Origin: Emcibacter sp.
Lineage (GTDB): Bacteria; Pseudomonadota; Alphaproteobacteria; Sphingomonadales; Emcibacteraceae
DNA: 40,689 nt
Reading direction: 5' to 3'
Assembly (NCBI GenBank): GCA_026982375.1
Contig: JALSHF010000213.1
Span: 1-40,689 of the forward strand
Below, one piece after another: positions 1 to 40,689 of the stretch (position 1 is the first letter of the stretch; each line of letters begins with the position of its first letter). The translations under genes were made by a program, and so were the position numbers. The notes below the pieces were generated by a model. The model searched no databases. It was not told where the DNA came from and saw nothing but the letters and a program-made list of their open reading frames with translations.

Positions 1-774
1 TTAAATAATTTTTTTAAAAAATCTGGAAAAAGGCACCCCAAACCAGCATTTAATATCCTTGCCATCATTACAGCCATAAAGTGAAATGACAATCATTTCC
101 GCTCTTCCAATAATATTTTCTATGGGCACATAGCCAATAGCGGATAAAATACGGCTGTCCGCAGAATTATCCCTGTTGTCACCCATGGCAAAAATATGTC
201 CTGCCGGCACGCGATAAAGACGGGTATTATCAAGTCGCCCCCTATCCGTGCGTTCCGCAATATGATACCCGCGACCTTGCGCGTTTTTTTCATTGTATTC
301 TACGACAGAAACCATATCTCCCGCTGGTTCCCGGTAACGATAGCTCTTTTTAAATATACGCGGTAAAATCTGGCCATTATGAACAAGCCGCCCGCCCGCG
401 AGCTGTATTTCGTCTCCGGGCAATCCAATAACGCGTTTGATCATGACCCGGCTTGGGTCTTTGGGGTCGGCAAAAACCACCACATCACCTCTTTGCGGCA
501 ATGAGCCCATAACGCGCCCCTTGGCAGAGATTAAACTGCGGCCAAAAGGAATGCTGTAACGGGAATAACCATAAGCATATTTGCTCACAATAACCCGGTC
601 ACCGACTTCCAATGTGGGCACCATGCTTTCCGATGGCCATATTTCATATTGGGCATAAGCAAAGCTGTGAACACATAAAAAAGCCACCATAATAATCAGC
701 GGCTCTTTAGCAAAATTCCATATTCTCTGACTAATTGTTTTTTCTGGCATCTTTGTCCATATCCTTACCATCAT
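1..774 (-). CDS. lepB: Signal peptidase I
   Basis: Inner-membrane serine protease that removes signal peptides from proteins exported by Sec or Tat. A single N-terminal membrane segment lies at about residues 27-42. The catalytic serine sits in the SESMVPTL motif (S50), the catalytic lysine in the MIKRVIG motif (K113), and the conserved GDNRDNSADSR box starts at residue 198. The length of 257 residues is normal for alphaproteobacteria. The stop codon is the first three bases of the window, so the gene is complete. The start is uncertain: two adjacent ATG codons begin the frame, but the ATG at 750 (MPEKTISQR) has a better-spaced purine-rich stretch upstream. The gene diverges from dnaK. Family and function are certain; the start is not. 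Confidence 0.95.
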   Translation of the reverse strand: MMVRIWTKMPEKTISQRIWNFAKEPLIIMVAFLCVHSFAYAQYEIWPSESMVPTLEVGDRVIVSKYAYGYSRYSIPFGRSLISAKGRVMGSLPQRGDVVVFADPKDPSRVMIKRVIGLPGDEIQLAGGRLVHNGQILPRIFKKSYRYREPAGDMVSVVEYNEKNAQGRGYHIAERTDRGRLDNTRLYRVPAGHIFAMGDNRDNSADSRILSAIGYVPIENIIGRAEMIVISLYGCNDGKDIKCWFGVPFSRFFKKII

Positions 775-860
775 CCTTGACCAAAATTGCGATATAACCA
801 GAGTAAAACTTTTTTGAGGCAGAATATATAGATAAAAATAAAGAAAACTTGTATTTCGCC

Positions 861-891
861 CTTGCAGTGATGAAAAATGGCCTTATATAAG
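861..891 (+). promoter_or_regulatory. Heat-shock sigma factor (RpoH) promoter of dnaK
   Basis: CTTG at 861-864, a 17-base spacer, then CTTATAT at 882-888 followed by two bases and G at 891. This fits the published alphaproteobacterial heat-shock consensus CTTG-N17/18-CYTATnTnnG at every fixed position. It lies about 85 bases upstream of the dnaK start, leaving a leader of roughly 80 bases that ends in an AAGAGGA ribosome binding site. Seen directly; promoter activity is inferred. Confidence 0.85.
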
Positions 892-977
892 CTCCATGAA
901 CACTGAAATATAACTTAGGATAATTGATTCAGGCCATAATGGCTGATGATATATCCCCTGAAAGATAAGAGGATAGT

Positions 978-2891
<1,914 letters not shown>

Positions 2892-2953
2892 TTTGTTCCA
2901 ATGAGTGAACTTGTGATCAAATTATATTATCATCTAAAATCGACATGACATAT

Positions 2954-2981
2954 TGCCGTCCTGCCTAACAGCAGGACGGCA
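2954..2981 (+). terminator. Strong hairpin between dnaK and dnaJ, probably an attenuator or RNA-end stabiliser
   Basis: GCCGTCCTGC (2955-2964) and GCAGGACGGC (2971-2980) form a perfect 10-bp stem, extended to 11 by the T-A pair at 2954/2981, around a 6-base loop. No run of T follows, so it is not a textbook intrinsic terminator. A partial attenuator or a block to exonucleases, giving more DnaK than DnaJ, is a reasonable inference. Confidence 0.7.
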
Positions 2982-3012
2982 TGTGCATGTAGGGTAGAAA
3001 ACCGGGATTACC

Positions 3013-4140
3013 ATGGCCAAAATCTGTTTTTATGAAATACTCGAAGTGGAGCGTAATGTCTCTGCGGCGGATCTGAAAAAATCATACCGTAAAATGGCCA
3101 TGCAATATCATCCGGACCGCAACCCCAATGATGCCGAAGCCGAAGCAAAATTCAAAGAGATCAGCCAAGCCTATGATATCCTCAAAGATGATCAAAAACG
3201 CGCGGCTTACGATCAATATGGTCATGCCGCCTTTGAGAATGGCGGCGGCGGCCCGGGCGGCATGGGCGGCGGCTTTGACGGGGCTTTCTCTGATATATTC
3301 GAAGATTTATTTGGCATGGGCGGCGGCCGGGGCGGACGCCGTAGTGGCCCGAGCCGCGGGGTCGACCTGCGCTATAATCTGACCATAACCCTTGAGGATG
3401 CCTTCACAGGCAAAGAAGAAAAAATTACGATCCCGACATCAGTTTCCTGCGAAGGCTGTGATGGTACCGGCGCAAAGGCGGGATCAAAGCCTGAACCCTG
3501 CGGCGGCTGTAACGGGATCGGCAAGGTCAGAACCCAGCAAGGATTTTTCACCGTAGAACGTACCTGCCCAAGATGTCAGGGCCAAGGCAAAGTCATTGCC
3601 AATCCCTGCGGCGAATGTCACGGCACAGGCAGCATACAAAAGAAGAATACCCTATCCGTTAAAATTCCTGCGGGCGTTGAAGACGGCACAAGAATCCGGC
3701 TTCAGGGCAAAGGCGAAAGCGGGGCTTTAAATGGCCCGAGCGGCGATTTATATATTTTTATTTCTCTGGAATATCACCCCATTTTTCAACGTGACGGTGC
3801 TGATATCTACTGCAATGTTCCCATCGCGCTTACCACAGCCGCGCTTGGCGGTGAAATTGATGTCCCCACGGTAAATGGCGGCAAGGCCAAAGTAAAAATC
3901 AATGCGGGTAATCAGACCGGCAAACAATATCGCCTGAAGAACAAAGGCATGCCCATATTGCATTCTGAACAATTTGGCGACATGATTATCCAAACCGTTG
4001 TTGAAACACCTGTTGATATGACCAAGAAACAAAAAGAACTTCTTCGGGCCTTCGCCAATGAATGCGGCGATAACGTCAGCCCTGAATCTTCCGGATTTTT
4101 TAACAAGGTCAAAGAATTATGGGAAGACCTTACGGACTAA
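3013..4140 (+). CDS. dnaJ: Co-chaperone DnaJ (Hsp40)
   Basis: Stimulates the DnaK ATPase and delivers unfolded clients. The J domain occupies residues 1-70 with the HPD signature at 33-35. A glycine/phenylalanine-rich linker spans about 75-115. Four CxxCxGxG zinc repeats follow from about residue 145 ([32 protein letters not shown]), then the C-terminal peptide-binding domains. At 375 residues this is a full type I DnaJ. It shares the dnaK transcript unless the intergenic hairpin separates them. The N-terminus [10 protein letters not shown] differs slightly from the usual MAKRDYYEVL but is intact. Confidence 0.98.
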
Positions 4141-4162
4141 CCTGTAAAGCATTCTGCGGAAA

Positions 4163-4630
4163 TTAGGCCTCTATTTTTGCAAGATCGGCTTTAAGCTGGC
4201 TGAATAATTCAATCTGGTCATCCAGTTTATTTTCATCGATTGTGCCCAATAACTCATCCACCCATCCTTTATGGATTTTGATGGCATGTTTTAATGTTCT
4301 GCGGCCTTCGCTGGTCAGGGCCACACTATACACCCGGCGGTCTGTGGGCAAGGCCCATTTTTCCACGAAACCGTCTTTCATAAGGCGGCTTACCATACCT
4401 GTGGTATTGGCATTGGAAACCAAAAGCATCCGGGACAGCTCGCTCATGGTAATGACCCCGCCCGGCGTGCGATCTACGGCGACCATAACATCAAATTTTG
4501 CCAATGTCAGCGGCGTATGCTCTTTCATCCGTTTATTTAATATCTGTACAACCCGTGTTGAGCTGGCCAGCATTCTGACCCAGAGTTTCAATTTTTTCTG
4601 ATCTTCGTCATCCATGTTTATTTTTGTCAT
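4163..4630 (-). CDS. MarR-family transcriptional regulator
   Basis: A 155-residue winged-helix protein of the MarR type. The helix-turn-helix and wing lie at about residues 55-105: TMSELSRMLLVSNANTTGMVSRLMKDGFVEKW followed by the wing motif PTDRRVYSVALTSEG. Helices on both sides form the dimer interface typical of the family. MarR proteins are usually cytoplasmic repressors relieved by a small aromatic or phenolic ligand. It is divergent from the flavin oxidoreductase gene at 4880, and the AT-rich gap between them carries palindromes, so local regulation of that enzyme is likely. Convergent with dnaJ, only 22 bases away. The ligand is unknown. Confidence 0.9.
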   Translation of the reverse strand: MTKINMDDEDQKKLKLWVRMLASSTRVVQILNKRMKEHTPLTLAKFDVMVAVDRTPGGVITMSELSRMLLVSNANTTGMVSRLMKDGFVEKWALPTDRRVYSVALTSEGRRTLKHAIKIHKGWVDELLGTIDENKLDDQIELFSQLKADLAKIEA

Positions 4631-4879
4631 ATGGGTTATATCCTCTCTTCAAAGGGTCAAAATAATTATCCTGTTAAATTATTTTTCTCATTGGCGACCC
4701 TATCCTTTTAAGCCTTAAATAAATTGTTATACATCAAGTTTCTCAGTTTAATTTAGAGAGTAAAGTAATTTTTCTGTTTCCTTAAGCCATCAAAAAATTT
4801 TATTTTATAAGTTAAGTATTTTCTTTTAAGCTTAAAATAAATATGTTACATTTTTTTGTTATAAAAATTGGAATAAAAT
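4631..4879. promoter_or_regulatory. Divergent promoter region with paired palindromic repeats
   Basis: A very AT-rich 249-base gap between the MarR gene and the flavoprotein gene. It holds two similar elements about 119 bases apart: CTTTTAAGCCTTAAATAAAT at 4705-4724 and CTTTTAAGCTTAAAATAAAT at 4823-4842. Each is followed within a few bases by a GTTA(TA)CAT-like sequence. The second contains a perfect 14-bp palindrome, TTTTAAGCTTAAAA (4824-4837). The pair fits a MarR operator arrangement; binding is inferred. Confidence 0.5.
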
Positions 4880-6331
4880 ATGCGCGCTAATATTCTGGAG
4901 CCTATTGTAATTAATGGTATGGTTGTCCCCAACAGGACTGTCGTCCCCGCCATGGTCACCCGATTATCCGCAGAGGATGGCTATGTCAATCAGGACATCA
5001 TTGATCGCTACGTAAGCTATGCCAAAGGCAATGTCGGCCTGATCATTGTGGAGGCTATGGCGATCCACGAGTCTAAATCCGGCCCCTTACTGCGTATTTC
5101 AGATGATAGATTCATCGATGGCCATAAAAAACTCACTCAGGCCATTCATGACACCAGCTCTTCCAAAGTCGTGCCTCAAATCATTCACTTTATGAAAGTG
5201 GCCCGCTCTGGCTGGCGTCAGACCATTGACATGCTGTCAGAAGAAGACATTGTCACCATCATCCGTGATTTTGGCGATGCTGCCGCGCGGGCAAGAGAAG
5301 CGGGCTATGACGGTGTGGAGCTTCATTCGGCCCATGCCTATACGCTCTCGTCTTTCCTGTCGCGCCATAATCGGCGCCGCGACCGGTATGATGGCCGCTC
5401 CCTTGAGGGAAGGCTCAGAATGTTTGGTGATGTGATGGCAGAGGTCCGCGCAAAGGTCGGAGCCGATTTTCCTGTTGGCGTGCGGTTTCTGGCCGATGAG
5501 ATGATCAAGGACGGCTATACACTCGAAGACAGCCGCCTGATCGCGCTGCGTATGGCACAGCTTGGCGTTGATTATATTTCCCTGTCTGTCGGCGGCAAAT
5601 TTGAAGATGCCATTTTAAAAGAAGGTCAGCCCCCCTACCCCTATACCGGATATTCCGGCGAACGCTGTATGCCGGGGGCGTCTTTCCCTAAAATGCCCCA
5701 TGTACATTATGCCGCCGCCATCAAGGAAATGATCAACAGCAAGGGGTTTGACATTCCCGTTATTTCAGCAGGCAAAATAAACAGTCCGGAAGATGCCGAA
5801 CAGCTGCTCAGGGACGGCAAAGCCGACATGATCGGGATGGCGCGTCAACTGCTTGTAGACCCCAACTGGCCAAAAAAAGTCATCGAAAATCGCGAAGAAG
5901 ACATCATCCCTTGCGTCTATTGCAATGTTTGCAAGCAGCTTGATGAGAATTTTAAAGAAGTCACCTGCTTTTTATGGCCCAAGGGACATTTGCAGGCCCC
6001 GGATTATGACCCGGGTAGCCTATCCCCCACGTGGGCAAGCTCAGAAGCGTTAAGCGCCGAATATACGAATGGAGCCGTAAAATTAAAATGGCAAAGGGCA
6101 GAGGGTGAAATATCCGGCTATGACCTTTACCGCGCTGAGGACAATGGTCTGGTCAAGATCATACAGGCCAAAAAAGGCACTGGTTTTACCGACAAATCAG
6201 TTCTCGGCGGCCTCAAATACAGCTATTATATCCGCGCCTACACAAAATCAGGCCAGTCAAGCGCGCCGTCAAACATGATAGATCTTGACCTGCCCATAGA
6301 AGATTTTACGCCCCAAATGCCTGAAAAATAA
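4880..6331 (+). CDS. Old-yellow-enzyme-family flavin oxidoreductase fused to a fibronectin type III domain
   Basis: Residues 1-340 form an FMN-binding TIM barrel of the NADH:flavin oxidoreductase/2,4-dienoyl-CoA reductase family. The active-site segment GVELHSAHAYTLSSFLS (146-162) has the H-x-x-H pair, and the phosphate-binding strand SAGKI and GMARQLLVDP lie near 296 and 319. Cysteines at 345, 348, 351 and 363 (C-x2-C-x2-C-x11-C) resemble the 4Fe-4S site of the dienoyl-CoA reductase branch, one residue shorter than usual. The flavodoxin-like and NAD-binding domains normally found after this site are missing. Residues about 383-470 instead look like a fibronectin type III module (VKLKWQRAEGEISGYDLYR, YSYYIRAYTKSGQSSAPSN). 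No signal peptide is seen. The reductase class is secure; the substrate is unknown. Confidence 0.85.
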   Translation: MRANILEPIVINGMVVPNRTVVPAMVTRLSAEDGYVNQDIIDRYVSYAKGNVGLIIVEAMAIHESKSGPLLRISDDRFIDGHKKLTQAIHDTSSSKVVPQIIHFMKVARSGWRQTIDMLSEEDIVTIIRDFGDAAARAREAGYDGVELHSAHAYTLSSFLSRHNRRRDRYDGRSLEGRLRMFGDVMAEVRAKVGADFPVGVRFLADEMIKDGYTLEDSRLIALRMAQLGVDYISLSVGGKFEDAILKEGQPPYPYTGYSGERCMPGASFPKMPHVHYAAAIKEMINSKGFDIPVISAGKINSPEDAEQLLRDGKADMIGMARQLLVDPNWPKKVIENREEDIIPCVYCNVCKQLDENFKEVTCFLWPKGHLQAPDYDPGSLSPTWASSEALSAEYTNGAVKLKWQRAEGEISGYDLYRAEDNGLVKIIQAKKGTGFTDKSVLGGLKYSYYIRAYTKSGQSSAPSNMIDLDLPIEDFTPQMPEK

Positions 6332-6364
6332 TCCATCTTGTGGATAGAATTGACGGGCTTTTAC

Positions 6365-7246
6365 TCATCTGACGATACAGATAACTTTTGCCACCGACAG
6401 GTTTTTTCTTAAGTCCTGGCCTGCCGCAAGGAAATTTTGCGGCGTTAAATATTCTGTATCCTGCCTTTCTATCGGTTCTTTGATCGTGGCAAACCCGGCA
6501 CGTTTAATCAAATGAGTGACAGTATTGGGCAATGAGGAATAGGCACGCCCCCGGCGCACAGATCCCGCAACATGAACCCCGACCATATTGCCGGCTTTAT
6601 TGACGATCGGCCCGCCGCTGATGCCGCCCAAGGATAAAAAATGATCCGGAAAGCGCCGCTTTTCAGCCCAGACCAGAACAGACTCTTTGCCCGCTTGTGC
6701 GCCTCGGACATTTAATATTCTGCGCCCGATCAGGCGTGAATAAACATCTCCCGGCTCACCCCTTGGGTAGCCAAAATGAAATCCTTCTGCGTTATAATTC
6801 AAGACCTGGCTTTCAATCTGAATGGGCATGGCCCCTGCCTGTGTCTTAAAAATACTGACATCTGCGCTCGGATGTTCAATAAGATCTGTGGCAAGATAAC
6901 CTTTGTTATGGCTGACCTGTAAAATCAGTTGGTCACAGCCGTTTGTCACATGTTTTGCGGTGACCCATATTCCATCCCTTGAAATAGAAAATGCGGTGCC
7001 GGTGGCTATTGTTCTCTGAGATTTTTTTTCCACCTCAATAATGATATTGCCATCATGGCGGCTTTTATCCTTAAGCGGCCCCTGTCCTTCCGGCCTTGGC
7101 GGCGGCAAAGGCGCAAGTATTTTTTCATTCGGGCCCGGCACCGAAGAAATCGGCGGCAGTTTGACATAAGGCCCCTCTTCCCACAGGTCACCAAAAATAG
7201 TGAGCGCAAGCAAAATTATAATCCAGGGAATAACCTGTGTTTTCAT
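6365..7246 (-). CDS. Membrane-anchored trypsin-like serine protease
   Basis: A 293-residue protein with an N-terminal membrane segment (about residues 6-19) and a proline-rich stretch up to residue 55, then a chymotrypsin-fold domain. The catalytic triad is visible: H99 in VTAKHV, D129 in HPSADVSIF, and S210 in GGISGGPIV. The catalytic domain probably faces the periplasm. There is no PDZ domain, so it is not a standard DegP/DegS. It starts 5 bases after the stop of the DUF350 gene and has no good ribosome binding site of its own, suggesting translational coupling. The substrate is unknown. Confidence 0.85.
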   Translation of the reverse strand: MKTQVIPWIIILLALTIFGDLWEEGPYVKLPPISSVPGPNEKILAPLPPPRPEGQGPLKDKSRHDGNIIIEVEKKSQRTIATGTAFSISRDGIWVTAKHVTNGCDQLILQVSHNKGYLATDLIEHPSADVSIFKTQAGAMPIQIESQVLNYNAEGFHFGYPRGEPGDVYSRLIGRRILNVRGAQAGKESVLVWAEKRRFPDHFLSLGGISGGPIVNKAGNMVGVHVAGSVRRGRAYSSLPNTVTHLIKRAGFATIKEPIERQDTEYLTPQNFLAAGQDLRKNLSVAKVICIVR

Positions 7247-7251
7247 CGGCG

Positions 7252-7665
7252 CTAGACCGATATCGCCGCAGCGTTGAGTAAGGCAACGGATATTTTACCG
7301 GAAAATAACAAAATAGCCGGCCCGATTTCATCCCGCGCGATCCGTCCCTGCAAATCATCAATAATGAAATGGGCCGCATAAAAGGCAAATATCTGAACGG
7401 TTAAAGCCACCAGGCCCCAGATGATAATATCCCAGTGATTAACGCTGCCGGCAAGACAAACCGCAAGCGGGATCGCAAGCCCCAGAATGCCGGCGGAGAA
7501 TGATATCGCCGCTGAGATATTGCCTTCTTTAATCATCGTCATTTCATGGAAAGGTGTGACTTTCTCATAAATATACACGGCGATGACAAACATCGATAAA
7601 CTGACAAGGAAATGCAGCAGAAAAAACGGCAGGCCCGAAAAGATACTATCTAATATTGCTAACAT
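7252..7665 (-). CDS. DUF350-family inner-membrane protein
   Basis: A 137-residue, strongly hydrophobic protein with about four membrane helices, at roughly residues 12-33, 50-70, 78-98 and 115-135. It has the features of the DUF350 family, with small residues and GxxG-like patterns in the helices (SAAISFSAGILGLAIPLAV). DUF350 proteins have no firmly established function. The ATG has AGGG about 7 bases upstream. It is the first gene of a two-gene unit with the serine protease. The region just upstream carries direct repeats. Confidence 0.8.
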   Translation of the reverse strand: MLAILDSIFSGLPFFLLHFLVSLSMFVIAVYIYEKVTPFHEMTMIKEGNISAAISFSAGILGLAIPLAVCLAGSVNHWDIIIWGLVALTVQIFAFYAAHFIIDDLQGRIARDEIGPAILLFSGKISVALLNAAAISV

Positions 7666-7673
7666 ATATCATC

Positions 7674-7717
7674 CCTGTTTTTTAAAGAGGTCGGCCTGTT
7701 TTTAAAGAGGCCTCTTT
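7674..7717. repeat. Direct repeat pair plus palindrome upstream of the DUF350 gene
   Basis: CCTGTTTTTTAAAGAGG (7674-7690) and CCTGTTTTTAAAGAGG (7695-7710) are direct repeats starting 21 bases apart, two helical turns. The second copy runs into a perfect palindrome, AAAGAGGCCTCTTT (7704-7717). It lies between the rpsD terminator and the DUF350 start, so a tandem regulator site is plausible. Confidence 0.6.
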
Positions 7718-7730
7718 TAATCCCGAATAC

Positions 7731-7763
7731 AAAAAAACTGCCCATAATGATTATGGGCAGTTT
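7731..7763 (-). terminator. Intrinsic terminator of rpsD
   Basis: AAACTGCCCATAAT (7735-7748) and ATTATGGGCAGTTT (7750-7763) are perfect 14-base arms around one base, so the real loop must open several A-T pairs. On the minus strand the stem is followed by a run of T that includes 7737-7731. It lies about 30 bases past the rpsD stop. Confidence 0.9.
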
Positions 7764-7794
7764 AGCAATATTTTTCGTAACGTCACAATAAAAT

Positions 7795-8412
7795 CTAGCG
7801 GGAATAAAATTCCACAATAAGATTTGGTTCCATTTGAACCGGATAAGGAATTTCATCCAATGTGGGAACGCGCAGGAAAGTTACTTTCGTGCCGTTATTT
7901 TCCAAGGCCAGATATTCCGGGATATCACGCTCGTTAGAGCCAATACCCTGAATAACCATAGGGATGTTACGGGATTTTTCACGAATTTCAACCACATCAC
8001 CGGCTTTCACGCGGTAACTTGGAATATTTACTTTTTTGCCATTAACCGTCACATGAGCATGATTGACGAATTGACGCGCAGAAAAGATTGTAGGGACGAA
8101 TTTAGCCCGGTAAACCAGCGCATCCAACCGGCTTTCCAACAGACCAACCAGAATTTCACCCGTGTCACCACGTTTACTGTCGGCATCTTTATAAACACGT
8201 TTAAACTGTTTTTCGGTAATATCGCCGTAATAGCCTTTCAGCTTTTGCTTGGCGCGCAGTTGAATACCATAATCTGATAGCTTGCTGCGGCGTCCCTGGC
8301 CATGCTGGCCCGGGCCATATTCGCGGGAATTTACCGGAGATTTGGGACGACCCCAGATATTTTCGCCCATACGGCGGTCAATTTTATATTTGGCTTGTGT
8401 ACGTTTTGTCAT
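7795..8412 (-). CDS. rpsD: 30S ribosomal protein S4
   Basis: Primary rRNA-binding protein that nucleates assembly of the 30S subunit body. Its 205 residues are the standard length. The N-terminal segment has the usual [13 protein letters not shown] and [12 protein letters not shown] motifs and lacks the four zinc cysteines of the C+ form. The S4 RNA-binding domain spans about residues 94-155 ([35 protein letters not shown]), and the C-terminus ends NLIVEFYSR. It is a single transcription unit here, with its own sigma-70 promoter about 115 bases upstream and a strong terminator downstream. The 110-base leader could hold autoregulatory structure, but I did not identify one. Confidence 0.99.
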
Positions 8413-8529
8413 TTTATAGAATCGCTTCTGTTAAATTGTTGAAATCAGCGCCATGAAAAAGGATTTGCCCAAAGACAAAAACACTCCATGCAACCCAAGA
8501 TTCTCGCCTGAGTCATTCACGTTGGGCGG

Positions 8530-8557
8530 AATATAGCCGGCAATTACCGAAAGTCAA
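8530..8557 (-). promoter_or_regulatory. Sigma-70 promoter of rpsD
   Basis: On the minus strand, TTGACT (8557-8552), a 16-base spacer, then TATATT (8535-8530). Good -35 and -10 matches, about 118 bases before the rpsD start. Confidence 0.75.
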
Positions 8558-8579
8558 TTGAAAAGGGCCTTGACCCCGC

Positions 8580-9392
8580 CTATTCGCCCTCTTTCTTTTC
8601 CAATTCAGCCTTTTCCGCGATCCAGCCCGGCCCGCCGCCGGTGGCAAGAGCTTTAATCACCCCGCGAAGCGTGCTGACTTCCTCGTGGGTTAGCTCGGAT
8701 CGTTTGAAAATATTTCGTAAATTTCGCTTCATGGTCGCCCGGCGTTGTTCATGACGGAAATATCCCGCCTCGGTCAATTCGGTCTCCATATGATCAAACA
8801 GCTTTTGCAGGTCTTCTGATGAGGCAGGTGTCGTGTCCAGCTGCGGGGTATATTGATCCGGCTGATCTGTTCCTGTCTGGAACCATTCATAAGACATAAG
8901 GATCACCGCCTGCGCCAGATTGATCGAGGCAAAAGCCGGGTTAAGCGGTACAGATACGATCGCATCCGCCAGCGCCACATCATCATTCTTCAGGCCGGCC
9001 TTTTCCGGCCCGAATAGCAAGCCGACCTTCTGACCCTCCCCCGTATAAGCCCGCATGAGCCCCGCACATTTTTTTGGTGTGATCACGGTCTTGATCATAT
9101 CACGGCGCCGCGCTGTGGTGGCATAGACATAACTCAGATCAGCAATGGCTTCGGCTGTACTATCATACACGCGCGCCTTTTCCAGCACAATATCCGCGCC
9201 CGCCGCTGCCGGAACAGCGTCCGGATTGGGCCAGCCATCGCGTGGGCAGACCAGCCGCAAATCGGTCAGGCCAAAATTATACATGGCGCGCACGGCCTTG
9301 CCTATATTCTCGCCAAGCTGCGCCCCAATCAAAATAATTGCCGGGCCACTTCGCGTGATAATCTCATTTTCCAAACTGTTGGTGCCTGCCAT
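8580..9392 (-). CDS. trmJ: tRNA (cytidine/uridine-2'-O-)-methyltransferase TrmJ
   Basis: SPOUT-superfamily methyltransferase that 2'-O-methylates the wobble-loop position 32 of tRNAs using S-adenosylmethionine. Typical motifs are ENIGKAVRAMYNFGLTDLRLV near residue 28, LLFGPEKAGLKNDDV near 125, and the trefoil-knot motif VPLNPAFASINLAQAV near 143. The C-terminal helical extension is also present. The start is placed at 9392 (MAGTNSLENE) because AAAGGAG lies 5 bases upstream; an in-frame extension to 9419 has no such support. This gives 270 residues. It follows der by 45 bases, and a run of eight G lies in that gap (9426-9433). Confidence 0.92.
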   Translation of the reverse strand: MAGTNSLENEIITRSGPAIILIGAQLGENIGKAVRAMYNFGLTDLRLVCPRDGWPNPDAVPAAAGADIVLEKARVYDSTAEAIADLSYVYATTARRRDMIKTVITPKKCAGLMRAYTGEGQKVGLLFGPEKAGLKNDDVALADAIVSVPLNPAFASINLAQAVILMSYEWFQTGTDQPDQYTPQLDTTPASSEDLQKLFDHMETELTEAGYFRHEQRRATMKRNLRNIFKRSELTHEEVSTLRGVIKALATGGGPGWIAEKAELEKKEGE

Positions 9393-9437
9393 GTGATCTC
9401 CTTTACGGGTTCTGTACAATAGAACGGGGGGGGATAA

Positions 9438-10868
9438 TCATTTCAGGGATTTGCCATAAGGGTTATCGCCTTTGCGCAGCAGCAGGCGGATTGGCACGCC
9501 GGGTAGTTCAAAATCCCAGCGGATTTCATTAAGCATATAACGCTCATAACTGCGGGCCACATCAGCGGGACGGTTACAGAATATGGCAAATGTAGGCGGG
9601 CGGGTTTTAATCTGTGTCATATAACGCATTTTTATGCGTCGGCCCTTGACCGAAGGATGGGGGTGATAAGCCATAGTGGCCGCCAGCCATTTATTCAGCT
9701 TGGCCGTACTGACCCGCCGGTTCCACAAGCGGTAAGATTCAAAAACCGCCGGCATTAATTTATCGACGCTCCTGCCGGTCAAGGCGGATATGGGCACCAC
9801 CGGAATGCCTTTAACCTGCGGCAGGGAATGCTCAAGGGTTTCCTGAATATCTTTCATCACTTCCTGACGGTTTTCCATCATGTCATATTTATTCAACGCG
9901 ATGACCAGCGCCCGCCCTTCCTGCACGATCAGGCTGGCAATATTCAAATCCTGCTTTTCAAAAGGCATGGTCGCATCAATCATCAGCACTACCACCTCGG
10001 CAAAATTAAGCGCGCGAATGGTATCGGCGACGGACAGCTTTTCCAGCTTTTCCATCACCTTTGATTTACGGCGCAAACCCGCCGTATCGAACATACGTAT
10101 TTCGCGGACCCCATTCGGGCCTTCATAATAATAGGTAACGCCGATGGAATCGCGGGTCAGGCCGGCCTCGGGGCCGGTGATTTGACGTTCTTCGCCAAGC
10201 AAATAGTTGACCAACGTGGATTTTCCCACATTTGGCCGCCCAACAATGGCCATTTGCAGCGGCAGGCCACTATCTATTTCAGTCGCATCAGCTTCTTCAT
10301 CACTGACCTCATCCCTGATTGATATGGACTTGCTTATGACTTCTTCCGGCTCTTCTTCTACGGTAAGCCCTTGTTCAAGAATGACTTGATCAAAGGCTTC
10401 GATCAATTCGGAAAGCCCCTCGCCATGTTCCGCAGAAATCGGTACGGGATCCCCTATCCCCAGGGAAAAAGCCTCAAATACGCCGGCTTCGGCGGCACGT
10501 CCTTCACATTTATTACAAACCAGAATCACCGGCGTTTTCCCCCGGCGCAATAGATCGGCAAAATATTTATCCAGCGGCGTAACCCCGGCGCGGGCATCAA
10601 TCATAAACAGGACAAAATCCGCCTCTTCAATGGCGATATTGGTTTGCACCCGCATGCGCGCCGACAGCTTGGTATCGCCGTCTTCCTCAAGGCCCGCCGT
10701 ATCAATGGCCAGAAAATTCATTCCGCCCAGGCTTGCCTTGGCCTCCCGCCGGTCACGGGTCACCCCGGGCGTATCATCCACAAGGGCCAGCCTCTTTCCG
10801 ACAAGCCTGTTAAATAAAGTCGATTTACCCACATTGGGCCGGCCAATCATCGCCACCTTAATCGTCAT
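9438..10868 (-). CDS. der: Ribosome-biogenesis GTPase Der (EngA)
   Basis: Essential GTPase with two tandem G domains needed for 50S subunit maturation. The first G domain starts at the N-terminus with the P-loop GRPNVGKSTLFN and has DTAG and NKCE motifs. The second, after an acidic linker of about 30 residues, has GRPNVGKSTLVN, DTAGLRRKSKV and NKYD. A KH-like domain closes the protein (about residues 380-476). The start is set at ATG 10868 with GGA upstream, giving 476 residues that begin MTIKVAMIGRPN. A TTG four codons earlier is possible. It lies in the same direction as bamB and trmJ, as in many Proteobacteria. Confidence 0.97.
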   Translation of the reverse strand: MTIKVAMIGRPNVGKSTLFNRLVGKRLALVDDTPGVTRDRREAKASLGGMNFLAIDTAGLEEDGDTKLSARMRVQTNIAIEEADFVLFMIDARAGVTPLDKYFADLLRRGKTPVILVCNKCEGRAAEAGVFEAFSLGIGDPVPISAEHGEGLSELIEAFDQVILEQGLTVEEEPEEVISKSISIRDEVSDEEADATEIDSGLPLQMAIVGRPNVGKSTLVNYLLGEERQITGPEAGLTRDSIGVTYYYEGPNGVREIRMFDTAGLRRKSKVMEKLEKLSVADTIRALNFAEVVVLMIDATMPFEKQDLNIASLIVQEGRALVIALNKYDMMENRQEVMKDIQETLEHSLPQVKGIPVVPISALTGRSVDKLMPAVFESYRLWNRRVSTAKLNKWLAATMAYHPHPSVKGRRIKMRYMTQIKTRPPTFAIFCNRPADVARSYERYMLNEIRWDFELPGVPIRLLLRKGDNPYGKSLK

Positions 10869-10915
10869 GGTTATTTCCAAATCTTAGGCATTACACAATC
10901 GTACGCCATACAACA

Positions 10916-10946
10916 TTTGGCCCGTCTTTACGCAAAACGGGCCAAA
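10916..10946. repeat. Strong inverted repeat between bamB and der
   Basis: TTTGGCCCGT (10916-10925) and ACGGGCCAAA (10937-10946) are perfect 10-base arms around an 11-base loop. On the minus strand, the direction of both flanking genes, T residues precede the stem rather than follow it, so it is a poor intrinsic terminator. It may act as an RNA stability or processing hairpin. Confidence 0.6.
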
Positions 10947-10995
10947 AAAGCAATCACTATCATTTTAAAAACTGTTACAGTCTTAATCTTGTGGC

Positions 10996-12345
10996 TTACC
11001 TTAGAGCGACAAGTTCCGCATCACGGGTCAGAAAATAAAGCGTTTCATTGGCCACAATCGGAGCCATCTCCATATCATCCGGCATTTCCATACCACTTAT
11101 GAATGAGCCATCATAAGGCGATAATGACACCGCATAGCCATGGGATGACGTGACAATCAAGCGATCCCCGGCCAAGGTCGGGCCATGCCATAAAACGGCT
11201 TCTTTGCGGCGATCCGGGTCTTTAAATCTTTCCAACTGGCGCACCCAGCGTACAAGGCCGGACCGGCGGGTTATGCAAACCACCTGTCCCTCGGGCGTCA
11301 CCACATAAATATAATCCCCGGCAACCCACGGCGTATGTTTTGAGCCGATATTCTGCTCCCAAATACGCACCCCTGAGCGAAGATCGATGGACACCATGCG
11401 CCCACTGTGACTGATGGCATATATTTTACCATCAAAAACCACCGGATGACCATCAATGTCCCGCAAGGTTGACATGGCCGTCAGGCGGCCCTGGGTATTC
11501 AATGTATCCGACCAGAGTACGCGGCCATTTTCTACCCTCATGGCATATAGTTCGCCCGATGAATAGGCCGAGATTACCGTATTGCCAATAACCGCAGGGC
11601 TTGCCGCACCCACCAGACCAGCATTTTCAGAAATGCCAACCTCACTCCATAAGATTTTACCATCCGCCGCATCAAGCGCATAGGTCTGGTTATCATGGGT
11701 TAAGGCAAAAACCCGCCCATCCGCATAAGTCGGTGCGCCGCGCATCGGAACGCTCAATCTGGTCAGCCAGATTATCTCTCCCGTTGCTTTGGACAATGCC
11801 GCCACATGACCGTAACCATTTGTAATATAAAGCGCATCTGGCCCAGCCGAAACGCCGCCTCCATATGAGATATTCTCAGTTTCGCCCGGTTCCTTAAATT
11901 CTTTTTGCCATAATTTCTTTCCCGTTTCCGCATTCAGGGCTGTCACTTTGGACATGGCATCCATCGCATAGATCACCCCATCCTGCACCACAGGCATGCT
12001 GACGATACTGCGCCGGTTGTTTGACTCTTCACCAATATCTGTGGACCATATTTTTTTGGGATTATTGCCAAGGCTCAAATGCTGCATAACATGATGTTGG
12101 TTACCGCCGGCCTGCGCCCAGTTCTTATTGACATAGGGCTTCGGCAATTGAACCTGAAGATTGGCTAAATCGGCATTTTCTGTTAAGGTTTGTTCAAAAG
12201 TCAGAACCGGAATACGTTCCCCCGTTAGTCTTTTTTTATCCTTGCTATCCTCGGATGATCCGCTACAGGCTGCGATGGCCGCACTTAAAACGCTGATTAA
12301 GATTACTTTGGAAAATACTGTCACTGATTTATTCTTCGAAACCAT
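10996..12345 (-). CDS. bamB: Outer-membrane assembly lipoprotein BamB
   Basis: Lipoprotein subunit of the BAM complex that inserts beta-barrel proteins into the outer membrane. It has an N-terminal signal and a lipobox ending at C27 (AAIAAC). The rest is an eight-bladed PQQ-like beta-propeller with repeated motifs such as VTALNAETGKKLWQKEF, TYALDAADGKILWSEVG and MVSIDLRSGVRIWEQNI. At 449 residues it is slightly longer than the E. coli protein, as is usual in alphaproteobacteria. The ATG at 12345 has AAGGATG upstream. It sits between the YfgM-like gene and der, the conserved yfgM-bamB-der order, and serves the two TonB receptors encoded later in this window among many clients. Confidence 0.95.
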   Translation of the reverse strand: MVSKNKSVTVFSKVILISVLSAAIAACSGSSEDSKDKKRLTGERIPVLTFEQTLTENADLANLQVQLPKPYVNKNWAQAGGNQHHVMQHLSLGNNPKKIWSTDIGEESNNRRSIVSMPVVQDGVIYAMDAMSKVTALNAETGKKLWQKEFKEPGETENISYGGGVSAGPDALYITNGYGHVAALSKATGEIIWLTRLSVPMRGAPTYADGRVFALTHDNQTYALDAADGKILWSEVGISENAGLVGAASPAVIGNTVISAYSSGELYAMRVENGRVLWSDTLNTQGRLTAMSTLRDIDGHPVVFDGKIYAISHSGRMVSIDLRSGVRIWEQNIGSKHTPWVAGDYIYVVTPEGQVVCITRRSGLVRWVRQLERFKDPDRRKEAVLWHGPTLAGDRLIVTSSHGYAVSLSPYDGSFISGMEMPDDMEMAPIVANETLYFLTRDAELVALR

Positions 12346-12371
12346 TTGCGGCCCATCCTTAACGATTATTT

Positions 12372-13016
12372 TTATTCTATAACGGATTGAAAGTCTTTTG
12401 CCCGGCTTTTAACATTATGCGGTGCTTCCAGATCCTGTTCTAATTCTATTAACAGTCGTTTGGCTTCTTCGCCTTTACCGTTCGCTAACGCGGCCATGGC
12501 CAATAGCTCCTTGGCCATATATTTCCAACTGTTGCCTTCAATCGTCAAGGGAGCCAGACGTGCTTTTATGTCATCATATGAGGCCGTATCCAAAATAATC
12601 ATCGCCGCTTTCAAGCTCGCCAGATCCCGATAGACCTTGTCCACACTTGAAGAATTCACTAATAAATCCAAGATGATAACAGCCTGATCTTTATTGCCCC
12701 TGTCCAGTTCGATCTCGGCTTCTTTGAAGGCAATAAGGATTTGATAGCCGTCGACATCCGTATCTGCAAGGCTTTGAAGCATTTTCAGAGCGGCATCAAT
12801 CTGGTTGGCTTCAACCTGCTGTTCGGCTTTACCATATTGATCTGCAATTTTGGCGTATTTGCTCTCATTATAATTTTTCAACGTCACATTACCGGCAACA
12901 AACAGCACGACCCCCACAAGGAATGTAATCACATATGGTCCAAATTTCTTCCACATGCTGGTCAATTGTTTATGGCGAAGGTCTTCGTCTACTTCGCGAA
13001 TAAATTCTTCGGACAA
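12372..13016 (-). CDS. YfgM-like membrane-anchored TPR protein
   Basis: A 214-residue protein with a cytoplasmic N-terminus, one membrane helix at about residues 28-46 (YVITFLVGVVLFVAGNVTL), and a helical, TPR-like periplasmic domain. E. coli YfgM associates with the SecYEG translocon and hands exported proteins to periplasmic chaperones; the same role is inferred here from sequence type and from its place directly before bamB (26-base gap). The start codon is TTG at 13016: AGGAG lies 6 bases upstream and no ATG or GTG is available at that spacing. Alphaproteobacterial members are often labelled only as tetratricopeptide-repeat proteins. Confidence 0.85.
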   Translation of the reverse strand: MSEEFIREVDEDLRHKQLTSMWKKFGPYVITFLVGVVLFVAGNVTLKNYNESKYAKIADQYGKAEQQVEANQIDAALKMLQSLADTDVDGYQILIAFKEAEIELDRGNKDQAVIILDLLVNSSSVDKVYRDLASLKAAMIILDTASYDDIKARLAPLTIEGNSWKYMAKELLAMAALANGKGEEAKRLLIELEQDLEAPHNVKSRAKDFQSVIE

Positions 13017-13164
13017 TCAATACTCCTGTTTTCTTATTATCCCACAAATAGCCTTTCGGCGGGTCAAGATAGCCCGGCTCTGCGCAGAAGGCAATCAGGC
13101 AATGACCGTTGCCCGTAAAAAATGGCAAATCCCCCTTGAAAAGATGGTTTAAAACCAAAAAATG

Positions 13165-13989
13165 TCAGGATTTAGGCTTTAATCCATAAGTATGCTCAAG
13201 GGCTGGGAATATTTTGGCCTTCACATCATCCGAATATTGTTTTACGGCAGAATCAATAGTCTCCCCCACCTCCGCATAGCGCTTGACGAATTTAGCGTTA
13301 CCGGGGAAATATCCCAGCATATCCTCAACCACGAGAATCTGGCCGTCACAATCAACAGAGGCCCCGATGCCAATGGTTATAATATCCAGCTTTTCAGTGA
13401 TTTCTGCCGCTAATGACCCCGCCACGCCCTCCAATACAACAGAAAAGGCACCGGCCTCTTGAATAGCAAAAGCATCATTCAGTATTTCGGTGCGCTCTTG
13501 TTCATTTTTACCTTGGGTACGATAACCGCCCATCACATGCACGGCCTGCGGACGCAAACCAATATGCGCCATGACCGGAATATTCCGGTCCACCAGAAAC
13601 CTGATGGTTTCTGCCATGACAGCTCCGCCTTCGAGCTTGACAGCCGCGCATCCTGTTTCCCGTAACACGCGGGAGGCATTCTTAAAGGCCTGCTCCTTTG
13701 ATTGTTCAAAAGAGCCAAACGGCATATCAAGTATCACCATGGCTTTTTGCGATCCCCGCATAACGGCCTTGGTATGTTCAATCATGGTGTTTAAGGAAAC
13801 GCCGATGGTGCTTTCCATGCCATAAAGCACCATGGCCAGACTATCGCCCACCAGCAGAAAATCCACATGAGGGTCAAGGCTTGCCGCCATTGGTGCCGTA
13901 TAAGCGGTGAGCGATACCACAGGGCGCGCCCCCTTTAACTTGGTAATGTCCCGAATAGTGTTACGGCGCATCTGGTTATCTGCATACAT
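13165..13989 (-). CDS. panB: 3-methyl-2-oxobutanoate hydroxymethyltransferase
   Basis: First enzyme of pantothenate (and so coenzyme A) synthesis. It transfers a hydroxymethyl group from 5,10-methylene-tetrahydrofolate to 2-oxoisovalerate, giving ketopantoate. The protein is a TIM barrel with the family motifs LLVGDSLAMVLYG near residue 45, KLEGG near 119 and MAHIGLRPQAVHVMGGYRTQGK near 139. Active-site acids are present in the GDSL and VLEGVAG segments. The start is placed at 13989 (MYADNQMRRN) because AGGAG lies 6 bases upstream, giving 274 residues, the usual length. panC is not in this window. A gap of 148 bases follows before the YfgM-like gene. Confidence 0.96.
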   Translation of the reverse strand: MYADNQMRRNTIRDITKLKGARPVVSLTAYTAPMAASLDPHVDFLLVGDSLAMVLYGMESTIGVSLNTMIEHTKAVMRGSQKAMVILDMPFGSFEQSKEQAFKNASRVLRETGCAAVKLEGGAVMAETIRFLVDRNIPVMAHIGLRPQAVHVMGGYRTQGKNEQERTEILNDAFAIQEAGAFSVVLEGVAGSLAAEITEKLDIITIGIGASVDCDGQILVVEDMLGYFPGNAKFVKRYAEVGETIDSAVKQYSDDVKAKIFPALEHTYGLKPKS

Positions 13990-14253
13990 AGTAAACTCCT
14001 GACCTTTTAACTTGAAAGATATTAAGTCTCCCGAATTCCCTACCATTGTTTTTTTATAAATTTATATTTACCCCAAATCAACCGGCTTGCTCAAAAAAGG
14101 CCACTTGGCTTATAATAAATTTACTTATTAAAATCTGATATAAAACTTGATCAAATTACAAGCCTCTATATATAATATATATTTATGAATTGAAACTCGT
14201 ATGAACTAAATTACCTTGCGAAAATATAATATAACCATAGCGAAACTTACATA
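13990..14253. promoter_or_regulatory. Divergent AT-rich promoter region, panB / MarR-like gene
   Basis: 264 bases, very AT-rich after position 14050. Alternating T/A tracts occur around 14166-14185 (TATATATAATATATATTT), which could be a -10 or an operator. I could not assign clear -35/-10 pairs. No gene or RNA is recognised here. Confidence 0.35.
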
Positions 14254-14838
14254 ATGTCAGATAACAACAAAAAAGATTTTAAAAAACCCGAAAAAAAAGC
14301 AACGCTGGAATTGGATCGGCACTGGCATCTTGCCACCAATGATCATGAAATTTCCCTGACCGAACTGGAATATTCCCTATTACGGTCTTATGAGAGTTTT
14401 TCACGATGGATGAAGGAATGCATGGTGGCGGCCTCTGGCTTCAACATGAGCGCCAGCGACTGTGCGATTCTTAATTTAATCGCCATGCGCGGACGGCCCA
14501 AGGGCATTACTGAAATCGCCCGCCTGCTTAATCGCGATGATAATACCAACATTCAATATTCCATCCGCAAACTGACCCAGGACAAGCTGGTCGAAAAAAC
14601 ATCTACCGATAACCGCCGCAAAGGTGTCCGTTACCGCGCGACCCCTTCGGGTAATGAAGTGGTGGAACGCTTTGTTGCCTTACGCAGGGGGCTTCTGATT
14701 GAAATGACTGAAGCCATTCGGGCCATGGATGAACAGCTTGCCGGCGGCAGTAAAATTCTTGACATTATGACCGGCATGTATGATCAGGGTGCGCGCATTG
14801 CCGCCACCCACAGACCATCCTTTGATGAAGAAGAATAA
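14254..14838 (+). CDS. MarR-type winged-helix regulator
   Basis: A 194-residue predicted DNA-binding protein. The first 20 residues are lysine-rich and probably disordered. A conserved segment, LTELEYSLLRSYESFSRWMKECM, precedes the winged helix at about residues 80-135 (GITEIARLLNRDDNTNIQYSIRKLTQDKLVEKTSTDNRRKGVRYRATPSG, here cited as two adjoining parts: the helix-turn-helix and the wing). It belongs to a MarR-like group usually annotated only as winged-helix DNA-binding protein. It lies directly before the Tat-signal small subunit and GMC flavoprotein genes with a 16-base gap, so it may regulate them or be co-transcribed. The ligand is unknown. Confidence 0.8.
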   Translation: MSDNNKKDFKKPEKKATLELDRHWHLATNDHEISLTELEYSLLRSYESFSRWMKECMVAASGFNMSASDCAILNLIAMRGRPKGITEIARLLNRDDNTNIQYSIRKLTQDKLVEKTSTDNRRKGVRYRATPSGNEVVERFVALRRGLLIEMTEAIRAMDEQLAGGSKILDIMTGMYDQGARIAATHRPSFDEEE

Positions 14839-14840
14839 AC

Positions 14841-14857
14841 AAGAGGAGTGATCCATA
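14841..14857 (+). promoter_or_regulatory. Ribosome binding site pointing to an ATA start codon
   Basis: AAGAGGAG at 14841-14848 is followed 6 bases later by ATA at 14855-14857, which opens the frame reading (M)KINRRSFSLGSG. The in-frame stop TGA at 14849-14851 rules out any start further upstream. Confidence 0.65.
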
Positions 14858-15451
14858 AAAATCAACAGAAGATCATTTTCCCTGGGCAGCGGCGCTTTCA
14901 CTATGGCATTCCTGCTTGGTGACGGGGTTATTAACCTCACCCCTGCCGAAGCAAAAACACGAAAAATTCCTTTCCGAAGTTTAGATCAAAAACAAGTTTC
15001 AACTCTTGATTTTCTTTCTGATGCTATTGTGCCAGGCGCAAAATCCGCAGGACTATCCCATTTCATAGATCATCAATTGTCAGCACCGCATGAGGATAAT
15101 CTCCTGATCCTGCGCTACTTACGGATAAACCCACCTTTTAAAGACTTTTATACTTCTGCCCTAAAGGCCTTTGAAATATCAGTACGGCTAAAATACAACA
15201 AACCGCCTCTTGATCTGAGTGAGGCAGAAATATCTGAATTCATCTCGATTATGAGGCAAAAAAAACCGATCGGCTGGCCAGAATTTATAGAAGAACCCAA
15301 ACAAGAGGTTCCCCCTGCGCCCTTCTTTTATTTCGTCCTGCGCAGCGATGCCATTGATGTGACATATGGTACGGTGAATTCTTTTGATAATATGGATATT
15401 CCCTATATGGCTCATATTGAGCCAGCCCACCCATGGGAATCTCCCTCATGA
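14855..15451 (+). CDS. Tat-exported gluconate 2-dehydrogenase subunit 3-like protein
   Basis: Small partner subunit of a periplasmic flavoprotein dehydrogenase. The first ATG in frame is at 14903, but reading from ATA at 14855 gives an N-terminus with a twin-arginine signal: NRRSFSLGSG followed by a hydrophobic stretch, TMAFLLGDGVI, and an A-x-A-like cleavage region near LTPAEA. The only other codons between the upstream stop and 14903 that could start are ATC and CTG. The mature part (VSTLDFLSDAIVPGAKSAGL, then a helical region with FYTSALKAF and the PFFYFVLRSDAIDVTYG end) fits the subunit-3 family. The stop overlaps the GMC start (ATGA at 15448). Length is 198 residues from ATA and 182 from ATG. 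The missing ATG could be a point change, a rare start codon or a base error. Confidence 0.75.
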   Translation: MKINRRSFSLGSGAFTMAFLLGDGVINLTPAEAKTRKIPFRSLDQKQVSTLDFLSDAIVPGAKSAGLSHFIDHQLSAPHEDNLLILRYLRINPPFKDFYTSALKAFEISVRLKYNKPPLDLSEAEISEFISIMRQKKPIGWPEFIEEPKQEVPPAPFFYFVLRSDAIDVTYGTVNSFDNMDIPYMAHIEPAHPWESPS

Positions 15452-17013
15452 CAAATCATATTGATAAAACAGATGTCATCATCGTGGGTTCCGGCGCAGC
15501 TGGCAGCCTTATGGCGGCGAAATTATCAGAGGCCGGCAAAAAAGTCACCATACTGGAGGCCGGGCCGGAAAGAAGACTCGAAGATCTCACCAGTTCACAG
15601 ATTCACGCGCGGCGCCTGAAATGGGGCGGCGACCCTGTTGAAGAAAACGGCAAGCAGCCCATTGGTAATGTCTTTAATTCAGGCTATGGTACCGGCGGAT
15701 CTGCCCTGCATCATTATGCGGTCTGGCCGCGTCTGCACGGGGAAGATTTTAAAGTAAAAAGCCTGTATAATCGCGCATTTGACTGGCCAATAGACTATGA
15801 TGATATCCGGCCCTATTATGACAGAATTCAACAGGAAGTCGGTATTTCAGGCGATCATACCGCTGAGATTTGGCGGCCCGAGGGAGACGCCTATCCCCTG
15901 CCGCCAGTACCCGCCTTCCAGCAAAGCGAAGTTATCGCCAGAGGGTTTGCAAAGCTTGGCAAACAGACATCCCCCCTTCCCCTCGCCGTCAATAGCCGTG
16001 ATTATCAGGGGCGCCCGGCCTGTCTTTGGGATGGCTGGTGCGACGCGGGCTGTCCAACCAGGGCTTTGGCAAGCCCTCTTGCCCATTATTTACCAAAAGC
16101 CATAAAACAGGATGTGAATATCATTCATAATGCGGCGGCGGCGCGCATATTAACCGATAAAAGCGGCAAAAAAGCCATCGGCGTTAAATACCATGATAAA
16201 GATGGTGCAGAAATTATCCTCATGGCTGATATGGTTGTTCTCGCGGCCTATGCCATACAAAACCCCCGGTTGTTGCTGAATTCTGCCGATGGGGGGCTGG
16301 CCAATCGCAGCGGTCTGGTCGGCGCTTATATAATGAGCCATGCGGCGGCCCTTGTTTATGGATTGTTTGACCAGGAAACGGCGCCCTATATGGGGGCCAC
16401 GGGCGGCCAGATGCTCAATCAGGACTCATACGACCATAAGGATCAACGGACACAAGGATTTGGCAGTTTTCAATGGATGATTGCGCAGGCCGTAAAACCC
16501 AATGACCTCCTGGGATACGGCGGCAGCAATCCCGGGCTTTACGGGGCGAAACTAACCGAATTCATGGCACGTGCCGCGCATCATTTTGGCACCATGACGG
16601 CTTGTGTTGAAGACCTGCCCTTACCAGAAAACCGCGTAAGTCTTTCTTCTAACAAGGATAGGTTCGGCATCCCGCTTGCCCATGCCCATCACACATCCCA
16701 TGCCGATTCTTATGCTTTATGGCGGGGGGCCAAACAAGAAGGTATCGAGATTTTCAAAGCCGCAGGGGCAACAGAATTCTGGAACGGCCCCTTGGGCCCC
16801 ATGCATATTATGGGCGGCACGATTATGGGCGATACTGCGGAAAATTCTGTCACTAATTCCTATGGCCAATGCCATGATATCGACAATCTTTTTATCGCCG
16901 GCCCCGGATTATTCCCCACCAGCGGCGGCGTCAACCCCACCTTCACCGTCCATGCCCTGACCCTCAGGTCATCGGAATATATTTTGAACAACTGGTCGGG
17001 CGTTATCAGTTGA
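15448..17013 (+). CDS. GMC-family FAD-dependent dehydrogenase (gluconate 2-dehydrogenase-like large subunit)
   Basis: Glucose-methanol-choline oxidoreductase that oxidises an alcohol or sugar and passes electrons to the respiratory chain. The FAD-binding motif VIIVGSGAAGSLMAAKLSEAG is at the N-terminus and the dinucleotide-domain acid is in ILEAGPE. The C-terminus has the family signatures PMHIMGGTIMGD (active-site His) and NLFIAGPGLFPTSGGVNPTFTVHAL. It starts at 15448 by ATGA overlap with the Tat subunit; an in-frame ATG at 15433 is less likely. That gives 521 residues. It has no signal of its own, so export with its Tat-signal partner is likely. The cytochrome c subunit of classical gluconate dehydrogenase is not encoded here. 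Convergent with, and overlapping by 8 bases, the TonB receptor gene. Confidence 0.88.
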   Translation: MTNHIDKTDVIIVGSGAAGSLMAAKLSEAGKKVTILEAGPERRLEDLTSSQIHARRLKWGGDPVEENGKQPIGNVFNSGYGTGGSALHHYAVWPRLHGEDFKVKSLYNRAFDWPIDYDDIRPYYDRIQQEVGISGDHTAEIWRPEGDAYPLPPVPAFQQSEVIARGFAKLGKQTSPLPLAVNSRDYQGRPACLWDGWCDAGCPTRALASPLAHYLPKAIKQDVNIIHNAAAARILTDKSGKKAIGVKYHDKDGAEIILMADMVVLAAYAIQNPRLLLNSADGGLANRSGLVGAYIMSHAAALVYGLFDQETAPYMGATGGQMLNQDSYDHKDQRTQGFGSFQWMIAQAVKPNDLLGYGGSNPGLYGAKLTEFMARAAHHFGTMTACVEDLPLPENRVSLSSNKDRFGIPLAHAHHTSHADSYALWRGAKQEGIEIFKAAGATEFWNGPLGPMHIMGGTIMGDTAENSVTNSYGQCHDIDNLFIAGPGLFPTSGGVNPTFTVHALTLRSSEYILNNWSGVIS

Positions 17014-19492
17014 AATTATATTTCACATTAAACCCGAACCAGCGCGGTGCGCGGTAAGCGACTTCGTTACAGCCGCACAATGTGGCAAGATCAAAACCCT
17101 GCGTTCCGGCACGTGCGTCCGTCAGATTACGCGCCTGAAGGGCCAGCTCCAGCGTTTCATCCGCATTGCTCCATGCCAACCGGGCATTCATCAAGAAATA
17201 GCTGTCAAACTGGTCAGCATCAAAATTTCTCAAATTATAAAAGAAGGAATCTGACCATGATGCATCGGCCAAAATGGACATCATGCCATCAAAAGCCCCC
17301 CATTCATAACGAACCAGACCTGAAAATTGAAATTCCGGAGTGTAAGTCGGGTCAACATCACGCACAACCGGGCCGCCAATACGCAAGGGAACATCTTTGA
17401 CCGTGGCATTAATCCAAGAAGCGGAAAACTGTGTTAACAATCCCTCAAGTGGCGTAAACTGCAATTCCAGATCAGCACCAAAATATTCAGCATCGGCGTT
17501 CACAACAATTCCGGAAACGCCGGTAAACAGAAATGCCTGATAATCATTATAATCATAATAGAAAGCATTACCGTTAAAACGGCCACGACCATCCGCGAAT
17601 GTCTTCTTAAAACCCATCTCATAGCTATATAGAATTTCCTCCTTATAGGGGATAGCATTTTCAAGGTTTGGCACCAGCGCGCCACCGGCCAACTGGGCAT
17701 TAAAACTACCTGCCTTTACGCCGCGTTTTATGGACGAGAAAAGGAGCAAGTCATCATTTGGACGATAATTCAATTGAATATTTCCAGCCCAGAGCGTATC
17801 GCCCGTCGCCGCAACGAATGAGGACGGCGCCCCGCCTGGCCCGTTAAACAGGGGGCCAATTTGAAGAGGCGTGCCCTGATGAATCTCAAAAGAGCTTTGG
17901 GTAAAATAAAGATTTTGAGAAAACTCATAATCTTTTTCTTCTCTTATGATGCGAATACCGGCAATGAAGGTTAATTTGTCGCTTATGTCATATTCTATCT
18001 GACCGAATGCAGAGTATGAATTGGTCGTAAGACGGGCGTCCGATGCAAGGTCAAACGGCGCGCCGGGGACAACGCTGCCCACAGGAAACTTAAGCCCGTT
18101 GTCTGATTCATTATCAATATTCAAGTAAAACAACCCGGCTACCCAACGATGATTCTCACCTTCGCCGTTCAGGCGGACTTCCTGCGTGAAACTGGTGGCA
18201 TTGACGGCAGCATAATTGGCAGATTGATTAACCGGCGCCGAATCCACATCAATAAAGAGCAACTTCTCATAATCTTTAAAATCAGAAATTACCGTTAATG
18301 TCATGCTGTCATTAACGTCCCACCCAATAGTCAAATTAACCCCGTATGTGTCGATGCTTCCCTGATCTTCAAACGCAAAATCACTGGACGTCGTAAAATC
18401 AGCACCATCCGCATCAACATAACCAAAAAAATCAGTCCCCGCGCCAAAACGGGAGGTAAGGAAAGCATCATCCGGATCATTTAACCCAAAGATACCATCA
18501 TTATCCAGATCAGAGCCATAATCAGAACCATCAGGGGCAATAGACGCCCGCGTTTCCCCGGCAGCCACATCAATAACATTCACAAGTTCCGCCATGCCAT
18601 TAACATTTTCAAAAACAGCAATGGTTGGTTTGGACTGATATGGCCCGGTTGCAAGCCGACTGGTCGAATAATTCCCTGAAAGGCGAACGGACAGATTTTC
18701 ATTAGGCTGAAACAGAAAAATGCTTCGAGCGGAAAAAGTGTCATCATCCCCTAAATCGGCACCCGCGCCGGCACCGGGAGAACCGCCAAATTGACCTGCA
18801 GGGTAATTATTTTTTAAATAACCGTCATGCTGGCGATATTTAACAGCAAATCTTGCAGCCATCTTGTCCGAAAAGGGAATATTTAAAGCCCCTGAGATTT
18901 CGTAACTTTCGGCATTGGCAGGCGTGTCAAATAAACCCACTGTCCCGTCCACATAACCTTCAACCCCCTCAAATGTCGGTTGACGGCTAATATAATGCAC
19001 CAAACCGCCAGTGGCATTACGCCCAAAAAGCGTACCCTGCGGGCCTTTGAGGATTTCAACCCGGTCTATATCAAACGTTGCAAAAGACTGCGCCTGCGCA
19101 ATGGCGATATATCCCTCATCCAGATAAACCGCATTTGGCGATTCCACAATATCATTAAAATCATTTTGCGTAACGCCGCGAATGGTAAACTGGGTATTCT
19201 GACCCGCCAGATTACCGCTGATATGTACGCCGGGTACAAGGTCTGCCACCTCTGAGCTTTGCGTGACGCCCATTTTATCCAGCATCCCGCCTGAAAAAGC
19301 CGATATGGCGATACCAACATCCTGTAAATTCTGCTGACGTTTCTGTGCCGTTACCGTAATTTCTTCCAAAACAGTATTATTTTCTTGTGCGGTGGCCGGC
19401 ATAGCCATTCCGAATAAAATCCCCGCCAAGGCGCTATAGCCGAGCAGGTTTTTCAATGGGTCATAATTTTTATTTGGGGTATTATCAGTCAC
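17006..19492 (-). CDS. TonB-dependent outer-membrane receptor (first)
   Basis: An 828-residue ligand-gated channel for active uptake across the outer membrane. It has a signal peptide (cleavage near ATAQ, residues 33-36), a TonB-box-like segment LEEITVTAQKR (42-52), a plug domain (about 55-170) with DIDRVEILKGPQGTLFGRNATGG at 141-163, and a C-terminal 22-stranded barrel ending FGFNVKYNFN. The start is GTG at 19492 with GGGAGG upstream. An acidic stretch at about 318-345 (DLDNDGIFGLNDPDD) resembles a calcium-binding DxDxDG loop. The style is that of the large sphingomonad-type receptor group. The ligand is unknown; its place among catabolic genes suggests an organic substrate rather than a siderophore. 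Confidence 0.92.
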   Translation of the reverse strand: MTDNTPNKNYDPLKNLLGYSALAGILFGMAMPATAQENNTVLEEITVTAQKRQQNLQDVGIAISAFSGGMLDKMGVTQSSEVADLVPGVHISGNLAGQNTQFTIRGVTQNDFNDIVESPNAVYLDEGYIAIAQAQSFATFDIDRVEILKGPQGTLFGRNATGGLVHYISRQPTFEGVEGYVDGTVGLFDTPANAESYEISGALNIPFSDKMAARFAVKYRQHDGYLKNNYPAGQFGGSPGAGAGADLGDDDTFSARSIFLFQPNENLSVRLSGNYSTSRLATGPYQSKPTIAVFENVNGMAELVNVIDVAAGETRASIAPDGSDYGSDLDNDGIFGLNDPDDAFLTSRFGAGTDFFGYVDADGADFTTSSDFAFEDQGSIDTYGVNLTIGWDVNDSMTLTVISDFKDYEKLLFIDVDSAPVNQSANYAAVNATSFTQEVRLNGEGENHRWVAGLFYLNIDNESDNGLKFPVGSVVPGAPFDLASDARLTTNSYSAFGQIEYDISDKLTFIAGIRIIREEKDYEFSQNLYFTQSSFEIHQGTPLQIGPLFNGPGGAPSSFVAATGDTLWAGNIQLNYRPNDDLLLFSSIKRGVKAGSFNAQLAGGALVPNLENAIPYKEEILYSYEMGFKKTFADGRGRFNGNAFYYDYNDYQAFLFTGVSGIVVNADAEYFGADLELQFTPLEGLLTQFSASWINATVKDVPLRIGGPVVRDVDPTYTPEFQFSGLVRYEWGAFDGMMSILADASWSDSFFYNLRNFDADQFDSYFLMNARLAWSNADETLELALQARNLTDARAGTQGFDLATLCGCNEVAYRAPRWFGFNVKYNFN

Positions 19493-19787
19493 AGTTTTCC
19501 TCCCTGTTTAATATCAATATATTTTTCTATTTGATAAATATCTTCTGAATGCCACATTCAAAAGATTTAAGCGATTATACTTTGTGATTTAATTATTTTT
19601 TTATATGTATTTTTATGATTAATTCAAGCTTAAAATATATTTATATCTTTTGTCAACCAGATTTTAATATCCCATATTCGCCTGCAAACCGAACGCTGCC
19701 CGGAATTTTTAAAAAAAACGCCCGGAAGATACCTTTGTACCTGCCGGACATACCTGCCTGTCGCTGCCCGAATTACAGCGGCTGGAT
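19493..19787. promoter_or_regulatory. Intergenic region: promoter of the TonB receptor and end of the Mo operon
   Basis: 295 bases without a gene. On the minus strand TTGACA occurs at 19656-19651, a likely -35 for the receptor gene; the -10 is less clear in the T/A-rich sequence that follows. A TTCAAGCTTAAAA element (19623-19635) resembles the palindrome in the 4631-4879 region. The Mo operon terminator is listed separately. Confidence 0.4.
19711..19747 (-). terminator. Probable intrinsic terminator of the molybdoenzyme operon
   Basis: Arms between 19722 and 19747, starting and ending in CCGG, form a stem of nine pairs with two mismatches and a 4-base loop. On the minus strand the stem is followed by CG and eight T (19718-19711). 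It lies about 40 bases after the NrfD-type gene. Confidence 0.55.
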
Positions 19788-20705
19788 TTAACGCTTGAAT
19801 ATATCTGCCGGACTTAAAATCGGGTCCAGAACCCCCGCTTTAAAAACAAGCAGCCTGAAAAGATAGAAGCCAAGCATGACACAGCCCGTGACAATCAGAT
19901 TTGTCATGAAATTTGTGGGGATAAACAATAAAATCAGCAGAGGAATGATGCTGCCGACCCCGACAACACCAAGCAGGAAGGGCCGTGCCAAAAAATCTTT
20001 GACCAGCAAAATATATGATTGCTGCGCGCCTTTTGATCCGTTCTTAGCGCCATGTAGCAGACTTAACAGACAAATTTGCACAGCTACGATCAGAGTGATC
20101 TGCGCCAAGCCCAGCATAGAAAAATGTTCCGGGTTTGAAATTGAAAAACCCAATGCGCTCAAAACCAAAACCAGAGAGCTTCCCATAAGCAGGCCATACA
20201 ACATGCTGGATATGGGCATTAACCCTGTACTCCAGAATGAAATGGCCGTTGAATGGGACATGGCAAAGCCCTGATAGGTCACCACCACCATTGCCCCGGC
20301 AATAGCCAAGATATAAACGACAGGCTCCAGGCCAGCAGGCACCACATTGAACAAGACCCCAAGGACATGAATACTGCCGAAGCCAACAAAGAAAATGATC
20401 CCCCATAATCCCCGGCTGATCCATGATCTATCTGGCCGCAACAGGGCCCGCCACGCCTTGGATGGCACGCCCATATGGGTCAAATGAAAGAACGTCTTTC
20501 CCACACCTGTGATCAATAAACCAAGAATAATCCCCGGCAAAAAATCCATCAGCATGGAGACAATGAACAGCCCTGCCCCGGTCTCGCCGCAAAAAAACGC
20601 GGTTGCCATGGGCGTGTCCCAATATTTTTGAAACCGATAACCGGATTTAAAAGTGCCTCCGGCAAATCCGGGGCGCAGTATATTTTTCAAACTCACTTTG
20701 AACAT
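19788..20705 (-). CDS. NrfD/PsrC-type membrane anchor subunit
   Basis: A 305-residue polytopic membrane protein with about eight helices. It matches the NrfD/PsrC group, which carries electrons between a membrane-bound ferredoxin subunit and the quinone pool. Early features include the amphipathic N-terminus, KYWDTPMATAFFCGETGAGLF and LLITGVGKTFFHLTHMG. It is the last gene of the six-gene operon, 16 bases after the ferredoxin subunit. CTCAGGAGAGCGACA upstream of the ATG gives a good ribosome binding site (CTGAGGAGAG on the coding strand). It has no heme-binding histidine pattern that I could identify with confidence. Confidence 0.85.
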   Translation of the reverse strand: MFKVSLKNILRPGFAGGTFKSGYRFQKYWDTPMATAFFCGETGAGLFIVSMLMDFLPGIILGLLITGVGKTFFHLTHMGVPSKAWRALLRPDRSWISRGLWGIIFFVGFGSIHVLGVLFNVVPAGLEPVVYILAIAGAMVVVTYQGFAMSHSTAISFWSTGLMPISSMLYGLLMGSSLVLVLSALGFSISNPEHFSMLGLAQITLIVAVQICLLSLLHGAKNGSKGAQQSYILLVKDFLARPFLLGVVGVGSIIPLLILLFIPTNFMTNLIVTGCVMLGFYLFRLLVFKAGVLDPILSPADIFKR

Positions 20706-20721
20706 TGTCGCTCTCCTCAGA

Positions 20722-21336
20722 TTAATCGATATAATATACTTTTGGACGGGTATTTTTTTCAGGCAAGGGTTGCCGGCCCATACGATCCCGGATCAGTTTG
20801 CTTACCTTGCTATCCGGGTCATCAAGATCGCCAAATACCCGCGCATCGGTCGGGCAAGTGGCGACGCAGGCCGGGTCCAGGCCCCCGTCCACCCGCTCCG
20901 AGCAGAAATCGCATTTGGTAAAACTTCCGCATTCAAAACGGGAATAGCCCTGTTCTTCAAATGGGGTCAGCTTACCATCTCCGAAAAGACCATTTGTTAT
21001 CTGGGTTTCTTCGATTTGCGTGCGCATGTCATAGGGACAGGCCACCGCGCAGGAGCCACAGCCAATACATTTATCCCCGTCCACCATGACAATGCCGTCA
21101 TCCCGGGTCCATGTGGCCCCGCTGGGGCAGACTTTTTCGCAAGGCGCATCCTCGCAGTGATTGCAGATCGTCGGCAGATAGCTGCGCGATACATATGGAT
21201 ATTCGCCGCTTTCCGCGCTTAAGGTGCGGGTGAAAAACACACCGTCCGGCAGAGAGTTTTCCTGTTTGCACGCCACGGTACAGGCATTGCAGCCGATACA
21301 GCGTTTGACATCAAATACCATTCCGTAACGGGTCAT
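20722..21336 (-). CDS. Four-cluster ferredoxin subunit (DmsB/PsrB/PhsB type)
   Basis: Electron-transfer subunit joining the molybdenum catalytic subunit to the membrane anchor. Sixteen cysteines in four groups would bind four 4Fe-4S clusters: CIGCNACTVAC (from residue 13), CNHCEDAPCEKVC (from about 58), CIGCGSCAVACP (from about 89) and CDFCSERVDGGLDPACVATCP (from about 141; its first Cys to last Cys form the fourth group). At 204 residues it has the usual length for the DMSO-reductase family. It has no signal peptide. It overlaps the catalytic subunit gene by 4 bases (21333-21336), implying coupled translation and a fixed ratio. Confidence 0.93.
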   Translation of the reverse strand: MTRYGMVFDVKRCIGCNACTVACKQENSLPDGVFFTRTLSAESGEYPYVSRSYLPTICNHCEDAPCEKVCPSGATWTRDDGIVMVDGDKCIGCGSCAVACPYDMRTQIEETQITNGLFGDGKLTPFEEQGYSRFECGSFTKCDFCSERVDGGLDPACVATCPTDARVFGDLDDPDSKVSKLIRDRMGRQPLPEKNTRPKVYYID

Positions 21337-23930
21337 TGCATGGCCTTTCCGTCTGAAAATTCATAGAGGTTACCCTCGCCTTTCAGTTCATCGGGAATAT
21401 GGTCAAGTTTTGTCAATTTGACACGGCAAACAGATTCGCACTGGCCACTACAAGCATCGGTATTTTCAAGGTCCGCCGGCAGCATGTCATTAAAATGACC
21501 GCCGCCGTAAGGTACGCCCGCATTTTGCGACATCATACGCGACAGGGAATTTGACACGCCAATAGTCTCCGGATGAATGCCCTCGGTCAGGCCAAGCCGG
21601 CCATAAATCTTGCCATATTGCGATTCCACCAACACCAGATCACCGTCGACAAGTCCCTTGGCAGCGGCCGTTTTCGTATTTAACTGCAAGGCCGTATGGA
21701 CCGGGTCGCGATAGACGATATCCTTGATCCACGGATTACTCAGGCTTTCGCCAAAATTGAGCTGAATATCCTTAAAAGTAATGGCATAAAGGTCATAATC
21801 GCCGTTATCGCGCAATACAGGCTCCAGCATCGGGGTTGGCAGAGGTTGGTAATCCTCCCAATGCCATTCATTGCGGATCGGGACTTCGGCCTCCTCCATG
21901 GCTTTTTTCAGGCCATCACGCTCACGTATAATGTCCTCAATATAAAATAACAAGCGCATGCCATCCCAAGGTTTATACCATTTATCCGGCCTTCGCGGTG
22001 TGACCGAATGGCCATGCTCTATATACCAGTCCAGATCCTTGCCGTTCCAATTCAGGCCTTTTCGGCGGGCGATTTCCTTCTCGCCATGCTTCTGATCCAG
22101 TTCAAGTTTAAGATTAGGACTTTCTTCAAAGCCATTGACAATATTAAGAACACTATTCCAAACCTCCAAAACCCCCAGACCTTCTGAAATATCATTAAAA
22201 ATATCTTCCTCACTGCGGGTATCATAGAGCGGCTTTGTCATGGGTTGGCGCAGGCACATGCCTTCGGTATGGGGCGGCTCTATCATGGTCATATTCCAGC
22301 TTTCCAGTGAATCATGGCCCGGCAGAATAATATCCGCAAAACAATTGGTATCATTGGGGACAATATCAATGGAAACGATGAACCGCATGCTGCGCATAAT
22401 ATCAAACCAGTCTCCGCGATTTCCGGGCAGGCTCCAGATTGGATTGGAATGACAGATCAGCATCACATCCGGTGTGAATTCAAGATTGAATTTTTCCGGA
22501 TTTTTCCAGACTTCGACATTCAGATGCCCCGGATGAACCCCAAGCGGAAAATAGCTCATCAAATCCATATTATCCGGCGGGAAGGAGAATCCGGGATGGG
22601 GGCCCAGTTGATGAGGCGTGCCGAGCAATTGACCGCTGTCCCCTTCGGCCACATGGCCGTTATCTATTTTCTGATCATCCAATGTGGCGCCCACATGACC
22701 GCCCGGCACATCAATACTGCCCACCAGCATATTGACCAGCTTGAAAGCGTGATTGGACTGGCTGCTGTATTTATGGGCATGGGCGCCCCGGTAATAATTA
22801 TAGCCCGCAGGGCGAAGCGGCAGTGTGCGGCCCTCGATGGTAATGCTATTGCCGATTTCAGCCGCTTCGGCAAACTCGCGGGCGATGCGTCGAATGGTCT
22901 CTGCCGGCACGGTGGTCACCTCGGACATTTGTTCCGGTGTGCAATCTTCCAGAATATCTTTAAAGCGCTGAAAGGACGGTTTGCAGGCCTTGCCCTCCAC
23001 CTCATATGATCCCTCGATGGCAAACGCACCGATGGACTTGTCATCATAGGTTTTCGCCTTGTTATCCTTGCTGTCCCAGACATAAATTTTTCCGTCCTTG
23101 TCACGGATAAAATAACCGTCATCACCAACCAGGTAAGGCGCATTGGTATCCTTCTTCAGGGTTTCATAATCACATAGGCCCTCTTCAATCAGAACATGGC
23201 ACATGCCCAGCGCAAAATGACGGTCAGAGGCCGGCTTAATGGGGACCCATTCTTCGGCCTTGGCCCCGCCGATGGACAGGCGCGGTTCAATGCAGACCAC
23301 GCGCATATTGCGCTCAACCCGCGCATTGGCCACATGAAAAGCCTGTGCTGCCGTATGAAGATGAGAGGAAAACCCGTCCCCGCTACCGTTATTAATCCAG
23401 TAATTACAATAGTTAACGTCATTTGCCGCCGCAAAGGTGGAATGAATAAATCCGTTCATCGGATGATAGCCACCGCCGCAAAAACTGCCCGCTGTTGAGA
23501 AATAATTGCTGTTGCCCACAACCAGAGGCCAGGCCCAGAGATAAAGTTTTTGAAAATCCGCAATGGAAGGCAGAAGCTTTCTGGGATCCTCATCAACGGA
23601 TTTCTTCAACTCCCGGATGGTGGTCTCCATAGCCTCCTCCCAACTGATCGGTTCCCACATAGGATCAATGCCCGGCCCCTTTTGTGGGTTGGTACGTTTC
23701 AGCGGTGTTTTAAACCGGCTTGGGTCATAATGACGCATAATGGCCGCATTTCCCTTGGGGCAGAGCCGCCCCATATTGGCCGGACTATCAGGATCACCTT
23801 CAATTTTGTTAATGACGCCCTCATCGGTCACATGGACACGCGTATTACAGGAATGAATGCACATCTTGCACGAGGATTTTTTCCAAGTTCCGGCCTTCAT
23901 GGAATTCTGAACGGGGGTTTGGTCTGTCAT
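21333..23930 (-). CDS. Molybdopterin (bis-MGD) oxidoreductase catalytic subunit
   Basis: Catalytic subunit of a DMSO-reductase-superfamily enzyme, 865 residues. The N-terminal 4Fe-4S site is C21-x2-C24-x3-C28 with the fourth cysteine at C57 (GRLCPKG). A cysteine at 151, in the segment NSNYFSTAGSFCGGG, aligns with the Mo-ligand position of polysulfide/thiosulfate reductases (PsrA, PhsA). The C-terminal molybdopterin-binding domain includes HTALQLNTKTAAAKGL and LVESQYGKIYGRL. No twin-arginine signal is visible, so the subunit probably stays in the cytoplasm, unlike PsrA or DmsA. The ribosome binding site is GGGAG 7 bases before ATG. It follows the xanthine-dehydrogenase-type large subunit by 38 bases. 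The reaction is unknown; PsrABC/PhsABC/SoeABC are the nearest architectural relatives. Confidence 0.88.
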   Translation of the reverse strand: MTDQTPVQNSMKAGTWKKSSCKMCIHSCNTRVHVTDEGVINKIEGDPDSPANMGRLCPKGNAAIMRHYDPSRFKTPLKRTNPQKGPGIDPMWEPISWEEAMETTIRELKKSVDEDPRKLLPSIADFQKLYLWAWPLVVGNSNYFSTAGSFCGGGYHPMNGFIHSTFAAANDVNYCNYWINNGSGDGFSSHLHTAAQAFHVANARVERNMRVVCIEPRLSIGGAKAEEWVPIKPASDRHFALGMCHVLIEEGLCDYETLKKDTNAPYLVGDDGYFIRDKDGKIYVWDSKDNKAKTYDDKSIGAFAIEGSYEVEGKACKPSFQRFKDILEDCTPEQMSEVTTVPAETIRRIAREFAEAAEIGNSITIEGRTLPLRPAGYNYYRGAHAHKYSSQSNHAFKLVNMLVGSIDVPGGHVGATLDDQKIDNGHVAEGDSGQLLGTPHQLGPHPGFSFPPDNMDLMSYFPLGVHPGHLNVEVWKNPEKFNLEFTPDVMLICHSNPIWSLPGNRGDWFDIMRSMRFIVSIDIVPNDTNCFADIILPGHDSLESWNMTMIEPPHTEGMCLRQPMTKPLYDTRSEEDIFNDISEGLGVLEVWNSVLNIVNGFEESPNLKLELDQKHGEKEIARRKGLNWNGKDLDWYIEHGHSVTPRRPDKWYKPWDGMRLLFYIEDIIRERDGLKKAMEEAEVPIRNEWHWEDYQPLPTPMLEPVLRDNGDYDLYAITFKDIQLNFGESLSNPWIKDIVYRDPVHTALQLNTKTAAAKGLVDGDLVLVESQYGKIYGRLGLTEGIHPETIGVSNSLSRMMSQNAGVPYGGGHFNDMLPADLENTDACSGQCESVCRVKLTKLDHIPDELKGEGNLYEFSDGKAMQ

Positions 23931-23943
23931 TATAGTCTCCCAA
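23928..23943 (-). promoter_or_regulatory. Translation start region shared by three genes (copy at the bis-MGD subunit)
   Basis: On the coding strand GGAGACTATAATG reads into the start at 23930. The identical string occurs at the FAD-subunit start (27710), and GGAGACTATCATG at the second TonB receptor (28003-28015). Confidence 0.6.
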
Positions 23944-23968
23944 TACTTGGTTACATCATCAATTTTAT

Positions 23969-26329
23969 CTATGCTTTTGAGCCGCTTTTTTCTGCGAGGG
24001 CTTTCAGGATTTTTTCCGGTGTGATCGGGGCTTCCAATATCTGAATACCGATGGCATTGAAGATGGCGTTGGCCGTTGCCCCAACCGGCGGCACTATTCC
24101 CGCTTCTCCCACACCTTTCGCACCGAACGGGCCGGTCGGGTCTGGATTTTCCACGAGAATATTGGTCATTTTTGGCATGTCTGACGGCCCGAGCATTTTA
24201 TAATCCGTGAAGCTGTTATTCAAGCAGATGCCTTTGTCATCATAATAGGTCTCCTCGGTCAGTGCCATCCCAAGCCCCTGCTGCGCGCCGCCGTCCAGCT
24301 GTCCTTCGACAATACCGGGATGAATGGCGCGGCCCACATCATGGGCATTGACCAATTCAATGACTTTTACCTCCCCCGTTTCCATATCCACTGCGACCTC
24401 AGCGATACTGGCCCCGAAAGGCGGGGCATTATGGGGCGGAAAGAAGCTGGCATAGCCCTGAATCTGGCCCGGCTGACCAATCAATTCGCCATTTTCCGGA
24501 TTCATGAAATTATTAACCCCTTGATCCGCAATGGTCAGGACTGAAATAGATTTATTTGACGCGCCTTTAACATGGATAATTTTATCCTCCATATAAAGAT
24601 TATCCACAGTCTCGCCCAACTCAAGTGCGGCTCGATCAAAAATCTGCTTTCGCACATCTTCGCAGGCCTGCTTCACCGCGCCGCCGCCCACATATAGCGT
24701 CCGGCTGGCATGGGCGCCAATGTCAAAACCGGCGGCGTCCGTATCGCCTGTGGCTATATGAATATCCTCATAAGGAAAGCCCAATGTCTCCGCCGCAATC
24801 TGCCGCAGCGTGGTATGAGAGCCCTGCCCCATGTCAGAACAGGCAAGATTGAGGGTCACCGTTGCATCCTGATGAAGCAAGGCATCACAGACCGTATGTT
24901 CAAGCAGCATGGGCATGGCCCCGCTGGTATGGTTCATGACCGAAACGCCAATGCCGCGCCTTATTGTGCCGGTCTGGTTTTTATATTTCGCGCGCTTTTC
25001 TGTCCAGCCGATGGCTTTGGCGGCCCGGTCCAGACATTCGTCAAGCGCGCAGCTGTTATATGGCACGCCCATGCACCAGCCATCATCTCCGATGGTTTTA
25101 TGCCATTTTTTCCGCCACTCAATGGGATCAACTCCAAGCGCCGCGCATCCCCGGTCAACCATCTGTTCCATGACAAAATTTGTCTGGGGGTTACCATATC
25201 CCCTAAAGGCTCCGCAAATGCTTTGATTGGTATAATAAGACTCCCCCCGGTAGCGCAGGCTGTCAAATTTATACATGCCGCCCAGCCAGGCCCCTGTGGT
25301 AAAGGCCGTGCCAGAAGCATCCACATAATAGGCCCCCTTGTAATTTTCAAATTTGGCGTCACAGGCCACCGGTGTGCCGTCTTTTTTAAAGCCCATCTTC
25401 ATCCAGTATTTGCCCGGATGGCGGGACGGGGACGTGACCCAATCCTCTTCCCGTGTGGAAAGAACCTTAACCGGGCGGCCCGGCACCGCCATGGCAAGCG
25501 CGCAGGTTTCCGGCTCCAGCACCATACCAAGCCGCGCACCAAAACCGCCGCCGATGACGGTCGAGTTTATTTTAACCCGCGTCATGGGCAATTCAAACAG
25601 ATTGGCCAGTTTTTTCTGAACCAGTTTTGGCATTTGAGTTGATGTCCAGCAATTCAGGCGTTCCTGATCGTCATAAAGCGCAATATAAGCTCCCGGCTCC
25701 ATCTGACATTGCTTCTGCTTTGGCACATAAAAAGTGTCTTCCACAATAATGTCGGCCTCTTCAAAGCTTTTGTCCACTTCGCCCCAGGCATAGGCATTGT
25801 CCGGAAAGGCCATTTCCGGCAATTGAAAAGCAAGATTTCCCGGTTTTTCAGGGCGAAACTGCACCGCATCCGGTTGCTTGGCAGCTTCCGCTGTCAAATA
25901 AACCGGAAGCTCTTCATAGCTGACAATAATTTTCTCTGCGGCCCGCTCTGCGGCCTCTTCGGAGGTGGCAATCACGGCGGCAATGGCATCGCCGTAATGT
26001 TTCACATGGCTCGTAAAGATACTTTGGTCATCAATGTCGCCAAGCATGCCGCGCATGTCAGCGGAAACCATCATATCAAGGACGGAACCATTATATTCCT
26101 TTTGCGTGACGTCTTTTGGGCCAAGAACCTTGATCACGCCCTTGCATTTTGCCGCCTTAGATAAATCAAGCCCCGTTACTCTGGCGTGAGCATAGTCATA
26201 ACAGCGCACAATCTTGCCATAAAGCATCCCGGCCATTTGCACATCCGCGGCATAGACAGCGCCGCCCGTTACCTTGGCCCGCACATCAACCCGCTCAACT
26301 CTTTTGCCAACAACCGAAAGGTTATCCAT
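23969..26329 (-). CDS. Xanthine dehydrogenase-family molybdopterin-binding large subunit
   Basis: Mo-cofactor subunit of a molybdenum hydroxylase that uses water as the oxygen source to hydroxylate aldehydes, purines or N-heteroaromatics. It begins with the family pattern VGKRVERVDVRAKVTGGAVYAADV. The Q-containing loop region TVIGGGFGARLG lies near residue 260 and AFRGYGNPQ near 374. The catalytic glutamate is E742 in GAKGVGEAG. The AFRGYG signature argues against CO dehydrogenase, which has AYRCSFR. Its 786 residues are normal. It follows the small subunit by 2 bases, in medium-small-large order. No MoCo sulfurase or XdhC-type chaperone is visible in the window. The substrate is not determined. 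Confidence 0.92.
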   Translation of the reverse strand: MDNLSVVGKRVERVDVRAKVTGGAVYAADVQMAGMLYGKIVRCYDYAHARVTGLDLSKAAKCKGVIKVLGPKDVTQKEYNGSVLDMMVSADMRGMLGDIDDQSIFTSHVKHYGDAIAAVIATSEEAAERAAEKIIVSYEELPVYLTAEAAKQPDAVQFRPEKPGNLAFQLPEMAFPDNAYAWGEVDKSFEEADIIVEDTFYVPKQKQCQMEPGAYIALYDDQERLNCWTSTQMPKLVQKKLANLFELPMTRVKINSTVIGGGFGARLGMVLEPETCALAMAVPGRPVKVLSTREEDWVTSPSRHPGKYWMKMGFKKDGTPVACDAKFENYKGAYYVDASGTAFTTGAWLGGMYKFDSLRYRGESYYTNQSICGAFRGYGNPQTNFVMEQMVDRGCAALGVDPIEWRKKWHKTIGDDGWCMGVPYNSCALDECLDRAAKAIGWTEKRAKYKNQTGTIRRGIGVSVMNHTSGAMPMLLEHTVCDALLHQDATVTLNLACSDMGQGSHTTLRQIAAETLGFPYEDIHIATGDTDAAGFDIGAHASRTLYVGGGAVKQACEDVRKQIFDRAALELGETVDNLYMEDKIIHVKGASNKSISVLTIADQGVNNFMNPENGELIGQPGQIQGYASFFPPHNAPPFGASIAEVAVDMETGEVKVIELVNAHDVGRAIHPGIVEGQLDGGAQQGLGMALTEETYYDDKGICLNNSFTDYKMLGPSDMPKMTNILVENPDPTGPFGAKGVGEAGIVPPVGATANAIFNAIGIQILEAPITPEKILKALAEKSGSKA

Positions 26330-26331
26330 GA

Positions 26332-26832
26332 TTATTCTCCCATAGCAGATGTGTTTGATCCGGAAATGCGCCGGCTCGCATCCTGAACGGCCTCGACAAT
26401 TTTGGTATATCCCGTACAGCGGCAGATATTTCCCTCAAGACCATGGCGGATTTCAGCTTCTGTTGGTGCCGGATTCTCATCCAGAAGACTTATGGTTTTC
26501 AGCACCATCCCCGGCGTACAAAAACCACACTGAATGGCATCATTTTCAATGAAGGCTTCCTGAACCGGATGCAGATGGCCATTGCGGGCCAGTCCTGCCG
26601 CTGTCGTGATTGATTTTCCATTCATGGTGGCCGCCAAAGTCAAACAACCGTTAATCGTTGTCATGCCATCAACCAATATTGTACAGGCCCCGCATTCCCC
26701 CGTTCCACAGCCATATTTGGTATCAGTATAGCCCAAATCATCCCTAAGCGCATCAAGCAGGGTGCGGTTGGAGGACACAAGCAAATCGCGCTCTTCTCCA
26801 TTGACCGTCAATGTTATGGCATGTTTTTTCAT
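26332..26832 (-). CDS. Xanthine dehydrogenase-family (2Fe-2S) small subunit
   Basis: A 166-residue iron-sulfur subunit. The plant-ferredoxin-type cluster is bound by C42, C47, C50 and C63 (GCGTGECGAC, NGC). The second, all-helical cluster domain has C102, C105, C137 and C139 (QCGFCTPGM, NICRCTGY). It carries electrons from the Mo centre to the FAD subunit. It overlaps the medium subunit gene by 4 bases (26829-26832) and is 2 bases from the large subunit gene. GGGAG precedes the ATG at good spacing. All eight cysteines are present, so the protein should be functional. Confidence 0.96.
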   Translation of the reverse strand: MKKHAITLTVNGEERDLLVSSNRTLLDALRDDLGYTDTKYGCGTGECGACTILVDGMTTINGCLTLAATMNGKSITTAAGLARNGHLHPVQEAFIENDAIQCGFCTPGMVLKTISLLDENPAPTEAEIRHGLEGNICRCTGYTKIVEAVQDASRRISGSNTSAMGE

Positions 26833-27710
26833 TGGTCATCTCCCTTTGCATTCAGCGCGGCCTCAATAACCCTTTTGACCAGAACACCGGCCACTTTATT
26901 GCGATATTCCGCAGAGGATCTCTGGTCATCAATAGGCGCAATTTCCGATATCACCACATTTGATATATCGCGCAATAAATCTGGCGTAACGGCCGCCCCT
27001 TCAAGTATTTTTTCAACTTTGGGCAGACGAAGCAAGGTGGGGCCGACACAGCCCATGACGACGCGCGCCTTGCGGCAGGTTTCGCCGGTCATTTGCAGGC
27101 AAACAGCGGCATTAATTTTGGACAGGTCTTCTGTGGTTCTGGTCATGCGGCGAAAGGCTGATTTCTGCCCCTTTTCTGGTGCGGGAACATGTAACGAGAC
27201 GGCCAGTTCATCAGCACGCCTTGCCGTAACGCCGTAAGAAATCCAGAAATCATCAAGGTCAACATTTCGGCAACCATTGGCATTTTTCAAAAGCAAGCTG
27301 CCGCCTGTCGCATAAAGTGCCGCGCTACAATCACCCGCCGGAGAAGCCCTGAGAATATTTCCCAGAACCGTGGCTGTGTTACGTAGCTGCGGCGTGGCAA
27401 ATACCTTTGCCGCTTGCCATAGCGCCGGATAATGATCTTTTACATCTTGCGATCGCAGGACTTCGGCTATTGTCACCTTGGCCCCGATCGTCAGGCCTTT
27501 CGCCGAATCAAAATCCAGTTCATCCAATCCCGGCACAAGGGCCAGCGAGATAACATTGTCTATCGCATAATCAAATTTCAGCGCGACCAACAGATCAGTT
27601 CCCCCCGCCAGCACCGCCGATTTATCTTTATGGCGGGCCAATAAGGCGATTGTTTCTTCTATTGATTCCGGCAACAACAACTCAAAATCCCGCATCACGC
27701 GACTGCTCAT
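26829..27710 (-). CDS. Xanthine dehydrogenase-family FAD-binding medium subunit
   Basis: A 293-residue FAD subunit of the CoxM/PCMH type that accepts electrons from the 2Fe-2S subunit and passes them to an outside acceptor. FAD-binding motifs are SAVLAGGTDLLVALK near residue 30 and TATVLGNILRASPAGDC near 112; the second reads VLGN where IGGN is usual. The C-terminal domain is complete. It has no extra cysteine cluster like that of 4-hydroxybenzoyl-CoA reductase. It is the first gene of the six-gene minus-strand operon, with a GGAGGAG ribosome binding site whose spacing sequence is the same as that of the bis-MGD subunit gene. Confidence 0.92.
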   Translation of the reverse strand: MSSRVMRDFELLLPESIEETIALLARHKDKSAVLAGGTDLLVALKFDYAIDNVISLALVPGLDELDFDSAKGLTIGAKVTIAEVLRSQDVKDHYPALWQAAKVFATPQLRNTATVLGNILRASPAGDCSAALYATGGSLLLKNANGCRNVDLDDFWISYGVTARRADELAVSLHVPAPEKGQKSAFRRMTRTTEDLSKINAAVCLQMTGETCRKARVVMGCVGPTLLRLPKVEKILEGAAVTPDLLRDISNVVISEIAPIDDQRSSAEYRNKVAGVLVKRVIEAALNAKGDDQ

Positions 27711-27726
27711 TATAGTCTCCTCCTGC
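27708..27726 (-). promoter_or_regulatory. Translation start region shared by three genes (copy at the FAD subunit)
   Basis: Coding-strand GGAGGAGACTATAATG, a strong ribosome binding site identical over 13 bases to that of the bis-MGD subunit gene in the same operon. Confidence 0.6.
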
Positions 27727-28012
27727 TATTTCCATACAGAATGAACGCAAGGCCCAAGCCGGTCTATTCATATGTTGCGGCAGCTATTTAGATTCTGCGG
27801 CGCATTTAAAGGATGGTTTTCACGACAGACTTTCAGGAATAAGACGAAAAATATCGAAAAGCCGCACAAAATAAACAGCGGCTGCATTATCTGAATAGCT
27901 TGCACGGCGTAATAAGAAAATACTGAATAAATTCATAATTAAAATACGACAAAGATATTTACGTAAATCTTTAGCAATCGAAAAAAATAATAACAATATG
28001 GTGGAGACTATC
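27711..28012. promoter_or_regulatory. Divergent promoter region: Mo operon / second TonB receptor
   Basis: 302 bases without a gene, AT-rich toward the receptor side. A perfect 12-bp palindrome, ATTTACGTAAAT (27957-27968), sits inside a longer imperfect dyad with AAAGAT/ATCTTT outer arms (27951-27972), about 45 bases before the receptor start. A shared operator controlling both directions is plausible. I could not pick -35/-10 boxes with confidence. Confidence 0.5.
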
Positions 28013-30406
28013 ATGGACAGAAATTTTACATCGGCTAAAAAAACCAACCTTGCAACATTCCTGACATATGGGACAATCCTCTCATCTGTTATGCTTACCG
28101 TCCCTATAGGGGCAATGGCTCAGGGCGCGGCGCCTGAAGAAAATAGTACCAGCTGGCTTTTAGAAGAAATTACCGTAACTGCCCGCAAACGTGAAGAGGG
28201 CCTGCAAAGCACGCCCATTGCCATTTCAGCTTTTTCAGGGGATAGCCTTGAATATCGCGGCGTCACCAATGTGGGGGAGATTGCCCAATTCACCCCGAAT
28301 TTGTCTTTCCAGAATAACCCAAGCTTTGGCGGGGCCAGTAATTCAGCAGCCATTTATATACGCGGCGTTGGACAGAAGGAATTTCTGCCAACCGTTGATC
28401 CGGGCGTTGGTCTTTATGTGGACGGCGTTTATATTGCCCGTTCCGTGGGCGGCATTCTGGATTTGATTGATGTGGAACGGATTGAGGTTCTGAAAGGGCC
28501 GCAAGGCACCCTGTTTGGCCGCAACACCATTGGCGGCGCGATCAGCATTACCACCAGGAAACCCCATTCAGAGCTGGACGGGAAAGTTTCCGCAACCTAT
28601 GGCACCGACGACCGCATTAACCTCACAGGCACCGTGAATCTGCCAATTTCTGATGTTTTCTTCAGCAAATTCTCTGTGGCCTATATGAAACAGGATGGTT
28701 ATGTTCTGCGCGATGATGGTATTGACCTTGGAGATGATGATACGTTATCAGGCCGGGCCTCATTCCTTCTGGCCCCCAGCGATGATCTTGAGATCAACTT
28801 CTCTATCGAAGGCAGCCGCGACCGCGAAAATGGACCGGCCATGACACTCATCGGCATTAATTTAGGCAATCCGATTGACCCTGACACACCACCGATGGCC
28901 GTCATCAACAATGTCGGAGCAAATCTGGCCGCTGGAAACGGGCCGGTTCCTTGCGCCATCCCGCCGGCCCCGCTTAATCTGGCCGTGCCCGGATGTTATG
29001 ACAACCGTTATGTTTATGATGGAGAAGAAAGAAATTCCGGGACAGCGCCCGCCTATGCCAACACGGATTTCTGGGCGGCAAATCTGAATATCGACTGGGA
29101 TATCAATGACAGCATATCCCTTCGTTCAATCACGGCCTACCGTGACCTGGACGCGACTTTTGCCCGTGACGGCGATCACTCCCCTCTGCGTATATCCCAA
29201 TATGCGGATCTGTTGGAACAGACACAATTCACTCAGGAATTGCAGTTTCTGGGCACCGCCATTGAAGAAAAACTCAACTGGATTATTGGATTATATTATT
29301 TCAAGGAAAGCGGTAACAACGTCAATGAACTGGATTTTACCGTATCCCGATTTAGAAGCGGCGGGACATTCGACAACAAAAGCCTCGCGGCATTCGCCCA
29401 AGGCACTTATGATGTAACCGATCGCTTTCATGTCACGGCGGGCATACGTTACACCGATGAAACAAAGAAATTCACCCCGGATCAGGTCATTCATCAAAAT
29501 TATTTCGCGGGTTCAGGCCATCCGCAGCTGGACGCCCCCTTCATGCAGGCCGGCGGGCGAATCCTGCCGTTTCTGGAAAAAGAGCTCACCTATGATAATT
29601 TTGACCCTTACCTGAATCTTTCTTATGATGTGAATGAGGATCTGATGGTCTATGCCAGCTATTCAGAAGGTTTTAAATCTGGCGGATTTTCCCAGCGCGT
29701 CTTCCCGCCAATCATTGCGCCCTTCACCGCGCCGCCCGGAACGCCAGACCTTGACTTGATACCGACTTTCCTGCCTGAATTTGTTCAGGTTTATGAGCTT
29801 GGCTTTAAATTTTCCGGCATGGATGGCAGATTACGCCTGAATGGCGCGGCCTTCTATACCGATTATTCCGATATGCAGGTACAAGTCTTCACCAGCGTGG
29901 CGCCAATCACCAAGAATGCCGGCGCGGCCACGATCAAGGGTTTTGAACTTGAAATGCAGGCAACCCCGGCAGAGGGCTGGTTCATTGAGGCCGGACTGGG
30001 TTATCTTGATGCGGGCTATGATCAAATTGACTTTGCGACCACATTCGTTGACATCAATAACAATCTTGACCGCGTATCAGAATGGACGCTCAGTGCTGCC
30101 GCCTCAAAAGAAATCGCCCTTGGCAACAATGGTACCTTGATTCCGCGCGTTGACTGGTCATATCGGTCTGAATTCGACAATGATGCCTTTAACACGCCGC
30201 TCATAAAACAAAGCGGCTATCACTTGATGAATGCCAGCCTGACATGGGAAAATGCGGATGATAATATTGCTCTGATCGCCGGGGTGAAAAATTTAACTGA
30301 CGAGAAATATCTGGTCACCGGTATCATTGGCGATGCCATGCAGTCCTACGAGGGATTATATGACAGGGGGCGGCAATGGTATGTTACGGCACGCTTTAAT
30401 TTTTAG
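28013..30406 (+). CDS. TonB-dependent outer-membrane receptor (second)
   Basis: A 797-residue uptake receptor. The start is set at 28013 because GGTGGAG lies 6 bases upstream; the in-frame ATG at 27998 overlaps that site. The signal peptide ends near GAMAQG (about residue 35). LEEITVTARKREEG follows as the TonB-box region, then the plug with ERIEVLKGPQGTLFGRNTIGGAIS. The barrel ends WYVTARFNF with the aromatic last residue needed for BAM recognition. Like the first receptor it is of the sphingomonad-type group, but the loops differ. It is divergent from the Mo operon and 25 bases ahead of the AhpD-like gene, which points to a shared pathway. The ligand is unknown. Confidence 0.93.
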   Translation: MDRNFTSAKKTNLATFLTYGTILSSVMLTVPIGAMAQGAAPEENSTSWLLEEITVTARKREEGLQSTPIAISAFSGDSLEYRGVTNVGEIAQFTPNLSFQNNPSFGGASNSAAIYIRGVGQKEFLPTVDPGVGLYVDGVYIARSVGGILDLIDVERIEVLKGPQGTLFGRNTIGGAISITTRKPHSELDGKVSATYGTDDRINLTGTVNLPISDVFFSKFSVAYMKQDGYVLRDDGIDLGDDDTLSGRASFLLAPSDDLEINFSIEGSRDRENGPAMTLIGINLGNPIDPDTPPMAVINNVGANLAAGNGPVPCAIPPAPLNLAVPGCYDNRYVYDGEERNSGTAPAYANTDFWAANLNIDWDINDSISLRSITAYRDLDATFARDGDHSPLRISQYADLLEQTQFTQELQFLGTAIEEKLNWIIGLYYFKESGNNVNELDFTVSRFRSGGTFDNKSLAAFAQGTYDVTDRFHVTAGIRYTDETKKFTPDQVIHQNYFAGSGHPQLDAPFMQAGGRILPFLEKELTYDNFDPYLNLSYDVNEDLMVYASYSEGFKSGGFSQRVFPPIIAPFTAPPGTPDLDLIPTFLPEFVQVYELGFKFSGMDGRLRLNGAAFYTDYSDMQVQVFTSVAPITKNAGAATIKGFELEMQATPAEGWFIEAGLGYLDAGYDQIDFATTFVDINNNLDRVSEWTLSAAASKEIALGNNGTLIPRVDWSYRSEFDNDAFNTPLIKQSGYHLMNASLTWENADDNIALIAGVKNLTDEKYLVTGIIGDAMQSYEGLYDRGRQWYVTARFNF

Positions 30407-30431
30407 ACATTAAAATTTAAGGAAGAAAACC

Positions 30432-31010
30432 ATGGCCCGCGTAGATCTTATTGATCCAAGAAACAGCAAGGATGAAGAAATTCAGGCGATCTGTGAGTGG
30501 GTTACGGAAATGGAAGGCAGAGTCCCCAACCATTTTTATATGGAGATGAATTTTCCTGAATTTTTCAAAGCCAAACTCGCTGCCACAAAGATATTGTGGC
30601 AGCTGGGCGAATTATCCCTAAGCGAAATTCAACATGTTGGTATTGCCGTTTCAAAGGCAAACAGCTGCTCCTATTGTACCGCCGCCTTTTGCACCATATT
30701 GAATTATGGCATGAAAACCGATGAGGATTATACCAAAAGCTTCCTTGAAGATGGCGTGGACATCATTCTTGACGGGCGGCTAAAAGCGATTATCAACTTC
30801 GCCCTCAAAGTCAATAAAGACATGCAGGGCATCACAGATGATGACGTGAATAAACTGCGCGATTTCGGCCTGAGTGATAAAGGGATCGTACAATTGGTCA
30901 ATCTGGTGAGCGACTTTGCCTCATATAACCGGCTTAATCTGGCCCTTGAAACCGACTATGATTACCGTGATATATGGCGCCAGGTCGGCTTTGACTGGAA
31001 GGCTGAATAG
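30432..31010 (+). CDS. AhpD/carboxymuconolactone decarboxylase-like protein
   Basis: A 192-residue, all-helical protein of the AhpD/CMD fold. The core motif is present as ANSCSYCTAAF, giving a C79-x2-C82 thiol pair. The histidine that normally lies four residues after the second cysteine in AhpD is F86 here, and C87 follows. Peroxidase activity of the AhpD type is therefore doubtful; a lyase, isomerase or thiol-redox role is possible. AAGGAAG lies a few bases before the ATG. It is 25 bases after the TonB receptor and so probably co-transcribed with it. I do not assign a reaction. Confidence 0.82.
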   Translation: MARVDLIDPRNSKDEEIQAICEWVTEMEGRVPNHFYMEMNFPEFFKAKLAATKILWQLGELSLSEIQHVGIAVSKANSCSYCTAAFCTILNYGMKTDEDYTKSFLEDGVDIILDGRLKAIINFALKVNKDMQGITDDDVNKLRDFGLSDKGIVQLVNLVSDFASYNRLNLALETDYDYRDIWRQVGFDWKAE

Positions 31011-31103
31011 CAGGATTATATACTTCAGACCCTTGCTATCTTCAAGATTCGTGAAAAGAGAATTTATATGTTATAAGCTATATATGCTGATTGTGAGTAT
31101 GAC

Positions 31104-32069
31104 ATGAATATACCACTTGAAAAATATAGCCTATTTCAGACCACTGATGCCGATGAAGCAAGGGAAATTGTCAGCAAAGTATATTGCGAGCATACCCTTA
31201 AGCCAAATCAATCAGGCCCCATAGATGCGCGCCATAACCGGGCGCGGCTGTCGGCTGTGTCCATCAATTATATGCAATATGGCACGGACATTAACGTCGA
31301 ACCCGGATATCTCGACCGATTTTTCCTGTTTCAACTACCGGTCGCTGGTGCCGCCCGCATCAGCGCCAATAACAAAAATTTCCTCACCACTGTCGGTATG
31401 TCATCCGCGATAAATCCTACTGAATATACCAAGATGCAGTGGAATAAAGACTGCAAAAAACTCATGGTTCAAATTCAGACCGAGGCTATGGAAACGCGCC
31501 TGTCCCGGTTATTGATGCGGCCAATTGATAAGCCGATATTATTTGACCAATGTATCACCGAAGACAATGACCTTGCCCGTGGCTGGTGGCGGCAAGTGAA
31601 TCATCTGGTTAATGACCTTGATAATGGTATGGATCCCTGGCGATCTCGTAATATTCTGGATGATATGGAGCGTAACCTGCTCACGAACCTGCTTTATTCC
31701 TTCAACCATAATTATCTGGATACACTGTTAACGCAGGAAACCCAGGTCGCCCCGAAACATATCCGTCTGGCCGAAGATTATATAATAGAACATCTGAGAG
31801 ACCCCATATCCATTGATGAACTGGTCACTGTGACGGGTGTGAGCCAAAGGTCAATCTTTGAAGGTTTTAAAAATTTTCGCGGCACAACACCCATGAAACT
31901 TGTGCTCCAGCTTCGCCTTGAAAAGGTCCGAAAAGATTTGCAGAAATTCGGCCCGGACAGGACTGTTACAGAGATAGCGCTGAAATGGGGCTTCAGCCAA
32001 CTTGGTCGTTTTGCGGTATCCTATAAAAAGGTTTACGGCGAATCTCCATCAGAGACTCTTAAAAAATAA
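31104..32069 (+). CDS. AraC-family transcriptional regulator (first copy)
   Basis: A 321-residue activator-type protein. The N-terminal ligand-binding domain (about residues 20-190) is of the AraC_binding_2 type, found in regulators of aromatic catabolism. The C-terminal AraC/XylS domain (about 215-320) has both helix-turn-helix units: ISIDELVTVTGVSQRSIFEGFKNFRG and VTEIALKWGFSQLGRFAVSYKKVYGESPSETL, each cited around its recognition helix. It lies 93 bases after the AhpD-like gene and before the cyclase-iorAB operon. It is closely similar along its length to the regulator at 38737, so the two are paralogues. The effector is unknown but is probably an aromatic compound. Confidence 0.92.
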   Translation: MNIPLEKYSLFQTTDADEAREIVSKVYCEHTLKPNQSGPIDARHNRARLSAVSINYMQYGTDINVEPGYLDRFFLFQLPVAGAARISANNKNFLTTVGMSSAINPTEYTKMQWNKDCKKLMVQIQTEAMETRLSRLLMRPIDKPILFDQCITEDNDLARGWWRQVNHLVNDLDNGMDPWRSRNILDDMERNLLTNLLYSFNHNYLDTLLTQETQVAPKHIRLAEDYIIEHLRDPISIDELVTVTGVSQRSIFEGFKNFRGTTPMKLVLQLRLEKVRKDLQKFGPDRTVTEIALKWGFSQLGRFAVSYKKVYGESPSETLKK

Positions 32070-32410
32070 AGAGCCATTATCCAAATAATGCACCCCTTGT
32101 TTATTTTATGCGTTTTTTTAGATCATTTTCCCCTTGAAGCTTACATTGTGGTTTTATTTCAACGGGCAATTACCCATTATCAATTCCAGAGCAATGTAAC
32201 CTGAATATAATGTAACAATAGCATTTTTTTCATAGCATTATGAATAGAACTGTTTTATATTGTGTTTTTATAAGTAATTTAAAGTTAAAAACACAACAAT
32301 AGTCACTTTCCAAACGATAGAAATATATGTTTTTGGATATAGCAAACAAGAAATGCCGGATTTATTCTTTAAATTGTTATGATTTTAAATACGTAAAAAA
32401 GGTTTAGAAT
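32070..32410. promoter_or_regulatory. 341-base regulatory region before the cyclase-iorA-iorB operon
   Basis: Very AT-rich with no gene. A weak 6-bp hairpin, CATTAT/ATAATG (32075-32090), lies just after the AraC gene. Two direct copies of AATGTAAC (32193-32200 and 32209-32216) start 16 bases apart. Perfect 11-base arms TTGTGTTTTTA (32260-32270) and TAAAAACACAA (32286-32296) flank a 15-base spacer. A TACGTA core (32390-32395) lies close to the cyclase start. Any of these may bind the adjacent AraC protein; none is proven. Confidence 0.5.
32260..32296. repeat. Inverted repeat in the cyclase operon promoter region
   Basis: TTGTGTTTTTA at 32260-32270 and its exact reverse complement TAAAAACACAA at 32286-32296, separated by 15 bases. 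Arm centres are about 26 bases apart, on nearly the same DNA face. It is a candidate operator; it is too far (about 190 bases) from the AraC stop to be an obvious terminator. Confidence 0.65.
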
Positions 32411-33220
32411 ATGAACAACGCAACATTAACCAATCTTGCAACCGAACTGGCCACAGGTGCCATTCGGGTCGTGGATCTGACAGTTCCTTTAAATGAAAAT
32501 ACACCAATCATTGGATTACCAGAAGAATTCAAACAGTCCCCCGGCTTTAAAATGGAAAAAATTTCTTATTTTGATGCGGATGGCCCGGCCTGGTATTGGA
32601 ACAGTTTTTCCTGCGGGGAACATACGGGCACTCATTTTGACGCGCCGGGTCACTGGATCTCGGGGCGGGATTATACCGATGGCTGCACCGACACTATTCC
32701 GCCTGAAAAATTCATTGCGCCCGCCAATGTTATTGATGTCAGCAAAGAGGCCGCTGCCGATCCGGACTATCTGTTAACCTCTGACAAATTGAAAGAATGG
32801 GAAAGTGAAAACGGAAAAATTGAACCCGGTACATGGGTATTAATGCGTACCGATTGGAGCAAAAGAACTCCAGAAGATTTCCTGAATTATGCCGAAGATG
32901 GCCCCCATACCCCCGGGCCATCGGTTGATTGTATGGAATTCCTGACAAAAGAGCGGGATATTTTAGGTTTTGGCGTGGAAACCGTCGGCACTGATGCCGG
33001 ACAGGCTTTTGCCTTTGATCCGGCCTTTCCAGCTCATCAACTGATGCACGGCAGCAATAAATTTGGACTCGCCTCCCTGACCAATCTTGATCAGTTGCCG
33101 CCAAAGGGTGCCATCATTGTCACGCCGCCCCTTAAAATTGAACATGGTTCCGGCAGCCCCCTGCGTGTCATCGCCCTTACCACAAAAAAGCCGCTCCCAA
33201 TGAATAAGAACCATGGCTGA
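32411..33220 (+). CDS. Cyclase-family metal-dependent hydrolase (isatin hydrolase/kynurenine formamidase-like)
   Basis: A 269-residue protein of the cyclase family. The metal-binding signature is complete: H71-T-G-T-H75-F-D77-A-P-G-H81, preceded by YWNSFSCGE. The family includes kynurenine formamidase, isatin hydrolase and related amide or lactam hydrolases, which use a divalent metal. No kynurenine-pathway genes are next to it, so KynB is not assumed. Its stop overlaps the iorA start by 8 bases (33213-33220), so it shares the operon with a 2-oxo-acid oxidoreductase. Hydrolysis of a ring amide or lactam in an aromatic pathway is an inference. Confidence 0.85.
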   Translation: MNNATLTNLATELATGAIRVVDLTVPLNENTPIIGLPEEFKQSPGFKMEKISYFDADGPAWYWNSFSCGEHTGTHFDAPGHWISGRDYTDGCTDTIPPEKFIAPANVIDVSKEAAADPDYLLTSDKLKEWESENGKIEPGTWVLMRTDWSKRTPEDFLNYAEDGPHTPGPSVDCMEFLTKERDILGFGVETVGTDAGQAFAFDPAFPAHQLMHGSNKFGLASLTNLDQLPPKGAIIVTPPLKIEHGSGSPLRVIALTTKKPLPMNKNHG

Positions 33221-35360
33221 ACGTTCCTTTGCCAAAGAAGTAAAGAAACTTCGTCTTGGGGCGGGGGAGGTTTTCCACGGCGAAGGGATTCTCGCCATTA
33301 CCAAGGGTCTGCTCCAGTCCGGCGTGGCTTACGTCGGCGGCTATCAAGGTTCCCCCGTATCCCATTTGATGGATGTTCTGGCTGATTCTCAGGAAATACT
33401 ATCTGAACTTGACGTCCATTTCGAAGCCAATGGCAGCGAAGCCAGCGCTGCGGCCATGCTGTCTGCCTCCATCAGTTATCCATTGCGCGCCGCCGTCACC
33501 TGGAAATCCACTGTCGGAACAAATGTGGCGTCTGATGCGTTATCAAACCTTGCCTCCGCCGGTGTTATCGGCGGAACCGTAATCATCATTGGCGAAGATT
33601 ACGGCGAAGGCGCGAGCATTATGCAGGAACGCTCCCATGCCTTTGCCATGAAATCGCAAATATGGCTGATCAGCCCGCGTCCGAATCTGCCCGATATGGT
33701 TGATATGCTGGAAAAAAGCTTTCAATTATCGGAAGCCAGCAACAGCCCGATATTTTTTCAGATGCGTATCCGCGCCTGCCATTTACATGGCCAGTTTATT
33801 GCCAAGGATAATATCAAACCAAAATTCACCCTGCGGGATGCTCTGGATAACCCCAACCGCGAGCCAGACAAGATTATCCTGCCGCCATTTACGTTCCTTC
33901 ATGAAAAGCAAAAACGGGAATTACGCTGGCCTGCTGCGATTAAATTCATTATTGACCATAATTTAAATGACATTATAGATGACCCGGAAAATGAGATCGG
34001 CATTATTTTAGAGGGCGGCCTCTATAACGTTGTGATCAGGGCTTTGCAAATATTGGGGCTGGCCACCAGTATGGGGGAAAGCAGAATTCCCCTTTATATC
34101 ATGAATGTGACCTATCCTTTGGTGGATAGCGAATTGGTGGCCTTCGCCAAAAATAAAAAAGCGGTCTTGATGGTCGAAGAAGGCCAGCCCAATTATATTG
34201 AACAGGCTTTAAATAAAATCTTTAATGACGCAAAACTCACCTGTAAAATTTCGGGCAAAGATTTTCTGCCGGCCTTCGGAGAATATAGCGGACAGGTTAC
34301 CAAAGATGGCATCAAAGGCTTTATCACCAGATATAATCCGGCATTGCTCGGACGGGATGAGCATGAGACGCCCATGGCTTCTTTATCGGCCATATCCACG
34401 AGCGAATTAGAAACTGCAATCCCTGCGCGCCCGCCGGGTTTATGTACAGGTTGTCCCGAAAGGCCATTTTTCGCCGCCCTGAAAATGCTGGAAAAAGACT
34501 ATGGCGAGATACATATTTCAGCAGATATTGGCTGCAATTCTTTTGGCACCCTGCCCCCGTTCCAGATTGGCAATACGATCATGGGATATGGCCTTGGCGC
34601 TGCCAGTTCATCGGCCTTTGGTTCAGTCAAGGGCAAGCGGGCCATATCCATCATGGGCGACGGCGGTTTTTGGCATAATGGGCTGACCAGCGGCATTGCC
34701 AGCGCTGTCTTTAATAACAGCGATAATGTCTTTATCATTGTGGACAATGGTTACGCCGCCGCGACGGGTGGCCAATATATTCCGTCATCTGCGAAAACAT
34801 TAAAGGAAGACGAGCGCAAAGCCCGCATACAGGACGCCGTTCAGGGCGTCGGGGTCAAATGGGTGCGCACCATAAATTCCTATGATATTTCTGATGTGAA
34901 AACATTGGTTCAGGAGGCAATGACAACCGATTTCCCTGGCCCCAAAATAATTGTGGTTGAGGGCGAATGTATGCTCAACAGGCAGCGCCGGGAAAAGCCC
35001 GTCATTGCCCGAAATATTAAATCCGGCAACCGCGAAATCAAACAACGTTTTTATGTGGAAAGCGAAACCTGCAGCGGCGATCATGCCTGTATCCGCCTGT
35101 CCGGCTGTCCATCACTGACCATCAAGCCCAATCCTGATATTTTACGCGAAGATCCGGTGGCCTATGTGGATAACAGCTGCGTTGGCTGCGGCGTCTGCGG
35201 CGAGAATGTCCATTCTGCGGTTTTATGCCCGTCCTTTTCCAGAGCCGACCTGATTTTTAACCCCACAGTCTGGGATCGTTTCAAATATTCTTTGCGCCAA
35301 ACGATCATTACAGCCCTGCAAAGACGCCGTGACCGCAAGCGGGCAAAGGTAATGTTATGA
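33213..35360 (+). CDS. iorA: Indolepyruvate ferredoxin oxidoreductase, alpha subunit-like
   Basis: Thiamine-diphosphate enzyme that oxidatively decarboxylates arylpyruvates to aryl-acyl-CoA, reducing ferredoxin. The pyrimidine-binding domain at the N-terminus carries GYQGSPVSHLMDVLA. CTGCPERPF is at about residue 411 and the diphosphate-binding GDGGFWHNG at about 482, with NGYAAATGGQ completing it. A C-terminal iron-sulfur domain from about residue 620 has CSGDHACIRLSGCPSL and CVGCGVCGEN, the form usual in the DUF6537-linked branch. Its 715 residues are normal for the split-subunit form. It overlaps both neighbours (cyclase by 8 bases, iorB by 4). The exact 2-oxo acid is not determined by sequence. 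Confidence 0.9.
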   Translation: MAERSFAKEVKKLRLGAGEVFHGEGILAITKGLLQSGVAYVGGYQGSPVSHLMDVLADSQEILSELDVHFEANGSEASAAAMLSASISYPLRAAVTWKSTVGTNVASDALSNLASAGVIGGTVIIIGEDYGEGASIMQERSHAFAMKSQIWLISPRPNLPDMVDMLEKSFQLSEASNSPIFFQMRIRACHLHGQFIAKDNIKPKFTLRDALDNPNREPDKIILPPFTFLHEKQKRELRWPAAIKFIIDHNLNDIIDDPENEIGIILEGGLYNVVIRALQILGLATSMGESRIPLYIMNVTYPLVDSELVAFAKNKKAVLMVEEGQPNYIEQALNKIFNDAKLTCKISGKDFLPAFGEYSGQVTKDGIKGFITRYNPALLGRDEHETPMASLSAISTSELETAIPARPPGLCTGCPERPFFAALKMLEKDYGEIHISADIGCNSFGTLPPFQIGNTIMGYGLGAASSSAFGSVKGKRAISIMGDGGFWHNGLTSGIASAVFNNSDNVFIIVDNGYAAATGGQYIPSSAKTLKEDERKARIQDAVQGVGVKWVRTINSYDISDVKTLVQEAMTTDFPGPKIIVVEGECMLNRQRREKPVIARNIKSGNREIKQRFYVESETCSGDHACIRLSGCPSLTIKPNPDILREDPVAYVDNSCVGCGVCGENVHSAVLCPSFSRADLIFNPTVWDRFKYSLRQTIITALQRRRDRKRAKVML

Positions 35361-36871
35361 ACAATCAAATGGAACGCCCCGTAACCATTGTTATATCAGC
35401 TCTTGGCGGTCAGGGCGGCGGCGTCTTGACCAACTGGCTGGTCACTTTGGCTGAACAATGTGACTATTTCGCGCAATCCACCTCCGTTCCCGGCGTGGCG
35501 CAACGGACGGGGGCGACCATTTATTATCTTGAGATATTTCCAAAATTATCGGCGGTGGATAAGACTATTCCGCCGGTCATGGCCCTGATGCCCATGGCAG
35601 GCGATGTGGATCTTGTGGTGGCGGCTGAATTGATGGAAGCGGGCCGCGCCATACAAAGACGATTTGTAACCCCGAATAAAACCACCCTTATCACCTCTGG
35701 CCACCGCGTTTATTCCATATCTGAAAAGATGGCCATGGGGGATGGAATAGGCGACTCCGAAACGGTAATAAGAGCAGCCCATGAAGCGGCCAGGAATTTC
35801 ATTGTCTTTGATATGGAAAAGCTGGCCGGAAAAATGGGCTGCGTGATCAGTTCAATCCTTTTCGGCGCGATTGCAGCCTCTGGAATATTACCTTTTTCCC
35901 GGAAAAATTTCGAAGAAGCGATTAAAGCCGAGGGCAAAATGGTTGAAGCGAATCTGCGCGGATTTGACGCAGGATTTCAGGCCGCAGAGAATGCAACAGA
36001 CAAAATCCCGCTGGATGAGGCCTCAAATATTACAGCGTCCATGATCACAGGCATGATCACAGGCAAGGCAAATTCTCCCCGGGCCGAGCTTTTGATCAAA
36101 AGAATTAATGCCCTGCCCGCAGCCGCCAGAGAATTTGCTTACGCCGGCGCACAAAAGCTTTTGAATTATCAAGACCTTGACTATGCAGATCAATATTTAA
36201 GCCTATTGGAAGGCTTTGCGGCAAAGGATAAACCCCCCTTTGATATTACCCGGGAATTAGCCCGCTATCTGGCGCTCTGGATGGCTTTCGATGATACGAT
36301 CAAGGTGGCGGATATCAAAACGCGAACCGAAAGAGTTGAAAAATACCGCGCCGAGGTCAAGGCGGCTGACGGCCAGATTGTCCATATGGTAGAATTCATG
36401 CATCCCCGAATAGAAGAAATCATAGGGACCATGCCCTTAAGCATGGCGAATATGGTTAAAAAATCATCATTACTCACATGGTTTTTTAAAAAATTTACGG
36501 GGCCAAGGCTATTGGATACCACTAAAATATCCTCTTTTCTAATGCTTTATTTTATCGCATCCTTAAAGCCCATACGCCGTAAGACAGAGCGTTTCCATCA
36601 GGAATTTATCCATATTATGAAATGGCTGGATCATATTTCTGATGTCATGACACAAGATTATGATCTGGCCGTGGAAATCATCCGGTGCCAAAGATTGATC
36701 AAAGGCTACGGCGAAACACATGAGCGGGGATTAAATAATTTTGCGCGTATCATGTCGGCTATTGATCAGGGCAATGTCAATGCCCACAGGGTAGCTGAAC
36801 TTAAAATGGCCGCTCTTGCCGATGAGGAAGGTAAAACCCTTGAAAATGAGCTGAAGAAAAACCATCCATAG
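35357..36871 (+). CDS. iorB: Indolepyruvate oxidoreductase, beta subunit-like, with DUF6537
   Basis: Partner of the alpha subunit. Residues about 10-200 are the pyruvate-ferredoxin-oxidoreductase gamma domain, with ISALGGQGGGVLTNWL (13-28) and STSVPGVAQRTGATIYY. The C-terminal part (about 250-470) matches the DUF6537 region that appears in the long bacterial form. The total of 504 residues is typical of the separate-gene version; in many proteobacteria alpha and beta are fused in one long protein. It starts inside the iorA stop (ATGA at 35357-35360), so the two are translated together. It is convergent with the desaturase-like gene, 14 bases away. Confidence 0.9.
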   Translation: MNNQMERPVTIVISALGGQGGGVLTNWLVTLAEQCDYFAQSTSVPGVAQRTGATIYYLEIFPKLSAVDKTIPPVMALMPMAGDVDLVVAAELMEAGRAIQRRFVTPNKTTLITSGHRVYSISEKMAMGDGIGDSETVIRAAHEAARNFIVFDMEKLAGKMGCVISSILFGAIAASGILPFSRKNFEEAIKAEGKMVEANLRGFDAGFQAAENATDKIPLDEASNITASMITGMITGKANSPRAELLIKRINALPAAAREFAYAGAQKLLNYQDLDYADQYLSLLEGFAAKDKPPFDITRELARYLALWMAFDDTIKVADIKTRTERVEKYRAEVKAADGQIVHMVEFMHPRIEEIIGTMPLSMANMVKKSSLLTWFFKKFTGPRLLDTTKISSFLMLYFIASLKPIRRKTERFHQEFIHIMKWLDHISDVMTQDYDLAVEIIRCQRLIKGYGETHERGLNNFARIMSAIDQGNVNAHRVAELKMAALADEEGKTLENELKKNHP

Positions 36872-36885
36872 CCCCTAGGCCGTTT

Positions 36886-38487
36886 TTACTTGATATTCTT
36901 CGCCACCAGATAACCAGATGTCCCCGCCAGACCCGGGCCCGGATGGGTTGAGGCCCCAATATGATAGAGGGATTTCACTGGCGTTGAATGGTTTTTTGTT
37001 GATTTGAGGGGCCGCCACAGCATGAATTGTTCTATACCGCAGGAACCGGAATAAGGATCGCCTTTGACCAGATTTTTATTTTGCTTTTCCAGTTCACGTG
37101 GGCTGAGTATGGCGCGGCCTAATATCTGCTTTTTCAGATTGGGAATATGTTCGCATAATCGGTCGATGATACGATCTGCATAGGCATTTGCCGTTTTCTC
37201 ATCCCATAAACCATCCTCGGGAATTTTTATAATATTGGCGGCATCCCCTTTAATATGAAAAGGCAATTCCTGTAGCTGCAGCCAAAGAATGGATTTTCCC
37301 TCCGGTGCGCGGCTGGGGTCAAGCACCGTTGGCTGCGCGACAACCACCGTGGCTCTTTCCGGCAGAAAACCGCGCTCTGCTTCATTAATGGCCTTGGAAA
37401 TACTGTCCACGCCCGAGGTCAGGTGAATCATGGCCACATCATTTAACGCCTTGTCTTTCCATTCCACATCACCGTCAATCGCCAGATGAATTTGCATATC
37501 CCCATTACCATAACGATAGTTTTCCGCTTCTTTTGTGACATTGTCAGCAACATCTGTATTGGTCAGCAATTCACCATATAGCTGGGTTGGCGTTACATTG
37601 CATATGATGGCTTTGCGGGCCTCATAAATATCCCCTGTTTTCGTCTTCACAGCCACCGCCCTGCCGTCTTCTACAATAACGTCACGCACATCCTGCTCTG
37701 TAAAAAATACGCCGCCATTTTCCTCAATCAGCGATCGAAATGCCTTGACAAGATGAGCACTTCCCCCCTTCACAACAGGCATTCCTGCGGCCTCTAATGT
37801 AAAAAATATCAATTTGCCCATAAGCCCCGACAGCGGGCTGCTGGGGGAAAGGCCGGTATGAAGTATCCACGGGGCGATACAGGCTTTAAGCGCTTCACTT
37901 TCAAAACTGCTTTCCAGCCAGTTTTTGCAATTGTCCAGAGACATCCCAAAAAAAGCAGACATTTTTTGAATGCCCCGTGACCAGACTGATTTTGCCAAAA
38001 GCCTTAAAACCCCGAACGACCATAAATCAGACCCTAAAAGCCCGAAGATAATATCGGTATTCTGTTCAATATCCGCCATAGACCGCCCATAGGCCGCGCC
38101 ATCCCCCTCGCCCATTGCAGCAACATTATCCTCGCGCGATGTCGTGAGAATAAAATGGCGGCCATCCGGCAGAACCGCCGCTGTCGGCTTGTCCGTATTG
38201 ACATATTCCAGTCCATGCTTATGCAACAATTCCCCGATCTCGCCATAAGCCGGAGAAGTAACAAAAAGAGGGTGGAAGCCTGAAAAAACATCATGCTTAA
38301 AACCCGCAAGCGTAAGCTCATCGGTCTTGATGCAGCCGCCGATCCAGTCATTGCGCTCCAAAATACAGACTTTTTGGCCCTTGAGGGATAATAGCGCCGC
38401 CGCCACCAAAGAATTTATACCGCTGCCGACAATGATAACGTCATATTTTTTTTCCTTATCATTCGTTCCCTGCATTGCTTGTCCCAT
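36886..38487 (-). CDS. Phytoene-desaturase-like FAD-dependent oxidoreductase
   Basis: A flavoprotein of the carotenoid-desaturase/PYROXD2-like group, about 533 residues. The FAD-binding beta-alpha-beta motif is DVIIVGSGINSLVAAALLSLKG near the N-terminus, followed by ILERNDWIGGCIKT. The C-terminal FAD segment is HIGASTHPGPGLAGTSGYLVAKNI. No other carotenoid gene is near, so a role in carotenoid synthesis is unlikely; a desaturase or oxidase acting on a catabolic intermediate is more plausible. The start is set at 38487 (MGQAMQGTND); the frame is open to 38625 but those residues look non-coding, and 38475 is another option. It diverges from the second AraC regulator. Confidence 0.82.
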   Translation of the reverse strand: MGQAMQGTNDKEKKYDVIIVGSGINSLVAAALLSLKGQKVCILERNDWIGGCIKTDELTLAGFKHDVFSGFHPLFVTSPAYGEIGELLHKHGLEYVNTDKPTAAVLPDGRHFILTTSREDNVAAMGEGDGAAYGRSMADIEQNTDIIFGLLGSDLWSFGVLRLLAKSVWSRGIQKMSAFFGMSLDNCKNWLESSFESEALKACIAPWILHTGLSPSSPLSGLMGKLIFFTLEAAGMPVVKGGSAHLVKAFRSLIEENGGVFFTEQDVRDVIVEDGRAVAVKTKTGDIYEARKAIICNVTPTQLYGELLTNTDVADNVTKEAENYRYGNGDMQIHLAIDGDVEWKDKALNDVAMIHLTSGVDSISKAINEAERGFLPERATVVVAQPTVLDPSRAPEGKSILWLQLQELPFHIKGDAANIIKIPEDGLWDEKTANAYADRIIDRLCEHIPNLKKQILGRAILSPRELEKQNKNLVKGDPYSGSCGIEQFMLWRPLKSTKNHSTPVKSLYHIGASTHPGPGLAGTSGYLVAKNIK

Positions 38488-38644
38488 GAGTATTATTTTC
38501 TTTCTTTTGAAATGATTTATATGCTTAACTTTACGCCAATCCGGCCTTGATTTTCTCTTCCAATCTATGCTTATCAAACCAATTGTGCAGCTTTTGTATA
38601 GTGACCGCAGTAACCGCATAACCATCCTTACAATTTGAGGGAAT

Positions 38645-38666
38645 AATATTTAACATGTAAAATATT
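38645..38666. promoter_or_regulatory. Near-perfect 22-bp dyad, candidate operator
   Basis: AATATTT (38645-38651) and AAATATT (38660-38666) flank the palindromic core ACATGT (38653-38658). Ten of eleven base pairs are symmetric; only 38652/38659 break it. It lies between the desaturase-like gene and the second AraC gene, about 70 bases before the latter's preferred start. Confidence 0.55.
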
Positions 38667-38736
38667 TAATGGTATACTGGCTTAAAATATAAAAAATATG
38701 GGTAAAAAAGTCCGGAAAAAATCAGGAAAAAGAAAT

Positions 38737-39717
38737 ATGGTCAATAAACCACTTCAAAAATTCCGCCTGTTTCACACATTTGAGGCTGACGAGGCTCAGG
38801 AAATTGTCAGTAATGTCTATTGTGACCATAAACTTACGCCCGCGCGCAGAGGCAATGTGGACGCCATGCATAACAGAGCAAAACTATCCGCTGTTGCCTT
38901 AAATTATATGGAATATGGCTCAGAGGTAACCGTAGAGCCCGGGTATCTTGAACGTTTTTTCCTTTTTCAATTGCCTTTGGATGGTTCCGCCCGGATTTGC
39001 ATCAATAACGATGAATTTAATTCTTCCTCCGCCGTTTCTTCCGCGATCAATCCGTCGGAATATACCCGTATGCGCTGGAGCGGGGATTGCAAGAAACTGC
39101 TGGTACAGGTAAAACGCGAAGCATTGGAAGAAAGGCTTTCCCGGCTTTTGATGCAACCCATTGACAAACCGATACTTTTTAATCATGAAATAGAGCCAAA
39201 GAAAAGCCCCCATGCCAAAGGCTGGTGGCGTCAGGTGTGGTTTCTGATTAATGAGCTGGATCAAGGCCTTAATCCCTGGAGGTCACAATTTCTGCTCGAA
39301 GACCTTGAAAGAAATCTGCTGACCAGCCTATTATTTTCCTTTAGCCATAATTATCAGGACCAGCTTATCTCACGGGAAACAACCGCCGCGCCAAAACATA
39401 TAAAACAAGCCGAAGATTATATCATTGCCCATCTGAAAGAGCATATTTCCATCGACAATCTTGTGGAAGTCACTGGCGTTAGCCCACGCTCCATATACAA
39501 TGGTTTCAATAGCTTTCGCGGCACAACACCTTTGAAATTCATACAGGAACGACGCCTTGAAAAAGTACGCGAGGATTTATTGAAGCGGGGTTCTGGAAAA
39601 AGCGTTACAACAATCGCCACCCGTTGGGGCTTCAATCAGCTTGGTCGTTTTTCCGTAACCTACAAGAAAATTTACGGCGAAAGCCCTTCTGAAACTTTGC
39701 GAAACCATTCTCACTGA
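38737..39717 (+). CDS. AraC-family transcriptional regulator (second copy)
   Basis: A 326-residue AraC/XylS-type regulator with an AraC_binding_2 sensor domain and a C-terminal double helix-turn-helix (SIDNLVEVTGVSPRSIYNGF; VTTIATRWGFNQLGRFSVTY). It aligns without large gaps to the regulator at 31104, from LFHTFEADEAQEIVSNVY at the start to YGESPSETL at the end. The start is set at ATG 38737 because that makes the N-terminus collinear with the paralogue, and AGGA lies about 9 bases upstream; the lysine-rich extension to 38698 is probably untranslated. It precedes an SDR and an SMO-like gene, and direct repeats lie in the gap after it. Confidence 0.92.
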   Translation: MVNKPLQKFRLFHTFEADEAQEIVSNVYCDHKLTPARRGNVDAMHNRAKLSAVALNYMEYGSEVTVEPGYLERFFLFQLPLDGSARICINNDEFNSSSAVSSAINPSEYTRMRWSGDCKKLLVQVKREALEERLSRLLMQPIDKPILFNHEIEPKKSPHAKGWWRQVWFLINELDQGLNPWRSQFLLEDLERNLLTSLLFSFSHNYQDQLISRETTAAPKHIKQAEDYIIAHLKEHISIDNLVEVTGVSPRSIYNGFNSFRGTTPLKFIQERRLEKVREDLLKRGSGKSVTTIATRWGFNQLGRFSVTYKKIYGESPSETLRNHSH

Positions 39718-39761
39718 AAAACAGATAATCTCAATCATGCCCATATTGTATAAGCCTTGCG

Positions 39762-39800
39762 TTCACTGAATAGCCTTCGGCCGCGCGAATTGCTTCACTG
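39762..39800. repeat. Direct repeats upstream of the SDR gene, candidate AraC site
   Basis: TTGCGTTCACTG ending at 39768 and TTGCTTCACTG ending at 39800 share TTGC(n)TTCACTG; the TTCACTG cores (39762-39768, 39794-39800) start 32 bases apart, three helical turns. AraC/XylS proteins bind direct repeats on one DNA face. The SDR start is about 50 bases downstream. Confidence 0.5.
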
Positions 39801-39849
39801 TTCCCCAAGACAAATTTACTTTTGACACACAAGCATAGGGAATTTTTTC

Positions 39850-40635
39850 ATGAAGGGCTTAAAAGATAAAGTGGCCATCATAACCGGCAGCGCCACAAGC
39901 ATCGGTGCCTCTGTTGCAACGGCTTTTATTGATATCGGAGCCAAGGTTGTCATCGCAGATATCGCAGAAGACGCCGGGGCCAAACTTGCGGATCAACTGG
40001 GGGAAAATGCTGCCTTCATACGCACCGACGTCAGAAACGATGATGATCTGAAAGCCGCCGTGAATCTGGCCATCTCTACATGGGGGCAGATTGACTTTAT
40101 CGTCAATACGGCCTGCACATATCTGGACAATGCCATGGATTCTACCCGGGAAGAATTTCTCGAAGCCTTGAATGTCAATGCGGCTGGCGGATTTATGCTT
40201 GTGCAATTTGCCCGTCCTCACCTTAAAGCCACGAAAGGCGCGGTTGTCAATTTTGGCAGCATAAGCGCCAAGGTCGCCCAGCCCGGAAGATGCCTGTACC
40301 CCATGACAAAAGGGGCCATTCACCAGCTTACCCGCAATGAGGCACTGCTTCTGGCAGAGGATGGCATTCGCGTCAATACGGTTTCCCCCGGCTGGACTTG
40401 GTGCGCCATTATGGATGAGGTTAGCGGCGGTGACCGTAAAAAAACTGATAGCGTCGCTGCGCCTTTTCATATGAAAGGACGGGTCGGCGATCCAAAAGAA
40501 ATCGCGGAGGCTGTCCTTTTTCTCTGCTCTGACCATGCAAGTTTCATTACGGGTACAGATTTGCCCGTTGACGGCGGCTATACCGCCCTTGGCCCCGAAC
40601 AACAAACAGATGCCCTCGGCAATTTAGCAAACTAG
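39850..40635 (+). CDS. Short-chain dehydrogenase/reductase (SDR)
   Basis: A 261-residue Rossmann-fold NAD(P)-dependent oxidoreductase. The cofactor motif is T12-G-S-A-T-S-I-G19, with serine where the second glycine of TGxxxGIG is usual, and D37 at the end of strand 2 suggests NAD. The structural NNAG motif reads NTAC (86-89). The catalytic Ser (S137), Tyr and Lys (Y150-x3-K154, YPMTK) are all present. The C-terminal ITGTDLPVDGGYTALG is typical of the classical family. AGGGAA precedes the ATG. It is 9 bases before the SMO-like gene and 132 bases after the AraC gene. Likely oxidises a hydroxylated or dihydrodiol-like intermediate. Confidence 0.92.
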   Translation: MKGLKDKVAIITGSATSIGASVATAFIDIGAKVVIADIAEDAGAKLADQLGENAAFIRTDVRNDDDLKAAVNLAISTWGQIDFIVNTACTYLDNAMDSTREEFLEALNVNAAGGFMLVQFARPHLKATKGAVVNFGSISAKVAQPGRCLYPMTKGAIHQLTRNEALLLAEDGIRVNTVSPGWTWCAIMDEVSGGDRKKTDSVAAPFHMKGRVGDPKEIAEAVLFLCSDHASFITGTDLPVDGGYTALGPEQQTDALGNLAN

Positions 40636-40644
40636 GAGTTTTTT

Positions 40645-40689
40645 ATGCGTAAGATTACAATAATCGGTGCGGGACAATCCGGACTTTTA
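40645..40689 (+). CDS. Partial: FAD-dependent monooxygenase, styrene monooxygenase-like N-terminus
   Basis: Only the first 15 codons are in the window, reading MRKITIIGAGQSGLL. The IIGAGQSGL segment is a Rossmann FAD-binding motif. It resembles the N-terminus of two-component styrene/indole monooxygenase oxygenases (StyA-like). AGGAG lies 6 bases upstream and the SDR stop is 9 bases before, so it continues the same operon. The flavoprotein class is fairly sure; the StyA assignment rests on 15 residues and the neighbourhood. Confidence 0.55.
   Translation, partial: MRKITIIGAGQSGLL

Follow-up and report, generated by a model that had tools for sequence, protein, structure and literature searches.

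The CoA-dependent degradation of 2-aminobenzoate (anthranilate) is known from Azoarcus evansii, where anthranilate first becomes 2-aminobenzoyl-CoA, 2-aminobenzoyl-CoA monooxygenase/reductase (ACMR) turns this into 2-amino-5-oxocyclohex-1-ene-1-carbonyl-CoA, and beta-oxidation-type enzymes then take over (reviewed in PMC4539516), and in Arthrobacter CoA thioesters fitting hydroxyanthraniloyl-CoA and a cyclohexanedione-carboxyl-CoA were detected (PMC3534580). Among the enzymes of the old yellow enzyme (OYE) superfamily, 2-naphthoyl-CoA reductase (NCR) reduces a ring-CoA thioester: it acts on a low-potential aromatic substrate, carries a [4Fe-4S] cluster between FMN and FAD, and continues past its barrel into FAD-binding and second alpha/beta domains, while the related trimethylamine dehydrogenase (TMADH) and histamine dehydrogenase hand their electrons to ETF (PMC6502838).

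Here, we describe an OYE-type flavoenzyme gene found in the window (the whole stretch of Emcibacter sp. DNA that was analysed, 40,689 nucleotides), whose product joins an FMN-binding barrel and four cysteines to a fibronectin type III (FN3) domain (Table 1). We propose, with a probability of roughly 0.55, that this OYE-FN3 protein represents a previously unnamed OYE subfamily that serves CoA-dependent anthranilate degradation by reducing a ring-CoA intermediate.

Table 1. Features of the OYE-FN3 gene and its upstream region (positions in the window).
Feature	Position	Strand	Basis or remark
OYE / [4Fe-4S] / FN3 flavoenzyme gene	4880..6331	+	483 aa, ATG start
FMN-binding OYE TIM barrel, residues 1-343	4880..5908	+	Pfam, AlphaFold2 model, alignments
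Subfamily insertion G-K-F-E-D-A...Y-P-Y-T-G-x-S-G-x-x-C-M-P, residues 240-266	5597..5677	+	Alignment; the only other holder is the sister clade
C345, C348, C351, C363: predicted [4Fe-4S] site, TMADH/histamine dehydrogenase-type spacing	5912..5968	+	Alignments
Fibronectin type III domain, residues 386-472	6035..6295	+	Pfam, AlphaFold2, Foldseek
Divergent MarR-family regulator, 155 aa	4163..4630	-	OYE-MarR pair kept in five relatives examined
20-nt direct repeat, copy 1, CTTTTAAGCcTtAAATAAAT, putative operator	4705..4724	.	Near the MarR promoter
20-nt direct repeat, copy 2 of CTTTTAAGCcTtAAATAAAT, putative operator	4823..4842	.	Ahead of the OYE start, 118 nt from copy 1 at 90% identity

Barrel, cysteines and FN3 domain

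The barrel matched PF00724 (Oxidored_FMN) at 5e-50 and 171 bits, against a gathering score of 27, and the AlphaFold2 model of the whole protein (alignment of 56 relatives; mean pLDDT 94.6, pTM 0.91) resembled solved OYE structures, so that the OYE assignment made in the initial annotation stands. The ene-reductase motif (H/N-x2-H/N with a Tyr proton donor) is present as H149, H152 and Y154, which are invariant in the OYE-FN3 clade, as are the FMN-site residues Q100, R202 and R322. The insertion GKFEDA...YPYTGxSGxxCMP was invariant in 28 alignment rows, except for K240 (K or R in the sister clade), and fell into a gap in the FadH-like and ACMR rows. Whole-sequence family scores favoured BaiCD-type and YqjM-type reductases. 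An extracellular enzyme was rejected, as the N-terminus (MRANILEPIVINGM) showed no signal-like stretch by eye.

Past the barrel, the four cysteines listed in the initial annotation recur without exception in 27 orthologues (C345-x2-C348-x2-C351-x11-C363), and we predict that they bind a [4Fe-4S] cluster. Their spacing had been called one residue short; this is correct relative to the FadH motif (C-x2-C-x3-C-x11-C), but it is no oddity, since the same spacing is found in the 6-HPON amine oxidase (6l6j, identical in the alignment), TMADH and histamine dehydrogenase. The first three cysteines (CVYCNVC) align with CIGCNVC of TMADH and CIGCNIC of histamine dehydrogenase, and we thus discarded the spacing as an anomaly.

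The C-terminal tail had been annotated as an FN3-like module (about residues 383-470) taking the place of flavodoxin-like and NAD-binding domains, and on both counts the analyses agreed. Neither a flavodoxin-like or NAD-binding domain, nor the ADP-binding domains of the TMADH group, were found after the cysteines (Pfam and AlphaFold2 model, with Foldseek in accord for the former). The PF00041 (fn3) profile did match where expected (residues 394-465), but with scores below its gathering value of 25 (19.6 bits with the full-length protein, 23.9 bits with only the tail), and it matched 11 of the 27 orthologues at E<=0.1. In the structure predictions, seven strands form an FN3 sandwich at 391-470 in the whole-protein model, the tail folded alone reached a pLDDT of 92.2 and a pTM of 0.79, and its Foldseek matches were FN3 domains of twitchin, PelI, FN3con and chitinase A1 (prob 1.00). 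At class level the FN3 domain retains 34-52% identity versus 66-75% in the barrel, which indicates that it is kept but changes faster, and makes it the least conserved part of the protein.

Structural alignments extended to residues 455-462 for eight three-domain relatives, entering the start of their FAD/ADP-binding domain, as opposed to ~381 for simple OYEs. This range suggests (from the model) that the FN3 domain overlaps the start of the FAD/ADP-binding domain and occupies its place beside the cluster, an arrangement that is unusual in a cytoplasmic redox enzyme. No described OYE-FN3 fusion was found in the papers searched, where both terms occurred together only in a fungal RNAi study.

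Distribution, gene neighbourhood and co-occurrence with ACMR

The OYE-FN3 gene was recovered from 14 of the 15 sampled genus mates and from one sister genus (74-93% identity over the full length), and among 289 genomes sampled across the class, 15 besides that of the window carried it, from ten other alphaproteobacterial families (61-67% identity for full-length copies). Every copy above 60% identity whose contig reaches the FN3 position has the domain (two copies, L115 and L015, end at contig ends before it). Hence, homologues with the same fusion do exist, and close homologues do not stop at about residue 380; only the sister clade (~39-44% identity) ends at the Fe-S region. At phylum level, a sample of 398 genomes (E<1e-50) yielded no FN3 form beyond the window itself, its single match besides the window's genome being a sister-clade protein, and the plasmid search found no FN3 form either. 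A MAG labelled as SAR324 had a gene of the FN3 form (62% identity) on a contig of 3.2 kb (L026), which may reflect transfer or misbinning.

The sub-gathering fn3 score could in principle point to a chance match, or to a frameshift joining two genes, and thereby to a local oddity. We give this practically no credence: the fold is confident, the reading frame holds no stop or frame change, and conservation at 74-93% (genus and sister genus) and 61-67% (ten families) shows that the fusion is neither a chance product nor an assembly error.

In a tree of 57 barrels the FN3 proteins formed one clade (SH-aLRT 97), which grouped with the sister clade (SH-aLRT 100), leaving FadH-like proteins and the reductase half of ACMR outside. 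Sister-clade proteins (e.g., L165 7048-8559, L168 8111-9559, L170 7331-8800) have no FN3 domain, bear a long insertion ahead of the H-x2-H motif, and carry the motif C-x2-T/S-x2-C-x11-C, in which Thr or Ser replaces the second cysteine; a cluster bound through three cysteines, leaving an iron open, would be unusual. One of them is encoded on the Limnohabitans plasmid pTEGF4 (L185 9926-15098), two genes from a tryptophanase and with an NCS2 permease in between.

In the loci of the ten other families, CoA-pathway genes lay within a few kb of the OYE-FN3 gene in 15/15 cases. There the gene is flanked by genes for MarR, an acyl-CoA dehydrogenase, a benzoate-CoA-ligase-family protein, an SDR and an enoyl-CoA hydratase; the ligase gene adjoins it directly in 13 of the 15 loci (and is, in most other-family carriers, the sole close ligase of that kind in the genome), and ACMR sits in the same cluster in three. 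Linkage to genes of the 2-aminobenzoyl-CoA pathway (ligase, ACMR, beta-oxidation genes, MarR, RidA) was thus found in all ten families, and neighbours passed the curated cut-offs of NF006101 (ACMR/salicylyl-CoA 5-hydroxylase) and NF006107 (enoyl-CoA hydratase). A PLP-dependent decarboxylase gene (PF00282) lies directly downstream of the OYE gene in four relatives (L146, L147, L148, L149); none adjoins it in the window, where a trypsin-like gene on the other strand takes that position, or in genome G010.

ACMR, counted as present above the curated cut-off of NF006101 (a model that also covers salicylyl-CoA 5-hydroxylase), was encoded by 14 of the 15 FN3 carriers versus 35 of the 273 other genomes in the class sample (Fisher p 4e-11), although the p values given here overstate independence because the genomes share ancestry; counted by family, the agreement was 10/10. 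The sister form follows the same pattern (ACMR above the cut-off in 11 of 12 genomes of the class sample, p 1e-8, again among genomes sharing ancestry). The two forms never shared a genome in the sample (chance among ACMR genomes 0.014, likewise with shared ancestry), and carriers were concentrated where ACMR scores below 1,200 bits (22/27 vs 3/22, p 2e-6). Neither form was present in 24 of the 49 ACMR-positive genomes, so the OYE step is not universal in the pathway, but an optional or alternative one.

The OYE gene of the window itself stands outside the pathway cluster, beside dnaK-dnaJ and the divergent MarR gene. Within the genus, the full set (RidA-ACMR-SDR-MarR-hydratase-acyl-CoA dehydrogenase-ligase) is found at another locus (L178, L179, L180), and in the window's assembly the same pathway genes are scattered over the short contigs C104, C31 and C135. 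The ACMR gene of this genome (G000) appears split over the ends of C31 and C104 (L177, L175) with overlapping profile ranges (1-517 and 477-764), probably through an assembly break. The MarR protein encoded next to the OYE gene shares 41-45% identity with its counterparts in the aminobenzoyl-CoA clusters within the family, which suggests a common regulatory origin. Both copies of the putative operator repeat are intergenic and largely conserved in the genus.

Farther along, the window holds three more gene groups. An operon at 19788-23930 encodes a molybdenum enzyme of the DMSO-reductase type (865 aa; it matched no equivalog, and its best partial match was thiosulfate reductase PhsA), a protein bearing several ferredoxin-like four-cysteine motifs, and a likely membrane protein. 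It is followed (23969-27710) by a three-subunit molybdenum hydroxylase of the xanthine-dehydrogenase type, of which the two subunits scanned scored below all NCBIfam equivalog cut-offs. Positions 32411-36871 encode a cyclase (PF04199) and two proteins resembling IorA (715 aa) and IorB, the latter passing NF006179. Together with the molybdenum hydroxylase, these three proteins may act on indolic or other aromatic acids from which anthranilate could be supplied.

Proposed role and alternative readings

The gene set around the OYE-FN3 and ACMR genes matches the Azoarcus evansii pathway (PMC4539516) and the Arthrobacter data (PMC3534580). In this pathway, a ligase forms 2-aminobenzoyl-CoA, the ring is then hydroxylated and partly reduced by ACMR, and its opening falls to beta-oxidation-type enzymes. 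Since the best structural relative is a ring-CoA reductase (NCR) and H149, H152 and Y154 are invariant, we propose that the OYE-FN3 protein is an alicyclic CoA-thioester reductase, i.e. an FMN/[4Fe-4S] enzyme that would hydrogenate an activated C=C bond of the ring-CoA intermediate after ACMR. Candidate substrates include the 2-amino-5-oxocyclohexene-carbonyl-CoA released by ACMR and a dienoyl-CoA derived therefrom; H149 and H152 would hold the substrate, while FMN would donate the hydride and Y154 the proton. As NF006101 includes salicylyl-CoA 5-hydroxylase, the acid handled could be salicylate instead of anthranilate, and an amino substrate is favoured only by the presence of RidA and by resemblance to the cluster already known.

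Electrons may enter as NAD(P)H at the FMN, or from a one-electron carrier via the predicted cluster. Many OYEs (the reductase half of ACMR included) lack an NAD domain, their FMN receiving hydride directly from NAD(P)H, so the earlier statement that electrons must come from a partner protein was too strong. The related idea, that the FN3 domain brings in a dedicated redox partner and that catalysis depends on this domain, seems to us improbable. It would fit the missing dinucleotide-binding domain after the cluster, and the alignment range that reaches 455-462 in the eight three-domain relatives as compared with ~381 in simple OYEs; yet conservation within the protein is lowest in the FN3 domain (34-52% at class level), the sister clade manages without it in the same pathway, and many OYEs need no partner. 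Positioned at the point at which related enzymes enter their FAD/ADP-binding domain, the FN3 domain probably caps the cluster side, and it may offer a docking face.

Two other readings place the enzyme at a different reaction. The enzyme could work as TMADH and histamine dehydrogenase do: FMN would oxidise one of the pathway's amine or CoA intermediates (e.g., by oxidative deamination at C2), the electrons would pass through the [4Fe-4S] cluster to ETF, and the FN3 domain would stand in for the ADP-binding domain by giving ETF a docking face. The cysteine spacing of that group (CVYCNVC vs CIGCNVC), the rank of TMADH as the next-best structure after the NCR entries (Z 45.9), an ETF-type acyl-CoA dehydrogenase encoded next door, and the transfer of electrons to ETF by TMADH and histamine dehydrogenase (PMC6502838) all speak for it. 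We nevertheless regard it as quite doubtful, because H149-x2-H152-x-Y154 aligns with ene-reductases (7o0t alignment), whole-sequence scores favour BaiCD-type and YqjM-type reductases, and the ACMR product, an enamine-type thioester, can be hydrolysed to release ammonia (RidA being encoded close by), which would make an oxidative deamination unnecessary. Alternatively, the enzyme could act upstream, its substrate being derived from indole or tryptophan and supplying the pathway with anthranilate. In four relatives a decarboxylase gene follows directly, and on the Limnohabitans plasmid a tryptophanase gene is close to that of the sister-clade enzyme; both fit a wider role in tryptophan or indole metabolism and leave room for such a substrate. 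The window also holds the indolepyruvate oxidoreductase-like pair and the molybdenum hydroxylase; still, the acyl-CoA dehydrogenase and CoA ligase genes that flank the gene in the other families argue for a substrate at the CoA stage, and no decarboxylase adjoins it in the window or G010, so we consider an upstream substrate unlikely.

Reduction of a ring-CoA intermediate thus remains our preferred reading, and it may be extended to both clades. We would place an even bet on the reading that the subfamily marked by the loop GKFEDA...YPYTGxSGxxCMP provides a hitherto undescribed reduction in CoA-dependent anthranilate degradation and comes in two mutually exclusive forms, one with four cysteines and an FN3 cap instead of dinucleotide domains, the other with an enlarged barrel loop and Thr or Ser as the second cysteine. 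The steps that follow ACMR in the aerobic 2-aminobenzoyl-CoA pathway have been described merely as beta-oxidation, and the OYE-FN3 protein is a concrete candidate for one of them. Its subfamily may also supply ene-reductases that act on cyclic CoA thioesters, and its domain swap offers a natural test of how a single-electron cofactor is wired to the barrel flavin when no reductase is fused to it.

Comparison with known enzymes

The highest-scoring NCBIfam model for the barrel and Fe-S region was that of the bile-acid flavoenzyme BaiCD (NF041087, 215 bits), but its cut-off of 825 bits was not reached and only positions 3-364 of its 642 were matched; a link to bile-acid or steroid reductases was set aside, as the neighbours are not steroid genes. 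With the reductase half of ACMR (NF006101) the OYE-FN3 protein shares the OYE fold, the pathway and the gene cluster, whereas that half belongs to a separate clade, lacks the cysteines and the FN3 domain, and is fused to a monooxygenase. FadH (2,4-dienoyl-CoA reductase, 1ps9) is similar in its barrel, four cysteines and CoA substrate class, and differs in its C-x2-C-x3-C-x11-C motif, its flavodoxin-like and NAD domains, and the lack of the YPYTGxSGxxCMP insertion. The TMADH/histamine dehydrogenase group (2tmd, 3k30, 6de6, 6l6j) has the same cysteine spacing and the same fold of barrel and linker, but the OYE-FN3 protein has none of its ADP-binding domains and possesses an H-x2-H-x-Y motif of the ene-reductase type.

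Among solved structures, the best match was NCR (VIA Z 48.0 over 356 residues at 2.0 A; Foldseek E 1e-27), and after the NCR entries came TMADH (Z 45.9), FadH (45.2) and histamine dehydrogenase (44-45). Sequence identity to NCR (6qkg; a type III aryl-CoA reductase) is 24-28%, and of its barrel, [4Fe-4S] cluster, FAD-binding and second alpha/beta domains the OYE-FN3 protein has the barrel and the cysteines, with one FN3 domain in place of the remainder. What the two have in common is an OYE barrel with FMN, a (here predicted) [4Fe-4S] linker and a place in a CoA-thioester pathway.
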